Positions 1-58,636 of a stretch of DNA of 58,636 nt are shown here, piece after piece; the first letter of the stretch is position 1; the number at the start of each line of letters is the position of its first letter. Location: contig WLOQ01000008.1 in assembly GCA_009699245.1 (NCBI GenBank), positions 55,136 to 113,771 of the forward strand, written 5' to 3'. The stretch is from Actinomycetota bacterium (GTDB taxonomy: Bacteria; Actinomycetota; Thermoleophilia; Solirubrobacterales; Solirubrobacteraceae). The notes below the pieces were generated by a model. It was given only the letters and a program-made list of their open reading frames with translations, was not told the DNA's origin and did no database searches. Both the position numbers and the translations under genes were made by a program.

Positions 1-554
1 CCCACAACCGCGTGCTCGTCGTCGAGGTCATGGGACGGCACGCCGGCTGGATCGCCTGCCACGCGGGAATGGCCGGTGGCGCCGACGCGATCCTCGTCCC
101 CGAGCGCCCCTTCGACCTCGACGAGGTCTGTGACCACCTGCGCGCCCGCCACGCCCGCGGTCGCTCCTTCTCCATCGTCGTCGCGAGCGAGGGTGCCCGG
201 CCCGCGCAGGGGAGCATCACGACGCGCGAAGGCGGTGTCGACGAGTTCGGGCACGTGCGGCTCGGCGGGATCGCTGCGTGGCTCGAGAACGAGATCGAGG
301 CGCGGACCGGCTTTGAGACGCGCATGGTCGTCCTCGGCCACGTCCAGCGCGGCGGCACGCCGACGGCGTACGACCGCGTGCTCGCGACCCGTTACGGCGT
401 CGAGGCGGTCGACGCGCTCACCCGCGGCGAGAGCGGCGTTATGGTCGCGCTTCGCGGCACCGAGATCCTCACGATCCCGCTCGAGGAGGCGCTGGCAGCG
501 CCGAAGCTCCTCGACCCGGAGCTCTTCGCCACCGCAGCGGTCTTCTTCGGCTGA
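1..554 (+). CDS. pfkA: 6-phosphofructokinase, C-terminal part (5' end outside window)
   Basis: This is the C-terminal part of an ATP- or PPi-dependent 6-phosphofructokinase, the committed step of glycolysis in the cytosol. The reading frame is open to the window edge (codons in phase with base 3), so the N-terminus with the nucleotide-binding GGDxPG-type motif is not visible. The visible part carries MGRHAGWIA, which corresponds to the substrate-binding MGR segment. It also carries GHVQRGGTPTAYDR, the conserved fructose-6-phosphate-binding stretch with His and Arg. The ATP/PPi choice cannot be read because the deciding residues are upstream. A small membrane ORF and a universal stress gene follow on the same strand. 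The assignment to the family is secure. Confidence 0.93.
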   Translation, partial: HNRVLVVEVMGRHAGWIACHAGMAGGADAILVPERPFDLDEVCDHLRARHARGRSFSIVVASEGARPAQGSITTREGGVDEFGHVRLGGIAAWLENEIEARTGFETRMVVLGHVQRGGTPTAYDRVLATRYGVEAVDALTRGESGVMVALRGTEILTIPLEEALAAPKLLDPELFATAAVFFG

Positions 555-578
555 GCCGCGCGCGGCGGTTCCCGGCCC

Positions 579-584
579 TACCCT
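579..584 (+). promoter_or_regulatory. putative -10 hexamer (TACCCT) of a leaderless transcript
   Basis: TACCCT ends 6 bases before the ATG at 591 and fits the TANNNT pattern seen before many starts in this window. It supports the short ORF at 591 being a real gene with a leaderless mRNA. No convincing -35 is visible. Confidence 0.4.
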
Positions 585-590
585 CTGGGC

Positions 591-677
591 ATGTCTCCGT
601 TCTGGGTCTGGACACAGATCGCGATCGTGATCGTCGTGCTCATCGGCATGGTGGTCGCGGTGACGAAACTCGTCTGA
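591..677 (+). CDS. 28-residue single-span membrane peptide
   Basis: This short ORF encodes 28 residues: a short polar start (MSPFWVWTQ), a continuous hydrophobic span of about 16 residues (IAIVIVVLIGMVVAV) and a TKLV tail. That is a typical one-helix membrane miniprotein. A TANNNT hexamer sits 6 bases before the ATG. Its stop codon is part of TGAGGAG, which appears to be the ribosome-binding site of the universal stress gene starting at 690. The two are therefore probably cotranscribed and translationally coupled. I recognise no family. Its role could be modulating a membrane complex or acting as a leader for the stress gene, and nothing in the sequence decides this. Confidence 0.5.
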   Translation: MSPFWVWTQIAIVIVVLIGMVVAVTKLV

Positions 678-689
678 GGAGCGCCGCCG

Positions 690-1133
690 GTGTTTGAGGG
701 AATCGTGGTCGGGACCGATGGATCGGCGACGGCGGCTCAGGCCGTCGGTCACGCCACGCATCTCGCGGCCCAGGCTGGGGCGCGGCTGCAGATCGTGAGC
801 GCCTACGAGCCGGTGCCGGAGGCGCGCCTGCGCGCGGAGGCGCAGCTCGCGCCGACCGACGTCCAATGGGCGATCAACCCCCGCGAGGACGTCGACGCGA
901 CGCTTGAGGAGGCCGCCACCGAGGCGCGTGCGCTCGGCGTCGAGGTCGAGCTGCACGCCCGTCAGGGCGACCCGGCCGACGCGATCCTCGACGTCGCCGA
1001 GGAGACCGGCGCCGATCTCATCGTGATCGGCAACAAGGGCCTCACCGGCGCCAAGCGCTTCCTGCTCGGGTCGGTCCCGAACAAGGTCAGTCACCACGCT
1101 CCGTGTAGCGTGCTGATCATCCGGACGAGCTAG
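690..1133 (+). CDS. universal stress protein (UspA family)
   Basis: This is a 147-residue single-domain Usp. The N-terminus IVVGTDGSATA forms the first strand and the Asp of the ATP-binding fold. Near the C-terminus lies VIGNKGLTGAKRFLLGSV, matching the G-x2-G-x9-G-(S/T) nucleotide-binding signature, followed by ...PCSVLII, the usual last strand. It is thus predicted to be an ATP-binding Usp. The start is GTG, preceded by GAGGAG with good spacing. The 28-residue membrane peptide lies 12 bases upstream. The gene converges with the subtilase gene and their ends overlap by four bases. Usp proteins act in the cytosol in stress survival; the specific role here is unknown. Confidence 0.92.
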   Translation: MFEGIVVGTDGSATAAQAVGHATHLAAQAGARLQIVSAYEPVPEARLRAEAQLAPTDVQWAINPREDVDATLEEAATEARALGVEVELHARQGDPADAILDVAEETGADLIVIGNKGLTGAKRFLLGSVPNKVSHHAPCSVLIIRTS

Positions 1134-2458
1134 CCGCCGGTCCCGCCGCCCGCCGGCGCGGTCGCGGCGGCAGCATCGACGAGCCCCGCGCCATAGGACG
1201 TATCGCGCCCCACCGGGCCGAGGTCGCGCGCGGTGTCCTTGAGCCGGCGCTCAAGCGTCACGGGTGACGGGTTCGGGCCGAGGACGCCGACCGCGAGCAC
1301 GAGCGCCGCGGTCGCCGACACATGCGGGACGGCCATCGAGGTGCCCTCGTACGTCGTCGGCATCCCGAAGCGCCGAGCCGTGCGCCCGAAGAGCGTCACC
1401 TGCACGATGTTGCGCCCCATGCTCTCGCTGACACCGCAGTTCGGGTCGTCCGCGATGGCGGCATCCGCCCCGCCACCGGGGGCCACGATGTCAAGGCCGC
1501 GGCCACGGTTGGAGAACTCGGCGAGGCAGCCGTGCTCCGTCGTCGCACCGACCGAGACGACCCCCCAGGCCCGTGCGGGATAGGCGATCCGCGCGGCGCC
1601 CTCGTTGCCGGCGGCCGCGATGACGATCGCCCCGCGCCCACGTGCGAAGGAGATCGCCTGGAGCAGCTCGGGAATGTCCGCAGCGGTGACCTGCGCGTCG
1701 AACTCCAGGCTGAGGTTGATGATCTTCGCCCCGCGGCGGGCGGCGTACCGAACCCCCTCCGCGATGTCCGCGGCGTTACCCTCGCCCGCGCGATCGAGCA
1801 CGCGGACCGGCATGATGCGCGCGCCGTAGGCGAGCCCCGTCACGCCGACGCCGTTGTTCGTCGCCTCGGCGATGGTCGCCGCGACGTGCGTGCCGTGGCC
1901 GTTGCGGTCGAGCGGGTAGCGGTCACGATCGACGAAGTCGTACCCGCGCACGAACTGCGAGGCGCTGAAGTCCGGCGACCGACGCAGCGGCGGCTTGTTG
2001 CGGTAGGCGACACCGGTGTCGAGGACGGCGACGGTCACGCCGCGGCCACCGGGAGCGCCCGCCGCGATCGCGTTCGCCCACGCCTCGGGTGCGCGCACGC
2101 CGAACTCGCCCGCGAAGTTCCACTGCAGGCTCTGCCAGCCACCGGGCGTCTCCGTGTTGCCCGGGTCGTTCGGGATGAACGCCGGCCCGGCGGTGGCCGC
2201 CATCCGCGCGCGGACGTTCGGGACGGCGTACCGCACATCCGGGCGCTCGCGCAGCCGGCGGATGGTGCCGCTCACGTCCTGGACCTTGAGCACCTGGTGC
2301 CCATCAGCCCCATGTGCCGCCGCCTGAGCGCCCGTCCCCGGCCGGTACTGGACGACGACCTCTCCGGGCACCGCGTCCAGGGCGAACGCAGGCGCGGCCG
2401 ACGCCGCGGCGAGCGCGACGGCGGAAAGGGGCAGAAGGATGCGGAGGAGGCGGATCAC
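1130..2458 (-). CDS. secreted S8 (subtilisin-like) serine protease
   Basis: This 442-residue exported protease has a signal peptide at about residues 1-26 (basic MIRLLR, hydrophobic core, cleavage near AFA-LD). A short propeptide-like region follows (residues 27-90, beginning VPGEVVVQYRPG, as in inhibitor I9-type prodomains). The S8 domain runs from about 110 to 430. The catalytic triad is readable: Asp147 in VAVLDTGV, His188 in NGHGTHVAATIAEA and Ser374 in EGTSMAVPHVSA, with oxyanion Asn285 in AAAGNEG. The protein ends in a short Gly-rich tail with no sorting signal, so it is probably released or loosely held. The start is GTG. It is divergent from tadA across about 80 bases. Confidence 0.93.
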   Translation of the reverse strand: MIRLLRILLPLSAVALAAASAAPAFALDAVPGEVVVQYRPGTGAQAAAHGADGHQVLKVQDVSGTIRRLRERPDVRYAVPNVRARMAATAGPAFIPNDPGNTETPGGWQSLQWNFAGEFGVRAPEAWANAIAAGAPGGRGVTVAVLDTGVAYRNKPPLRRSPDFSASQFVRGYDFVDRDRYPLDRNGHGTHVAATIAEATNNGVGVTGLAYGARIMPVRVLDRAGEGNAADIAEGVRYAARRGAKIINLSLEFDAQVTAADIPELLQAISFARGRGAIVIAAAGNEGAARIAYPARAWGVVSVGATTEHGCLAEFSNRGRGLDIVAPGGGADAAIADDPNCGVSESMGRNIVQVTLFGRTARRFGMPTTYEGTSMAVPHVSATAALVLAVGVLGPNPSPVTLERRLKDTARDLGPVGRDTSYGAGLVDAAAATAPAGGGTGG

Positions 2459-2533
2459 GGATCGGAGGTACCAGGCGCTACAGATCTACAAACACCGTCA
2501 CAGCGCCGAAGTTCCGTCAGCGCGCGATGATGA

Positions 2534-3010
<477 letters not shown>

Positions 3011-3014
3011 GCGC

Positions 3015-3575
3015 TCAGCGCCCGAGGCGCGGGCCGCGCTCGTCGACGGTGAGCTCGTCCGCGCCGTGGCGGTCGTCGAGGTCGAGGTCGAGGTTCGTCA
3101 TCGCGGCGGCGAGGCCGGCGTAAATGGCGACCAGCAGGTGGAGTTCGATGAGCTCGCGGTCGCTGAGCGCGGCGCGCGTCGCGGCGAGCAGCGCGTCGCT
3201 CGAGCGCTCGCGGCGCACGATCACCCCGGTCATTTCGAGCAGCGCACGCTCGCCGGGGTCGAACGCCGCATGGTCCCGCGCCTCGAGCGCGGCGATCTCC
3301 GCGTCGGTGATGTCGCAGAGCCGCGCGACCGGGACGTGCTGGTCCCACTCGTAGGGCGAGTGCGCGAGCAGCGCGACCTCGAGGATCACGAGCTCGCGCC
3401 GGCGCGGCGAGAGTTCGGCGTCGCTCCAGAGCCCGCCGGTGAAGGTGAGGAAGTTCGCAAAGCCCGGATCGGCATGGGCCATCAGCCGAAAGACGTTGAG
3501 CGGCGGCAGGGAATCGAGCGCGGCGCGCCCGGCGTCTGAGAGCGTCGCTGGGTCGGCGTAGGGGATGCGCGTCAT
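3015..3575 (-). CDS. carboxymuconolactone decarboxylase (CMD/AhpD-fold) family protein
   Basis: This all-alpha CMD-fold protein has about 186 residues from MTRIPYADPA. The segment ELVILEVALLAHSPYEWDQH is the characteristic CMD helix pair with the conserved Glu-Trp-x2-His. The CxxC redox pair of true AhpD is absent here, so peroxidase-reductase activity is unlikely and a decarboxylase or binding role is more probable. The C-terminal tail (about 25 residues, many Asp/Arg) is extra. The start at 3575 is preferred over the longer frame from 3608 because TATCGT sits 7 bases upstream of this ATG. The substrate cannot be inferred. Confidence 0.8.
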   Translation of the reverse strand: MTRIPYADPATLSDAGRAALDSLPPLNVFRLMAHADPGFANFLTFTGGLWSDAELSPRRRELVILEVALLAHSPYEWDQHVPVARLCDITDAEIAALEARDHAAFDPGERALLEMTGVIVRRERSSDALLAATRAALSDRELIELHLLVAIYAGLAAAMTNLDLDLDDRHGADELTVDERGPRLGR

Positions 3576-3582
3576 GGCCGCC

Positions 3583-3588
3583 ACGATA
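3583..3588 (-). promoter_or_regulatory. putative -10 hexamer (TATCGT) for the CMD-family gene
   Basis: On the minus strand TATCGT lies 7 bases before the ATG at 3575, matching the leaderless pattern seen elsewhere in the window. It also supports the shorter start for that gene. Confidence 0.45.
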
Positions 3589-3592
3589 CGGG

Positions 3593-3622
3593 CCGAGGGC
3601 GGGGCCAAAGCCCCGCCCTCGG
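3593..3622 (-). terminator. 13-bp perfect GC hairpin between two minus-strand genes
   Basis: CCGAGGGCGGGGC and its exact reverse complement are separated by a CAAA loop (13-bp stem). The hairpin lies 35 bases past the stop of the flavin monooxygenase-like gene and just upstream of the promoter hexamer of the CMD gene, so it is well placed to terminate the former. There is no run of T on either side, as is common for hairpins in GC-rich actinobacteria. Termination is inferred. Confidence 0.6.
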
Positions 3623-3656
3623 AAAGACGGTCCTGCGTCAGTGGCCGAAGGGCCGA

Positions 3657-4934
3657 TCAGACGAAGACGTGATCGCCCAGCGCCATCGCCGGCGGCATGT
3701 GCCCGTTGAGCACGGCGCCGTAGTTCTCGAGCGTCGTCGTGACGTTGAACGCCGCGTGCATCGGCATCGCCAGGCTGTCGGCGGCGATCGTCGAGAGCGG
3801 CGATGCGTCGTCGAGCGCCGAGGCGCCCGCGTCCATCATCAGCATGTTCACGGCCTCCTGGGCGAGCTTGCCCGCGTAGCCGAGGTCGGCGCGCGTCTTC
3901 GTACGGTCGGCGACCGACACGTCCTCGCCCGTCGCAGCCCACATGTCCAGGCGGGCGCAGCCGCGATGCAGCAGCAGGTCCGCCGCGTCGATCTTCTGTG
4001 CGGCCTCTGCGGCGATGAGGTGCGTACGCACCGCAGCCGACTTGTCGAGGTACGTCGTGCTGGCGATCGGGCGGCCGGCGGCACGCTCGAGGTAGATCTC
4101 CAGCGCGGCGCGGCCGAGGCCGACCGAGATCGGCGCGAGGCCGTAGATGACGCCCGTGAGCCACGGCTGACGCATGAAGTCCGGCACATCGGTGATGTGG
4201 GAGTTCGTGAGGACGCGGCTCATGTAGCCGACGCGATGGTCGGGCACGAAGACCTCGTCCTTGATGCGGATCACGTTGCTCGCCGAGCCGCCCATGGCGA
4301 GCATGTGCCACTCGTCGAGGATCTCGCAGTCCTCCATCGGGATGAGGGGCGCGAGCGTGTCGACGAACTCGTCGTTCTCGTTGAAGAGATCCACGCGGGG
4401 CATGACCCAGCCCGCGAGCTGCGAGCCCGACGCCCACGGCCACTCGCCGCCGGCCTCGATGCGCACGCCGCCCTCGACCTTGCGGCCCTTGGCGACCTTG
4501 CGCGGGTAGAACGGCGCGGTGCCCGGGAGGCCGCTGGCGAAGAACTCCTCGCGACCCTCCGGCGGCAGGACGGTGCCGCCGAGGAACCAGACGTCATTGA
4601 TGATGCCGACGGTCCACGCGGTCGAGCCGCAGCCGCGCGCGAGCTCGGCGATGACCGCCGCGTACGTCTGGTTGTCGATCTCGATCCCGCCGTGCTCGCG
4701 CGGCAGGCGCAGGTTCAGCAGCCCGTTGGCGCGCAGCTCCTCGGCCGTGGCGTCGGGCAGGCGGCGCAGGGCCTTGGTCTCCAGACGACGCTCGCGCAGG
4801 GCCGGGACCATGTCGCGGGCGCGCATGATGACCTCTTCGCGCTCGGGGCTGAGCGGCATGCCGCCGAGGGAGGTGAACGGCGGGATGTCGTTCAGGAAGA
4901 ACGTCTTCTCGCCGGCTGAGGGGGTGGTGGCCAT
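3657..4934 (-). CDS. acyl-CoA dehydrogenase-fold flavin monooxygenase/oxidoreductase (group D type)
   Basis: This 425-residue protein has the acyl-CoA dehydrogenase fold. The N-terminal helical domain includes LRLPREHGG. The beta domain carries AGGEWPWASGSQLAGWVM, and the helical C-terminal domain carries ARGCGSTAWTVGI-type and ALEIYLERAAGR-type segments. The whole resembles reduced-flavin-dependent monooxygenases such as HsaA or the C2 component of 4-hydroxyphenylacetate hydroxylase, more than CoA-ester dehydrogenases. No catalytic Glu of classical dehydrogenases could be located. The start is ATG at 4934, with GAGGAG about 10 bases upstream. The longer frame to 5093 has no support. No flavin reductase partner is adjacent. 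The substrate is unknown, perhaps an aromatic or steroid-like compound. Confidence 0.75.
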   Translation of the reverse strand: MATTPSAGEKTFFLNDIPPFTSLGGMPLSPEREEVIMRARDMVPALRERRLETKALRRLPDATAEELRANGLLNLRLPREHGGIEIDNQTYAAVIAELARGCGSTAWTVGIINDVWFLGGTVLPPEGREEFFASGLPGTAPFYPRKVAKGRKVEGGVRIEAGGEWPWASGSQLAGWVMPRVDLFNENDEFVDTLAPLIPMEDCEILDEWHMLAMGGSASNVIRIKDEVFVPDHRVGYMSRVLTNSHITDVPDFMRQPWLTGVIYGLAPISVGLGRAALEIYLERAAGRPIASTTYLDKSAAVRTHLIAAEAAQKIDAADLLLHRGCARLDMWAATGEDVSVADRTKTRADLGYAGKLAQEAVNMLMMDAGASALDDASPLSTIAADSLAMPMHAAFNVTTTLENYGAVLNGHMPPAMALGDHVFV

Positions 4935-4972
4935 GGACGAATACTCCTCGTTGAAAGGGACTGCCGGGGACC

Positions 4973-4983
4973 GTACCGGGTAC
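4973..4983. promoter_or_regulatory. 11-bp palindrome upstream of the flavin monooxygenase-like gene
   Basis: GTACC-G-GGTAC is a perfect 5-1-5 palindrome about 40 bases upstream of the ATG at 4934. It could be an operator. The rest of the 217-base interval up to the tRNA gene contains nothing else I can name. Confidence 0.25.
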
Positions 4984-5151
4984 CGCAGGGCTGATGACTC
5001 GCCGAAACGATCCCAGGTGTATGCCCGCGCGACAACGGGGTTTCCCGCAGACCTGCGACGTGGCGCAATCGGAACCAGGCGGGCAGCGAACACGGCGGAC
5101 GCGCACCCGCTACCGTTCAGTAGGCCGTCGTTCTGAGTCGTGCGACGCCCT

Positions 5152-5241
5152 GGAGGGGTGCCGGAGTGGTTGAACGGGGCGGTCTCGAAAACCGTTGTAG
5201 GGGTAACCCCTCTACCGAGAGTTCGAATCTCTCCCCCTCCG
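5152..5241 (+). tRNA. tRNA-Ser, anticodon CGA
   Basis: This is a 90-base class II tRNA. The acceptor stem GGAGGGG (5152-5158) pairs with CCCCTCC (5234-5240), and G5241 is the discriminator. The T arm is GAGAG-TTCGAAT-CTCTC. The anticodon loop is CTCGAAA, giving CGA (reads UCG). The long variable arm (about TAGGGGTAACCCCTCTA) is typical of tRNA-Ser. No CCA is encoded. Confidence 0.96.
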
Positions 5242-5272
5242 CTGCCGCGCCTTGTCGAGTGAGGTTTCAGCG

Positions 5273-5298
5273 AGGCCGTCTCACGCCGGAGGCCTTTT
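5273..5298 (+). terminator. weak hairpin with T run after tRNA-Ser
   Basis: AGGCC and GGCCT (5273-5277, 5291-5295) form a 5-bp stem with a 13-base loop, followed by TTT. It lies 31 bases past the tRNA and may end its transcript. The short stem makes this tentative. Confidence 0.3.
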
Positions 5299-5472
5299 CA
5301 GCCGGTGAAGACCGGCAGGAGCCGCGAGAACCGGACGATCCGCACGCCGCTGCGTGCCTTGCCGCCGGTCGGGGTGAACGTCGTGCGGACCACGACGCGC
5401 AGCGAGCCCGAAAGACACGCAGCGCGCGCATGGCTTGCTCGGCAGCGAGCGCTTGTTGCCTTTGAAGCTCAT
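5298..5472 (-). pseudogene. possible frameshifted C-terminal remnant of a secreted protein
   Basis: The 309-base gap between tRNA-Ser and glcD has no intact gene. On the minus strand one frame starts with [17 protein letters not shown] and, after a one-base shift near 5420, continues as [20 protein letters not shown] through [15 protein letters not shown] to a TGA at 5298-5300. The joined text looks like the end of an exported beta-rich protein, with an even strand-like pattern and Cys, but neither frame alone looks like a protein. No promoter-like hexamer precedes the ATG. I read this as a decayed gene tail; chance coding in GC-rich DNA is the alternative. Confidence 0.3.
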
Positions 5473-5537
5473 CGGTCGGGGTACGGGCGAGCTCGGCGCC
5501 CGGCGCGCGGGGTCCGGGACACGCGATCGCCGCCCGG

Positions 5538-5543
5538 TATACA
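5538..5543 (+). promoter_or_regulatory. putative -10 (TATACA) for the glcDEF operon
   Basis: TATACA ends 7 bases before the ATG of glcD. The spacing matches the leaderless pattern seen in the window, and no Shine-Dalgarno is present. Confidence 0.4.
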
Positions 5544-5550
5544 TCAAGGC

Positions 5551-6933
5551 ATGAATGACGTGGTCGCGGCGCTCGGCGGGATCGGTCTCGGTGACCGCCT
5601 GCTGACGGGCCCGGCGGCGCTCGCCGCGTTCAGCTCCGACGCCCAGACCGCGTTCCAACAGCGCGCCATCGCCGTCGTCGTCGCCGAGACCGTCGGCGAG
5701 GTCCAGGCCGCGGTGCGCGTCTGCCATGCCGCCGGTGTGCCGTTCGTCGCGCGCGGCAGCGGCACCTCCCTCTCCGGCGGGTCGCTGCCGGTCGAGGGTG
5801 GCGTGCTGATCGCGCTCAACCGGATGAACCGCGTGCTGCGCGTCGATGCGGACACCCGCACCGCCGTCGTCGAGCCGGGCGTGATCAATCTCGACGTCAC
5901 CCGCGCCGCCACACCGCACGGCCTGTACTACGCGCCCGACCCGTCGAGCCAGTCGATCTGCACGATCGGCGGCAACATCGCCTTCAACTCTGGCGGAGCG
6001 CACTGCCTACTTCACGGCATGACGAGCAACCACGTCCTCGGCGTGCGCGTCGTCCTGCCGGACGGTGAGCTCGCGGAGCTCGGCGGCCCGTCGGCCGAGA
6101 CGCCAGGCCCGGACTGGACCGGCCTCTTCTGCGGGTCCGAGGGGCTCTTCGGGATCGTCGTCGAGGCGACGCTGCGCCTCATGCCCGTCCCCGAGGCCGT
6201 GCGCACCTCGCTTGCGGTCTACGACAGCCTCGAGGCGGCCGGCGACGCGGTCGCGCAGATCGTCCGCGCCGGCCTGCTCCCCGTCGCGCTGGAGATCATG
6301 GACGCGCTCGCGATCGAGGCGGCCGAGGCCTCAGTCAAGCCGGGCTACCCGCCGGGCGCCACGGCCCTGCTGATCGTCGAGCTCGAGGGCGAGCGCGACG
6401 TCGTGGACGCCGACGCCGCGCGGCTCGACGCGCTGCTCACGGCCTCCGGCGCGCGCGAGTTTCTCGCCACCGAGGACCTGGACGAGCGGGCGCTGATCTG
6501 GAAGGGCCGCAAGGCGGCGTTCTCCGCGGTCGGCTGGCTCGCGCCCGACTACATCGTCCAGGACGGCGTCGTGCCGCGCACACGCCTCGGCGAGGCGCTC
6601 GTCGAGATCGGCCGCATGAGCGAGGAGTCCGGCATCCGCGTCGCCAACGTCTTCCATGCGGGCGACGGCAACCTGCACCCCCTGATCCTCTTCGACTCCG
6701 CCGTCCCCGGCGAGCTCGAGCGGGCCGAGCGGCTCGGCGGCGACATCCTGAGGCTCTGCATCGCGCTCGGCGGGTCGATCACCGGCGAGCACGGCGTCGG
6801 GATCGAGAAGCGCGAGTACCTCCCACTGATGTACGCGCCCGACGACCTCGCGGCGATGCGCCGCCTGCGCGACGGCGTCGACCCCGCGGGGCTCGCGAAC
6901 CCCGGGAAGATGCTCGCCCCCGAGGCCGCATGA
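5551..6933 (+). CDS. glcD: glycolate oxidase subunit GlcD (FAD-linked oxidase)
   Basis: This 460-residue FAD-binding subunit belongs to glycolate (or D-lactate) oxidase, which oxidises 2-hydroxyacids to 2-oxoacids and passes electrons through GlcF to the membrane quinone pool. The PCMH-type FAD domain contains [19 protein letters not shown] and [15 protein letters not shown]. The C-terminal FAD-oxidase domain includes [16 protein letters not shown] and [16 protein letters not shown], both diagnostic of the GlcD/DLD group. The ATG at 5551 is chosen over a frame opening at 5305, which runs through non-coding DNA. The stop overlaps the glcE start as ATGA, so the operon is translationally coupled. 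Confidence 0.92.
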
Positions 6934-8033
6934 CGCTCGTCGCCGCGAGTGCCGCGGACGTCCGCGAAGCCGTCCTCTCGACCGACGGGCCGCTGCTGCC
7001 GGTCGCGGGCGCGACAAAGCCCGCCCTGTCCACCGCGCAGGACACCGCTGCGACGCCGCTCGACGTGTCCGCGCTGCGCGGGATCACGAGCTACGACCCG
7101 GCGGAGCTGACCTTCACCGCGCGCGCGGGGACGCCGGTGCGCGAGGCGGCAGCCGCGCTCGCCGAGCACGGCCAGTACCTCCCGTTCGATCCGCCGCTCG
7201 CCGATGCGGGCGCGACGCTCGGGGGAGCGGTCGCCGCGGGCGTCTCCGGATCGGGTGCCTTCCGCCATGGCGGCGTGCGCGACTTCATCATCGGGGTGCG
7301 CCTCGTGGACGGGACCGGCTCGCTGATCGCGGGCGGCGGACAGGTCGTGAAGAACGCCGCGGGCTTCGATCTGCCGAAGCTCATGGTCGGCTCGGCCGGG
7401 CGACTCGGCGTGCTCACCGAGCTGTCGTTCAAGGTCTTCCCGCACCCGCGCGCGACGACGACGCTGAGCTTCGAGCCGCTCGGCCGCGACGCAGCGCTCG
7501 CCACCGTCGCCCGCCTCGCGCGCGGCCCCGTGGCACTCGACGCGCTCGACGTCGAGCCCACTCCGGACGGCTCGCGGCGGATTCTCGCCCGCATCGGCGG
7601 CGACCCGGCGGCGCTCGACGCTCGTGCGGTGCGCCTCGCCTCGTATGTCGAGGCCCCGCACGAGCGCCTCGCACCCGACGAGGAGACGGCCCTGTGGCGC
7701 GACACCGGCGAGCTGCGCTGGGCTGCGCCCGGTGCGCTCGTCGCGCGGATCCCCGTCACCGCCCCCGCCATCCCGATGCTCGACGCGTTCCTCGCTGCGC
7801 ACCGCGCCGCGGCGCGCTGGACGCTCGGCGCGAACGCCGTGTGGGTCGCATGGCCCGCCGAGCTCCCCCCGCGCGAGCTCGGCGACGCGCTCGCCGGCCT
7901 GGGGCTGACCGCGGTCGCGCTGACCGGCACGGGCGGCCCGCTGCTCGGCGCCCGGCGCGGCGGCGCGTTCGCCGCGCGCGTGCGCGGCGCGCTCGATCCC
8001 GACGGGCGCTTCGCCGGGGCGGACCTCGCATGA
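6930..8033 (+). CDS. glcE: glycolate oxidase FAD-binding subunit GlcE
   Basis: This 367-residue second flavin subunit has an FAD-binding PCMH domain in the first 180 residues. Its motifs are [34 protein letters not shown] and [20 protein letters not shown]; the last is a hallmark of GlcE. The C-terminal half is divergent and Ala-rich. The gene overlaps glcD by 4 bases and glcF by 4 bases. It is therefore the middle gene of a compact glcDEF operon, whose product is a membrane-associated glycolate dehydrogenase. No adjacent glcC-type regulator is seen. Confidence 0.9.
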
Positions 8034-9292
8034 GGCACGCACTCCCGATGGCGCAGATCGGGCCGCAGGCCGAGCCGATGGCGCGCGCGATCGGCGCGTG
8101 CGTCCATTGCGGGTTCTGCCTGCCGAGCTGCCCGACCTATGTCGAGCTCGGCGAGGAGATGGACTCCCCGCGCGGGCGGATCATCCTCATGAAGGAGGCG
8201 CTTGAGGGGACGATCGAGCTGGAGGCGGCGCTCCCCCACGTGGACCGCTGCCTCGGCTGCCTGGCGTGCGTCTCCGCGTGCCCGTCGGGTGTGCAGTACG
8301 GCGAGCTCCTGACACCGTTCCGCGCGTACGCCGAGCCGCGCCGCAAGCGTGGCGTCCTCGAGCGCGTCCAGCGGCGCCTCGTGCTGCAGACGCTCCCGTA
8401 CCCGCGGCGCCTGCGCCTCGCCGCGCGCGCCGCGCGCCTCGCCCGGCCGGTCGCCCGGGTCCTCCCCACGTCGCTCGCCACGATGCTGCGGCTGCTTCCG
8501 CGTGAGCTGCCCGCCGCGCAGCCGCTCCCCCACATCGTGCCCGCCGAGGGCGAGCGCCGCGCACGCGTCGCGCTGCTCGCCGGGTGCGCGCAGCAGGTGC
8601 TCGATCCCGACATCACCGCCGCGGCGATCCGGGTCCTCGCACGCAACGGCGTCGAGGTCGTGATCCCGGCGGACCAGGGCTGCTGCGGCGCGCTCGCCTC
8701 ACATACCGGCGCGGCCGCCCAGGCTCGCGCGCACGCCCGGGCCACGATGGCCGCATTCCCGCGCGACGTCGATGCCGTGATCACGACCGCTGCGGGCTGC
8801 GGCTCCGGGATGCAGGAGTACGGCACGCTGCTGCTCGGCGAGCCGGACCATGACGACGCTGCGCAGTTCGCGGGAGGCGTCGTCGACGTCTGCGCGTTCC
8901 TCGCCGAGCTCGGGCTGCGCGAGGCGCCTGCCACCCGCGCACCCGTCACCGTCGCCTACCAGGACGCGTGTCACCTCGCCCACGCTCAGGGCGTGCACAG
9001 CGCGCCGCGCCAGCTCCTCGACGCGATCGTCGGCGTCACGCTCATCGAGGTGCCGGAGGCTGAGCTCTGCTGCGGGTCAGCCGGCACGTACAACGTCGAA
9101 CAGCCCGAGATCGCCGCCGCACTCGGCCGTCGCAAGGCGGTGAACCTCAGCGCGACCGGCGCGCACGTGGTCGCGAGCGGCAACATCGGCTGTATGACGC
9201 AGATCAGCACGCACCTCAGCGAGCTCGGCCACGACCTTCCGGTTCTCCACACGATCCAGCTCCTCGATCGCGCCTACGCGCGCACGATGTAG
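8030..9292 (+). CDS. glcF: glycolate oxidase iron-sulfur subunit GlcF
   Basis: This 420-residue subunit has two N-terminal 4Fe-4S ferredoxin motifs ([12 protein letters not shown] and [12 protein letters not shown]). Two CCG domains follow, with GCAQQVL...[13 protein letters not shown] and [10 protein letters not shown]...[11 protein letters not shown]. This is the standard GlcF/heterodisulfide-reductase-like arrangement carrying electrons from GlcD/GlcE to the quinone pool at the membrane face. The ATG at 8030 overlaps the glcE stop (ATGA). The longer open frame from 7694 is only an overlap with glcE. It is the last gene of the operon; a hairpin lies 30 bases downstream. Confidence 0.93.
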
Positions 9293-9321
9293 GCTTCGCG
9301 ACCGAGCCGAAAGGCCGGACG

Positions 9322-9343
9322 CCACGGGAGGAGAGACCCGTGG
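9322..9343 (+). promoter_or_regulatory. 7-bp hairpin with an AGGAGA loop after glcF
   Basis: CCACGGG and CCCGTGG form a 7-bp stem around the loop AGGAGAGA, 29 bases after glcF and 25 bases before the next ATG. It may end the glc transcript. The loop resembles a ribosome-binding site, and a second GGAGGAG follows before the start at 9368, so a control role in the leader is also possible. Confidence 0.35.
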
Positions 9344-9367
9344 GTGCCACATATCGGAGGAGAACAG

Positions 9368-10342
9368 ATGAGCCGTGCAGCGCAGGTGACCGAGTTCGGC
9401 GGTCTCGAGTCCATCAAGATCATCGAGCGCGACGTGCCGCAGCCCGGTGAGGGCGAGGTGCTCGTCCGCATCACGACCGCGGGCTTCCATCCCCTCGACG
9501 GCCTCCTCGCCGCCGGCGCGATGGGCCCCTTCCAGGCTCCGGCCCCGCTCGTCCTCGGGTGCAACGGCGCAGGCCGCGTCGAGAGCGACGGCGCGACCTT
9601 CAAGACCGGTGACCGCGTCGCAATCGTCAACAACCAGATGGGCATGGTGCGAGACGGCGTGTGGGCCGACCATGCAGCCGTCCCCGAGTCGGTGCTGCTG
9701 AAGCTCCCGGACAACGTCGACGACGCGACCGCTGCGGGCATCGGCATCTCGTTCCCGACCGCCGTCATCGCGCTCAACATGCTCGGCCTCGCGTCGGGGA
9801 GCAGCGTGCTGATCACCGGCGCCAACGGCGCTGTCGGCTCGGCCGCGATCCAGCTCGCGCGCACCAAGGGCCTCGTGCCGTTCGCCGTCGTGCGCTCGCA
9901 GGACGCGGCAGCCTTCTGCACCGACCTTGGGGCCGAGGGCGTCATCGACCTCTCGCAGACGTCGATCGAGGAGGCCTCGAAGGGCCTCTCGCAGGGCGGC
10001 TTCGACGGCTGCGTCGACCCGATCGGCGGCCCGGTCGGCGCCGGCGCGCTCAAGGGCATCAAGCCCGGCGCCGCACAGGTGACGGTCGGCTACTCGTCCG
10101 GCTTCGAGATGCCGGTCTTCCTGCCAGACATCGTGAACTACGGTCGCCGTCTGCTCGGCGGCAACATGGCGAGCGCGGGCCAGGACGGTCTGCGCGCCGC
10201 CGAGGAGGAGACCCTCGCCGGCCTCGCCAGCGGCGCGCTGCGCTCGCCGGTCGCCACGACGGTCGCCCTCGACGACGTCGCGACGATCGGCGCGACGAAG
10301 GGCGGCACGCAGCTCGGCCGCACGCTCATCAGCGTCGAGTAG
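9368..10342 (+). CDS. zinc-independent quinone oxidoreductase-like (MDR family) enzyme
   Basis: This 324-residue medium-chain dehydrogenase/reductase has a GroES-like N-terminal domain (EGEVLVRITTAGFHPLDG). Its Rossmann domain contains SVLITGANGAVGSAAIQLAR, the NAD(P)-binding loop of quinone oxidoreductases. The Cys/His zinc ligands of alcohol dehydrogenases are absent, so it is a zinc-free NADPH-dependent reductase of quinones or enones. The ATG at 9368 has GGAGGAG just upstream, one of the clearest Shine-Dalgarno sites in the window. The short extension to 9344 is not needed. The following old-yellow-enzyme gene is in the same orientation. Confidence 0.87.
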   Translation: MSRAAQVTEFGGLESIKIIERDVPQPGEGEVLVRITTAGFHPLDGLLAAGAMGPFQAPAPLVLGCNGAGRVESDGATFKTGDRVAIVNNQMGMVRDGVWADHAAVPESVLLKLPDNVDDATAAGIGISFPTAVIALNMLGLASGSSVLITGANGAVGSAAIQLARTKGLVPFAVVRSQDAAAFCTDLGAEGVIDLSQTSIEEASKGLSQGGFDGCVDPIGGPVGAGALKGIKPGAAQVTVGYSSGFEMPVFLPDIVNYGRRLLGGNMASAGQDGLRAAEEETLAGLASGALRSPVATTVALDDVATIGATKGGTQLGRTLISVE

Positions 10343-10367
10343 TTCCCCAGCACATCGCGTGCTTGGC

Positions 10368-10396
10368 ACGGGCCGTCCCATTGCGTGGCGGCCCGT
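10368..10396 (+). terminator. 8-bp hairpin between the MDR gene and the OYE gene
   Basis: ACGGGCCG and CGGCCCGT pair across a 13-base loop, 25 bases after the stop of the preceding gene. There is no T run. It probably attenuates or ends transcription before the next gene. Confidence 0.4.
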
Positions 10397-10416
10397 TGTC
10401 GTGGTACCTGTGGGCG

Positions 10417-12420
10417 ATGAGCTCCACCACAGACCTCGACACCCTCTGGCGTCCCCTCGCGCTCGGCACGATCGAGGTGCCCAACCGGATCATGTTCTCG
10501 GCCCATTCACCGGCCCATGGGATCGACCGGTACCCGGGCTACCTCGCCGCGCGCGCCCGCGGCGGCGCCGGGCTGATCGTCACCGGTGCCATGCCCGTTC
10601 ACCCCACGACCGACCTCGCGTGGTTTCGCGCATGGCAGGACGGCGCGCTCGAGGACTTCCGCACGCTCGCCGGCGCCGTCCATGACGAGGGCGGCACGCT
10701 CTTCACGCAGCTGCACCACATGGGCCTCCAGGGCATGCACGCCCAGCGCTTCGACATGACGTCGAAGATCGTCGCGCCGTCCTCGGTGCCGTCCCCCGTC
10801 TTCGACGTCCACGGGCACGCGCTCGCCGAGGAGGAGATCGCCGAGATCGTCGAGCACTTCGCGCAGTCCGCCCTGACCGCGAAGGAGGCCGGGATGGATG
10901 GCGTCGAGATCCACGCCGCCCACGGATACCTCCTCTTCTCCTTCCTCTCCCCGCTAACGAACCGGCGCACCGACGGCTACGGCGGCAGCGTGGAGAACCG
11001 CGCGCGATTCGTCATCGAGGTGCTGCGCGCTGTGCGCGACAAGGTCGGTGAGGACTTCCCGGTAGGGCTGAAGTTCGGGATGGACGAGGCGGTCGGTCCG
11101 CTCGGGTTCGACCCCGCGACCGCGGCTGAGACGCTGCGCGTGATCCGCGGCGCAGCGTCGTTCGACTACGTGAGCCTCAGCGGTGCCGCCTACCACAACC
11201 TCGAGCACCTCACGACGCCGATCACGAGTGTCCTCGACGCGCACATCGCCGAGCAGGGCCCGCTCGCGCGCGAGGTCGTCGGCGAGCTGCCGGTGTTCGC
11301 GACCTGCGCGATCCGCACGCTCGACCGCGCAGCCGAGATCGTCGCCTCCGGCAAGGTCGACATGGTGGGCATGGTGCGGCCGCAGATGGCCGACCCGGAC
11401 CTCGTGCGCAAGGGGCAGGGCGGGCGCGCCGCGGAGATTCGCCCCTGCGTCGGCGCGAACCAGGGCTGCTGGCGCCGCGTTTTCCGCGGCGGCCAGGTGT
11501 CCTGCACCGTCAATCCGGAGACCGGCCGCGAGACCGAGTGGGCAGACCGCTTCAACCCCGTCGAGCACCCCGGGCGCGTCGTGGTCGTCGGCGGCGGCCC
11601 GGCCGGCCTCAAGGCCGCTGAGTCGGCGGCGCGGCGCGGGCACGAGGTGATCCTCCTTGAGCGCGGCGCGGCGCTCGGCGGGCAGCTCATCGCCGCCGGC
11701 AGCCTCCCGCGACGCGATACCTGGCACCGGCTCGTCGATCACCTCAAGGGGTCCCTCGACCGTCTCGGCGTGGACGTGCGTCTCGGCACCGAGGCGACCG
11801 CGGAGAGCGTCAGTGCGCTCGACCCCGACCTCGTGGTCGTCGCGACCGGATCGTTCTATGGCACCGACGGCTTCTCGATCCTGCGCCCGGACCGCATGAC
11901 GATCCCGGGCCTTGAGACCGCCCTCGTCCTCGACCCGGAGGCCGCCGCACTGAACCCCGCGTCCTGCGGGCGCCGCGTGCTGATCGTCGACGACCACGGC
12001 ACCCTGCCGGCGCTCGGCCTCGCCGAACTCCTCGCACAGGGCGGCGCGGAGGTCGAGCTCATCACCGCGCACCCGCAGGTGGGGATCCAGCTCAGCGTCA
12101 TCTCGACGATGGACCACGCCACGATCTACCCGCGCCTGCTCCGCGCAGGGGTGCGCTGCACCCCCGAGGCGACGATCTCGCAAGTCGACGGGAGCCGCGT
12201 CTCGATCGCCGGCATTTACGGCACCTGGGAGCGCGAGCTCGACGGCGTCGAGAGCGTGGTCCTCCTCCAGAACCGTCACCCACGCACGCAGCTCCACGAC
12301 GAGCTCCTCGCGGCCGGACTCGCTGTGGAGCTCATCGGCGACGCCTACGCGCCACGCGAGGTCGACGAGGCCATCCTTGAAGGCGCGTCGAGCGGCCTCC
12401 AGGTCATGGCACGGGTCTAG
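10417..12420 (+). CDS. old yellow enzyme / 2,4-dienoyl-CoA reductase-like FMN-FAD oxidoreductase
   Basis: This 667-residue flavoprotein has the FadH/trimethylamine-dehydrogenase layout. An FMN TIM barrel occupies roughly residues 1-340 (GTIEVPNRIMFSAH, DGVEIHAAHGYLLFSFLSPL, TNRRTDGYGGSVENRARF). A cluster region follows at about 345-375. The C-terminal part is an FAD/NAD(P)-binding domain beginning with VVVVGGGPAGLKAAESAARR. In the cluster region the pattern reads CVGANQGC...SC, so the second of the four usual iron-sulfur cysteines (C-x2-C-x3-C-x11-C) is Ala. An intact 4Fe-4S cluster is doubtful unless another ligand is used. The substrate may be an unsaturated acyl-CoA, a cyclic enone or a methylated amine; I cannot tell which. 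Confidence 0.85.
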   Translation: MSSTTDLDTLWRPLALGTIEVPNRIMFSAHSPAHGIDRYPGYLAARARGGAGLIVTGAMPVHPTTDLAWFRAWQDGALEDFRTLAGAVHDEGGTLFTQLHHMGLQGMHAQRFDMTSKIVAPSSVPSPVFDVHGHALAEEEIAEIVEHFAQSALTAKEAGMDGVEIHAAHGYLLFSFLSPLTNRRTDGYGGSVENRARFVIEVLRAVRDKVGEDFPVGLKFGMDEAVGPLGFDPATAAETLRVIRGAASFDYVSLSGAAYHNLEHLTTPITSVLDAHIAEQGPLAREVVGELPVFATCAIRTLDRAAEIVASGKVDMVGMVRPQMADPDLVRKGQGGRAAEIRPCVGANQGCWRRVFRGGQVSCTVNPETGRETEWADRFNPVEHPGRVVVVGGGPAGLKAAESAARRGHEVILLERGAALGGQLIAAGSLPRRDTWHRLVDHLKGSLDRLGVDVRLGTEATAESVSALDPDLVVVATGSFYGTDGFSILRPDRMTIPGLETALVLDPEAAALNPASCGRRVLIVDDHGTLPALGLAELLAQGGAEVELITAHPQVGIQLSVISTMDHATIYPRLLRAGVRCTPEATISQVDGSRVSIAGIYGTWERELDGVESVVLLQNRHPRTQLHDELLAAGLAVELIGDAYAPREVDEAILEGASSGLQVMARV

Positions 12421-12433
12421 GTCTCGGCGACAG

Positions 12434-13234
12434 TCAGGCCGGGTCCGTGAACTTGCCCGGCTCGCCGCTCATGCCGGCAACGACTGCGGCGATCTGGTTC
12501 GGCGAGCCCAGCAGGGGAGTCTGGAGCTCGGTCTCGAGCAGCAGGCCGGCGTCGCCGCCGCCCGGCCAGGCTGCGTCGTAGAGCCGCTTGGTGGCGCGCA
12601 CCGCGTCGGGCGAGCGGTCGGCGATCTGCGCTGCGAGCTCACGCGCCGCCGCGAGCGGGTCATCCGCCGTGCGTGTCACGAGCCCGAGCTCGGCGGCCTC
12701 GGCGCCGGAGACGACGCGCGCGGTGTACGTCAGCTCCTTCGCGCGGTCTGCGGGCATCAGCCGCGGCAGGGTGGCGGTGATGCCCATGTCCGGCACGAGG
12801 CCCCACTTGACCTCCATGATGCTGAGCTTCGCGCCGGGCGCCGCGATGCGGATGTCCGCGCCGAGCGCGATCTGCATGCCGCCGCCGTAGACGCTCCCCT
12901 GGAGCGCGGCGATCACCGGCACCGGCAGGTCGGCCCAGCCGATGCACACGCGCTGCGCGAGGTTCGCGCGCTCACCGGGCGCACGGGCGAGGAGATCCTC
13001 CACCGAGAGCCCCGAGCCGCCGGTGAGGGCCGCGACGTCAAGGCCGGAGCAGAAGCTCGCGCCCTCGCCATGCAGGACGACGACCCGCACGCCCGTCGCG
13101 GCGCGCACCTGCGCGACAGCGGCGTCGAGCGCCTGGAACATCTCGCCGTCGAGCGCGTTGTGTTTGTCGGGACGGCTGAGGACGACCTCGGCCACCGGGC
13201 CGGAAACGTCGACACGGACGCGCTGCTCGCTCAT
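12434..13234 (-). CDS. crotonase (enoyl-CoA hydratase/isomerase) family protein
   Basis: This 266-residue crotonase-fold protein has oxyanion-hole segments FCSGLDVAALTGG and GSVYGGGMQIALGADIRIA. Of the two hydratase glutamates, the one in the GGGxE position is Gln here, while the second (LSIMEVKWG) is kept. A standard hydration reaction is therefore uncertain; isomerase or another crotonase chemistry is plausible. The protein acts in the cytosol on a CoA thioester. It is the last gene of a long minus-strand run behind the histidine kinase gene, 10 bases after it, but it also has its own TAGGCT hexamer 7 bases before the ATG. Confidence 0.85.
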   Translation of the reverse strand: MSEQRVRVDVSGPVAEVVLSRPDKHNALDGEMFQALDAAVAQVRAATGVRVVVLHGEGASFCSGLDVAALTGGSGLSVEDLLARAPGERANLAQRVCIGWADLPVPVIAALQGSVYGGGMQIALGADIRIAAPGAKLSIMEVKWGLVPDMGITATLPRLMPADRAKELTYTARVVSGAEAAELGLVTRTADDPLAAARELAAQIADRSPDAVRATKRLYDAAWPGGGDAGLLLETELQTPLLGSPNQIAAVVAGMSGEPGKFTDPA

Positions 13235-13241
13235 GGCCGAC

Positions 13242-13247
13242 AGCCTA
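13242..13247 (-). promoter_or_regulatory. putative -10 (TAGGCT) for the crotonase gene
   Basis: TAGGCT on the minus strand ends 7 bases before the ATG at 13234 and overlaps the end of the histidine kinase gene. It implies a leaderless transcript inside the run. Confidence 0.4.
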
Positions 13248-14354
13248 CGTCAGCGCGCTCGGCGGGACGGCGGCCTCGACGAGGGTCCCGCCCTCGGTGC
13301 GGTGCTCGACGCGCAGCGCGCCGCCGAGGGCCTCGACCCGCTCGCGCATGCCGACAAGCCCGAGCGCACCAGCGCGCCGGGGCTCGTCGTCCGCGGGCAT
13401 GCCCTTCCCGTCGTCCGCGACGCGGAGCGTCAGCGAGCCGTCTGCACCGCCCTCGAGCACGATGGACGCCTGCGAGGCGCCGGCGTGCTTGGCGACGTTC
13501 TGGAGCGCCTCCTGGGCGACGCGGTAGAGGCAATCCACCACCGGCTGCGGCAGGTGCGCCGCAGCAATCTGCGCGGACTCGAAGGTGCACACGACGTCGT
13601 GATCCCGGCTGAAGGCGGCCGCGAGTTCGCTCAGTGCGGTGGCGAGGTCGTGGCCTTCGAGCCCGAGCGGGCGCAGATCGTCGATCAGGCGACGCATCGA
13701 CGTGCCTGCGTCGATCACGAGCTGCTGCGCGTCGCGCAGCCAGCCCACGGCCTCGTCGTCGTCGGCGCCGACGGCATTCTCCGCCAGCCCGATCTTCATG
13801 TTGAGGATCGAGAGCGTCTGCTGGACCTCGTCGTGGAGGTCGCGCGCGATGCGGCTGCGCTCCTCGACGCGCCCGCGGTCACGTTCAGCGCCGCGGAGCG
13901 CCTGCTCGATGCGGTCGCGCAGCTCCTCGCTGCGCTTGCGCTCGGTGATGTCGCGTGAGACACCGAGGATCTCGATGAGCTCACCCTCGTCGGTGAGCTG
14001 CGGAATCACCTGAAGCTCGCACCAGATCGTCGAGCCGTCGCTGCAGAAGTACTCCAGCTCACCTCGGAACTCCGGCAGCGGCTCGCCGGCCGCGAGGGCC
14101 GCGTAGAGGTCCTGGAAGTACTGCACGGTGACGGCCATCGACGGCGGCGGGTGGATCTCCTCGAGCGGCTGGCGCATCGCCTCCTCGGGCGTGATCCCGC
14201 GCAGGCGCTCGACCGCCGGACTCACATACGTGATGCTGCCGTCGACCGCCATCGTCCAGATGACATCGTTGGCGTGCTCGGCGAGCGCGCGATGGCGGCG
14301 GTCGATAGCGCGCAGGTCGGCCGCGATGTCGTGGTCGTCGTCAGGCACCGGCAT
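13245..14354 (-). CDS. PAS-domain sensor histidine kinase, HisKA_3 (NarL-partner) type
   Basis: This 369-residue kinase has no membrane segment, so it senses in the cytosol. A PAS domain spans about residues 20-140 (HANDVIWTMAVDGSITYVS, ending GVSRDITERKRSE with its PAC motif). A short coiled linker leads to the HisKA_3 dimerisation box ERSRIARDLHDEVQQTLS with phosphoacceptor His174. The HATPase domain contains YRVAQEALQNVAKHA (N box), VADDGKGM and LGLVGMRERVEALGG. Such kinases normally phosphorylate LuxR-type regulators. The only regulator nearby is OmpR-type (14837-15550), two genes upstream in the same run, with the CsrA-like gene between. The PAS ligand is not evident. Confidence 0.92.
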   Translation of the reverse strand: MPVPDDDHDIAADLRAIDRRHRALAEHANDVIWTMAVDGSITYVSPAVERLRGITPEEAMRQPLEEIHPPPSMAVTVQYFQDLYAALAAGEPLPEFRGELEYFCSDGSTIWCELQVIPQLTDEGELIEILGVSRDITERKRSEELRDRIEQALRGAERDRGRVEERSRIARDLHDEVQQTLSILNMKIGLAENAVGADDDEAVGWLRDAQQLVIDAGTSMRRLIDDLRPLGLEGHDLATALSELAAAFSRDHDVVCTFESAQIAAAHLPQPVVDCLYRVAQEALQNVAKHAGASQASIVLEGGADGSLTLRVADDGKGMPADDEPRRAGALGLVGMRERVEALGGALRVEHRTEGGTLVEAAVPPSALT

Positions 14355-14385
14355 CCCTGCGTGATGCTCGCAGATGCTCGGCGCG

Positions 14386-14778
14386 TCAAGCGCGCGTGAT
14401 CGGCACGTCGCGCGGCGCGTTGATCACGACGCGCAGTGCACGACCGCTGCGCGGCGACATCGCCGTGATGCCCATGTGCGGCGCGATCGCGATGCGCTCC
14501 TGCGGACGCAGCAGCATGAGCCAGTCCGCCCCGTCCCGCTGGAGCAGCGGCTGGCCTTCCAGAACGACAGGCGGCTCCACCGCGCCCTGGAGGACGAAAA
14601 CCGACACAGACCCGGTGCGTCCCTGCGCGACGAGGCGCATCTCCTCGCCGATCGTGACGCTCGCGCCGACCCGGACGGTGAGCGCGAGACCGCCGCGCGC
14701 GATCGGGTCGGTCGACGGAGCGCTCGCAGTGCCGAGCGGCAGAACAGAGGTCGTCGCCATCGCACGAGTGTCACGCAC
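14386..14778 (-). CDS. tandem CsrA-like domain protein (candidate RNA-binding regulator)
   Basis: This is a 130-residue protein. Residues 86-130 (WLMLLRPQERIAIAPHMGIT, then a strand and ALRVVINAPRDVPITRA) align by eye with the whole CsrA fold. That includes the INAPRDV segment and an Arg at the place of E. coli CsrA Arg44 (Arg129), which binds RNA. Residues 31-75 (LALTVRVGASVTIGEEMRLV and following) look like a second, degenerate copy lacking that Arg. CsrA works as a homodimer with two RNA sites, so this could be a one-chain dimer with one live site. The GTG at 14778 has GAAGGGG 4 bases upstream; an in-frame ATG lies at 14760. It sits between a response regulator and a histidine kinase gene. 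The alignment was made by eye and needs a profile search. Confidence 0.6.
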   Translation of the reverse strand: MRDTRAMATTSVLPLGTASAPSTDPIARGGLALTVRVGASVTIGEEMRLVAQGRTGSVSVFVLQGAVEPPVVLEGQPLLQRDGADWLMLLRPQERIAIAPHMGITAMSPRSGRALRVVINAPRDVPITRA

Positions 14779-14836
14779 GACGCCCCTTCGAGACGTGAAA
14801 TTCGGGCGATCCGCAACCGACCCGCAACCGTTGGAC

Positions 14837-15550
14837 TCAGACGAGGCGGTAACCGAACCCGCGCACGCTCTCGATCAGCGCACCGGCCGCGCCGAGCTTG
14901 CGACGCAGGCGCAGCACCGCGTACTTCACGCGATCAGGACCGATCCCCGCAGGGTCGTCCCACGCTAGGGCGAGCAGCTCCGCCCGTGAGAGCGCTCGGC
15001 CACGCTCGCGCACGAGTGCCAGCAGCAGTCGCCACTCGACGGGCGTGAGCTCCAGCGGTTCGCCGCGCAGCCGCGCGATCCGCGCGCGGACGTCGAGCTC
15101 CAGCTCGGCGGATTCAACGCGCAGCAGGGACGTCGCCGGCGGCGCCGTGCGCGGACGGCGGGCGAGCGCCCTGATGCGGGCGAGGAGCTCGCGTGTGCCG
15201 AACGGCTTGGCGAGATAGTCGTCGGCGCCGGCCTCCAGACCGCGCACCTTGTCGTGCTCAAGGCTCTGCGCGTTGAGCATGAGCACCGGCACGTCGCTCT
15301 GCTCGCGGATGCGGGCGAGCACCTGCCAGCCATCCAGCACCGGCAGGCCGAGATCGAGGACGACGACGTCCGGCTCCGTGGTGGCGAACACGTCGAGTCC
15401 CGCGGCGCCGTCGGCGGCGAACACGGCGCGCATGCCTGCGCGGCTCAGCGTCAGACCGAGCGTCTCACGCAGAACGGTGTTGTCCTCGACGAGCAGGACG
15501 GTCGCCTGCCCGCCGCGAGCGGCGGCCGCGCTAGGCCTGGTGCTCGGCAC
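14837..15550 (-). CDS. OmpR-family response regulator
   Basis: This 237-residue regulator has a receiver domain at about residues 17-125: acidic pair Glu22/Asp23 in LLVEDN, phosphoacceptor Asp66 in [14 protein letters not shown] and Lys115 in DYLAKPFG. A winged-helix DNA-binding domain follows ([18 protein letters not shown], ending [10 protein letters not shown]). The conserved Thr/Ser switch after the fourth strand (usually LTA) reads LNA, so Asn93 replaces it, and the phosphorylation response may differ. The GTG start at 15550 overlaps the msrA stop by about 20 bases. No OmpR-class kinase is adjacent; the kinase two genes on is HisKA_3 class. Confidence 0.9.
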
Positions 15551-16208
15551 GCACCCCGGACCCAACCGGGCAACTGACACCGGTCCCGCCCAGGCCGCAG
15601 TACCCGTGCGGCACCTTGTGCAGGTACTGCTGGTGGTACTCCTCGGCGTAGTAGAACGGGCCGGCCGGCGCGATCTCCGTCGTGATCTCACCCCGCCCCG
15701 CCGCCGTCAGCGCGCCCTGGAACCGCTCGCGCGTGGCGAGCGCCACGGCGTGCTGGTCCTCACCGTCCCAATAGATCGCCGACCGGTACTGCGTGCCGAC
15801 GTCATTCCCCTGACGCATGCCCTCCGTCGGGTCATGCCCTTCCCAGAAGGCGGCGAGCACCGTCTCGGTGCTGATCCGTGCCGGGTCATACGCCACGAGG
15901 ACGACCTCGGTGTGCCCCGTGTGACCCGAGCAGACCTCCTCGTACGTCGGGTTCGGCGTGGTGCCGCCCGCGTAACCGACCGCCGTGCTGACGACGCCAT
16001 CGAGCTGCCAGAAGAGCCGCTCGGCACCCCAGAAGCATCCAAGTCCGAGCACGATCGTGCGCACGCCATCGGGGAACGGCGGGCGGATCGGCGCGCCGGT
16101 CACCGCGTGGTGGTCGGGGATTCCCGGGATCTCCTGCGCGCGGCCCGGCAGCGTGGCGTCGGGAGCCGGAACCTCGAGCGAGCGGGCGAAGCGGTCGAGA
16201 AAGCTCAA
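15531..16208 (-). CDS. msrA: peptide-methionine (S)-S-oxide reductase
   Basis: This 225-residue MsrA reduces methionine-S-sulfoxide in oxidised proteins. The catalytic motif is [15 protein letters not shown] (Cys of GCFWG), followed by [24 protein letters not shown], and the C-terminal GLGGTGVSC region holds a likely resolving Cys. The unusual TTG start at 16208 is chosen because the resulting N-terminus (MSFLDRF...LPGRAQ) parallels E. coli MsrA (MSLFDKK...LPGR), and because TTGA overlaps the stop of the preceding Bax-inhibitor gene. Its stop overlaps the regulator gene. This is the second gene of a redox/stress-flavoured run. Confidence 0.93.
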
Positions 16209-16867
16209 TTGCGGCCCCCGAAGATCTGCAGGAAGAACAGGAAGATGTTGAAGACGTCGAGGAAGATCCCGGCGGCGAGCGGGATCACCTCGCCCTGGCC
16301 GGCGCGGCGCAGACGGTTGAAGTCGATGACCGTGTAGAGGCCGAACACCGCGAGCCCGAGGATGGAGTAGATGAGGTACGCGCCGTCGATCTGGAAGAGG
16401 ACGACGACGAGGCCGAAGACGAGCAGCCCGAGGAGCGCCCAGAAGGCGAAGCGGTAGAGGCCCGAGAGGTCGCGGCGGATCGCGAACCCGCCGGTACCGA
16501 GGATGCCGACGAAGAGCGCGGTCGCCCCTGCCGCCTGGTAGAGCGCGGTGGGCTGCGTCTCGGCGTAGTAGTGGATCGTGTTGCCGATGCTGATGCCCAG
16601 CAGCAGGCCGAGCGCGAAGAGGAGCGTGAGCGCGAGCTGGCGCTTGCCCTTGGAGTTCGCGACGTTCAGCCCGATGATGCAGGCGATCGCGCCGACCCAC
16701 GGGATGAGCCAGGCGAGGCCGCTGATGTCCTTGCCGACGTAGGCGCCGAGGGCGGTGAAGCCGCAGGTGACGGCGACGAGGCCCATCACCTGGCCGAAGA
16801 TCGAGAGCGCGCGATCGCGCTCGGTTGCGACGGGAAGGCCGAATCCGCTGGTGGACATGTCCGTCAT
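16205..16867 (-). CDS. Bax inhibitor-1/YccA family membrane protein
   Basis: This 220-residue integral membrane protein has seven predicted spans, beginning at [20 protein letters not shown] and ending with [19 protein letters not shown]. The penultimate region [15 protein letters not shown] and the motif [15 protein letters not shown] are typical of the BI-1/YccA (UPF0005) family. The family is linked to calcium leak and to membrane protease (FtsH) interaction; the role here is inferred only. The ATG at 16867 gives [10 protein letters not shown]; an alternative Met is three codons later. It is divergent from the M29 peptidase gene with only 31 bases between, and it leads the minus-strand run with msrA. 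Confidence 0.9.
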
Positions 16868-16885
16868 TGTGCCGCACCCGGCAGC

Positions 16886-16891
16886 TAGGGT
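16886..16891 (+). promoter_or_regulatory. putative -10 (TAGGGT) for the M29 aminopeptidase gene
   Basis: TAGGGT ends 7 bases before the ATG at 16899, inside the 31-base divergent spacer. No ribosome-binding site is present, so a leaderless mRNA is likely. Confidence 0.45.
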
Positions 16892-16898
16892 GCGGCGG

Positions 16899-18116
16899 AT
16901 GACGGGACAGAGCGGCTTCGACCCCGCCGCGCTCGAGCGCTTCGCAGACCTGCTCGTCGGGTTCGGCGCAAACGTCCAAGCTGGCCAGATCGTCGCCGTC
17001 GGCGGCGAGATCGGCAAGGAGGAGGTCGTTCGCGCGATCGCGGCGAGCGCGTACCGTCACGGCGCGCAGTTCGTCGACGTGGCGTACTTCGATCCGCACG
17101 TCAAGCGTGCGCGCCTGCTCGAGGCCGGCCGCGACACGCTCGGATTCGTCCCATCCTGGTACGGCGAGCGCGCGCTCGCGCTCGGCGAGCAGCGTTGTGC
17201 GCGCGTGGCGCTCAGCGGACCCGTCGCGCCGGGCCTCTTCGATGACGTCGACCCGGCGCTCGTCGGCCTCGACCAACTGCCGTTCGTGCGCGAGACGATC
17301 ACGACGATCAACGAGCGCACGACGAACTGGACGATCGGCCCCTGCCCCAGCCGCCAGTGGGCACACCTCGTCCACCCGGACCTCGCGCAGGACGAGGCGC
17401 TCGCGCTGCTCGTCGAGGAGCTCACCCATGTCCTGCGACTCGACGAGGCCGACCCGGTCGCGGCCTGGCGCGAGCGCGCCGACATGCTGATCGAGGCCGC
17501 CGGGCGCCTCACCGGCCCGCGGTTCGACGCGCTGCGCTTCGAGGGCCCGGGGACCGACCTCACGGTGGGCCTGCTCCCGTCGAGCCGGTTCATCGCCGCG
17601 CGCTTCGAGACCGCCGACGGGATCGTCCACATGCCGAACCTCCCCAGCGAGGAGGTCTTCAGCACCCCCGATCCGGAGCGCACGGAGGGCGTGGTCCGCG
17701 CGACCAAGCCGCTCGTGCTCGGCGGATCGGTGATCCGCGGGCTCGAGGTGGAGTTCCGCGGCGGGCGCGCCGTGCGCATCGACGCCGACGAGAACGCCGA
17801 CGTGCTGCGCGGATATGCCGCCCGCGATGACGGCGCCGCCCGACTGGGCGAGGTGGCGCTCGTCGACGGCGACGGGCGCATCGGCCGTCTCGGGACGACC
17901 TTCTACGACACGCTGCTCGACGAGAACGCGGCGAGCCACATCGCCCTCGGCTCCTCCTACGCGTTCTGCGTCGAGGACGCGGCCGATCTCGAGCGCGCGA
18001 ACACGAGCCAGATCCACGTGGACTTCATGATCGGGTCGGACGAGGTGACGGTCCACGGGCTGCGCGCGGACGGGACGAGCCGCCCGGTGCTGTCGGCGGG
18101 CCGCTGGCAGCTCTGA
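16899..18116 (+). CDS. M29-family (thermophilic) aminopeptidase
   Basis: This 405-residue metal-dependent aminopeptidase of family M29 (aminopeptidase T/AmpS type) is cytosolic and releases N-terminal residues. The family metal-site region [18 protein letters not shown] carries the conserved Glu residues. The C-terminal region with SSYAF..., [11 protein letters not shown] supplies the His and Asp of the metal site. Length fits the family. A second M29 gene lies at 35772-36896; the two are clearly divergent in sequence, so they are old paralogues rather than a recent duplication. The start is set by the TAGGGT hexamer and the divergent neighbour. Confidence 0.9.
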
Positions 18117-18161
18117 GCGCGCGTCGGAAGCGTGCCCGCGCCGCTACGCTTGCGGCTGCCA

Positions 18162-18250
18162 GGAGAGGTGCCGGAGCGGTTGAACGGGCACGACTGGAAA
18201 TCGTGTAACGGGGGTAACTTCGTTCGGGGGTTCGAATCCCCCTCTCTCCG
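18162..18250 (+). tRNA. tRNA-Ser, anticodon GGA
   Basis: This is an 89-base class II tRNA. The acceptor strand GGAGAGG (18162-18168) pairs with TCTCTCC (18243-18249) with a terminal G-U, and G18250 is the discriminator. The anticodon stem-loop is CACGA-CTGGAAA-TCGTG, giving GGA (reads UCC/UCU). The long variable arm and the T arm GGGGG-TTCGAAT-CCCCC confirm tRNA-Ser. No CCA is encoded. Confidence 0.96.
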
Positions 18251-18276
18251 CTGCAGGTGCAGGCGCTGAAGAAGGC

Positions 18277-18376
18277 TCAGCCGATCAGGGACTTGCCCGC
18301 CGCCGTGACCGACGGACCGTCGATGCTCTCGAGATCCTCGACGACGGGCGCCTCGTAGGCCGCGACGCTGCTCCAT
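18277..18376 (-). pseudogene. short RiPP/lasso-precursor-like ORF with a one-base shift after its ATG
   Basis: On the minus strand a TAGGCT hexamer lies 7 bases before an ATG (18374-18376), just as in real leaderless genes here. Read from that ATG the frame gives an arginine-rich string that runs antisense through the tRNA. One base later (base 18373 skipped) the frame is SSVAAYEAPVVEDLESIDGP, then SVTAAGKSLIG and a stop at 18277-18279, a protein-like text of 31 residues. The Y-x2-P-x3-x2-L pattern resembles leader peptides of lasso-type RiPPs. Either the sequence has an extra base, or the gene is freshly broken, or another start is used. No RiPP maturation genes are in the window. The precursor identity is inference. 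Confidence 0.45.
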
Positions 18377-18383
18377 GACGCAG

Positions 18384-18389
18384 AGCCTA
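18384..18389 (-). promoter_or_regulatory. putative -10 (TAGGCT) upstream of the short RiPP-like ORF
   Basis: TAGGCT on the minus strand includes the TAG stop of the Nudix gene and ends 7 bases before the ATG at 18376. It suggests a separate transcript for the short ORF. Confidence 0.4.
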
Positions 18390-18788
18390 CGCGCCGGGGG
18401 CGAGGGCGTCGATCAGCGCACGGTCGTGCTCGTAGGTGAGCAGCGCGACCGCCTCGCCCGGAGCAAGCCAGCGCAGTTCGTCGACCTCCTCGTTGGGCGT
18501 GAACACCCCGCCGGTGACGGCCATGCGCCAGTAGCGCACGAGCTTCGGCCGCCCACGCCCATCGACGTAGCGCACCGGCTCGAGCTCGGGACCCAGCACG
18601 CAGACGAGACCTGTCTCCTCAAGAGCCTCGCGCAGCGCCGCCTGTTCGAACGTCTCCCCCCGGTCGAGCTTGCCCTTGGGCAGCGACCAGTCGCCGTAGC
18701 GCGGGCGATGCACGACGGCGATGCGCCCGTCGCGCTCGATGACCCCGCCGGCGGCCTCGACCTGCGGTGCGATGCCGCCCGGGCTCAT
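18387..18788 (-). CDS. Nudix hydrolase (MutT-like)
   Basis: This 133-residue Nudix enzyme has the complete box GKLDRGETFEQAALREALEE followed by TGL, i.e. G-x5-E-x7-REUxEExGU, which binds the metal and hydrolyses a nucleoside diphosphate-X substrate. Its start overlaps the stop of the SixA-like phosphatase gene (ATGA). In mycobacteria MutT1 carries a Nudix domain and a histidine-phosphatase domain in one chain and cleans 8-oxo-dGTP or diadenosine polyphosphates. The two overlapping genes here look like the unfused form of that protein. A sanitation or ApnA role is thus inferred from context. Confidence 0.9.
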   Translation of the reverse strand: MSPGGIAPQVEAAGGVIERDGRIAVVHRPRYGDWSLPKGKLDRGETFEQAALREALEETGLVCVLGPELEPVRYVDGRGRPKLVRYWRMAVTGGVFTPNEEVDELRWLAPGEAVALLTYEHDRALIDALAPGA

Positions 18789-19252
18789 CGGATGGCGCGC
18801 AGCTCGCGCGGGCGCAGCAGGATGATGAGCTCGCCGCGGCTGCCGTCCAGACGCACGCAGGCGACGCCGCCCTTCTTCATGTCGATCCGCGCGCCCGTGA
18901 GGTCGTGGACGATCTGGCTGAAGTCGGGCTCGTGCCCGACGATCAGCACGTCACCCTCGTCATCCGCTGCGGCGACGAGCGCAAGTGCGTCATCGGCGCC
19001 GAAGCCCGACGCGAGCGGCGCATGCACGACCGGCGCGAGCCCGAGCGCGACGGCGGCAGCTGCGGCAGTGTCGTGCGCGCGGACCTTCGGGCTCGTGTAG
19101 ATCCCCTGCGGCGTCACGCCCAGGCGGTACAGCGCGACGCCGGCCGCCCGCGCCTGGTCCACGCCGCGGTCGGTGAGCCGCCGCTCGGCATCCGGGTGGA
19201 TCCCGTGCGGCTCGGCGTCACCGTGGCGCAGCAGCCAGAGGCGGCGGGCCAT
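18785..19252 (-). CDS. SixA-like histidine phosphatase
   Basis: This 155-residue histidine phosphatase (branch 1, SixA-like) has the RHG motif at the N-terminus (LWLLRHGDAEP), a second-site region SPKVRAHDTA and the late catalytic His in VLIVGHEPDFSQ. SixA removes phosphate from phosphohistidine; other members act on small phosphates. Four-base overlap with the downstream Nudix gene means coupled translation and suggests a shared pathway, as in the fused MutT1 of mycobacteria. It lies 4 bases after the acyl-CoA dehydrogenase stop, so all three genes probably form one operon. Confidence 0.88.
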   Translation of the reverse strand: MARRLWLLRHGDAEPHGIHPDAERRLTDRGVDQARAAGVALYRLGVTPQGIYTSPKVRAHDTAAAAAVALGLAPVVHAPLASGFGADDALALVAAADDEGDVLIVGHEPDFSQIVHDLTGARIDMKKGGVACVRLDGSRGELIILLRPRELRAIR

Positions 19253-19256
19253 GCGT

Positions 19257-20501
19257 CTAGATCGCGTCGAAGGCGCCGACCGGGGCCGGCATGCCGGCGC
19301 GGGCGACGAGCTCCTCGCGGCCGATGGCGCGCAGGTGGACCTCGTCCGGGCCGTCCACGAGGCGCAGCGTGCGCGCGTGGGCGTACATCGCCGCGAGCGG
19401 GAAGTCGCCGGAGACGCCGGCGGCGCCGAACGACTGCATCGCGCGGTCGATGACCTGGCCGGCCATGCGGGCGGCGACGACCTTGATCGCCGCGATCTCC
19501 TTGCGGGCCGCCTTGTTGCCGACGTTGTCCATCATCCAGGCGGCCTTGAGCGTCAGCAGACGGGCCTGCTCGATCTCGACGCTCGACAGGGCGATCCACT
19601 CGCGGATCACGCCGCGGTTGGCGAGCGGCGCGCCGAAGGCCTCGCGGTTGGCGACGCGGTCGATCATCAGCTCGAGGGCGCGCTGAGCCATGCCGATCGC
19701 GCGCATGCAGTGGTGGATGCGGCCCGGGCCAAGACGCGCCTGGGCGACGGCGAAGCCCTGCCCCTCCTCGGTGATGAGGTTTTCCTTCGGGACGCGCACG
19801 TTCTCGTAGCGCACCACGGGATGGCCGTGCTGGTCGCTGTAGCCGAGCACCGTCACCTGGCGCTCGATCGTCACGCCCGGCGAGTCGAGCGGCACGAGGA
19901 TCATCGAGTGACGCGCGTACTTCGGGCCGTCCGGGTTCGACACGCCCATGAAGATCGCGACCTTGCAGCGCGGATCCGCAGCGCCGGTGCTCCACCACTT
20001 GCGACCGTTGATGACGTACTCATCGCCATCGCGCTCGATGCGGGCCTCCATGTTCGTCGCGTCGCTCGAGGCGACACCCGGCTCGGTCATGCCGAAGCAC
20101 GAGCGGATCTCGCCCTCGAGCAGCGGATGAAGCCAGCGCTCCTGCTGCTCGGGCGTCCCGAACATGTGCAGGACCTCCATGTTGCCGGTATCCGGCGCCG
20201 AGCAGTTGATCGACTCGGGGGCGATGTCGACGCTGCGGCCGCAGATCTCCGCGATCGGCGCGTACTCGAGGTTGGAGAGGCCTGCGCCGTGGACGTCGTC
20301 GTGCGGCAGGAAGAGGTTCCAGAGCCCCTGCGAGCGGGCCTCCTTCTTGAGGTCCTCGACGACCGGCGGGAGCTGATGGGGGTTCTCCGACGCGCGCCGC
20401 TGCTGGGCGTAGACCGGTTCCGCCGGGTAGACGAAGTCCTCCATGAACTTGGTCATCCGGGCCTGGTACTCGAGCGAGCGCTCGCTGTGGGCGAAATCCA
20501 T
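19257..20501 (-). CDS. acyl-CoA dehydrogenase
   Basis: This 414-residue flavoenzyme has the full three-domain acyl-CoA dehydrogenase fold. Key segments are [20 protein letters not shown] (FAD/substrate loop), [14 protein letters not shown] (beta domain) and [29 protein letters not shown] near the C-terminus. It resembles the ACAD10/11 and long-chain group used for unusual acyl-CoAs. The divergent neighbour at 20571 is an APH-type kinase, matching the kinase plus dehydrogenase domains fused in ACAD10/ACAD11; those proteins phosphorylate and dehydrate 4-hydroxyacyl-CoAs. The start at 20501 is fixed by TACGAT 6 bases upstream. The same frame stays open to 21239 without meaning. Confidence 0.92.
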
Positions 20502-20507
20502 GCCTGG

Positions 20508-20513
20508 ATCGTA
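20508..20513 (-). promoter_or_regulatory. putative -10 (TACGAT) for the acyl-CoA dehydrogenase operon
   Basis: TACGAT on the minus strand ends 6 bases before the ATG at 20501. It lies in the 69-base divergent spacer together with a plus-strand hexamer at 20558. Confidence 0.45.
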
Positions 20514-20557
20514 TGCGAAGCCGCCCGACCGGACCGTCCCGGCGGGCGTCCCGGCGG

Positions 20558-20563
20558 TACCGT
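20558..20563 (+). promoter_or_regulatory. putative -10 (TACCGT) for the APH-type kinase gene
   Basis: TACCGT ends 7 bases before the GTG start at 20571, in keeping with a leaderless mRNA and supporting GTG as the start. Confidence 0.45.
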
Positions 20564-20570
20564 TCCCGCC

Positions 20571-21662
20571 GTGTCCATCCACGAGATCGCCCCTGACGAC
20601 GTCGTGCGCACCCACGCTGAGGGTGCGGCCAACGAGCGCGAGCCGCTCGTCGTGCTCGAGCCGCTGCTCGCATTCCTCGACGAGCACGGCATCGCCGCCG
20701 GCGCCGGCGACCCGGCCCTTTCGCCGCTCGGCGACGGGCACTCGAACGTCACCTACCTCGCCGAGCGCGGCGGCGTGGAGTTCGTCCTGCGGCGCCCGCC
20801 GCGCGGGCCGCTCCCCCCGAGCGCCCACGACGTGATCCGCGAGTCGCGCGTGCTGCGCGCGCTGGAGGGCCTCGCCCGTGTGCCGCGCGTCTTCGCCGTC
20901 TGTGAGGACGCGGAGCTCATCGGCGCGCCGTTCTACGTGATGGAGAAGATCGAGGGCGACGTCGTCAACGACACGCTTCCTGCGGCGCTCGACTCGGAGG
21001 AGAACCGCCGCCGCATCGGCGAGGAGCTCGTCGATGCGCTCGTCGAGCTGCACGCCGTCGACTGGCAGGCCGCCGGCCTCGAGGGGTTCGGCAAGCCGAC
21101 CGGCTACGTCGAGCGCCAGGTCCGCAGGTTCCACGGGCTGTGGGACATCAATCGCACGCGCGAGGTCCCGGAGATCGACGCCGTCGCGCGCTGGCTCGGC
21201 GACAACCTGCCTGAGTCGCCCCCTGCGACCATCGTCCACGGCGACTACCGCCTGGGCAACGTGCTCTACGGGCCGCAGTCGCCGGCGCAGCTCGTCACGA
21301 TCGTCGACTGGGAGATGGCGACGATCGGCGACCCGCTCGCCGACCTCGGCTACCTCGTCACGCTGTGGTCCGACCGCGACGACGCGGTCGGCGGGCCGCT
21401 CGAACTCAGCCCGGTCACCCGGCAGCCCGGGTTCCTGCGCCGCGACGAGCTGATCGCGCGTTACGAGGAGCGCTCGGGCCGCTCGATGACCGACATCCGC
21501 TGGTACCAGACGCTCGCGATCTGGAAGTCCGCCATCTTCATGGAGGGCAACTACAAGCGGGCGATCAGCGGCACGAGCGACGACCCCTTCAACCTCCAGT
21601 TCGGCGAGGGCGTCCTGCAGCTCGCAGCCCAGGCGCAGGAGCTCACAAGCTCCCCGGACTGA
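20571..21662 (+). CDS. APH-family kinase (ACAD10/11-like phosphotransferase)
   Basis: This 363-residue protein-kinase-like enzyme of the aminoglycoside phosphotransferase family has catalytic loop [13 protein letters not shown] (Asp base and Asn) and metal-binding [19 protein letters not shown]. The N-lobe includes [11 protein letters not shown] and VLRRPPRG (lysine replaced by Arg/neighbour region). The GDPLADL stretch is typical of the ACAD10/ACAD11 kinase subfamily rather than antibiotic kinases. Being divergent from an acyl-CoA dehydrogenase gene supports a role in hydroxyacyl-CoA breakdown; antibiotic resistance is unlikely. The GTG start is set by the TACCGT hexamer. Confidence 0.88.
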
Positions 21663-21677
21663 TCGGCGCGGCGGCGC

Positions 21678-22526
21678 TCAGCCCGCCGCGAGCAGGGCGA
21701 TGCCGATGAACGCGAGCGTGATCCCCGCCGCCTGCACCCGCCGCAGGCGCTCGGCGAGGACCACGCGCGCGAGCGTCACAGTCATCACGGGGTAGAGCGC
21801 GCCGACCATCGAGACGACGCTCAGGACCCCGTGCGTCTGCGCGATCGCATAGAGCGCCGTCGCTCCGGCATCACACCCTGCGGCGACGAGCAGGAGCGGG
21901 CGGTCGCCGCGCGCGGGCAGCGCCGGACGACGCAGCAGGACGAAGGCGAGCAGCGGGGGCAGGACGACCAGCCGCATGAGGAAGATGAGCCACGGGATGC
22001 TCACGTCGGCGGCCGAGTCGGAGAAGACGAAGTACCCCCCGAAGCCCAGCGCGGAGGCGAGCGCCAGCACGATCGACAGGCGCGAGCGGCGCGTGTGCTC
22101 CTGGCGCTCCTCGGTGACGGTGGCCTCGAGTGAGGCGAGCACGACGCCCGCGAGCGCGAGGACGATGCCGGCGGCGACCAGCGCCGTGAGCGGGTCACCG
22201 CTGATGAGCCCGACGAGGACCGGGATCACGACACCGCAGGCGGAGATCGGGGCAACGATGCTCATCGTCCCGATCGCCAGCGCCTGGTAGAAGAAGAGCA
22301 GGCCGAACGCCCCGCACAGGCCCGTCCCCGCAGCGAGCGCGACGGTCCCCCAGTCGGGGAACGGGTCGCCAGAGACGATGACCACGATGCCAGTGACCGC
22401 GATGCTCACCGACTCGATGACGAGCAGCACCCCGAAGACGGAGGAGGTCCGCGTCCTCAGTCCACCGATGAAGTCAGAGGTCCCCCACAGCCCGGAGGCC
22501 ATGAGCGCCAGCAGGATCGCGGTCAC
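21678..22526 (-). CDS. DMT-superfamily (EamA) transporter
   Basis: This 282-residue membrane protein has about ten hydrophobic helices arranged as two EamA repeats. The first begins ILLALMASGLWGTSDFIGGL; the second begins LSIVLALASALGFGGYFVFS and ends VQAAGITLAFIGIALLAAG. EamA proteins export or exchange amino acids and small metabolites; the substrate is unknown. The start is GTG, with TAGAAT 9 bases upstream. It is convergent with the APH-type kinase gene (15 bases between stops) and downstream of the aldehyde dehydrogenase gene. Confidence 0.88.
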   Translation of the reverse strand: MTAILLALMASGLWGTSDFIGGLRTRTSSVFGVLLVIESVSIAVTGIVVIVSGDPFPDWGTVALAAGTGLCGAFGLLFFYQALAIGTMSIVAPISACGVVIPVLVGLISGDPLTALVAAGIVLALAGVVLASLEATVTEERQEHTRRSRLSIVLALASALGFGGYFVFSDSAADVSIPWLIFLMRLVVLPPLLAFVLLRRPALPARGDRPLLLVAAGCDAGATALYAIAQTHGVLSVVSMVGALYPVMTVTLARVVLAERLRRVQAAGITLAFIGIALLAAG

Positions 22527-22535
22527 GGGACCGCG

Positions 22536-22541
22536 ATTCTA
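22536..22541 (-). promoter_or_regulatory. putative -10 (TAGAAT) for the EamA transporter gene
   Basis: TAGAAT on the minus strand ends 9 bases before the GTG at 22526, in the 33 bases after the aldehyde dehydrogenase stop. Confidence 0.4.
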
Positions 22542-22559
22542 GGCGCGGGCGCGGCGGCC

Positions 22560-24053
<1,494 letters not shown>

Positions 24054-24060
24054 GGAGCCG

Positions 24061-24066
24061 AGGCTA
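24061..24066 (-). promoter_or_regulatory. putative -10 (TAGCCT) for the aldehyde dehydrogenase gene
   Basis: TAGCCT on the minus strand ends 7 bases before the ATG at 24053, between the cyclophilin and aldehyde dehydrogenase genes. Confidence 0.45.
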
Positions 24067-24086
24067 CCGGCGAGGTGCTGCGCGAG

Positions 24087-24542
24087 CTAGGCGATGTCGA
24101 TGCCGATGATGCCGATCGGCTCGAGCGGGGCGTCGCGCCCGTCGGTGGCCGCCGCGGAGATGCGGTCGACGACGTCCTCGCCACCGGTGATCTGGCCGAA
24201 GACGGTGTGCTTGCCGTCGAGCCAGGGGCACTCGGCCGCGGTCACGATGAAGAACTGCGAGCCGTTGGTGTTGGGGCCGGCGTTCGCCATCGCGAGCGCG
24301 CCGCGGACGACCTTGTGCTGGTTGAACTCGTCCTCGAAGCTGTAGCCCGGGCCGCCGGTGCCGTTCCCGATCGGGCAACCGCCCTGGATCATGAAGTCGG
24401 GAATGATGCGGTGGAAGTTGAGCCCGTCGTAAAAGCCGTCACCGACGAGCTTCTTGAAATTCTCGACCGTCTTGGGTGCATCCTGGTCGAAGAGCTCGAT
24501 CGTGATGTCGCCTTCGCTGGTCTTCATCGTGGCCACGGACAT
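24087..24542 (-). CDS. peptidyl-prolyl cis-trans isomerase (cyclophilin)
   Basis: This 151-residue cytosolic cyclophilin has no signal peptide. The active-site core is present: NFHRIIPDFMIQGGCP with the catalytic Arg, then GSQFFIV, and the cyclosporin-site segment PWLDGKHTVFGQITGG with its Trp. It catalyses proline isomerisation during protein folding. A good Shine-Dalgarno (AAGGAGA) stands 8 bases before the ATG at 24542, one of few in this window, so this gene uses conventional initiation. Confidence 0.95.
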   Translation of the reverse strand: MSVATMKTSEGDITIELFDQDAPKTVENFKKLVGDGFYDGLNFHRIIPDFMIQGGCPIGNGTGGPGYSFEDEFNQHKVVRGALAMANAGPNTNGSQFFIVTAAECPWLDGKHTVFGQITGGEDVVDRISAAATDGRDAPLEPIGIIGIDIA

Positions 24543-24593
24543 GCCGGGTCTCCTTGGGTACTGGGTTTGGTGTCGGCCAGGCGGCGGGTGCCG

Positions 24594-25559
24594 CTAGGCC
24601 CAGAGCTGAATCTCGGAGAATCGCACTGTCGGCCCTGCGAGCGGGGGAACCGTCACCCACAGCAGGAGCCAGCGGTAGCGCTGGTCACCGAGTTCGAGCA
24701 TCAGGTCAAGCCGGCGGTCGCCGGCCTTGTCGCCCTCGACGGGCTTCACGGGATCGACCACGCCTTCCGGGCCGTCACCATCGACGGAGCCGGCTTCGGC
24801 GAGGGACGTCCACACGGGATCATTCGGTCGCGCCGGGTCCGGCACGACCGTCCTCGGCGCGACGCCGCCGCGCGCCCCGTAGAGCGTGACGGTGAATCCC
24901 GGCGTCTTGGTGACGAGCCGCAGCCGTGAGAGGGAGCGGCGCTTCGCCAGGTCGATGAGGTAGCCGACCTGCATCCCGCCGGCGTCGGCGGGCGCCGTGG
25001 CGAACCACGACGTGCCGGTGTTGCCGTCGAGCGCGCGCTGAGGATCCCCCGTCGCGCTGGCGCGCAGGCTCGGGTCGTAGAGCGTGCCGGCGCCCGCGGC
25101 GGGCAGGATCTCGACCACCGGCGGGTCCTTCGGCGGGTCGCTCGGCAGGTCGGGTGTCGTCTCCGGCGCGGGTGGCGGCGCGAGCGGATCGGTGGTCGCC
25201 GGATCGATGGGGCCGGTGAGCTCCGCAGGCGGCGGGTCGAGCTCACTGGGGTCGACGGTCTGCTCCTTCGGGAGCGGGACCTCCTGCGCCGGCGCCGGGG
25301 CCGGCGTGACCTCGGCGACGGTCTCCACGCGGGTGCGCGGCGGGGGTGGGTCGTCGCTCAGCGCTGCATAGCTCGCGGCGACGGCGCCGCCGAGCAGGAC
25401 GAGGGTCGCGAAGGCGCCGGCGCCCATCACGCGCAGGCTCCGACCCGTGCGCGACGGGGCGATCGCGGCACCGCACTCCAGGCACCACTGCTGCCCCGCG
25501 GCGACGGGCGCCGCGCAGGACCGGCACGGCCGACTGTCGCAGTCCAGCGGGTTCATCAC
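24594..25559 (-). CDS. zinc-ribbon membrane protein with Pro-rich stalk and discoidin-like C-terminal domain
   Basis: This 321-residue protein has four parts. An N-terminal zinc ribbon spans residues 7-33 (CRSCAAPVAAGQQWCLECG). One membrane span follows at about 45-67 (VMGAGAFATLVLLGGAVAAS). Next is a long Pro/Asp/Glu-rich stalk (70-150). A beta-rich C-terminal domain contains ASATGDPQRALDGNTGTSWF, as in F5/8-type-C (discoidin) sugar- or phosphatidyl-binding folds. The ribbon would be cytosolic and the discoidin-like domain outside. Actinobacterial proteins of this build are often called zinc-ribbon/discoidin hypothetical proteins; the role is unknown. The start is GTG 25559 or ATG 25556. Confidence 0.72.
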   Translation of the reverse strand: MMNPLDCDSRPCRSCAAPVAAGQQWCLECGAAIAPSRTGRSLRVMGAGAFATLVLLGGAVAASYAALSDDPPPPRTRVETVAEVTPAPAPAQEVPLPKEQTVDPSELDPPPAELTGPIDPATTDPLAPPPAPETTPDLPSDPPKDPPVVEILPAAGAGTLYDPSLRASATGDPQRALDGNTGTSWFATAPADAGGMQVGYLIDLAKRRSLSRLRLVTKTPGFTVTLYGARGGVAPRTVVPDPARPNDPVWTSLAEAGSVDGDGPEGVVDPVKPVEGDKAGDRRLDLMLELGDQRYRWLLLWVTVPPLAGPTVRFSEIQLWA

Positions 25560-25602
25560 GGTCAGCTTTCCATACCCGGCTGCACCCCGCGAGACACAAC
25601 CG

Positions 25603-27024
25603 TCACGCGCGAGCGGCCTCCACGCCGAGGCGGGCGTCCTTCACGCGGTGCCCGTCGAGGGCGGTGATGACGCGCTCTGCGTCGCGGGCCGGAACGTCGA
25701 GGAGGGAGAAGCGCTCGAGCACGCGCACGTCGCGGACCGCCTCGCCCTCGAGGCCCGCCTCAGCGGTGAACGCGTGGACGAGATCGCCGGGCTCCAGCCC
25801 ATCCGCACGGCCGGCCGAGATGAGCAGCGTCGTCCAGGGCCCTTCGCCGGTGCGCGTGATCTTCGGCTTGTCGTGGCGGCGTGGACGCTCGGTGACCGGC
25901 GCGGGCGTCACGTGGCCGCCCGGCTTCCACTCGGTGAGCGCCATGCCGATGTGCTCCTCGATCTCCTGGAGCTCGCGCTTCTGACGCGCCTCGACGAAGG
26001 TGACCGCGCGCCCTGACCTGCCGACGCGCCCGGTGCGCCCGATGCGGTGGACGTACACGTCGGGCGACGTGGGGACGTCGTAGTTCACGACGTGCGTGAC
26101 GGTCGAGATGTCGAGGCCGCGCGCCGCGACGTCGGTCGCCACGAGGACCGGCACGCGGCCGCCCTTGAAGGCGAGCATGACGCCGTCGCGCTGGCCCTGG
26201 GAGAGGTCGCCGTGGAGCACGCGGACGTTCATGCCCCTGTCCTTGAGCACGCGGCCGAGCCGGTCGCAGCCGATCTTCGTGCGCACGAAGACGATCGCCT
26301 GCGTCGGGCGCTCCTGAGCGAGGACCTCGGCGAGCTTCTCGGCCTTGTCGCCGGACGCGACCTCGATGCGGAACTGCTCGACGGTGTCGACCGTGAGGTT
26401 CTGCGCGGCGACCTTCACCATCACGGGGTCGTAGAGGTAGCGCTCGGCGAGCGCGCGGATCGGCGGCGGCATCGTGGCGCTGAAGAGCGCCGTCTGGCGG
26501 CTCGACGGTGCGCTCGAGAGGATCCGCTCGACGTCCTCGATGAATCCGAGGTCGAGCATCTCGTCCGCCTCGTCGAGCACGACGTAGCGGCAGCTGTGAA
26601 GGACGAGCGAGCCGCGCGAGAGGAGGTCCATGACGCGGCCGACGGTGCCGACGACGACGTGTCCGCCGGAGCGCAGCTGCGCCTGCTGCGTGCGGATCGG
26701 GGCGCCGCCGAAGACGGCGACGACGTCGATGTTCTTGCGCGCGCCGTAGCTGCGCAGCGCCTGCGTCACCTGGATGCACAGCTCGCGCGTCGGGGTCAGG
26801 ACGAGCGCCTGCGTCTCGCGGATCTCCGGGTCGACGTACTCCATCAGCGGGATGCCGAAGGCGGCCGTCTTGCCCGAGCCGGTCTGTGCCTGCCCGATGA
26901 TGTCCTGGCCCTTCAGGAGCGGCGGGATCGCCTGCTCCTGGATCGGACTCGGCTGTTCATAGCCGACGTCCTCGAGCGCGTGGAGGATCGGGGCCGAGAG
27001 GCCGAGGTCGGCGAATGACGTCAC
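25603..27024 (-). CDS. DEAD-box RNA helicase (DeaD/CshA-like) with DbpA-type RNA-binding tail
   Basis: This 473-residue helicase has all core motifs: Q motif (YEQPSPIQEQAIP), Walker A QAQTGSGKT, PTRELCIQV, GTVGRVMD, DEAD (VVLDEADEMLDLGF), SAT (FSATMPP), VATDVAARGLDI and HRIGRTGRVGRSG. The C-terminal ~75 residues, after a basic linker (RPRRHDKPKI), form a small domain like the DbpA RNA-binding fold (WTTLLISAGRADGLEPGDLV). It unwinds structured RNA in ribosome assembly or cold adaptation. The GTG start at 27024 is backed by TAGTCT 6 bases upstream. Confidence 0.94.
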   Translation of the reverse strand: MTSFADLGLSAPILHALEDVGYEQPSPIQEQAIPPLLKGQDIIGQAQTGSGKTAAFGIPLMEYVDPEIRETQALVLTPTRELCIQVTQALRSYGARKNIDVVAVFGGAPIRTQQAQLRSGGHVVVGTVGRVMDLLSRGSLVLHSCRYVVLDEADEMLDLGFIEDVERILSSAPSSRQTALFSATMPPPIRALAERYLYDPVMVKVAAQNLTVDTVEQFRIEVASGDKAEKLAEVLAQERPTQAIVFVRTKIGCDRLGRVLKDRGMNVRVLHGDLSQGQRDGVMLAFKGGRVPVLVATDVAARGLDISTVTHVVNYDVPTSPDVYVHRIGRTGRVGRSGRAVTFVEARQKRELQEIEEHIGMALTEWKPGGHVTPAPVTERPRRHDKPKITRTGEGPWTTLLISAGRADGLEPGDLVHAFTAEAGLEGEAVRDVRVLERFSLLDVPARDAERVITALDGHRVKDARLGVEAARA

Positions 27025-27030
27025 GCCCTC

Positions 27031-27036
27031 AGACTA
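27031..27036 (-). promoter_or_regulatory. putative -10 (TAGTCT) for the DEAD-box helicase gene
   Basis: TAGTCT on the minus strand ends 6 bases before the GTG at 27024. This supports the GTG start and a leaderless transcript. Confidence 0.45.
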
Positions 27037-27053
27037 GGGGCTCACGGCCCGCG

Positions 27054-28010
27054 TCAGGCGTGGACGTCGAGCACGAGCTTGCCGGTCGTGCGCCGCTCCG
27101 CGAGGTCGATCTGCGCCTGTGCGGCGTCGCCCAGCGGATAGCGGCCGCCGACGCGGGCGCGCAGTGTTCCCGCGCGAGCGCGCTCGAAGAGGTCCGCGAG
27201 CGGCTCGTCGAGCAGCTCGGGGTGGCCGAGGCAGTGGCGGAACCAGAAGCCGGTGACGGTCCGCGACTCGCGCATCAGCCTGCGCGTGTTGACGGTGTTC
27301 GTGCTGCCACCCGAGACGCCGTAGGTGACCATCCGCCCGAACGGGGCGAGCGCGTCCATCGACGCGTCGAAGACTTCGCCGCCGACGGCATCGAGGACGA
27401 CGTCGACCGGGCGCCCACCGTTGGCGTCGAGCAGCCGCTGCGTGAGCCCCTCCGCCGCGGAGTCGACCGCGACGTCGGCGCCGAGGTCGACCGCGAGTGC
27501 GCGCTTGTCCTCGCTCGAGGCCGTCGCGATCACGCGCCCGGCGCCGAGCGGGCGCGCGAGCTGGACGGCGAGCGAGCCCGTCCCGCCCGCCGCGGCGTGG
27601 ACGACGACCGTCTCCCCCGGTGCGGTGCGCCCGCTGGTGCGGATCAGGTGCCACGCGGTGAGCCCTTGGAGCAGCAGGGCGAGCGCGACGTCGTCTGCGA
27701 GGCCGTCCGGCAACGGGAAGCACAGGTCGGCGGGCACCGCGGCGACCTGCGCGTAGCCGCCGCGCCCGCCGGTCATCGCGAGCACGCGCACGCCATCAGA
27801 GCGGCGGATGCCCACGACCTCCGACCCAGGGATCAGCGGCAGCTCTGCCGCGGCGAGGTATTCGTTGCGGCGCTGGTGCGTGTCGGCGAAGTTCACGCCC
27901 GCGAGCGCGACGTCGACGAGCACCTCGCCGGGACCCGCGATCGGCTCCGGGATCTCGACGAGCTGCAGGACCTCCGGACCCCCAAACTCCGCCTGCTGGA
28001 CGGCGCGCAT
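27054..28010 (-). CDS. quinone oxidoreductase-like MDR enzyme
   Basis: This 318-residue medium-chain reductase starts MRAVQQAEFGGPEVLQLVEI, typical of NADPH:quinone oxidoreductases. The GroES-like domain includes GVNFADTHQR, and the cofactor loop is VVVHAAAGGTGSLAVQLAR, with ATASSEDKRALA for NADPH selection. There are no zinc ligands. It likely reduces quinones or alkenals to protect against reactive electrophiles. The real start at 28010 is 30 bases from the divergent PfkB gene; the frame stays open up to 28805 antisense to that gene, which is not coding. Confidence 0.9.
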   Translation of the reverse strand: MRAVQQAEFGGPEVLQLVEIPEPIAGPGEVLVDVALAGVNFADTHQRRNEYLAAAELPLIPGSEVVGIRRSDGVRVLAMTGGRGGYAQVAAVPADLCFPLPDGLADDVALALLLQGLTAWHLIRTSGRTAPGETVVVHAAAGGTGSLAVQLARPLGAGRVIATASSEDKRALAVDLGADVAVDSAAEGLTQRLLDANGGRPVDVVLDAVGGEVFDASMDALAPFGRMVTYGVSGGSTNTVNTRRLMRESRTVTGFWFRHCLGHPELLDEPLADLFERARAGTLRARVGGRYPLGDAAQAQIDLAERRTTGKLVLDVHA

Positions 28011-28024
28011 ATGCGGCCGAACGG

Positions 28025-28030
28025 TACTCT
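28025..28030 (+). promoter_or_regulatory. possible -10 (TACTCT) for the PfkB kinase gene
   Basis: TACTCT ends 10 bases before the ATG at 28041, a slightly longer gap than in the other cases. The minus strand offers TACCGT at the same place for the divergent oxidoreductase. Confidence 0.3.
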
Positions 28031-28040
28031 CCGCGGCCGC

Positions 28041-28976
28041 ATGAGCCTCACTGTCGTCGGATCCATCGCCTATGACGCCGTCACCACGCCCTTCGGGGAG
28101 CGCGAGCGCATGCTCGGCGGCGCCGCCACCCACTTCGCCCTCGCGGCGTCCTTCTTCGACGAGGTCCGCGTGATCGGGCCCGTCGGCGAGGATTTCGACC
28201 AGGAGTCCTGGGACATCCTGGGCACGCGCGGCACCGTCACGGACGACGTCGAGCGCATCAAGGGCGGCAAGACCTTCTTCTGGAAGGGCGAGTACTCGAC
28301 GAACCTCAACAGCCGCGAGACCCACGTCACCGACCTCAACGTCTTCGAGCACTTCGAGCCGAAGCTCTCGGACGCCGCGCGCTCGTGCGACGTCCTCTTC
28401 CTCGCGAACATCCAGCCGGACCTCCAGCGCGGCGTGCGCGAGCAGTGCACCGGCGCGCGCTTCGTCGCGATGGACTCGATGGACCTCTGGATCACGATCG
28501 CGCGTGGCTCGCTCGTCGACACGATCAAGGGCGTCGACTGCCTGATCCTCAACGACGAAGAGCTGGAGCTCCTCACCGAGAAGCCGAACTTCGTCAGCGC
28601 CGCGCGCGAGATCCTCACGTGGGGACCGTCCGCCGTGATCGCCAAGCAGGGCAAGTACGGCGCCGCGCTCTTCACCCGCGACGGGTACTTCGCGCTGCCG
28701 GCCTTCCCGCTGGAGCACGTCGTCGACCCGACGGGTGCCGGTGACACCTTCGCCGGCGGCTTCGTCGGCTACGTCGCCGCGCACCCCGAGCACCCGATCG
28801 ACCACGACCTGCTCGTGCGGGCGATGGTCTACGGCACGGCGCTCGCGTCATTCAACGTCGAGGCGTTCGGGACCGAGCGCGTCGCCGCGCTGCGCACCGA
28901 GGAGATCACCGGCCGCGTCGGCGAGCTCCAGCAGATGACGACGTTCGCGCACCAGCCGATCCCGCTGCGCGCGTAG
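28041..28976 (+). CDS. PfkB-family carbohydrate/nucleoside kinase
   Basis: This 311-residue ribokinase-fold kinase has an N-terminal substrate region LTVVGSIAYDAV and GGAATHFALAAS. The C-terminal PfkB signature DPTGAGDTFAGGFVGYVAAH holds the anion hole and the catalytic Asp. The Gly-Gly of the first substrate motif and the general length suit adenosine or sugar kinases; the exact substrate is not readable. No TACT-like lid motif is obvious. The downstream dcd gene is 31 bases away, so the two might share a transcript. Confidence 0.88.
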   Translation: MSLTVVGSIAYDAVTTPFGERERMLGGAATHFALAASFFDEVRVIGPVGEDFDQESWDILGTRGTVTDDVERIKGGKTFFWKGEYSTNLNSRETHVTDLNVFEHFEPKLSDAARSCDVLFLANIQPDLQRGVREQCTGARFVAMDSMDLWITIARGSLVDTIKGVDCLILNDEELELLTEKPNFVSAAREILTWGPSAVIAKQGKYGAALFTRDGYFALPAFPLEHVVDPTGAGDTFAGGFVGYVAAHPEHPIDHDLLVRAMVYGTALASFNVEAFGTERVAALRTEEITGRVGELQQMTTFAHQPIPLRA

Positions 28977-29007
28977 GCGCCCGTCGGGCATGGCAGACTC
29001 CGGCCCC

Positions 29008-29601
29008 ATGAGCGCGACCTCGGTCCTCTCGGACGGCACCATCCGGCGGCTCGTCGCCGAGGGGCGGATCAAGATCGACCCGTGGGACGACTCGCTCGTC
29101 CAGCCGGCGAGCGTGGACCTGCGCCTCGGGCACTCGTTCCGGGTGTTCCACAACCACCGCGTCACGGCGATCGACCTCGCCGACCCGCCGCGCGACCTCA
29201 CCGAGCAGATCGTCGTCGAGGACGACGACGCCTTCGTCATCCACCCCGGCGAGTTCTGCCTCGGCCGCACCGAGGAGTGGGTCGAGCTGCCGGACGACAT
29301 CGTCGCCCGCATCGAGGGCAAGAGCAGCCTCGGTCGCCTCGGACTGATCGTGCACGCCACCGCCGGCTTCTGCGACCCGGGGTGGAAGGGGACGCTGACG
29401 CTCGAGCTCGCGAACCTCACCCGCGTCCCGATCAAGCTGCGGCCCGGTCTGCCGATCGCCCAGCTGAGCTTCATGACCCTCGACCGCCCCGCCGAGCGCC
29501 CGTACGGCCACCCCGAGCTGGGCAGCCACTACCACGGCCAGGTCGAGGCCACCGAGTCGCGCTTTGACCCCGGTCATCGGGCGAGCCCCGCGGGCAGCTG
29601 A
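29008..29601 (+). CDS. dcd: dCTP deaminase, mycobacterial (possibly bifunctional dUTP-forming) type
   Basis: This 197-residue trimeric dUTPase-fold enzyme supplies dUTP/dUMP for thymidylate. The core motif EGKSSLGRLGLIVHATAGFC and DPGWKGTLTLEL closely follow the M. tuberculosis Dcd, which both deaminates dCTP and hydrolyses dUTP. The HxTAGF part is the feature shared with that bifunctional type. The catalytic Glu is in TLEL. The start ATG 29008 is preferred to 28990 because the N-terminus then reads MSATSVLSDGTIRRLVAEGR, as in homologues, and a CAGACT hexamer lies 8 bases upstream. Bifunctionality is inferred. Confidence 0.9.
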   Translation: MSATSVLSDGTIRRLVAEGRIKIDPWDDSLVQPASVDLRLGHSFRVFHNHRVTAIDLADPPRDLTEQIVVEDDDAFVIHPGEFCLGRTEEWVELPDDIVARIEGKSSLGRLGLIVHATAGFCDPGWKGTLTLELANLTRVPIKLRPGLPIAQLSFMTLDRPAERPYGHPELGSHYHGQVEATESRFDPGHRASPAGS

Positions 29602-29645
29602 CGCACCTGCTCCACACGAGCCGACGACTTTTTTCTCGACGCCTC

Positions 29646-29651
29646 TAGGAT
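29646..29651 (+). promoter_or_regulatory. putative -10 (TAGGAT) for citrate synthase
   Basis: TAGGAT precedes the gltA ATG by 39 bases and is followed by GGAG about 15 bases before the start. Here a short leader is expected, unlike the leaderless genes. A run of six T lies 11 bases before it. Confidence 0.3.
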
Positions 29652-29690
29652 GGTCCGCTCGCGGATCGAGCAACTAGGAGCACGACGAGG

Positions 29691-30980
<1,290 letters not shown>

Positions 30981-30987
30981 CCCAGGC

Positions 30988-31653
30988 TCAGAGGTGGAGG
31001 GCTGCGCCGTGCAGGCGCAGCCACCGCCGCTGCTCGTCGTAGCCGGGCAGATGCTCGGCCAGCAGGCCCCAGAACCGCGGTGAGTGGTCCATCACGACGA
31101 GGTGACACGCCTCGTGCCAGACGACGTAGTCGAGCACGTCTTCGGGGCCGAGCAGCAGGCGCCAGTTGAACGACATGGCGCCGGTCGAGGAGCACGATCC
31201 CCAGCGCGTGCGCTGGTCGCGGATCGAGATCGCGCGGTAGGTCACGCCGAGCGCCGCGGCGGCGCGTTCGAGGCGCGGCTCGACCTCTGCGCGGGCGGCG
31301 CGGCGGTACCAGCGCTCGAGCGCCGCGCGCTGCGCCGGCTCATTCCCGGGGACGTGGAGAAGGTCGCCGCGCCGGTGGGCGCGGGTGCGCGCCGCGTCGG
31401 GCGCGAGCCGCAGCGCCGACCCGAGGTAGGGCACCGTCCCCTGCCGCCGCGGGAGCGCGGCGCGGGCGCTCGCGAAGGCGGCTCGGCGGTCGTCGATCCA
31501 CGGCCGCAGCTCGGTGACCGCCGCGCGGGCGTCGCGCTCGCGGGCGCGCCGGGGCAGCGTCACGACGACGGCGCCGTCGGGCTCGACCCGCACCCGCACC
31601 GAGCGGGCGCGATCGGACCGTCGCACCGTGAAGTCGAGGTCCGCTGCGGGCAC
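30988..31653 (-). CDS. YgjP-like metallopeptidase (DUF45/SprT-like)
   Basis: This 221-residue protein has an N-terminal beta region (RSVRVRVEPDGAVVVTLPRR) and a C-terminal zinc peptidase domain. The active motif is DYVVWHEACHLVVMDHSPRFW (HExxH plus a further His), preceded by RTRWGSCSSTGAMSFNWRLL, the diagnostic YgjP segment. The family is poorly understood and probably intracellular. The start is GTG at 31653, 5 bases after the stop of the membrane protein gene upstream, so it ends the MBL - metF - membrane protein - YgjP operon on the minus strand. Confidence 0.9.
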   Translation of the reverse strand: MPAADLDFTVRRSDRARSVRVRVEPDGAVVVTLPRRARERDARAAVTELRPWIDDRRAAFASARAALPRRQGTVPYLGSALRLAPDAARTRAHRRGDLLHVPGNEPAQRAALERWYRRAARAEVEPRLERAAAALGVTYRAISIRDQRTRWGSCSSTGAMSFNWRLLLGPEDVLDYVVWHEACHLVVMDHSPRFWGLLAEHLPGYDEQRRWLRLHGAALHL

Positions 31654-31658
31654 CGCGG

Positions 31659-32690
31659 TCAGGCTACGCCGTCCGGCGGCTCGCTCCACCCGGTGAGGCG
31701 CCCGATCAGCGCCTCGGCTGGCAGAAGGAGGCCGATCGCCGCGAGCACCGCGATGAACGCCATGGTGCCGAAGTCGCCGCCCAAGCCCACGAGCGTCGGC
31801 TCGAAGCCGACGACGAAGATCCCGGTGAGGACCCCCGCGACGGCGAGGAGGTGCCGGTGGAGCACCCACTCGCTCGCCGTCATCCCGGTGGCGCTCCCGG
31901 CGAGCCACGCCGACGCGATCGTCGGCCCGGCGATCCCGGCCGGCCCGTCCACCGCGAGGATCAGCAGCGTGAAGCCGACCGTCGGCAGCGCGGAGGCGAC
32001 GATGACGTTCATCCGTCCCGCGGCGGCGAGGCCGTAGGTCGTGAGTGTCGCGGCGAGGGCGGCGGCAAGGACGAGCACGCCATCGACCGTGTCGAGCTCG
32101 GTGACCGGCGCCCCGGGGCCGTCCCATCCGCCCGCGGCCGCGACCGCCCAGATGAGGAACACCGCGACGAAGGTGATCGCGCCGATCCGCCCGCCGATCC
32201 CGGGCACGACGCCCTTGAGCAGCATCCAGAAGACCCCGGTGAGCGCGCCGGCCGCGACGACCCAGCCGGTGCCCGGGAGCACGAGCGGCGAGCATGCGCC
32301 GGCGAACGAGCCGGCGTACCCGCACGCCGCGTGGTTGCGCGACACGCCGGGGAAGATCGGCAGGAGCCCCGCGACGACGCCGACGATCCCGATGGCGAGC
32401 GTCGGCGCCAGATCCGCGCTGCGCACGAGCAGCACGGTCGCCAGCGTCGCCGCCGTGCTGAGGACCGGATCGATCGGATCGAACGACACGTCCGGCCGGC
32501 AGGCGCGCACCGCGATCACGAGCCCGCCGATCGCGGGGCCGCAGAGGAGCGTGAAGACGATCGTCTCCCAGCCGATGGCGCCGCGCAGGAAGCCGTCGGC
32601 GTAGAAGATGCAGAGGACCGCCACGAGGGCGGCGGGCAGCAGGGCCGTGCGCCACGTCCACGCGCGGCGCGTTGCGGTGCGCACCACCAT
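31659..32690 (-). CDS. polytopic membrane protein of unknown function
   Basis: This 343-residue protein has about ten hydrophobic spans. Recognisable stretches are ALLPAALVAVLCIFYADGFL at the N-terminus, GVSRNHAACGYAGSFAGACS (a conserved-looking, Gly/Cys-rich loop), VPGIGGRIGAITFVAVFLIW, and FIAVLAAIGLLLPAEALIGR near the end. I cannot match it to a transporter family I know. The Gly/Ser-rich loop with two Cys might mark a re-entrant or binding segment. The gene lies between metF (7 bases upstream) and the YgjP gene (5 bases downstream), so it is co-expressed with both. Confidence 0.7.
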   Translation of the reverse strand: MVVRTATRRAWTWRTALLPAALVAVLCIFYADGFLRGAIGWETIVFTLLCGPAIGGLVIAVRACRPDVSFDPIDPVLSTAATLATVLLVRSADLAPTLAIGIVGVVAGLLPIFPGVSRNHAACGYAGSFAGACSPLVLPGTGWVVAAGALTGVFWMLLKGVVPGIGGRIGAITFVAVFLIWAVAAAGGWDGPGAPVTELDTVDGVLVLAAALAATLTTYGLAAAGRMNVIVASALPTVGFTLLILAVDGPAGIAGPTIASAWLAGSATGMTASEWVLHRHLLAVAGVLTGIFVVGFEPTLVGLGGDFGTMAFIAVLAAIGLLLPAEALIGRLTGWSEPPDGVA

Positions 32691-32697
32691 GAGGACG

Positions 32698-33591
32698 TCA
32701 GGCGCCGGCGGTGTCCCAGGGCCGCTGGAGGCGCAGCGCGCCGACGATCGCGCGCGTGGCCGGCGAGCGGTTGAGCGTGTAGAAGTGGATGCCCGGGGCG
32801 CCGCCCGCCAGCAGCTCGGCGCATTGGAGCGTCGCGTACGCGACGCCGAAGTCCTCGACGGCCTCCGGCTCGTCGGTGCGCAGGTCGAGCTCGGCGCGCA
32901 GCCGCGCCGGGACCTCCGAGCCGCACAGCGATGTGATGCGGTCGAGCTGCGCGATGTTCGTGATCGGCAGGATCCCCGGAATGATCGGGACGTCGATGCC
33001 GATCGCCCGCGCGCGCTCGACGAAGTCGAAGTAGACGGCGTTGTCGAAGAAGAGCTGCGTGATGAGGAAGTCGACCCCCGCGTCGACCTTCGCCTTGAGA
33101 TGACGCAGGTCGTCCTCGGGACTCGTGGCGTGGATGTGCGTCTCGGGGAACGCCGCAGCGCCCACCGTCATCGCGTAGTCCGCGTTGATGAGCTCGACGA
33201 GCTCACGCGAGTACTCGAAGCCGCCGTCGGTGCGCACCCACTCGTCCTGGCCGGCGGGCGGGTCGCCGCGCAGCGCGAGGACGTTCTCGAACCCGAGCTC
33301 GCGCATCTCGTCGAGCGTCGCGCGCAGCTCGTCGACGGTGGCGCCGACGCAGGTGAAGTGCGCCATCGCCTCGATCCCGTGGCGCTCGCGGATCGTCGAG
33401 GCGATCTCGAGGGTCTTGCCGGCCGTCGAGCCGCCGGCGCCGTAGGTCACCGACACGTACGCCGGGTCCATGGGCGCGAGCTTCGCGATCGCCTCGTAGA
33501 GATTCGCTTCGCCCTCGGGTGTGCGCGGCGGGAAGAACTCGAAGGAGAAGACCGGGTCCGGGCCCTGCCGCAGGATGTCGTCGATCCGCAT
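32698..33591 (-). CDS. metF: methylenetetrahydrofolate reductase
   Basis: This 297-residue FAD-dependent TIM barrel reduces 5,10-methylene-THF to 5-methyl-THF for methionine synthesis. Typical segments are VFSFEFFPPRTPEGEANLYE at the N-terminus, YVSVTYGAGGSTAGKT, FENVLALRGDPPAG and DFLITQLFFDNAVYFDFV. It is a single-domain bacterial form without the regulatory domain. The gene is 21 bases after the MBL hydrolase and 7 bases before the membrane protein gene in a minus-strand operon. The start at 33591 follows the conserved MRIDDIL beginning. Confidence 0.95.
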   Translation of the reverse strand: MRIDDILRQGPDPVFSFEFFPPRTPEGEANLYEAIAKLAPMDPAYVSVTYGAGGSTAGKTLEIASTIRERHGIEAMAHFTCVGATVDELRATLDEMRELGFENVLALRGDPPAGQDEWVRTDGGFEYSRELVELINADYAMTVGAAAFPETHIHATSPEDDLRHLKAKVDAGVDFLITQLFFDNAVYFDFVERARAIGIDVPIIPGILPITNIAQLDRITSLCGSEVPARLRAELDLRTDEPEAVEDFGVAYATLQCAELLAGGAPGIHFYTLNRSPATRAIVGALRLQRPWDTAGA

Positions 33592-33612
33592 CGCGCTACA
33601 GACTACGGACGG

Positions 33613-34620
33613 TCAGGCGAGCGTCCAGCGCGCCGCCTGGCTCGGGTCGTCGCGCAGGCATGCGGCGACCCCCGCGAGCTCGAGGTGGCGCAGATAGCAG
33701 AGCGTCTCGTTGAGCCACCAGCCGGCGTTCTCGCGCGTGATCTCCGGGCCGTAGACGAGCGGAATCGCCTCGAACACGGTCACCGGGTCGGCGGTCGCCA
33801 GCATGGTGACGCACGCTTCGAGGCGCTCGGCCACGAGGACGCGGTTCGCGTTGATGTGCGCCTGGACGTCGGTGAAGGGGCGCGCGTGTCCGGCCAGGCA
33901 GAGGCGCATGTCGAGGTCTTCGACGGCACTGAGCGACTCGAGGAACTCGCCCGCTGGGTCGGCTGTCCAGCCGTAGTCGTAATACGGCGAGATTCGGCCG
34001 ACGAGGTGGTCACCGGAGATGAGGATGCGGCGCTCCTCCTGGTAGAGGCAGACGTGCGACGGGGCGTGGCCCGGCGTCTCGAGGATCTTCCAGGGCCCGA
34101 GGTCGGTCTGGATCTCGACGCCGGCGACGAGGTCGCGGTCGGGCGCGACCACCGCGGCGATCCCCGACCCCTGCCCCTTGCTCGCCTGCTCATACGCGCG
34201 CTGCGGCGCCTCGGGAACGCCGCTCTGCCGTGCGATCTCCAGGCGCCTGTCGAGTGTCGCCTGCGGATTCTGGGCAGCCTCGATCATGTGCGCGTGGTTC
34301 GGGTGCATCCACAGCTCGCACTCCACGCGCTCGAGGATCGTCGCCGCCTGGCCGTAGTGGTCGGCGTGCGCGTGCGTGCAGACGAGGAGCTTCACGTTCT
34401 CGATCCGCAGGTTCACCATCGCGAGCGCGCGGTCGAGGTGCGCCATCGACCCCGGCTCATGGAGCCCCGTGTCGACGAGGACGATGCCGTCGCCGGCCGC
34501 GATCGCCCAGGCGTTGCAGTGCGGGATCCCGGGCCACGGGAGCGGCAGGCGCAGGCGCCAGATGCCCGGCAGGACGCGCTCGCCGCGGCCCAGCTCGCGT
34601 TTGCGTGTCAACCCGGACAT
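33613..34620 (-). CDS. MBL-fold metallohydrolase (long form)
   Basis: This 335-residue metallo-beta-lactamase-fold hydrolase has zinc motif TLVCTHAHADHYGQAAT-like VCTHAHADHYGQ, then ETPGHAPSHVCLY (His), ILISGDHLVGRIS (Asp) and a late His in LAGHARPF. The extra helical C-terminal region (~80 residues, with LNETLCYLRHLELAGV) is like that of glyoxalase-II-related and DUF-type MBL proteins that start SGLTRKREL. The substrate is unknown, perhaps a thioester or lactone. A start at ATG 34620 is chosen; GTG 34632 with GGAGG upstream is an alternative. It heads the metF operon and is divergent from another MBL gene. Confidence 0.87.
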   Translation of the reverse strand: MSGLTRKRELGRGERVLPGIWRLRLPLPWPGIPHCNAWAIAAGDGIVLVDTGLHEPGSMAHLDRALAMVNLRIENVKLLVCTHAHADHYGQAATILERVECELWMHPNHAHMIEAAQNPQATLDRRLEIARQSGVPEAPQRAYEQASKGQGSGIAAVVAPDRDLVAGVEIQTDLGPWKILETPGHAPSHVCLYQEERRILISGDHLVGRISPYYDYGWTADPAGEFLESLSAVEDLDMRLCLAGHARPFTDVQAHINANRVLVAERLEACVTMLATADPVTVFEAIPLVYGPEITRENAGWWLNETLCYLRHLELAGVAACLRDDPSQAARWTLA

Positions 34621-34663
34621 CGTCGTGGCCACACTACGCCTCCGGGGAGGCCACACCGGGCGG

Positions 34664-34669
34664 TAGCCT
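34664..34669 (+). promoter_or_regulatory. putative -10 (TAGCCT) for the MBL hydrolase gene at 34679
   Basis: TAGCCT ends 9 bases before the ATG at 34679 in the divergent spacer. On the minus strand TAGTGT lies 10 bases from the ATG of the opposite MBL gene. Confidence 0.4.
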
Positions 34670-34678
34670 GCGAGCGCC

Positions 34679-35413
34679 ATGAGCTTCCCGCGCATGCGGC
34701 GCGCCGAGCGCCATCGCCTCGAGGACGTCGCCGACGGCGTCTGGCTGCTGCGCGGCGGCTTCCCGGGCAAGACGATGAACGTGTACTTCGTGCGCGACGG
34801 CGATGGCGTCCTGATGTTCGACGCCGGCGTGCGCTCGATGGCCGGCGCCGCAGCCGCAGCCGCCGCGTCGCTCGGCGGCCTCACGCGGATCGTCCTCGGA
34901 CACGCCCACGCCGACCATCGCGGGACGGCGGCGGCCCTCGGCGTGCCGGCCCTCTGCCACCCGCTCGAGCGCGCCGGCGCGCAGGGTGACGGCGGCGCCC
35001 ACTACTTCCACACCGAGCGCCTCAATGCGGCCGCGCGGCTCGTCATGGGCCGGATGCTCGCCGGGTGGGACGGCGGCCCGGTGACGATCGCGGACACCGT
35101 CGAGGAGGGCGACGCCATCGCGGGCTTCGAGGTCGTCCACCTGCCCGGCCACGCGCCCGGGCAGATCGGTCTCTGGCGCGCCGCCGACCGCCTCGCGCTG
35201 ACGAGCGACTGCTTCTACACGCTCGATCCGCAGACGGGCCGCAAGGGCCATGCACGCGTGCCCCATGCCGCCTTCAACGCGGACACCGAGCAGGCGCGCG
35301 CCTCGATCCGCAAGCTCGCGGCGCTGGAGCCCGCCGCCGCCTGGCCCGGGCATGCCGACCCGCTGCGCGGCGACGTGCGCGCGCAGCTCGAGCGCGCGGC
35401 GGAGACGACCTGA
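34679..35413 (+). CDS. MBL-fold metallohydrolase (short form)
   Basis: This 244-residue metallo-beta-lactamase-fold enzyme has zinc motif LGHAHADHRGTAAAL, second-site VVHLPGHAPGQIGLW and TSDCFYTL (Asp), and a C-terminal AWPGHADPL. It belongs to the single-domain glyoxalase-II/lactonase-like group. Its substrate is unknown. The stop overlaps the ATG of the next gene (TGATG), and the following genes also overlap, making a plus-strand operon of MBL hydrolase, hypothetical protein, M29 peptidase and perhaps pyruvate kinase. Confidence 0.85.
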   Translation: MSFPRMRRAERHRLEDVADGVWLLRGGFPGKTMNVYFVRDGDGVLMFDAGVRSMAGAAAAAAASLGGLTRIVLGHAHADHRGTAAALGVPALCHPLERAGAQGDGGAHYFHTERLNAAARLVMGRMLAGWDGGPVTIADTVEEGDAIAGFEVVHLPGHAPGQIGLWRAADRLALTSDCFYTLDPQTGRKGHARVPHAAFNADTEQARASIRKLAALEPAAAWPGHADPLRGDVRAQLERAAETT

Positions 35414-35775
35414 TGGGCCGCCGCTCCCGGCGCCGCGACGGCGCGCCCATGCCCGACGCTCCCACCGAGCGCATCACCTCTGCCGACGGCACGCAGGCGC
35501 TCGACCTGCGCACCGTCCTGAAGCCGAAGACCCGCGCCGCCTACGCCGCCGCCCTGCACGATCAGTCGGCGTCCCGCGACGACGCGTGGCACCGCGCCGT
35601 CGAGTTCCTCTTCGAGCGGCTCGTCGTGTGCTGGGAAATCAGCGGCGTTCCGACCGAGGGCCAGCGCGACCTGCTGCTGCGGCTGCGCGCCGCCACGCAG
35701 GACGAGCGTCGCTTCGTGCGCGACGCGCTGCGCACCCACTGCGCCGAGTGGTTCCCGGACGTGGAGGCCCCGTGA
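35413..35775 (+). CDS. conserved-looking hypothetical protein, 120 residues
   Basis: This 120-residue protein has a basic N-terminus (MGRRSRRRDGAP) followed by a helical region (AWHRAVEFLFERLVVCWEIS), then GQRDLLLRLRAATQDERRFV and an acidic end (WFPDVEAP). I recognise no domain. Overlaps of one base with the upstream MBL gene and four bases with the downstream peptidase gene show that it is translated in step with them. The codon pattern matches its neighbours, so it is most likely a real small cytosolic helical protein. Confidence 0.7.
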   Translation: MGRRSRRRDGAPMPDAPTERITSADGTQALDLRTVLKPKTRAAYAAALHDQSASRDDAWHRAVEFLFERLVVCWEISGVPTEGQRDLLLRLRAATQDERRFVRDALRTHCAEWFPDVEAP

Positions 35776-36896
35776 CCGCGCGCATGGACGATGACTTCGC
35801 CCTCGTGACGGAGATGCTCGACCCGCGCGCGATGGCCGACCTCCTGGCCGGCTACTGCCTGGAGGTCCAGCCCGGCCAACACGTGGTCGTGCGGTCCGGC
35901 TTCATGGCGACCCCGCTGCTCCTCGAGCTCCAGCGCGCGATCCTCGAGCGCGAGGCGTGGGTGCGCTTCGACCTCGCGCTCCCCGGGCAGGGGCGCGGCT
36001 TCTACGAGCATGCCCGCGACGTCCACCTCGACGACTTCGACGACCTCGCGATGGCGGAGGCGAAGGGCCTCTCGGCGGTCCTCGGCGTTCAGGCGCCCTA
36101 CGAGCTGAGCGAGCTCGCCGGGGTCGATCCTGCGCGAATCACCCGCGCCGCGCGAGCCCGCCGGCCGGTCCGCGAGCGCACGCTGAAGAAGCGCTGGTGC
36201 TCGACGCTCTGGCCCACCCCGGCCGGCGCGGCGCTCGCCGGCATGGACCTCCAGGAATACGCGGCCTTCGTCGCCCGCGCGATGTTCCTCGACGTCCCCG
36301 ACCCGGTCGCCGCATGGCGGGGCCTGAGCGAGTTCCAGGACCGCCTGATCGCCCGGCTCGAAGACGTGCGCGAACTGCGCATCGAGGGCGACGGCACCGA
36401 CCTGACCCTGAAGGTCGCAAAGCGCACGTGGGTGAATTCCGACGGGCGGCGCAACATGCCGAGCGGCGAGGTCTTCACCGGGCCGCACGAGACCTCCGCC
36501 GAGGGCACGATCCGCTTCACCATCCCGTCGTCCCCGGCGGGCGTCCTCGTCGAGGACGTGACGCTCACGTTCCGCGCGGGCGAGGTCGTCACCGCGACCG
36601 CGGCGCGCGGCGAGGAGTACCTGCGCCAGGCGCTCGCGACCGATGACGGCGCGCGCTTCCTCGGCGAGATCGGCATCGGGACGAACTTCGGCATCCAGCG
36701 CCCGACGGGCTCGATCCTCTTCGACGAGAAGATCGGTGGCACCGTCCACCTCGCGCTCGGGCGCTCGTACCCGGAGACCGGCGGGCGCAACGAGAGCGCG
36801 CTCCATTGGGATCTCATCTGCGACCTGCGCGAACGCGGGCACATGACGGCCGACGGCGTCCCGCTCATCATCGAGGGCCGGTTCGCCGGGCTCTGA
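35772..36896 (+). CDS. M29-family aminopeptidase, second copy
   Basis: This 374-residue metallo-aminopeptidase of family M29 has the metal-site signature RRNMPSGEVFTGPHETSAEG. The C-terminal ALHWDLICDLR and LALGRSYPETGG segments are the other metal and substrate parts. The protein resembles AmpS/aminopeptidase T and is shorter than the copy at 16899 (405 residues), with clear divergence between the two. The GTG start overlaps the previous stop (GTGA). It may trim peptides in the cytosol. Placement with MBL hydrolase and pyruvate kinase gives no further clue. Confidence 0.9.
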   Translation: MTARMDDDFALVTEMLDPRAMADLLAGYCLEVQPGQHVVVRSGFMATPLLLELQRAILEREAWVRFDLALPGQGRGFYEHARDVHLDDFDDLAMAEAKGLSAVLGVQAPYELSELAGVDPARITRAARARRPVRERTLKKRWCSTLWPTPAGAALAGMDLQEYAAFVARAMFLDVPDPVAAWRGLSEFQDRLIARLEDVRELRIEGDGTDLTLKVAKRTWVNSDGRRNMPSGEVFTGPHETSAEGTIRFTIPSSPAGVLVEDVTLTFRAGEVVTATAARGEEYLRQALATDDGARFLGEIGIGTNFGIQRPTGSILFDEKIGGTVHLALGRSYPETGGRNESALHWDLICDLRERGHMTADGVPLIIEGRFAGL

Positions 36897-36946
36897 GCAG
36901 GGCTGACCACGCGCGCGGCGGCGGGGGCGGTACCGTGACCTACTCC

Positions 36947-38377
36947 ATGGATCGCCGCACGAAGATCGTCGCCACCATCGGACCTGCCTCGCGGGATCCC
37001 GAAGTTCTCGTGCGGATGGTCGAGGCCGGACTCGACGTCGCACGGCTGAATTTCAGCCACGGCACGCACGAGCAGCATGCTGAGACGGCGCTGCTGGTGC
37101 GCGAGGCCTCCGGCCGCGCGGGGCGCCCCGTCGCGATCCTCCAGGACCTTCCCGGCCCGAAGATCCGCATCGGCCAGCTTGAGGGCGACAAGGCCGTCCT
37201 CCATGTCGGCGACGTCGTGACCTTCCTGCCTCCGGACGCAGACTTCATCGGCAATGCCAAGCGGATGAGCGTCAGCTGGCCCGGGCTCGCCGACGCCGTC
37301 GAGCCCGGCGAGCTCGTCTATCTCGCCGACGGCTCGATCCGCATGCGGGTGCGCGAGGTCCGCTCGGCGGTCGGCGAGTTCGACTGTGAGATCGAGATCG
37401 GCGGCGTCGTCGCCAACCGCCAGGGGCTCAACGTCCCCGGCCCGGCCGACCAGCTCCCCTCGCTCCCCGACGAGGACCTCGTCCACCTGCGCGCCGGCAT
37501 CGAGATCGGCGTCGACCTCGTCGCGCTGAGCTTCGTCCGTCGCCCCGAGGAGGTCCTCGAGCTGCGCGAGCACACGGACATCCCGATCTTCGCGAAGGTC
37601 GAGAAGCCGCAGGCCGTCGCGCGCGCCGAGGACATCGTGCGCGTGAGCGACGGCATCATGGTCGCCCGCGGAGACCTCGGCATCGAGCTCCCCATCCAGG
37701 AGGTCCCGCTCGTCCAGAAGCGCCTCCTGCGGCTCTGCGGCGAGCACGCGCGCGTCTCCATCACGGCGACGCAGATGCTCGACTCGATGATCCGCTCGGC
37801 CCGCCCGACGCGCGCCGAGGTCACCGACGTCGCCAACGCGATCCTCGACGGCACCGACGCCGTGATGCTCTCGCAGGAGACCGCGGTCGGCGCCTTCCCG
37901 GTCGAGGCGATCGCAATGATGGACTCGATCGCGCGCACGACCGAGCGCGAGGCGCCCTACTCGGAGTGGAACGAGCACCGTGTCCTGCGCACCGGCCGCG
38001 ACCCCGCCTACACGATCGCCCACAGCGTCGTGGAGGCCGCGCGCGAGCTCGAGCTCGATGCGATCGTCGTCCCCACGATCTCCGGCCGGTCGGCACGCCT
38101 CGTCTCCGCCCACCGCCCGACGGTGCCGATCCTCGCCCTCTCGCCGGAGCGCGAGACCGTCCGCCGCTGCGGCCTGATGTGGGGCGTGCGTGCCTCCTCG
38201 ATGCGCCACCACGGGGTGACCGAGGAGATCATCGCTGACGCCTGCCGCCGCGTGGTCGAGCTCGGCTGGGTCGAGCCCGGCATGCGCGTCGGCGTCACGG
38301 CAGGACTCCCGAGCGGCAAGCCGGGCACCACGAGCCTCTTCCAGGTCCAGCGCCTGGAGGACGTTCCCGGCGTCTAA
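36947..38377 (+). CDS. pyk: pyruvate kinase
   Basis: This 476-residue enzyme makes pyruvate and ATP from phosphoenolpyruvate at the end of glycolysis. It begins MDRRTKIVATIGPASRDPEV, the conserved A-domain strand. The active-site lysine segment is IFAKVEKPQAV, followed by VARGDLGIELPI and TATQMLDSMI, all diagnostic. The C-terminal domain (IVVPTISGRSARLVSAHRP, GLPSGKPGTTSLFQV) is the usual allosteric part. The ATG 36947 follows TACCGT at 36931; GTG 36935 in frame is less likely. PfkA lies elsewhere, so this is not a glycolytic operon. Confidence 0.96.
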   Translation: MDRRTKIVATIGPASRDPEVLVRMVEAGLDVARLNFSHGTHEQHAETALLVREASGRAGRPVAILQDLPGPKIRIGQLEGDKAVLHVGDVVTFLPPDADFIGNAKRMSVSWPGLADAVEPGELVYLADGSIRMRVREVRSAVGEFDCEIEIGGVVANRQGLNVPGPADQLPSLPDEDLVHLRAGIEIGVDLVALSFVRRPEEVLELREHTDIPIFAKVEKPQAVARAEDIVRVSDGIMVARGDLGIELPIQEVPLVQKRLLRLCGEHARVSITATQMLDSMIRSARPTRAEVTDVANAILDGTDAVMLSQETAVGAFPVEAIAMMDSIARTTEREAPYSEWNEHRVLRTGRDPAYTIAHSVVEAARELELDAIVVPTISGRSARLVSAHRPTVPILALSPERETVRRCGLMWGVRASSMRHHGVTEEIIADACRRVVELGWVEPGMRVGVTAGLPSGKPGTTSLFQVQRLEDVPGV

Positions 38378-38380
38378 GTC

Positions 38381-39790
38381 TCAGCGCCCCGCGTAGTACA
38401 GCGCCTCGGCGCGGCCGAGCTCGGTCGCCGGCGGGTCGCCGTAGAGCCATTCGCGCGCGATGCGGTGCCAGTTGCCGCGCGCGCGCAGGCCGCTTATCAC
38501 CGCGAGGGTCATCATCTCCAGGCGCCGCCCGAAGATGTGCTCCGGCGGGAGCCGCTGGTGACGGATGTCGCGGAAGTGCCGGCCCGTCGGGTCCGAGAAA
38601 TCGAGCACGATCCGTGTCGCGAGCGTGGGATCGAGCTCGACGACTTCGTCAGTGGTGAACCACCACGTGTAGGCGCGGAACTCGTCGAGCAGCGCATCCG
38701 GCGCAGTGGCCGCCGGGTCGGCGAGCATCCCCGCGGCGGCCATCCGCTCGACCATCTGCGCGCCGCGGCCCTCGACCCCGAGCCGGTGGATCTCGAGCTC
38801 GAGCTCGGACGCCTCGACGCTGATGCGCTTGAAGAGGCCGAAGTCGATGAAGCCCATGCGCCCGTCCGGCAGGAGGATCGAGTTGCCGGGGTGCGGGTCG
38901 CCGGAGAAGGCGCGATGGCGATACATGCAGCCGAAGTAGAAGCGGAAGATCATCTCGGCGACGCGATCGCGCGAGGCCTGGTCCATCCGGGCGATCGCAT
39001 CGTGCCCGACGCCCTCGAGCAGGTCCATCACGAGGACACGTGGGCGGCAGAGCTCGGCATGGACTTCGGGGATGACGATGAAAGGATGGCCGCGATGCGC
39101 ACGCGCCACGGCGCGCGTGTTGTCGGCCTCGAGCTCGTAGTCGAGCTCCTCGTGGATGCGCTCGCGCACCTCGCGCGCCGTCGCCTCGACGTCGATCCCG
39201 GGCATGAGCTGACGCGCGACGCGCAGCAGCGGGACCAGGTTCTGGAGGTCCGCGCGCACGGCGGCATCGATGCCGGGGTACTGGACCTTGACCGCGACGG
39301 CGCGGCCGCCCTCGATCGTGGCGCGGTAGACCTGCCCGATCGATGCCGCGGCGATCGGGGTCTCGTCGAAGGTCTCGAAGATCTCCGCCAGCGGCGCGCC
39401 GTAGTCGCGCTCGATCGCGCGCCGCATCTGCGGGAACGCGACCGCCGGGGCCGCGTCGCGCAGCCGCGCGAGCTCGGCGCGCACGTCCTCGCGATACGCC
39501 GGCGGAACCGCCTCGAGGTCGACGACCGAGAGCATCTGGCCGACCTTCATCGCGACGCCCTTCATCGAGCCGAGCACCTGCACCATGCGGCGCGCGGTCT
39601 CGACCTGCTGGCGCCCGAGTGCATCGGCCGCGTCCTCGGGGGAGCGGCGCAGGTTGGCGGCCGAGGTCGCGGCGTAGCGCGCCGCCTCCCCTGCCGCGAG
39701 ACGGCCGAGCGCGGCGGTGCGGCGCAGCCGCGAGGCGAACAGCTCCTCCTCGGGCTCGTGCGGCCCGTCCGGGTGCTCGCGGTCGGTCAT
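38381..39790 (-). CDS. ABC1/AarF (UbiB-type) atypical kinase
   Basis: This 469-residue member of the ABC1/UbiB protein-kinase-like family has MKGVAMKVGQMLSVVDLEAV (the KxGQ motif replacing the usual loop), the AVAVKVQYPGIDAAVRADLQ lysine strand, EELDYELEADNTRAVA, SGDPHPGNSILL (catalytic loop) and MGFIDFGLF (metal Asp). These ATPases support quinone or lipid metabolism at the membrane; there is no transmembrane helix at the C-terminus here. The start ATG 39790 avoids overlap with the convergent/adjacent MBL gene. The minus-strand neighbour is the glyoxalase-like MBL gene. Confidence 0.9.
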   Translation of the reverse strand: MTDREHPDGPHEPEEELFASRLRRTAALGRLAAGEAARYAATSAANLRRSPEDAADALGRQQVETARRMVQVLGSMKGVAMKVGQMLSVVDLEAVPPAYREDVRAELARLRDAAPAVAFPQMRRAIERDYGAPLAEIFETFDETPIAAASIGQVYRATIEGGRAVAVKVQYPGIDAAVRADLQNLVPLLRVARQLMPGIDVEATAREVRERIHEELDYELEADNTRAVARAHRGHPFIVIPEVHAELCRPRVLVMDLLEGVGHDAIARMDQASRDRVAEMIFRFYFGCMYRHRAFSGDPHPGNSILLPDGRMGFIDFGLFKRISVEASELELEIHRLGVEGRGAQMVERMAAAGMLADPAATAPDALLDEFRAYTWWFTTDEVVELDPTLATRIVLDFSDPTGRHFRDIRHQRLPPEHIFGRRLEMMTLAVISGLRARGNWHRIAREWLYGDPPATELGRAEALYYAGR

Positions 39791-39797
39791 CGCGACC

Positions 39798-40538
39798 TCA
39801 GCCCGTGCGCTCCACCCGCGAGCCGGGGACGATGTCGTCGCGCCCGTCCGGCCAGCGCACCCAAGCCTTGTGCCCACCGTCATAGTCGTCGCCGAGCAGG
39901 ATCAGCGTCGCGGGCTCACCGAGCGCGACGCACGGCGAGCTGCCCTCGGGGTCGAGGCCGCGCCAGATCCGGATGAAGGCGTTGTGCTCGCGCTCCTCGC
40001 CGATCGTCGTCGGGTCCGTATGACCGGGCCGCACCACCGTCTCGTCGGGCAGCGCGAGCAGCGTGTCCATCACCGACGAGCGCAGGTCCGCGTATCCGGT
40101 GGCGCCCGGCGCCCGGACACCGCCAACGGAGCCCTGAAAGAGCGTATCCCCGGTGAAGACCTCCCCCTCGACGAGCAGCGCCACCATCCCGGCGGTATGC
40201 CCCGGCGTGTGGAGGACCTGCACCTCGAGCTCCCCGACCTGGACGGCCCGGCCGGGGAGCAGGTCACCGGTCGCCGCCGGGACGAGGTCGCGCTCGGCCG
40301 GATGGATCAGCACCTCGATCCCGGGGTGCTGGGCGACCACGTCCTCGAGCTCGAGCACGTGATCGTGGTGGTGATGCGTCAGCAGGACGTGGGTCGGCGT
40401 CATCGCGTGGCGCTCGGCGGCCGCGAAGAGGGGATCCATCGGCCCGCCGGCGTCCACATAGAAGGCCGCGCCGCCCGGCTCGCCGACGAGATACGTGTTG
40501 GTCAGGTACCCCGGCAACAACGAGCGCTCGACGATCAT
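39798..40538 (-). CDS. MBL-fold hydrolase (glyoxalase-II-like)
   Basis: This 246-residue MBL enzyme has the motif VLLTHHHHDHVLELEDVVAQ with the HxHxDH zinc site, then HTPGHTAGMVALL and EVFTGDTLFQGSVGG (Asp), the pattern of hydroxyacylglutathione-hydrolase-like thioesterases. A short C-terminal region (TLILLGDDYDGGHKAWVRWP) is extra. A glyoxalase-I-like gene is directly divergent (53 bases), and the pair could detoxify 2-oxoaldehydes such as methylglyoxal. Whether the thiol is mycothiol in this lineage is not shown. Confidence 0.88.
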   Translation of the reverse strand: MIVERSLLPGYLTNTYLVGEPGGAAFYVDAGGPMDPLFAAAERHAMTPTHVLLTHHHHDHVLELEDVVAQHPGIEVLIHPAERDLVPAATGDLLPGRAVQVGELEVQVLHTPGHTAGMVALLVEGEVFTGDTLFQGSVGGVRAPGATGYADLRSSVMDTLLALPDETVVRPGHTDPTTIGEEREHNAFIRIWRGLDPEGSSPCVALGEPATLILLGDDYDGGHKAWVRWPDGRDDIVPGSRVERTG

Positions 40539-40544
40539 GAGTTG

Positions 40545-40550
40545 AGGCTA
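40545..40550 (-). promoter_or_regulatory. putative -10 (TAGCCT) for the glyoxalase-II-like gene
   Basis: TAGCCT on the minus strand ends 6 bases before the ATG at 40538. It shares the 53-base divergent spacer with a plus-strand hexamer at 40580. Confidence 0.45.
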
Positions 40551-40579
40551 GGGCAGATGGGACCCGGGCGCACCGGGTG

Positions 40580-40585
40580 TACGCT
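40580..40585 (+). promoter_or_regulatory. putative -10 (TACGCT) for the glyoxalase-I-like gene
   Basis: TACGCT ends 6 bases before the GTG at 40592, supporting GTG as the start of a leaderless transcript. Confidence 0.45.
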
Positions 40586-40591
40586 GGACCC

Positions 40592-40969
40592 GTGTCCGAG
40601 CTCATCCACACCTGCTACCGGATCACCGACATCGACCGGTCGGTGGCCTTCTACCAGGCGCTCGGCTTCGAGGAGCTCTCGCGGATGCAGATCCGCGACG
40701 AGGCGGTCAACATCTTCATGGGCCTGCCGGGCGACGGCGCACGGCTCGAGCTGACCTACAACTTCGGCGTCGATGCCTACGAGATCGGCACGGGGTACGG
40801 ACACATCGCGATCACGGCGAGCGACCTCGATGCGACCCTCGCGGCACTCGGCGAGCAGGGCATCGAGCCCGAGCGCGCGCCGTACACGGTCCGCGAGGGC
40901 GGCTCGCGCATCTGCTTCGTGCGCGACCCCGACGGCTACCGCATCGAGCTCATCGAACGTGCAGGCTGA
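40592..40969 (+). CDS. VOC-family glyoxalase I-like protein
   Basis: This 125-residue vicinal-oxygen-chelate protein with two beta-alpha-beta-beta-beta modules resembles lactoylglutathione lyase (GloA). The four expected metal ligands can be read: His in ELIHTCYRI, Glu in ARLELTYN, His in GYGHIAIT and Glu in YRIELIER. It likely isomerises a thiol-methylglyoxal hemithioacetal. The GTG start is preferred over the ATG-like frame at 40577 because of the TACGCT hexamer. Its last bases overlap the Ppx/GppA start by 11 bases. Confidence 0.88.
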   Translation: MSELIHTCYRITDIDRSVAFYQALGFEELSRMQIRDEAVNIFMGLPGDGARLELTYNFGVDAYEIGTGYGHIAITASDLDATLAALGEQGIEPERAPYTVREGGSRICFVRDPDGYRIELIERAG

Positions 40970-42530
40970 AGCCGACTCGCGTCTGGCGGTCGCCGACCTC
41001 GGCTCGAACTCCTTCCGGCTCGTCGTCTTCGAGACCCACAGCCCCGAACCGGGCGGGCTGGGCGGCTGGTGGAAGCGCACGGATGAGATCCACGAGCCGG
41101 TGCGCATCGGCGCCGGTGTGGACGAGGCGGGCGCGCTCGGCGCCGACGGGATCGCCCGCGCCCTGGCGACGATCGAGGTGTTCGCGCACTTCTGCGATGC
41201 CGCCGGCCTCGCGCACGACGAGATCGACATGGTCGCCACGAGCGCGATCCGTGAGGCCTCGAACGCCGAGGCATTCCTTGAGGAGGCGCACCGCCGCGCC
41301 GGGCGTCCGCTGCGCGTCCTCTCGCGCGAGGAGGAGGCCCGCTACGGCTTTCTCGCGGCGGTGAACTCGAGTGACATCCGCGATGGCGCCGTCCTTGATC
41401 TCGGCGGCGGCTCGCTCCAGCTCATCGCCGTCGAGGGACGCGAGGCGGGCGCGCTCGACTCCTGGCGCCTGGGCGCCGTGCGGATGACCGAGCGGTTCCT
41501 CCCGGGTGACGGCCCGGCGACCGCGGACCAGCTCGCCGCACTGCGCGACCACGTCGCGCGCAAGCTGCGCGGCGCCACCTGGCTCACCGGTGCCGAGCGC
41601 CTCGTCGGGATCGGCGGCACGGTGCGCAACCTCGCCGCCGCCGTCCAGCGCGCAGGGCGCGTGCCCGAGTTCGGCGTCCAGGGCTTCGTCATCGAGCGCG
41701 AGGCGCTCGATGACCTCGTGGAGCGCCTCGCGGCCCTGCCGGCCTGCGAGCGCGGGTCGGTCCCCGGCATCAAGCCGGCGCGCGCCGACATCATCCTCGC
41801 GGGCGCCGTCGTCGTGCAGAGCGTGCTCGCGCGCGGCGACCTGAGCGGCATCGAGGTGACCGAGGCAGGGCTGCGCGAGGGCGTCTTCTTCGAGCGCGCG
41901 TTCGGTGAGGCGCGCGAGCCGCTCTTCGGGACCGCACGCCGGCCGGTGTTCGACGACGTGCGCCGCGCCAGCGTCCTGAACCTCGCTGCGCAGTACGACT
42001 CGCACGCCGCCCACACCGACCACGTCGCGCGGCTCGCGCTCGGGCTCTTCGATGATCTGGCCGCCGCGGGGCTGCACAGTGGGGACCCGCGCGAGCGTGA
42101 GCTGCTCTGGGCCGCGTCGCTGCTGCATGACATCGGCGTCGCCGTCGACTACGACGACCACCACAAGCACTCGCGCTACCTCGTCCTCAACGCGGGCCTG
42201 CCGGGCTTCAGCCCGCGCGAGGTCGCGCTCATCGGCCAGATCGTGCGCTACCACCGCAAGGGCATGCCCGACCCGGGCCCCTTCGCCGGGCTCTTCCAGG
42301 ACGGCGATGCGGCCCTGCTCAACCGCTGCGCGGTGCTGCTGCGTCTCGGCGAGGACCTTGAGCGCAGTCGTGATCAGCTCGTCCGGTCGGCGCGCGTGCG
42401 GGCCGACAGCAAAGGCCCCGTGCGCCTCGAACTCGAAGCTGACGGGCAGGCGCGCGTGGCGCGCTGGGCCGCCTCGCGTGAGGGCGAGCTGTTCGAGCGC
42501 ACGTTCGGCCGCGCGCTCGAAGTCGCCTAG
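40959..42530 (+). CDS. ppx: Ppx/GppA phosphatase with HD C-terminal domain
   Basis: This 523-residue ASKHA-fold phosphatase acts on polyphosphate and/or pppGpp. The N-terminal module has VADLGSNSFRLVVFE (phosphate loop), VATSAIREASN and LDLGGGSLQLIAVEG, the family signature. A C-terminal HD-type helical domain follows (LLHDIGVAVDYDDHHKHSRY), as in long Ppx forms. The GTG start at 40959 overlaps the upstream glyoxalase gene by 11 bases, and that short overlap suggests translational coupling. Whether exopolyphosphatase or guanosine pentaphosphatase activity dominates cannot be told. The 3' end converges with a small hypothetical gene. Confidence 0.92.
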   Translation: MQAEADSRLAVADLGSNSFRLVVFETHSPEPGGLGGWWKRTDEIHEPVRIGAGVDEAGALGADGIARALATIEVFAHFCDAAGLAHDEIDMVATSAIREASNAEAFLEEAHRRAGRPLRVLSREEEARYGFLAAVNSSDIRDGAVLDLGGGSLQLIAVEGREAGALDSWRLGAVRMTERFLPGDGPATADQLAALRDHVARKLRGATWLTGAERLVGIGGTVRNLAAAVQRAGRVPEFGVQGFVIEREALDDLVERLAALPACERGSVPGIKPARADIILAGAVVVQSVLARGDLSGIEVTEAGLREGVFFERAFGEAREPLFGTARRPVFDDVRRASVLNLAAQYDSHAAHTDHVARLALGLFDDLAAAGLHSGDPRERELLWAASLLHDIGVAVDYDDHHKHSRYLVLNAGLPGFSPREVALIGQIVRYHRKGMPDPGPFAGLFQDGDAALLNRCAVLLRLGEDLERSRDQLVRSARVRADSKGPVRLELEADGQARVARWAASREGELFERTFGRALEVA

Positions 42531-42868
42531 AAGGGCGGGCGGTCCGGGTCGTCGCCGGGCGCGAATCCGTCGTCCTCGCCGGGCCCGACCGGCACGACCA
42601 CGGGAATTTCGATCGGCTGCTGCTGGGCGAGCATCTCCTCGAGCTGATCCTCGATGCCGTTGGCCGAGCCGTCGCAGTCGATGCGCACGCGCTTGGTCGG
42701 GACGCGCTCGTCCGCGAGGACCGGCAGGCCGAAGAGCTCGTGCCAGCCGATCAGCTCATGATCGACCGGGTTGAGCAGGATCGCGTTGGCCGGGACCGGA
42801 CAGGTCGAATTGTGGTGATCGACCGCCGCCTTGATGGCGCCGAGATTCTTCGCCTCGAACCGACTCAT
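42527..42868 (-). CDS. conserved-looking hypothetical protein, 113 residues
   Basis: This 113-residue protein has a well-formed core: AIKAAVDHHNSTCPVPANAI, then LLNPVDHELIGWHELFGLPV and LADERVPTKRVRIDC, and ends in an acidic Pro/Gly-rich tail. The mix of His, Cys and Asp around DHHNSTCP suggests a metal or ligand site, but I recognise no family. Its ATG overlaps the stop of the MFS transporter gene (ATGA), so it is translated with that pump. It may be a lineage-specific partner protein. Confidence 0.7.
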   Translation of the reverse strand: MSRFEAKNLGAIKAAVDHHNSTCPVPANAILLNPVDHELIGWHELFGLPVLADERVPTKRVRIDCDGSANGIEDQLEEMLAQQQPIEIPVVVPVGPGEDDGFAPGDDPDRPPF

Positions 42869-44295
42869 GCGCCGGAGGGTACCGGCGCCTCGCTGGTTGA
42901 CGCCCCGGTCGCGGACGGCTGCGCGACCAGGTGGCGCGGGATCAGCAGGGCGATGAGCGCGCCCGCCGCGAGGACCGCGCCGCCGACGGGCAACGCGCCG
43001 CGCAGGCCGTCGACGTAGTCCTGCGGCGAGGCGTAGCCCCCCGCGGCGGCGAAGACGCTCGCGAGGACGGCGACGCCGGCCACACCGCCGAGCTCGCGGA
43101 TCGTGTTGGTCGCGCCCGACGCCTTGCCCGCCTCGACCGCCCGCACCGACGCGAGCACGGCGTTGGCGGACGGTGCGAAGACGAGCGACATGCCCATCCC
43201 CGCGGCGATGAAGGCGGGGACGAGCTCCGAATACGACGTGTCCACCGCGGTGACATGTGCGATCCGGAAGACCGCCGCGGCCTGCAGCGCGAGCCCGAGC
43301 GCCATCAGCGGCCGGGCCCCGATCTTGTCGCTCAGGAGCCCGGCGATCGGCGCGACGAAGATCGGCATGATCGTCCACGGGAGTATCCGCAGACCGGCCT
43401 GGAGCGGCGTGAACCCCTGGACCGTCACGAAGAACTGCGAGAGGAAGAAGATCGACCCGAAGATCCCGAAGAACATGACGAACGACGCCGCGTTGGTCGC
43501 AGAGAAGGCGCGGCTGCGAAAGAAGCGCAGGGGCAGCAGCGGCTCACGCGTGCGGTGTTCGACGACGAGGAACGCGACGAGCATGAGGGTGCCGAGCGCC
43601 AGTGAGGTGACGACCGTCGCGCTGCCCCACCCGAGCGCGCTCGCGCGCACGACGCCGAAGGTCAGCGGGAAGAGCCCCGCGATCGCGAGCAGCAGACCGG
43701 GCGGGTCAAGCCCCCGGTCGGGCCCGTAGCTCTCGCCGAGCAGGCGCGCGGCGAGCGGCGCGACGACGAGCCCGATCGGGACGTTCACCCAGAAGATCCA
43801 CTGCCAGGCGATGCCCTCCGTGATGGCTCCGCCGACGACCGGCCCCATCGCCACCCCGAGCCCGGCCACGCCGGACCACGCGCCGATCGCGATCCCACGC
43901 TTGCCGTCCGGCACCGCCTCGGAGAGGAGCGTCAGGGAGAGCGGCGTCACGAAGGCCGCGCCGAAGCCCTGCAGCGCGCGGGCCGCGACGAGCGTGTCGA
44001 CACTCGGAGCGATCGCCGCAGCGGCCGAGCCGATGGTGAACAGCGCGATGCCGAAGGTGAACATCCGCCGGCGGCCGAAGCGGTCGCCGAGCGCCGCGCC
44101 GAAGAGCAGGAAGACCGCGTACGCGAGCGTGTAGGCGTTGACCGTCCACTCGAGCTGTTCGAGCGTCGCGTCCAGATCGACACGGATCACCGGCAGCGCC
44201 GTCGACACGACCAGGTTGTCGAGCGTGACCATGAACAGGCCGACAGAGACCAGGACGAAGGTCACCACCGGGTGCGGGTGCCGCGGTTGGCGCAT
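42865..44295 (-). CDS. MFS drug-type transporter (DHA2/EmrB-QacA family)
   Basis: This 476-residue proton-driven exporter has a predicted 14-helix pattern. The N-terminal signature VTLDNLVVSTALPVIRVDLD and the loop GAALGDRFGRRRMFTFGIAL (motif A) are typical. Motif C is visible in GVAGLGVAMGPVVGGAIT. The second half begins EPLLPLRFFRSRAFSATNAA. This is the EmrB/QacA group, which exports drugs, dyes or small metabolites; the actual substrate is unknown. The short hypothetical gene overlaps its end and is probably co-expressed. No TetR/MarR regulator is adjacent. Confidence 0.9.
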   Translation of the reverse strand: MRQPRHPHPVVTFVLVSVGLFMVTLDNLVVSTALPVIRVDLDATLEQLEWTVNAYTLAYAVFLLFGAALGDRFGRRRMFTFGIALFTIGSAAAAIAPSVDTLVAARALQGFGAAFVTPLSLTLLSEAVPDGKRGIAIGAWSGVAGLGVAMGPVVGGAITEGIAWQWIFWVNVPIGLVVAPLAARLLGESYGPDRGLDPPGLLLAIAGLFPLTFGVVRASALGWGSATVVTSLALGTLMLVAFLVVEHRTREPLLPLRFFRSRAFSATNAASFVMFFGIFGSIFFLSQFFVTVQGFTPLQAGLRILPWTIMPIFVAPIAGLLSDKIGARPLMALGLALQAAAVFRIAHVTAVDTSYSELVPAFIAAGMGMSLVFAPSANAVLASVRAVEAGKASGATNTIRELGGVAGVAVLASVFAAAGGYASPQDYVDGLRGALPVGGAVLAAGALIALLIPRHLVAQPSATGASTSEAPVPSGA

Positions 44296-44325
44296 GGGGG
44301 GCGATTCTCACAGCCTGGGCGGGCG

Positions 44326-44331
44326 TACACT
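44326..44331 (+). promoter_or_regulatory. putative -10 (TACACT) for the Nudix gene at 44339
   Basis: TACACT ends 7 bases before the ATG at 44339, in the spacer divergent from the MFS gene. Confidence 0.45.
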
Positions 44332-44338
44332 GACGGCG

Positions 44339-45001
44339 ATGAGCTTGGGGCGCACGATCCTCGCCCGCGGGCCCTGGTCCCCCGACCAGGTGGAGGTGCG
44401 CTGGGCGCAGGAGCACTACGCGCCGCCCGAAGCGCACACGCTCGCCGCCGACGCCGCCGTCGCGGCGCTCGCCGAGCGCGGCTCCCCAAGCCACGACGGG
44501 CTCTCTGCGCGCCTCGTCGGCCACGAGCACCTCGCCGATGGGCGCCTCGTGATGGACCTGCAGCCGGCGCGCTGGTCGCTGCGCCTCGTCGAGGGCGATG
44601 CGTCCTTCTCGATGGCCGCGCTGTGCGCCGTGCGCGACAGCGAGGGCCGCTGGCTCGCCGGCAGGCGCGCGGCCTGGCTCGCGTCCTGGCCCGGGCGCTG
44701 GGCGCTCGGAGCGGGCGGCGCGGTCGACCCCGGCGAGAGCCCCGTCGAGACCCTCGCCCGCGAGCTGCTCGAGGAGTGGGCGGTCGAGGCCGCCGTGCTG
44801 CGCGGTGAGGCGCTGCTTCAGCTCCCGCACTCGATGGTGATGTTCGTCGGCCAGGCGTGGCTGCCCCCGGGCGCCGAGGTGACCATGGACCACGAGCACG
44901 ACGACTACGCCTGGTGGCCCGCGGACCCGCAGGAGTGGCCCGCCGAGGCCGACGAGCCGCTGCGGCGCATGGCCGCGATGCTCTCCGAGGCCCCCTCGTG
45001 A
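44339..45001 (+). CDS. Nudix-domain protein with N-terminal extension
   Basis: This 220-residue protein carries a Nudix box (GAVDPGESPVETLARELLEE) in its C-terminal half. The last positions of the consensus are changed (ExGU reads EWAV), which may alter activity. The ~95-residue N-terminal region is unlike known Nudix partners and may bind a substrate or protein. The GTGA overlap with the next gene (DUF3817) suggests coupling. The start ATG 44339 is fixed by the TACACT hexamer. The nucleotide-type substrate is unknown. Confidence 0.8.
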   Translation: MSLGRTILARGPWSPDQVEVRWAQEHYAPPEAHTLAADAAVAALAERGSPSHDGLSARLVGHEHLADGRLVMDLQPARWSLRLVEGDASFSMAALCAVRDSEGRWLAGRRAAWLASWPGRWALGAGGAVDPGESPVETLARELLEEWAVEAAVLRGEALLQLPHSMVMFVGQAWLPPGAEVTMDHEHDDYAWWPADPQEWPAEADEPLRRMAAMLSEAPS

Positions 45002-45330
45002 AGAGCTTCTCCTACGCGACGCTCAAGCGCCTGTCGTTCGCGCACTCGACCGTCTACCTCTGCCTGCTGATCGTCTGGCTCATCCCTGGGCTGGCAGTCG
45101 GGGAGACGATCTTCGGCTACCTGCACGGGATCGGCTGGATCCTCATGGTGCTGCTCAGCCTCATCGCCCTGCGCGCCCGCGTCATCCCGATGCGCATCGC
45201 CGCCGCGGTCTGCGTGCTGGGCGCCGTCGCCCCCTTCTTCGGGACCTGGGAGTTCGTGCGCGAGGGTCGCCGACGCGATGCGCAGCGCCGATTTCCCGTG
45301 TCCCCCGGACCCGCGCCCGCGGCGCGCTAG
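44998..45330 (+). CDS. DUF3817-family membrane protein
   Basis: This 110-residue membrane protein has three hydrophobic segments: VYLCLLIVWLIPGLAVG, GIGWILMVLLSLIALRA and IAAAVCVLGAVAPFFGTWEF. The pattern LHGIGWI and the size match DUF3817 (small actinobacterial integral membrane proteins). The last 25 residues are basic and Pro-rich. The GTG start overlaps the Nudix stop (GTGA). It is 21 bases upstream of the fused 2-oxoglutarate dehydrogenase gene; a TAGGGT hexamer overlaps its stop codon. Function unknown. Confidence 0.8.
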   Translation: MKSFSYATLKRLSFAHSTVYLCLLIVWLIPGLAVGETIFGYLHGIGWILMVLLSLIALRARVIPMRIAAAVCVLGAVAPFFGTWEFVREGRRRDAQRRFPVSPGPAPAAR

Positions 45331-45333
45331 GGT
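45328..45333 (+). promoter_or_regulatory. possible -10 (TAGGGT) for the 2-oxoglutarate dehydrogenase fusion gene
   Basis: TAGGGT includes the stop codon of the DUF3817 gene and precedes the ATG at 45352 by 18 bases. This would give an mRNA with a leader of about 10 bases. Confidence 0.3.
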
Positions 45334-45351
45334 ACGGGCGCAGAGCCTCTG

Positions 45352-48300
45352 ATGGCGGTTTCAACCACAGTTCAGGTCACGCTCCCCGCCATGGGTGAGT
45401 CGGTGACGGAAGGAACCGTCCTCGAATGGCATAAGGCCGAGGGCGACACTGTCGAGGCCGCTGAGACTCTCGTCGAGGTGTCCACCGACAAGGTCGACGC
45501 CGAGGTCCCCGCCCCCGTCTCCGGCACGATCGTGAAGATCCACGCGCCCGAGGGCGAGACGGTCGCCGTCGGCGCCGTCCTCTGCGAGATCCAGGCCGGT
45601 GAGGGCGCTCCCGCCGCCGCCGCAGACGACAACAGCAACGGCAACGGTGCCGCCCCGCCCGCAGGCGATGACGAGGGCCAGATCATCGACATCGTCACCC
45701 CCGGCGCCGGCGAGTCCGTCACCGAGGGCACGCTGCTCGAGTGGCACGTCGAGGTCGGCTCCGCCGTCGCCGACGGCGCGACGCTCGTGGAGATCTCCAC
45801 CGACAAGGTCGATGTCGAGCTGCCGGCGCCGGCCGCCGGCGTCGTCACCGAGCTCCTCGCCGCCGAAGGTGAGACGGTGACCGTCGGCCAGGTCATCGCG
45901 CGCATGCGCATCGGCGCAGGCGCCGATGCGGCCGCCGCCGCCCCCGCCCCGGCCGCATCCGGCGGAGCCGCTCCCGCCAAGGCAGCCGCCGTGCCAGACG
46001 GCAAGCGCGTCTCCCCCGTCGCCGCCCGTGTCGCCGCCGCCGAGGGCGTCGATCTCGGCCGCGTCTCCGGCACCGGCCCCGGCGGCCGCGTGACGAAGGC
46101 CGATGTCCTTGAGGCCGGCGCCGCCGGGACCTCGGAGGTCGTGCCGCTCAAGGGCGGCGCCGCCATGCTCGCCCGCTACATGGACGAGAGCCGGTCGATC
46201 CCGACCGCCACCTCCTTCCGCACGATGACCGTCACCGTCATGGACGGGCGCCGCGGCCAGCTCAAGGCGGCCGGGCAGAAGGTCAGCTTCACGCACCTCA
46301 TCGCCTACGCGATCGCCCGCGCGGCGACCGAGGACATGCCGGTGATGACGTACCGCTTCGAGGAGCGCGACGGCAAGCCCGTGCGCATCGAGGACGGGCA
46401 GGTCAACCTCGGCATCGCGGTCGACGTCGAGAAGAAGGACGGCTCGCGCACCCTGATGGTGCCGGTCATCCGCGACGCCGGGCGCCTCGGCTTCAGCGGC
46501 TTTCGCGCTGCCTTCGACGAGCTGATCGAGAAGGCGCGCACGAACACGCTCTCCGCCGACGACCTCGTCGGCGCCAATGTGTCGCTGACGAACCCGGGCG
46601 GCATCGGCACGATCGCGTCGGTCCCGCGCCTCATGGTCGGCCAGGGCACGATCGTCGCGACCGGCTCGATTGCCTACCCGGTCGGCCTCGGCGCGATCGG
46701 GGCGCAGATCGGCGCCGAGAAGGTCGTGTCGCTGACCTCGACGTACGACCACCGCGTCATTCAGGGCGCGGAGTCCGGGCGCTTCCTCCAGACCGTCGAG
46801 GCGTACCTCCAGGGCGAGCACGGCTTCTATGAAGAGGTCTTCGCGTCCCTCGGAGCCGCCCTCGGCCCGGTGCCGCAGGCGCCCGCTCCGACGGTGTCCG
46901 CTGCCGCTCCCGCCGCTGCGCGTGGTGGCGACGACCTCGAGCTCATGCTCGCCGTCCAGGCGGCGTCCGCGCTGGTCAAGGTCCACCGCAACCATGGCCA
47001 CCTGGCCGCGCGCCTTGATCCCCTCGGCAGCGAGCCGATCGGCGAGCCGGCGCTCACGCCGGACCCCGCCCGCATCACCGAGGACCTCATGCGCCGCATC
47101 CCGGCCAAGGTCCTGCGCATCTTCGTTCCCGGCGAGACCTTCGCCGACGCCCTCCCGCGCCTGCGCGAGGTCTACTGCGGCACGATCGCGTATGAGATCG
47201 AGCACATCGCGAGCCTCGAGCAGCGCCTCTGGCTGCGCGAGACGATCGAGAGCGGCACGTTCCGCACGCCGCTGAGCGCCGACGAGCAGCGGCGGATCCT
47301 GCGGCGCCTGATCGCCGTCGACTCGTTCGAGCGCTTCGTCCACAAGGCGTACCTCGGGCAGAAGCAGTTCTCGATCGAGGGCCTCGACATGACGGTCCCG
47401 ATGATCGACGAGGCCATCGAGCTCTCCGCCGGCGATGGGGCGCACGAAGTCGTCATCGGTATGGCCCACCGCGGCCGCCTGAGCGTCCTCACGCACAACC
47501 TCGGCCGCCGCTACGAGTCGATCTTCGGCGAGTTCGAGGGCCAGTCGAGCCTCGACGCCGTGAAGGCCGTCACCGAGATCCCGCAGGGCGGGACCGGTGA
47601 CGTGAAGTACCACCACGGCTACCGGCGCGAATACGGTCTGCTCGACGGCGAGACGATCACCGTGACGCTCGAGGCCAACCCGAGCCACCTCGAGTTCGTC
47701 GACCCCGTCGTTCTCGGCGCCACGCGCGCAGCGCAGACCGACCGCAGCAGCGCCCAGGCCGCCCGCGATCCGCACGCCGCCGTGCCGATCGTGCTCCACG
47801 GCGATGCGGCGTTCCCCGGCCAGGGCGTCGTCGCCGAGGCGCTCAACCTCCAGGGCCTCGAGGGCTACCAGGTCGGCGGCGCGCTCCACCTCGTCCAGAA
47901 CAACCAGGTCGGCTTCACGACCGACCCGGCGAACTCGCGCTCGACCCGTTGGGCCTCCGACCTCGCCAAGGGCTTCGACGTCCCGATCATCCACGTGAAC
48001 GCCGACGACGTCTCGGCGTGCATCAGCGCCGTGCGGCTCGCGATGGCCTTCCGCGCGAAGTTCGGCCACGACGTCCTCATCGACCTCATCGGCTACCGCC
48101 GCTTCGGCCACAACGAGGCCGACGAGCCGGGCTACACGCAGCCCCTGATGGCGCGCACGATCAAGGACCACGAGCGCGTCGTCGACCTCTTCGCCGCCGA
48201 GGCCGTCACGGCCGGCGCCGGGTCCAAGGACGAGGTCGCCGCGTGGCAGCAGGAGGCGTGGGACGACCTCACGCGCCGCCACCAGGAGCTCAAGGAGCGC

Positions 48301-49587
48301 ATCCAGGCCGCGCAGGATGCCGGGACAGCGTCCCAGCAGACCGGCCAGTACTACCTCGACGCGACACCGAGCCCCCCGGTCGAGACGGCCGTCGCCGCGG
48401 ATCGCCTGCGTGCGATCAACGCCGAGCTGCTCACCGCCCCTGAGGGCTTCGCCGTTCACCCCAAGCTGGAGCGCCAGCTCGAGCGCCGCCGCGACGCCCT
48501 CGGCGCCGAGGGCGGGATCGACTGGGCCCAGGCCGAGGCGCTCGCCTTCTCTTCCCTGCTCGAGGACGGCGTCCCCGTGCGCCTCACCGGTCAGGACGTC
48601 GAGCGCGGCACGTTCAGCCAGCGCCATCTCGTGCTGCACGACGCGCAGACCGGCGCCACCTGGACGCCGATCCAGCACCTGTCAGGCGCGCATGCACCGA
48701 TCGAGCTCCACAACAGCCCGCTCTCTGAGACGGCCTGCCTCGGCTTCGAGTACGGCTACGCCCAGGAGGCGCCCGAGGTCCTGGTCCTCTGGGAGGCGCA
48801 GTTCGGCGACTTCGGCAACGGCGCCCAGGTCATCATCGACCAGTTCATCATCAGCGGCCTCGCCAAGTGGGGCCAGAGCACGCGCCTGACGCTCCTGCTC
48901 CCCCACGGCTACGAGGGGTCCGGTCCGGAACACTCCTCCGCCCGCCTCGAGCGGTTCCTGCAGATGGCCGCCGAGGGCAACATCCGGGTCGCCAACCTCA
49001 CGACGCCCGCCCAGTACTTCCACCTGCTGCGCCGCCAGGCACTGATCCCCAAGCAGCGCCCGCTCGTCGTGATGACGCCGAAGTCGCTCCTGCGGCTCCC
49101 GCAGGCGACCAACCGCATCGAGCATCTGTCCGAGTCGCGGTTCCTGCCCGTCCTGCCCGAGCCCCGCGTCGAGGCGGACAAGGTCACGCGCCTCATCCTC
49201 TGCACGGGCAAGATCTATTACGACCTCGTCGGCCACGCGGACCGCGCGGACAACGATGGTGTCGCGATCGGCCGCGTCGAGCTGCTCTATCCCTTCCCGG
49301 AGGCGGAGATCCGCGAGCTCGTCGCGAGCTATCCGAACCTGCGCGAGATCGTCTGGGTCCAGGAGGAGCCGCGGAACATGGGCGCGCGCGCCCACATGAC
49401 GCCCCGACTGCTCCAGATCCTGCCGGAGCACCTCGAGTTCGGCTACATCGGGCGCCCGGAGCGGGCGTCCACCGGCGAGGGCTACCCCGCCGCGCACAAC
49501 GCCGAGCAGAACCGGATTCTCTCGACGGCGCTCGATCTGGGTACCCCGATCAGCGCCTACCCGAAGAGCCTTCCGGGCGAGCGCTGA
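45352..49587 (+). CDS. kgd: 2-oxoglutarate dehydrogenase E2-E1 fusion with two lipoyl domains (Kgd/OdhA-like)
   Basis: This single 1411-residue chain joins several 2-oxoglutarate dehydrogenase parts. Lipoyl domain 1 spans about 5-82 (lipoyl-Lys47 in VSTDKVDAEV) and lipoyl domain 2 about 110-187 (Lys152 in STDKVDVELP). After an Ala/Pro linker comes a peripheral-subunit-binding domain at about 218-255 (KRVSPVAARVAAAEGVDLG...GPGGRVTKADV). The E2 catalytic domain lies at about 264-490 (active His467 in TYDHRVIQGAE). The E1 (ThDP) domain runs from about 527 to the end (VIGMAHRGRLSVLTHN, HGDAAFPGQGVVAEALNLQ). Known mycobacterial and corynebacterial fusions lack lipoyl and binding domains and borrow them from another E2. 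This one seems self-sufficient apart from E3, which is not in the window. Confidence 0.93.
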   Translation: MAVSTTVQVTLPAMGESVTEGTVLEWHKAEGDTVEAAETLVEVSTDKVDAEVPAPVSGTIVKIHAPEGETVAVGAVLCEIQAGEGAPAAAADDNSNGNGAAPPAGDDEGQIIDIVTPGAGESVTEGTLLEWHVEVGSAVADGATLVEISTDKVDVELPAPAAGVVTELLAAEGETVTVGQVIARMRIGAGADAAAAAPAPAASGGAAPAKAAAVPDGKRVSPVAARVAAAEGVDLGRVSGTGPGGRVTKADVLEAGAAGTSEVVPLKGGAAMLARYMDESRSIPTATSFRTMTVTVMDGRRGQLKAAGQKVSFTHLIAYAIARAATEDMPVMTYRFEERDGKPVRIEDGQVNLGIAVDVEKKDGSRTLMVPVIRDAGRLGFSGFRAAFDELIEKARTNTLSADDLVGANVSLTNPGGIGTIASVPRLMVGQGTIVATGSIAYPVGLGAIGAQIGAEKVVSLTSTYDHRVIQGAESGRFLQTVEAYLQGEHGFYEEVFASLGAALGPVPQAPAPTVSAAAPAAARGGDDLELMLAVQAASALVKVHRNHGHLAARLDPLGSEPIGEPALTPDPARITEDLMRRIPAKVLRIFVPGETFADALPRLREVYCGTIAYEIEHIASLEQRLWLRETIESGTFRTPLSADEQRRILRRLIAVDSFERFVHKAYLGQKQFSIEGLDMTVPMIDEAIELSAGDGAHEVVIGMAHRGRLSVLTHNLGRRYESIFGEFEGQSSLDAVKAVTEIPQGGTGDVKYHHGYRREYGLLDGETITVTLEANPSHLEFVDPVVLGATRAAQTDRSSAQAARDPHAAVPIVLHGDAAFPGQGVVAEALNLQGLEGYQVGGALHLVQNNQVGFTTDPANSRSTRWASDLAKGFDVPIIHVNADDVSACISAVRLAMAFRAKFGHDVLIDLIGYRRFGHNEADEPGYTQPLMARTIKDHERVVDLFAAEAVTAGAGSKDEVAAWQQEAWDDLTRRHQELKERIQAAQDAGTASQQTGQYYLDATPSPPVETAVAADRLRAINAELLTAPEGFAVHPKLERQLERRRDALGAEGGIDWAQAEALAFSSLLEDGVPVRLTGQDVERGTFSQRHLVLHDAQTGATWTPIQHLSGAHAPIELHNSPLSETACLGFEYGYAQEAPEVLVLWEAQFGDFGNGAQVIIDQFIISGLAKWGQSTRLTLLLPHGYEGSGPEHSSARLERFLQMAAEGNIRVANLTTPAQYFHLLRRQALIPKQRPLVVMTPKSLLRLPQATNRIEHLSESRFLPVLPEPRVEADKVTRLILCTGKIYYDLVGHADRADNDGVAIGRVELLYPFPEAEIRELVASYPNLREIVWVQEEPRNMGARAHMTPRLLQILPEHLEFGYIGRPERASTGEGYPAAHNAEQNRILSTALDLGTPISAYPKSLPGER

Positions 49588-49602
49588 CCGGAGCCCAGCC
49601 GC

Positions 49603-50130
49603 CTAGGCTGCGGCGGGGGCGGCGAACTCGACGTGCACGAGGAGTGCGACGTCGTCGCCGAGGACCGTCTCGCCACCGGCGAGCGGCGCGTTCCAGGCCA
49701 TGCCGAAGGCGGTGCGGTCGATCGCGGCCTCAAGGTCGATCCCGATGCGCGGGGCGCCGGTGATGTCGGCCTCGACCTCGCTCCACGTGCCGGTCGCGCG
49801 CACGGGCTGGGTGACGCCGCGCAGCGTGAGATCGCCCTCGAGGGCGACGGCGCCGTCGGCGCCACGCTGGATCCCCGTGGACGTGAACGTGATCTGCGGG
49901 TGGTTCTCGGCGTCGAAGAACTCGGGCGACATGAGGTGGCCGTAGAGGTTCTCGTTCTTCACCTGCAGGCTGGCGACGTCGACGGCGCCGCTGAGCTGGG
50001 GGGCGTCGCCCGTGACGAGCGTGGCGTGGACGTCGTTGAAGCTCGCGCGGTAGTCGGACACGCCGCTGTGGCGGATCGCGAAGCTCGCGGTGGTGTGGAT
50101 GTCGTCACTGGCAAGGGTCTGAACGGTCAT
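49603..50130 (-). CDS. YceI family protein
   Basis: This 175-residue YceI-domain protein is an all-beta barrel that binds polyisoprenoid-like lipids. The typical start TLASDDIHTTASFAIRHSGV and the DVASLQVKNENLYGHLMSPEFFD segment (the D-x-S-x7-x3-LxSxDFFD type signature) are clear, with the ITFTSTGI strand. No signal peptide is present, so it is cytosolic here. The ATG 50130 has GAGGAG 8 bases upstream. An inverted repeat at 50201-50214 upstream could be the operator of a MarR-like repressor, as reported for other actinobacterial yceI genes. Confidence 0.9.
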   Translation of the reverse strand: MTVQTLASDDIHTTASFAIRHSGVSDYRASFNDVHATLVTGDAPQLSGAVDVASLQVKNENLYGHLMSPEFFDAENHPQITFTSTGIQRGADGAVALEGDLTLRGVTQPVRATGTWSEVEADITGAPRIGIDLEAAIDRTAFGMAWNAPLAGGETVLGDDVALLVHVEFAAPAAA

Positions 50131-50200
50131 GAAGGCGCTCCTCGAGCGTTGATGAGAGAGGTGGAGCGGAATCGCTCGCCCCGGCAACGTAGCACAACTC

Positions 50201-50214
50201 GTTGCGGCAGCAAC
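50201..50214. promoter_or_regulatory. inverted repeat GTTGC-N4-GCAAC upstream of the YceI gene
   Basis: GTTGC and GCAAC are perfect 5-base arms with a 4-base spacer, 71 bases before the YceI ATG. The form is like a MarR-family operator. No MarR gene is in the window, so this is tentative. Confidence 0.3.
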
Positions 50215-50229
50215 TACTTCGCCGGTTGG

Positions 50230-51009
50230 CTAGCGCCCGCGCCAGACCGGCGGGCGCTTCTCGGCGAATGCCGTCGCACCCTCGACCGCGTCCTCGGAGG
50301 CGAAGACCGGCTGCCAGATGGCGTCCTGGCGCGGCCAGAACTCCTCATCGCTCCAGCCGAACTGGGCGAGGGTGATCTCCTTCGTCGCGCGCAGGCCGAG
50401 CGGGCCGTTGGCGGCGACCGCCGCGGCGAGTTCGAGCGCGCCGTCGAGCGCCGCGCCCGGCGCTGTGATGCGGTTGATGAGGCCGAGCTCATACCCGCGC
50501 TCGGCGGGGACGAGGTCGCCGGTGAGCGCCCACTCCATGGCGATGTTCAGCGGGAGCTTGCGCGGGAGCTGGCGCAGGCCGCCCCCGGCCGCGACGAGCG
50601 AGCGTTTGACCTCGGGGATGCCGATCTTCGCGCCCTCCGCGGCGACGATCATGTCGCAGGCGAGGGCGATCTCGAGGCCGCCGGCGACGGCGAAGCCCTC
50701 GATCGCCGCGATCAGCGGCTTGTCGGCGGGCTGCTGGACGATGCCGGCGAAGCCGCGCACCGGATGCCAGGGGCGCTCGCCCGCGACGAAGGCCTTGAGG
50801 TCCATGCCGGGGCAGAAGAAGCCATCGGCGCCGGTGATGATCCCGACCGCCAGGTCGTCCGACCCGTCGAGCTCGTCGAGGGCCGCGGCCATCGCGTGCG
50901 CGAGCGCCTCGTTGACCGCATTGCGCGATTGCGGGCGGTTGAGCGTGATCAGGAGGACGTTGTCGCGGCGCTCGGTGAGGATCGGCGCGGCCTGGGTCTC
51001 GTCGGACAT
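50230..51009 (-). CDS. enoyl-CoA hydratase/isomerase (crotonase)
   Basis: This 259-residue crotonase has oxyanion-hole parts FFCPGMDLKAFVAGE and AIEGFAVAGGLEIALACDM. Both hydratase glutamates are kept, in GGLE and GIPEVKR, so it could hydrate enoyl-CoA, unlike the copy at 12434. The start is ATG at 51009. It follows nucS by 10 bases on the minus strand, so the two may be in one transcript though they have no evident shared role. The acyl-CoA partner is not in the local cluster. Confidence 0.88.
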   Translation of the reverse strand: MSDETQAAPILTERRDNVLLITLNRPQSRNAVNEALAHAMAAALDELDGSDDLAVGIITGADGFFCPGMDLKAFVAGERPWHPVRGFAGIVQQPADKPLIAAIEGFAVAGGLEIALACDMIVAAEGAKIGIPEVKRSLVAAGGGLRQLPRKLPLNIAMEWALTGDLVPAERGYELGLINRITAPGAALDGALELAAAVAANGPLGLRATKEITLAQFGWSDEEFWPRQDAIWQPVFASEDAVEGATAFAEKRPPVWRGR

Positions 51010-51019
51010 GCGCCCGATC

Positions 51020-51688
51020 CTAGAAGAGCAGCAGCTCGGGCTCGCGCTCGCCGCGGACGACCGCGAGATCGACCTCGACGCAGGCGATTCCGCGCGCCTC
51101 GGCGAGCGTGCGCGCCTGCGGCTTGATCTGCTGCGCGGCGAGCACGCCGCGGCAATCAGCCATCGCCGGGTCGATGCGGATGCGGTCGAGATAGCGCGTG
51201 AGCTGCTCGACCGCGTCGATCGTCGCGACGCGCTTGATCTCGACGGCGATCCACCCGTCGGCCGTGTCACGGCACATGAGATCGACCGGGCCGATGTCGG
51301 TCGGCCACTCGCGCCGGACCAGGCGGAAGCCCTCACCGCAGAAGTGCGGCGCGTCTGCGAGCGCCTCCTGGATGTGCGCCTCGACGCCATCCTTCTCGAG
51401 CGCCGCCGCCTCGCCCATGTCGTGCGTCACGTCGGAGAGGACCTGCGTGATGCGGATCTCGATCCGATCCTCCGTCTTCCCGGCGCGCTTGCGCACGACG
51501 AGGAGGCCCTCCTCCTCCTCGATGACCGTCGGCGGCGTCATCCAGTTCTGCGGCTTGTACCCGCCGGTGTCGGCGTGGACCATCACCGAGCCGTCCGACT
51601 TGATCATCAGCAGGCGCAGCGCCTCCGGCAGCACGGTGGTCAGCCGGCCGGTGTAGGCGACCTCGCAGCGGGCGACGATGAGGCGCAC
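51020..51688 (-). CDS. nucS: mismatch-specific endonuclease NucS (EndoMS)
   Basis: This 222-residue NucS cleaves both strands at mismatches and provides MutS/MutL-independent mismatch repair in actinobacteria and some archaea. The N-terminal beta domain starts VRLIVARCEVAYTGRLT and contains VMVHADTGGYKPQNWMTPPT. The C-terminal nuclease domain has GPVDLMC (Asp) and AVEIKR (Glu and Lys), matching the catalytic Asp-Glu-x-Lys set. The GTG start at 51688 (51697 is possible) is strongly supported by TAGCGT 7 bases upstream and by homologues starting at this residue. The beta-clamp-binding tail may be the ELLLF end. Confidence 0.93.
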   Translation of the reverse strand: MRLIVARCEVAYTGRLTTVLPEALRLLMIKSDGSVMVHADTGGYKPQNWMTPPTVIEEEEGLLVVRKRAGKTEDRIEIRITQVLSDVTHDMGEAAALEKDGVEAHIQEALADAPHFCGEGFRLVRREWPTDIGPVDLMCRDTADGWIAVEIKRVATIDAVEQLTRYLDRIRIDPAMADCRGVLAAQQIKPQARTLAEARGIACVEVDLAVVRGEREPELLLF

Positions 51689-51695
51689 GTGCGGC

Positions 51696-51701
51696 ACGCT
51701 A
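51696..51701 (-). promoter_or_regulatory. putative -10 (TAGCGT) for nucS
   Basis: TAGCGT on the minus strand ends 7 bases before the GTG at 51688 and decides between two possible starts. Confidence 0.5.
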
Positions 51702-51757
51702 CCGATTGACCCCGATGCCCTTCGGAATCGGCGCGAATCTGTGCCACCATGTTCGGG

Positions 51758-52147
51758 ATGCTGCGGACGATGCTGAAGAGCAAGATCCACCGGGCGACCA
51801 TCACCGACTCGGATCTGAACTACGTCGGGTCGATCACCGTCGATCCGGATCTCCTCGAAGCTGCCGACATCCTCGCCCACGAGCAGGTCTGCGTCGTCGA
51901 CGTCAACAACGGCGCGCGCTTTGAGACCTACACGATCGCCGGCGAGCGCGGGAGCGGCGAGATCCAGGTCAACGGCGCCGCCGCGCGGCTCGTGCACCAC
52001 GGGGACATCGTGATCATCATCAGCTACGCGGCGTACTCGTGCGAGGACCTCGAGACGTACGACCCGCGGGTCGTGCACGTCGAGGAGGGGTCGAACCGCA
52101 TCCTCGCGGTCGACGCCGACCCGACGGTCCTGCTGCGCGGCACCTGA
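51758..52147 (+). CDS. panD: aspartate 1-decarboxylase (pyruvoyl type)
   Basis: This 129-residue enzyme makes beta-alanine from aspartate for pantothenate and CoA. It is self-cleaved between Gly24 and Ser25 in YVGSITVD, which forms the pyruvoyl cofactor, and Lys9 and Ser25 fall at the standard positions when ATG 51758 is used ([12 protein letters not shown]). An ATG at 51749 in frame is an alternative. The C-terminal ~30 residues form a short tail ([20 protein letters not shown]). There is no neighbouring panC; it stands between nucS and a secreted glycosidase, divergent from nucS. Confidence 0.93.
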
Positions 52148-52174
52148 GTCGCGCGCCCGGCGCGCTCAGCGCGC

Positions 52175-53869
52175 TCAGCGCACGGTGATCGTGGAGAGCA
52201 CGCGGCGGGCGGGCCTGAACGGCGCCGCGCCGGCGTAGGTGGCGACGAGGCGCCAGCGGCCTCGGGCCGCGAGGTTCTGGCGGTAGCTGAAGGCCCGTGT
52301 GGCGCTGCGGCTCGCGCGGTGGCGCGTGACCCAGCGGGCGCCGCTGCGGCGCTGCCAGGAGAGCCGTACGCGCCCCTGGGGCGTGAATGCCGCGGCGGTG
52401 GCGTGTGCCCCGAGCCGTCCGCGCACGGTGCGCGTGAGTCCGCGGCCGCTGACCCGCAGCGACATGCGCGTCGCCTGGGTCGGGAGGGTCGCGGGGTCGA
52501 CGCGCTGCACCTGGACGCTCTGGCGGCGCGCATTGCCGTACGCGTCGACGGCCTCGATGGTGATCGTCACGTTCCCGTAGGGCAGGTTGCGCGCCCCGAA
52601 CCACGTCATCTGCGCGACGGCGGTCTGCCGGGCTGCCGTACCGGTGAAGCTGCGGATGCGGGTGCCATTCGCGTAGAAGGTGATCCGGGAGAGCGTGCTG
52701 TGCGCGTCCACGGCGGAGGCGCCGATCGCCAGGGTACGGTCGTAGAGGGCCCCGGAGAGCGGCGCGGCGACCTTCAGCGACGGCGCGGTGAAGTCCCCGC
52801 AGGCCCCGGCCGTCGCGGCGCCGTTGCGGCTCACGTCAGTGAATGCGTCGAGCGACGGACGCGGCGTTCCGTCCCAGCGGATCAGGCCGTAGCGGTGGAG
52901 CTCCGTGTCAGCCGCGCCGTTGTCGCGCAGGTTGAACCACAGCGCCGCCTTGACGTACGGGTAGTCCATGAGGCAGCGGTAGGCGAGGCGCAGGAAGGCC
53001 GCCTGGTTCGCCTCGGTGACGCCCGCCGCCTTGGTCCCGGCCCAGACACCACGCGCGCAGACCGTCGACGTGGCCGACCAGCCGAGCTCGGTGATGATGA
53101 TCGGGCGGTCGCCGTGGCCGTGCGCGGCGAGTGTCGCGTGGACCTCACGCAGGCCGAGGAAGCTGAAGCGCCCGACACGCCCACCCTCGCGGTAGTAGAC
53201 GTCGGGCGAGGTGATGCCGCACGCCGTGTCGGTGTGGACCGCCACGCCGTCGAAGTCGGCGCCCGCACCCGCCGCATAGAGCCCTTCGAGGAAGGGGTAG
53301 TCGTTCCCGGTCGAGGGGGCGGCGAGGACCAGCGCCGCCGGGTCCTGCGCCTCGATCGCACGGTGGGCGGCGATCAGCAGCGGGGCGTACGCGGCGGCGC
53401 CGACCGTGCGGTGCCAGAACTCGGAGGCGTCGGGCTCGTTCCAGATCTCCCAGGCGGCGACGCGGCCGCGGTAGCGCGCGGCGAGCGCGCCGACGAAGTT
53501 CGCGTAGGTCGTCGGGTCGGTCGGCGGGACGAGCGCATCGGTCGATCCGGACGCCCACTGCGGCGTGCCGAGCACGCCGATGACGACCTTGCGGCCCGCG
53601 GCGTGGGCGTCGGCGACGACGCGGTCGAGGTGCGTCAGCGAGCCTGCGGTCCAGCGGCCCGGCCCAGTCGTCTCGATCGCATCCCAGCGCACGAACTGGC
53701 GCTCCCAGGTCGCCCCGGTCTGGCGCGCGAGCGCGTCGAGGTCGGCGGCCGAGGAGTTCGTCGCGTTGAGACCGGTCTGCGCTGCGCCCGCGGACGACGG
53801 CATGGCCGCGACGCAGGCGGCGAGGACGAGCAGGAGGGCTGTGATCGAGCGAACCATGACTCCACTCAT
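52175..53869 (-). CDS. secreted clan-A glycoside hydrolase with Ig-like C-terminal region
   Basis: This exported protein of about 564 residues has a signal peptide at the N-terminus (VRSITALLLVLAACVAAMPS, cleavage near GAA). A (beta/alpha)8 barrel follows with VAAWEIWNEPDASEFWHR (acid/base Glu in the NEP motif) and PIIITELGWSATS (nucleophile Glu), as in GH39/GH5-like enzymes. The C-terminal half has beta-sandwich repeats (TLSRITFYANGTRI, VTITIEAVDAYGN), which could bind a surface polymer. The start is ATG 53869 or 53857. No sorting signal is visible. The substrate sugar is unknown. Confidence 0.83.
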   Translation of the reverse strand: MSGVMVRSITALLLVLAACVAAMPSSAGAAQTGLNATNSSAADLDALARQTGATWERQFVRWDAIETTGPGRWTAGSLTHLDRVVADAHAAGRKVVIGVLGTPQWASGSTDALVPPTDPTTYANFVGALAARYRGRVAAWEIWNEPDASEFWHRTVGAAAYAPLLIAAHRAIEAQDPAALVLAAPSTGNDYPFLEGLYAAGAGADFDGVAVHTDTACGITSPDVYYREGGRVGRFSFLGLREVHATLAAHGHGDRPIIITELGWSATSTVCARGVWAGTKAAGVTEANQAAFLRLAYRCLMDYPYVKAALWFNLRDNGAADTELHRYGLIRWDGTPRPSLDAFTDVSRNGAATAGACGDFTAPSLKVAAPLSGALYDRTLAIGASAVDAHSTLSRITFYANGTRIRSFTGTAARQTAVAQMTWFGARNLPYGNVTITIEAVDAYGNARRQSVQVQRVDPATLPTQATRMSLRVSGRGLTRTVRGRLGAHATAAAFTPQGRVRLSWQRRSGARWVTRHRASRSATRAFSYRQNLAARGRWRLVATYAGAAPFRPARRVLSTITVR

Positions 53870-53904
53870 GCCATCGACAGGATGGCGCCCCGCCTGAAGC
53901 GCGA

Positions 53905-55152
53905 TCACGCGGCGGGCAGGACGCGCGGAACGGCGGCGCGCAGGCGCTCGAGCAGCGTTTCGATCTCGTCGTCCTCGCCGTCGAGGCGCAGCGCCTGCTC
54001 GGCGGCAGCGATCGCGTCGCTCACGCGGTCGGTGCGGGCGAGCGCGTGCGCGTAACGCGACCACGCGACAGCGGAGTCCCCTGCGACGAGCGTCGCCTGC
54101 TCGCACGCGGTCACCTCGGCGCCGAGGTCGCCGCCGAGCTGGCAGGCGAGCGCGAGGTCGAGCAGGCCCTCCGCGCTCGGGCCGAGCTCACGCGCGCGCT
54201 CGAGCGCCGCACGCGCGGCGTCCCGCTCGAGCAGCCGCAGGCGCAGGCGCCCGAGGCGCTCCCAGGCGGCCGCGTCCTGCGGCGCGCGCTTGGTCACACG
54301 GACGGCGGCCTCCGCGGCGAGGTCGACGGCGCCCATCTCCTCGTAGATGCGCGAGGCGAAACGGTGCGGAGCCGGGCGCGCGTCCTCCAGGCGGCCCCAG
54401 TCGCGCACGGAGCGGCCCGCTGCGGCGAGGTCCCCGGCCTGCCAGAAGGCGAGGGTGAGCAGCCGCAGCACCATCGGGCTCTTCGGATCGGCATCACGGG
54501 CGTAGATGAGGCGCCGAGCTGCCAGTTCAAAGTTCCCCTCGGCGAGCGCGTGCTGCGCGGCGGTGACGAAGCGCTGCATCCGCTCAGTGCCGGGGTCCGG
54601 GCGGCTGAAGTCGACGAACTGGAGCGAGTCGGCGGGCACCGTGCGCACGCCGATCTGAAAACGCACGCGCGCCCACTGCTGGACGTCGTCTCCCCCACCG
54701 GTGAAATAGATGCCGGTGACCTCGCCGACGCCCCACTCGGGGTAGCTCAGGCAGCGCGCGTAGCGGTGGACGACCGAGTGGTCGGGCGTGCGCGCGGCGA
54801 AGGGGTCGTGCTCGCGCTGGTCGGCCTCCGCCGCCTGGCGGCGCTGCTCGGCCTCGTACGCCCGGCGTCCCTCCTCCTCGCGCGCCTTGCGCGCCGCGGC
54901 AGCGCTGACCTTGACCGCGTTCTGGGTGACGCGTCCGCCGTGCGAGGTCTCCGCGATCTGCTCGAGCTGGTCGGCGGCCTCGTTGATCGCCTTGAGGTGG
55001 CGCTCGTGGGCGACCTGCTTGCCCGGCGGGGCGAGGTCGGGGTGCCAGACCTTCGCCTGACGGCGCCGCGCGAGCTGCACGTCGCGCTTGTCGAACGGCG
55101 CCTCGAGCTCGAGGAGGAGGAGCGACTGCTCAATGTCCAGCACCGTCGGCAT
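53905..55152 (-). CDS. J-domain protein with TPR repeats
   Basis: This 415-residue protein begins with a J-like domain ([20 protein letters not shown]; the HPD motif is intact). A charged coil rich in Arg/Glu/Ala follows ([20 protein letters not shown]). The middle domain [20 protein letters not shown] carries Trp residues. The rest is TPR-like helical repeats ([20 protein letters not shown] and more). The HPD motif implies it can stimulate a DnaK-type chaperone, with the TPR part binding a client. It is 35 bases upstream of the glycosidase gene on the same strand and divergent from ettA. This combination is uncommon. Confidence 0.8.
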
Positions 55153-55161
55153 CGGCGCCTC

Positions 55162-55167
55162 AGGCTA
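55162..55167 (-). promoter_or_regulatory. putative -10 (TAGCCT) for the J-domain/TPR gene
   Basis: TAGCCT on the minus strand ends 9 bases before the ATG at 55152, in the 58-base divergent spacer with ettA. Confidence 0.4.
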
Positions 55168-55196
55168 CCGCGCCACGGGTGCTGCCCGACCCGCTC

Positions 55197-55202
55197 TAGC
55201 AT
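55197..55202 (+). promoter_or_regulatory. putative -10 (TAGCAT) for ettA
   Basis: TAGCAT ends 8 bases before the ATG at 55211 in the same spacer, giving a leaderless ettA mRNA. Confidence 0.45.
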
Positions 55203-55210
55203 CCCTGCAC

Positions 55211-56866
55211 ATGGCTCCCCAGTACATCTTCACGATGCACCAGCTCACGCGGTCCTTTCCCCCGGACAAGACGGTGCTCAAGGACGTCACGCTCGCCTTC
55301 TACCCGGGCGCGAAGATCGGGGTCCTCGGCTACAACGGCGCCGGCAAGTCGAGCATCCTGCGGATCATGGCCGGGGTCGATCAGGACTACCGCGGCGAGG
55401 CGCAGCTCGCGCCGGGCGCGACCGTCGGCCTCCTCGAACAGGAGCCGGTGCTCGACGAGTCCAAGGACGTGAAGGGCAACGTCGAGGACGGCGTCGCCGA
55501 GACCAAGGCGCTGCTCGACCGCTTCAACGAGCTCGCCGCCAACTACTCCGAGGAGACCGCCGACGAGTTCGCCGATCTCCAGGCGAAGATCGACGCCGCC
55601 GACGCCTGGAGCCTCGACACGCAGCTCGAATACGCGATGGACGCCCTGCGCCTACCGCCCTCCGACGCGGATGTCTCCAAGCTCTCCGGCGGTGAACGCC
55701 GCCGCGTCGCGCTCTGCCGACTGCTCCTGCGCAAGCCCGACCTCCTGCTGCTCGACGAGCCGACGAACCACCTCGACGCCGAATCGGTCGGCTGGCTCGA
55801 GCGCCACCTCGCGGAGTACAAGGGCGCCGTTGTCGCCGTCACCCACGACCGGTACTTCCTCGACAACGTCGCCGGCTGGATCCTCGAACTCGACCGCGGT
55901 CGCGGCATCCCCTACGAGGGCAACTACTCGGCGTGGCTCGAGCAGAAGGGGGCCCGCCTCGCCCTCGAGGAGAAGCAGGAGGTCGCGCGCCAGAAGACGA
56001 TCGCCTCCGAGCTCGAGTGGGTGCGTGAGAACCCCAAGGGCCGCCGCAAGAAGGCGAAGGCGCGCATCTCGAACTACGAGGCGCTCGTCGCCGAGGAGGC
56101 GAACGTCAAGCTCGACCAGGTCCAGATCCACATCCCGCCGGGACCGCGGCTGGGCGACCTCGTCGTCGAGGCGAAGAACCTGAAGAAGGGCTTCGGCGAC
56201 CGGCTGCTGATCGAGGACCTGTCGTTCACCCTGCCGCGCGGCGGCATCGTCGGGATCATCGGCGCCAACGGCGCCGGCAAGACCACCCTCTTCCGGATGA
56301 TCACCGGCCAGGAGCAGCCCGACAGCGGCACCCTGCGCGTCGGTGAGACGGTCCAGCTCGCGTACGTCGATCAGAGCCGCGACGCGCTCGATCCGGACAA
56401 GTCCGTCTGGGAGGAGATCTCGGGCGGGATGGACCAGATCAAGGTCGGCGAGCAGTGGATGAACTCGCGCCAGTACACCGGCTCATTCAACTTCAAGGGC
56501 TCCGACCAGCAGAAGGCGGTCGGCAAGCTCTCCGGCGGCGAGCGCAACCGCCTGCATCTGGCCAAGCTCCTGCGCGAGGGCGGCAACGTCCTGCTCCTCG
56601 ACGAGCCGACGAATGACCTCGACGTGGACACCCTGCGCGCGCTCGAAGAGGCGGTGCTGACCTTCGCCGGCTGCGCGGTGATCATCTCCCACGACCGCTG
56701 GTTCCTGGACCGCGTGGCAACGCACGTGCTCGCCTTCGAGGGCGACTCGCAGGTGACGTGGTTCGAGGGGAACTTCGAGGCCTACGAGGAGCACCGGCGC
56801 GAGGTCCTCGGCGCCGAGGCCGATCGCCCGCACCGCCTCACGTACAAGCGGCTGACACGCAACTGA
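55211..56866 (+). CDS. ettA: energy-dependent translational throttle protein EttA (ABC-F)
   Basis: This 551-residue ABC-F ATPase gates translation initiation at the ribosomal E site according to energy charge. It has two nucleotide-binding domains without membrane parts: Walker [10 protein letters not shown] and GANGAGKTT, signature [20 protein letters not shown] and [17 protein letters not shown], and Walker [16 protein letters not shown] and [11 protein letters not shown]. The linker/arm region ([20 protein letters not shown]) is the EttA hallmark (P-site tRNA interaction motif). The stop overlaps the nitroreductase start (TGATG). A TAGCAT hexamer lies 8 bases upstream of the ATG. Confidence 0.96.
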
Positions 56867-57375
56867 TGGACGCCTGGGAGGCAATCCGCACGCGCCGCAC
56901 GCACAAGGCCTACGGCCCGGATCCAGTGCCGCGTGAGCTGTTGGAGGAGCTGCTGGAGCTCGCGACCTGGGCGCCGAACCACCGCCTGACGAATCCCTGG
57001 CGCCTGCGCGTCCTCGGCCCGACGGCGCTCGCAGCGCTGAAGCAGGCCGCCGGTCCGGAGGCCGCCGCCAAGCTGGACCGCGCGCCGACCCTCGTCGCGG
57101 TGAGCGTCGTCACGAGCGACGACCCGCTCCAGGCCGAAGAGGACCGCGACGCGGCCGCGGCCGCCGCGTACATCGTCCTGCTCGCCGCGCACGCGCGCGG
57201 CCTTGCCGGCTACTGGCGTACACCCGGCATCCTGCGCGAGCCCGCGGGCCGCGCAGCTCTGGGGATCGGCGGGGGCGAGCGCGTCCTCGGCCTGCTCCAC
57301 CTCGGCAGCCCGCGCCAGGAGCCACGCGTCCCGGAGCGGGCCCCCGGGTCCGACGTGATCTCCTGGCTCGACTGA
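56866..57375 (+). CDS. nitroreductase-family FMN oxidoreductase (short)
   Basis: This 169-residue protein is shorter than classic nitroreductases (about 200). The N-terminal AIRTRRTHKAYGPDPVPREL and LLELATWAPNHRLTNPWR (FMN phosphate and ring contacts) identify the family. The C-terminal LGLLHLGSPRQEP is typical of the YdjA-like short group. It probably forms an FMN homodimer reducing quinones or nitro-compounds with NAD(P)H. Its ATG overlaps the ettA stop by one base, so it is a translationally coupled second cistron. The gene ends 39 bases before the convergent MBG-repeat gene. Confidence 0.85.
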   Translation: MDAWEAIRTRRTHKAYGPDPVPRELLEELLELATWAPNHRLTNPWRLRVLGPTALAALKQAAGPEAAAKLDRAPTLVAVSVVTSDDPLQAEEDRDAAAAAAYIVLLAAHARGLAGYWRTPGILREPAGRAALGIGGGERVLGLLHLGSPRQEPRVPERAPGSDVISWLD

Positions 57376-57414
57376 GCTAGTCGAAGACGATTGCGCCGTC
57401 GGCGGTTATATGGG

Positions 57415-58636
57415 CTAGCGCGCCGTGACCGTGAGGGTCGCGGTGGCGGTCGTGTTGAACGTGTAGTTCGTCGAGGAGCCGCCCGAGCATCTGATCGTCA
57501 GCGTCGACGGGGCCGTGGTCTTCGTGTAGGTGCTTGTGCACGTCGGGGCGACGTAGCCCGCGATCGACGAGGTCACGACCTGCGTGCCGCCTGATGCCGC
57601 CGTCCAGATCGTGAACGTGTAGGTCGGCGCGGTGGACCCAGAAGAGACCGTCTTCGCGTCCGGACGCACGAAGAGCGTCGCCTTCGTGACCGTCAGCGAG
57701 CCGGGTGCGTACGAGATCGTGTAGTTCCCGCCGGCATTACCGCCCGAGCAGGTGATCGCTACCGGCGAAGAAGAGACCGAAGTCGTCGTCGTATAGGTGC
57801 TCGTGCACGTCGGCGCAGTGATCCACGTGTCTGGGCTCTTGAAGCCATCGCCACCGACGGTGAACGTGTACCCCGGTGCCGCCGAACCGAAGGTGACCGT
57901 CTTGTTACCGGCCGTCACGACAAGCGAGCGCTTTGTAACCGTGAGAGTCGCGGTAGCGGTCGTGTCGAACGTGTAGTTCGTCGAGGAGCCGCCCAAGCAG
58001 CTGATCGTCAGCGCCGACGGCACCGTCGACGTCGTGTAAGCGCTCGTGCAGACCGGAGCGACATAGCCCGCGACCGACGAGGTCACGACCTGCGTGCCGC
58101 CTGACGCCGCCGTCCAGATCGTGGACGTATACCCCGGCGCAGGCGAGCCATAAGAGACCGACTTCGCGTCCGGACGCGCATAGAGCGTCGCCTTCGTGAT
58201 CGTCAGCGAGCCGGGCACATACGCGACCGTGTAGTTCCCGCCGGCATTACCGCCCGAGCAGGTGATCGCCACCGGCGAAGAAGACACCGACGTCGTCGTC
58301 GTATAGGTGCTCGTGCACCTCGGCTTGCCGTCGTCGTTCCACTTCTGACCGCTCGTGAACCCGTCGCCGCTCAGGGTGAACGTGTACGCCGGAGCCGAAC
58401 TGCCGTACTTCACCGACTTGTCATCGGCAGTCACCGTCAGCAGACGCTTGGTGACCGTCAGCGACCCGGCGGCGTAGGGGGTGACCTCGTAGTTGCCGCC
58501 AGCGTTTCCGCCAGAGCACGTGATGCTGCGCGGCGAATTGCTGACCGACGTCGACGGCGTGTAATCACTCGAGCAGACCGGGGTCCCGCTCGCAGCCCAC
58601 GTGTCCGTCGAATAGAACCCATCCCCACCAACCGTA
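57415..58636 (-). CDS. secreted MBG-repeat protein, C-terminal part (5' end outside window)
   Basis: The minus-strand frame is open from the window edge to a stop at 57415 (407 residues seen). It consists of about five beta-rich MBG-type modules (mucin/adhesin-like), such as LTVTADDKSVKYGSSAPAYT then GDGFTSGQKW, and LVVTAGNKTVTFGSAAPGYT. Each module ends with a conserved Cys pair segment and an NYT or GGNY turn. It is rich in Thr, Ser and Gly and low in charge, so it is surface-exposed. The chain ends TATLTVTAR with no anchor or sorting motif. The N-terminal signal is not in the window. Such proteins serve in adhesion; the partner is unknown. Confidence 0.8.
   Translation of the reverse strand, partial: TVGGDGFYSTDTWAASGTPVCSSDYTPSTSVSNSPRSITCSGGNAGGNYEVTPYAAGSLTVTKRLLTVTADDKSVKYGSSAPAYTFTLSGDGFTSGQKWNDDGKPRCTSTYTTTTSVSSSPVAITCSGGNAGGNYTVAYVPGSLTITKATLYARPDAKSVSYGSPAPGYTSTIWTAASGGTQVVTSSVAGYVAPVCTSAYTTSTVPSALTISCLGGSSTNYTFDTTATATLTVTKRSLVVTAGNKTVTFGSAAPGYTFTVGGDGFKSPDTWITAPTCTSTYTTTTSVSSSPVAITCSGGNAGGNYTISYAPGSLTVTKATLFVRPDAKTVSSGSTAPTYTFTIWTAASGGTQVVTSSIAGYVAPTCTSTYTKTTAPSTLTIRCSGGSSTNYTFNTTATATLTVTAR
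57415..58636 (-). repeat. 510-bp tandem supra-repeat in the MBG protein gene
   Basis: Identical blocks lie 510 bases apart: bases 57571 on and 58081 on (GGTCACGACCTGCGTGCC), and 57721 on and 58231 on. The period equals 170 codons and holds two alternating modules, A (with GGNAGGNYT) and B (with SSTNYTF). One further A module lies at the window edge. DNA identity between copies is high while silent changes are present, consistent with gene-internal duplication. Confidence 0.85.

Follow-up and report, generated by a model that had tools for sequence, protein, structure and literature searches.

A 130-residue CsrA-like protein that may be a single-chain CsrA with one composite RNA site

The CsrA/RsmA/RsmE proteins (Pfam family PF02599) are homodimers of chains of about 65 residues with two identical RNA sites. 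Each site is formed by strands beta1 and beta5 from opposing chains, and Leu4 and Arg44, found in beta1 and beta5, respectively, are critical for RNA binding (PMC7652899). Full repression of glgC requires both sites, and the bridging of two sites is regarded as central to how CsrA acts (PMC7652899). A rearranged form is RsmN/RsmF of Pseudomonas aeruginosa (4kji), a 71-residue homodimer, again with two sites, in which a helix separates beta2 from beta3; the strand make-up of the CsrA and RsmN sheets is known (PMC3791407). Furthermore, the C-terminal domain of YqeH contains two repeats which, within one chain, form a sandwich similar to that of the CsrA dimer (Andreeva and Murzin, PMC2954204). 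No account of a CsrA in tandem or single-chain form was found in the openly accessible literature, in which subscription journals are thinly covered; this is therefore only a weak sign of novelty.

The protein of 130 residues considered here shares with CsrA/RsmA/RsmE the strand order, the APR-x-V-x-x-x-R signature and the Leu4 and Arg44 positions, but it appears to consist of two diverged units in one chain with one kept site, whereas CsrA is a dimer of identical chains. Like RsmN it seems to be a rearranged CsrA, although it is longer (130 as opposed to 71 residues) and its predicted model lacks a helix at either beta2-beta3 junction. The repeat domain of YqeH differs in being part of a GTPase and in having compact repeats, the topology of which has been changed via segment swapping; no GTPase or other domain is detected by Pfam in the 130 residues.

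The CsrA-like gene and its two halves

The gene is found at 14386..14778 (-) of the window, i.e. the whole stretch of 58,636 nucleotides that was analysed. Its frame, already recognized in the initial annotation, is open, with a GTG start at 14778 immediately preceded on its 5' side by AAGGGG and an alternative ATG at 14760, and its GC content by codon position resembles that of both neighbour genes. Upstream, a response regulator gene (receiver and Trans_reg_C domains, 14837..15502 (-), start uncertain) ends 58 nt before it; downstream, 31 nt past its end, a PAS/HisKA_3/HATPase histidine kinase is encoded (13245..14354 (-)), so that the CsrA-like gene lies between the two, with all three genes on the minus strand in an operon-like layout. 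HisKA_3 (NarX-type) kinases usually have LuxR-type regulators as partners; the kinase found here adjoins a regulator of the OmpR type. A relative of this kinase at E 1e-30 or better was found in none of 36 related genomes.

The only family match of the protein is Pfam CsrA, with 26.8 bits over residues 90-129, which correspond to model positions 6-44. The match includes the INAPRDVPITR stretch and places R129 on CsrA R44, both as originally described, and almost no residues follow the latter. The score lies just under the Pfam gathering score of 27 bits, and the NCBIfam CsrA score (19.2 bits) lies far under a cut-off of 73 bits; the protein is therefore named CsrA-like rather than a CsrA equivalog.

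When the two halves were scored separately with a profile built from 45 CsrA sequences of relatives, and 5000 shuffles served as the null, the C-half (residues 86-130, 14389..14523 (-)) obtained 23.4 bits, a score reached by none of the shuffles, and the N-half (residues 30-80, 14539..14691 (-)) obtained 6.7 bits, which 10 of the 5000 shuffles reached. A second CsrA copy in the N-half is thus marginal and, on sequence alone, only suggestive. Similarity was not significant in a profile comparison of the N-half with the C-half, and the best E value of a phmmer search with the single protein against the PDB was 0.37.

The initial annotation had aligned residues 86-130 with the full CsrA strand order and had read residues 31-75 as a second copy. 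The strand order of the C-half holds, but its beta1 (residues 85-90, 14509..14526 (-)) is decayed and matches CsrA poorly, with Met88 at the counterpart of Leu4. In the N-half, LTVRVGASVTIGEE does align with CsrA 4-17, and beta1-beta2 is weakly recognisable, L33 of the first strand (LALTVR, residues 31-36, 14671..14688 (-)) corresponding to CsrA Leu4, but the later strands have diverged. The Arg44 of beta5 is present in the C-half as R129 (residues 127-129, 14392..14400 (-)) and a basic residue is missing from that place in the N-half strand (residues 71-74, 14557..14568 (-)). The Glu originally assigned there is Val or Glu depending on the alignment; however, Arg and Lys are absent from residues 55-80 altogether, and the loss of Arg44 from the N-half is therefore independent of the register.

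A probable composite RNA site and its recurrence in bacteria and phages

Since each CsrA site spans two chains, a head-to-tail fusion of two units gives one composite site from N-half beta1 and C-half beta5, and another, at the joint, from C-half beta1 and N-half beta5. The one intact site that had been proposed was thought to be contained in residues 86-130. Conservation is indeed split between the two sites, but the location has to be corrected: the kept site would span both halves (L33 and R129), and it would not be fully intact, CsrA R6 being replaced by V35 and the chain ending almost directly after R129.

Other proteins bear on this point. Besides a normal CsrA (C16), the source genome (1.95 Mb, 99.4% complete) encodes a second protein of the one-chain type, paralogue L003 (L003:1453-1872 (-)), and another species of the genus carries orthologue L002 (L002:1474-1860 (+)). 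The paralogue is about 30% identical to the 130-residue protein, its frame is open and its synteny is conserved across two species. The L003 and L002 genes are each divergent to a gene of the FAD amine-oxidase type, beyond which, in L067, DUF1365-like and then cyclopropane-fatty-acid-synthase-like frames follow (names assigned by eye). All three proteins match Pfam CsrA at E 4e-4 or better, and a search of the PDB with a profile built from them alone retrieves RsmE/CsrA (E 3.9e-5). Full-length versions occur in 2 of 17 genomes of the genus; further full-length members were found neither in 232 genomes of the order, nor in about 400 genomes of the class, nor in the 396 genomes of the phylum that were scanned.

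A clear tandem is the only csrA found in the related genome G017 (L064:5294-5662 (+)), with two Pfam CsrA stretches and 101 bits. It occupies the normal csrA locus, where the flanking genes match those of the csrA of the source genome, and three congeners have single CsrAs; the two halves differ in sequence and, therefore, do not result from a simple assembly duplication. In genome G045 (L065:4677-5078 (+)), a CsrA is followed in the same frame by an apparent C-terminal zinc ribbon (CRRCG..CRECF).

A scan of CsrA-like phage genes revealed a 92-residue protein with two CsrA stretches in Pseudomonas phage vsMR (L165:454-729 (+), unannotated) and proteins of 157-160 residues with a similar layout in the Vibrio phages V-YDF132, vB_VpS_PG28 and VH2_2019 (L166:360-836, L183:356-829 and L184:356-838, all (+)), one of which had been labelled CsrA by its original annotators; the N-halves of the Vibrio phage proteins are placed by alignment only, as the CsrA profile does not detect them. 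Like the 130-residue protein, the phage proteins have Leu2/Leu4 at the N-end and AP..R at the C-end of one chain, and a decayed joint site, but their linker is shorter and those from Vibrio phages have an additional C-terminal part. The Vibrio phage gene is flanked by pyruvate phosphate dikinase and protein-tyrosine phosphatase genes, and a more distant copy in vB_VhaS-a (L186:239-736) has lost Arg44. Direct matches to phage proteins were absent from tblastn searches with the 130-residue protein and its paralogue, IMG/VR yielded no relatives when scanned with the tandem alignment and the vsMR protein, and none were found in the plasmids searched.

Strand scores reveal the same split in all four bacterial tandem proteins, with N-half beta1 closer to CsrA than C-half beta1, and C-half beta4/5 far closer than N-half beta4/5. 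In the 130-residue protein the values are 9.3 versus -1.0 for beta1 (N versus C) and 41.4 versus -5.6 for beta4/5 (C versus N), and in the G017 tandem 31.1 versus -2.3 and 60.5 versus -3.2, respectively. The composite of N-half beta1-2 and C-half beta3-5 of the 130-residue protein scores 32.9 bits (0/3000 shuffles). In the same test its C-half on its own reaches 23.9 bits and its N-half 6.8, and the opposite composite falls to -0.4. For the vsMR protein the kept composite also ranks first (50.5 bits), ahead of the C-half (29.9) and the N-half (20.0), with the opposite composite at 0.4. The test is weak for L002 (47/3000 shuffles, with no gain over its own C-half) and fails for paralogue L003 (2475/3000), the N-half of which is undetectable. 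Support from composite scores is thus strong for the 130-residue protein, G017 and vsMR only.

Across nine one-chain proteins, of which four are from Vibrio phages and three belong to a single bacterial lineage, so that they do not count as independent, the N-end Leu2 and Leu4 and the C-end Ala36-Pro37 are invariant, and the C-half Arg44 is kept in all but one. Because these proteins were recruited mostly via C-half similarity, the conservation of the C-half is partly built in; the N-end Leu2/Leu4 was hardly selected for. Overall, the comparisons support the view that the RNA site at the joint has probably been lost and that the opposite one is kept in a reduced form, and the change from a paired to a single-chain CsrA seems to have happened more than once.

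Whether the kept site still serves RNA has to be weighed against a one-chain CsrA fold that does not bind RNA at all and acts via protein contacts, e.g. with the adjacent kinase or regulator. The loss of R6 in all three bacterial homologues and of R7 in L002 and L003, a Vibrio phage relative without even R44 and the position of the gene between those of a two-component system would all fit such a function. It is, however, rather unlikely in view of the critical RNA contacts Leu4 and Arg44, which are fixed or nearly so across all nine, in contrast to the decay of the opposite site.

The predicted fold

The fold was predicted with AlphaFold2 on a 23-row alignment, which gave a model of moderate confidence (model 2; pLDDT 73.9, pTM 0.63), one of the five models being far ahead of the others. 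Its strands are arranged as 5+1+5, namely residues 31-36, 40-43, 47-51, 59-63 and 71-74, an extra strand at 78-82, and residues 85-90, 95-99, 102-107, 114-120 and 127-129; the C-half of the model may have been steered by normal CsrA rows in the alignment. Among viral models, a 114-residue phage protein named 'Carbon storage regulator' matches best (105 columns, E 1.1e-4, TM 0.53/0.59), and nine unnamed phage proteins of 85-160 residues follow it at probability 1.00. A confident match was absent when both models were compared with the PDB by Foldseek. RsmN (4kji) could be aligned to model residues 30 to 130 with 35% identity but a Z score of only 3.4; judging from the ranges, the alignment would fit a combination of N-half beta1-2 and C-half beta3-5, following the strand scheme given in PMC3791407. 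YqeH (3ec1, 3h2y) appears in the Foldseek lists at E 0.7-3, values which prove nothing alone. An earlier model (model 1; 3 rows, pLDDT 65) gave no meaningful match, and the virus capsids and FHA domains that lead the VIA-align results for both models (best Z 5-6) are within the noise range.

These results also bear on the possibility that CsrA is confined to the C-half and that the N-half is an unrelated beta domain, with the C-halves of two chains paired as a normal homodimer with two RNA sites. The lack of a significant profile score for the N-half on its own, and of a confident CsrA-like match for the model in the PDB, would agree with this arrangement. It is nevertheless improbable, as the C-half beta1 required for a normal dimer is decayed and the N-half beta1 is CsrA-like, the composite score and the clear tandems in G017 and phage vsMR speak against it, and the model matches a phage CsrA across 105 columns. 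A non-functional csrA copy in decay or a chance similarity, to which the low scores and the presence of full-length versions in so few genomes of the genus might point, is scarcely credible given the open frame with neighbour-like GC by codon position and AAGGGG before the GTG, the still open paralogue with synteny conserved in two species, and a C-half score that no shuffle reached.

The tandem reading of the initial annotation is therefore retained on the strength of the homologues, the predicted fold and the G017 tandem, even if the N-half is weak when taken alone. In the form that we favour, and regard as fairly probable, the protein is a diverged single-chain CsrA of two head-to-tail units, in which the joint site is lost and the opposite one reduced but kept.

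A possible role beside normal CsrA

In a single-chain CsrA of this kind, the two fused units would together form, as a single chain, the sandwich normally built by the swapped homodimer. Because the fusion connects the first unit's beta5 with the second unit's beta1, the RNA site made of those strands would be lost, and the opposite site, built from the first unit's beta1 and the second unit's beta5, would be kept in its reduced state. The protein would then most likely hold only one GGA-type RNA element at once, without bridging two, and it could act on messages with one site, by repressing or shielding them, or as a competitor of normal CsrA. By this route it may act as a special-purpose post-transcriptional regulator beside normal CsrA, possibly co-expressed with its own two-component system.

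A GGA-type site (CARGGATG) is found near the kinase start, at 14352-14359, outside a hairpin loop; with four such sites in the window versus 2.2 expected, this candidate is not above chance and self-regulation is therefore not claimed. FliW, known from other bacteria as a protein antagonist of CsrA, was not found (PF02623) in the 99.4% complete source genome.

More tentatively, and with somewhat less confidence than an even chance would carry, one-chain, one-site CsrAs may form a recurring class with more than one origin in bacteria and phages, in which fusion destroys the joint site and turns a bridging regulator into a monovalent one that could compete with normal CsrA or serve as its selective partner. 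A natural one-site CsrA would pose directly the question of what a monovalent CsrA can regulate and, at the same time, would show a route from an obligate interlocked dimer to one chain, a type of link that has been discussed for YqeH (Andreeva and Murzin, PMC2954204).
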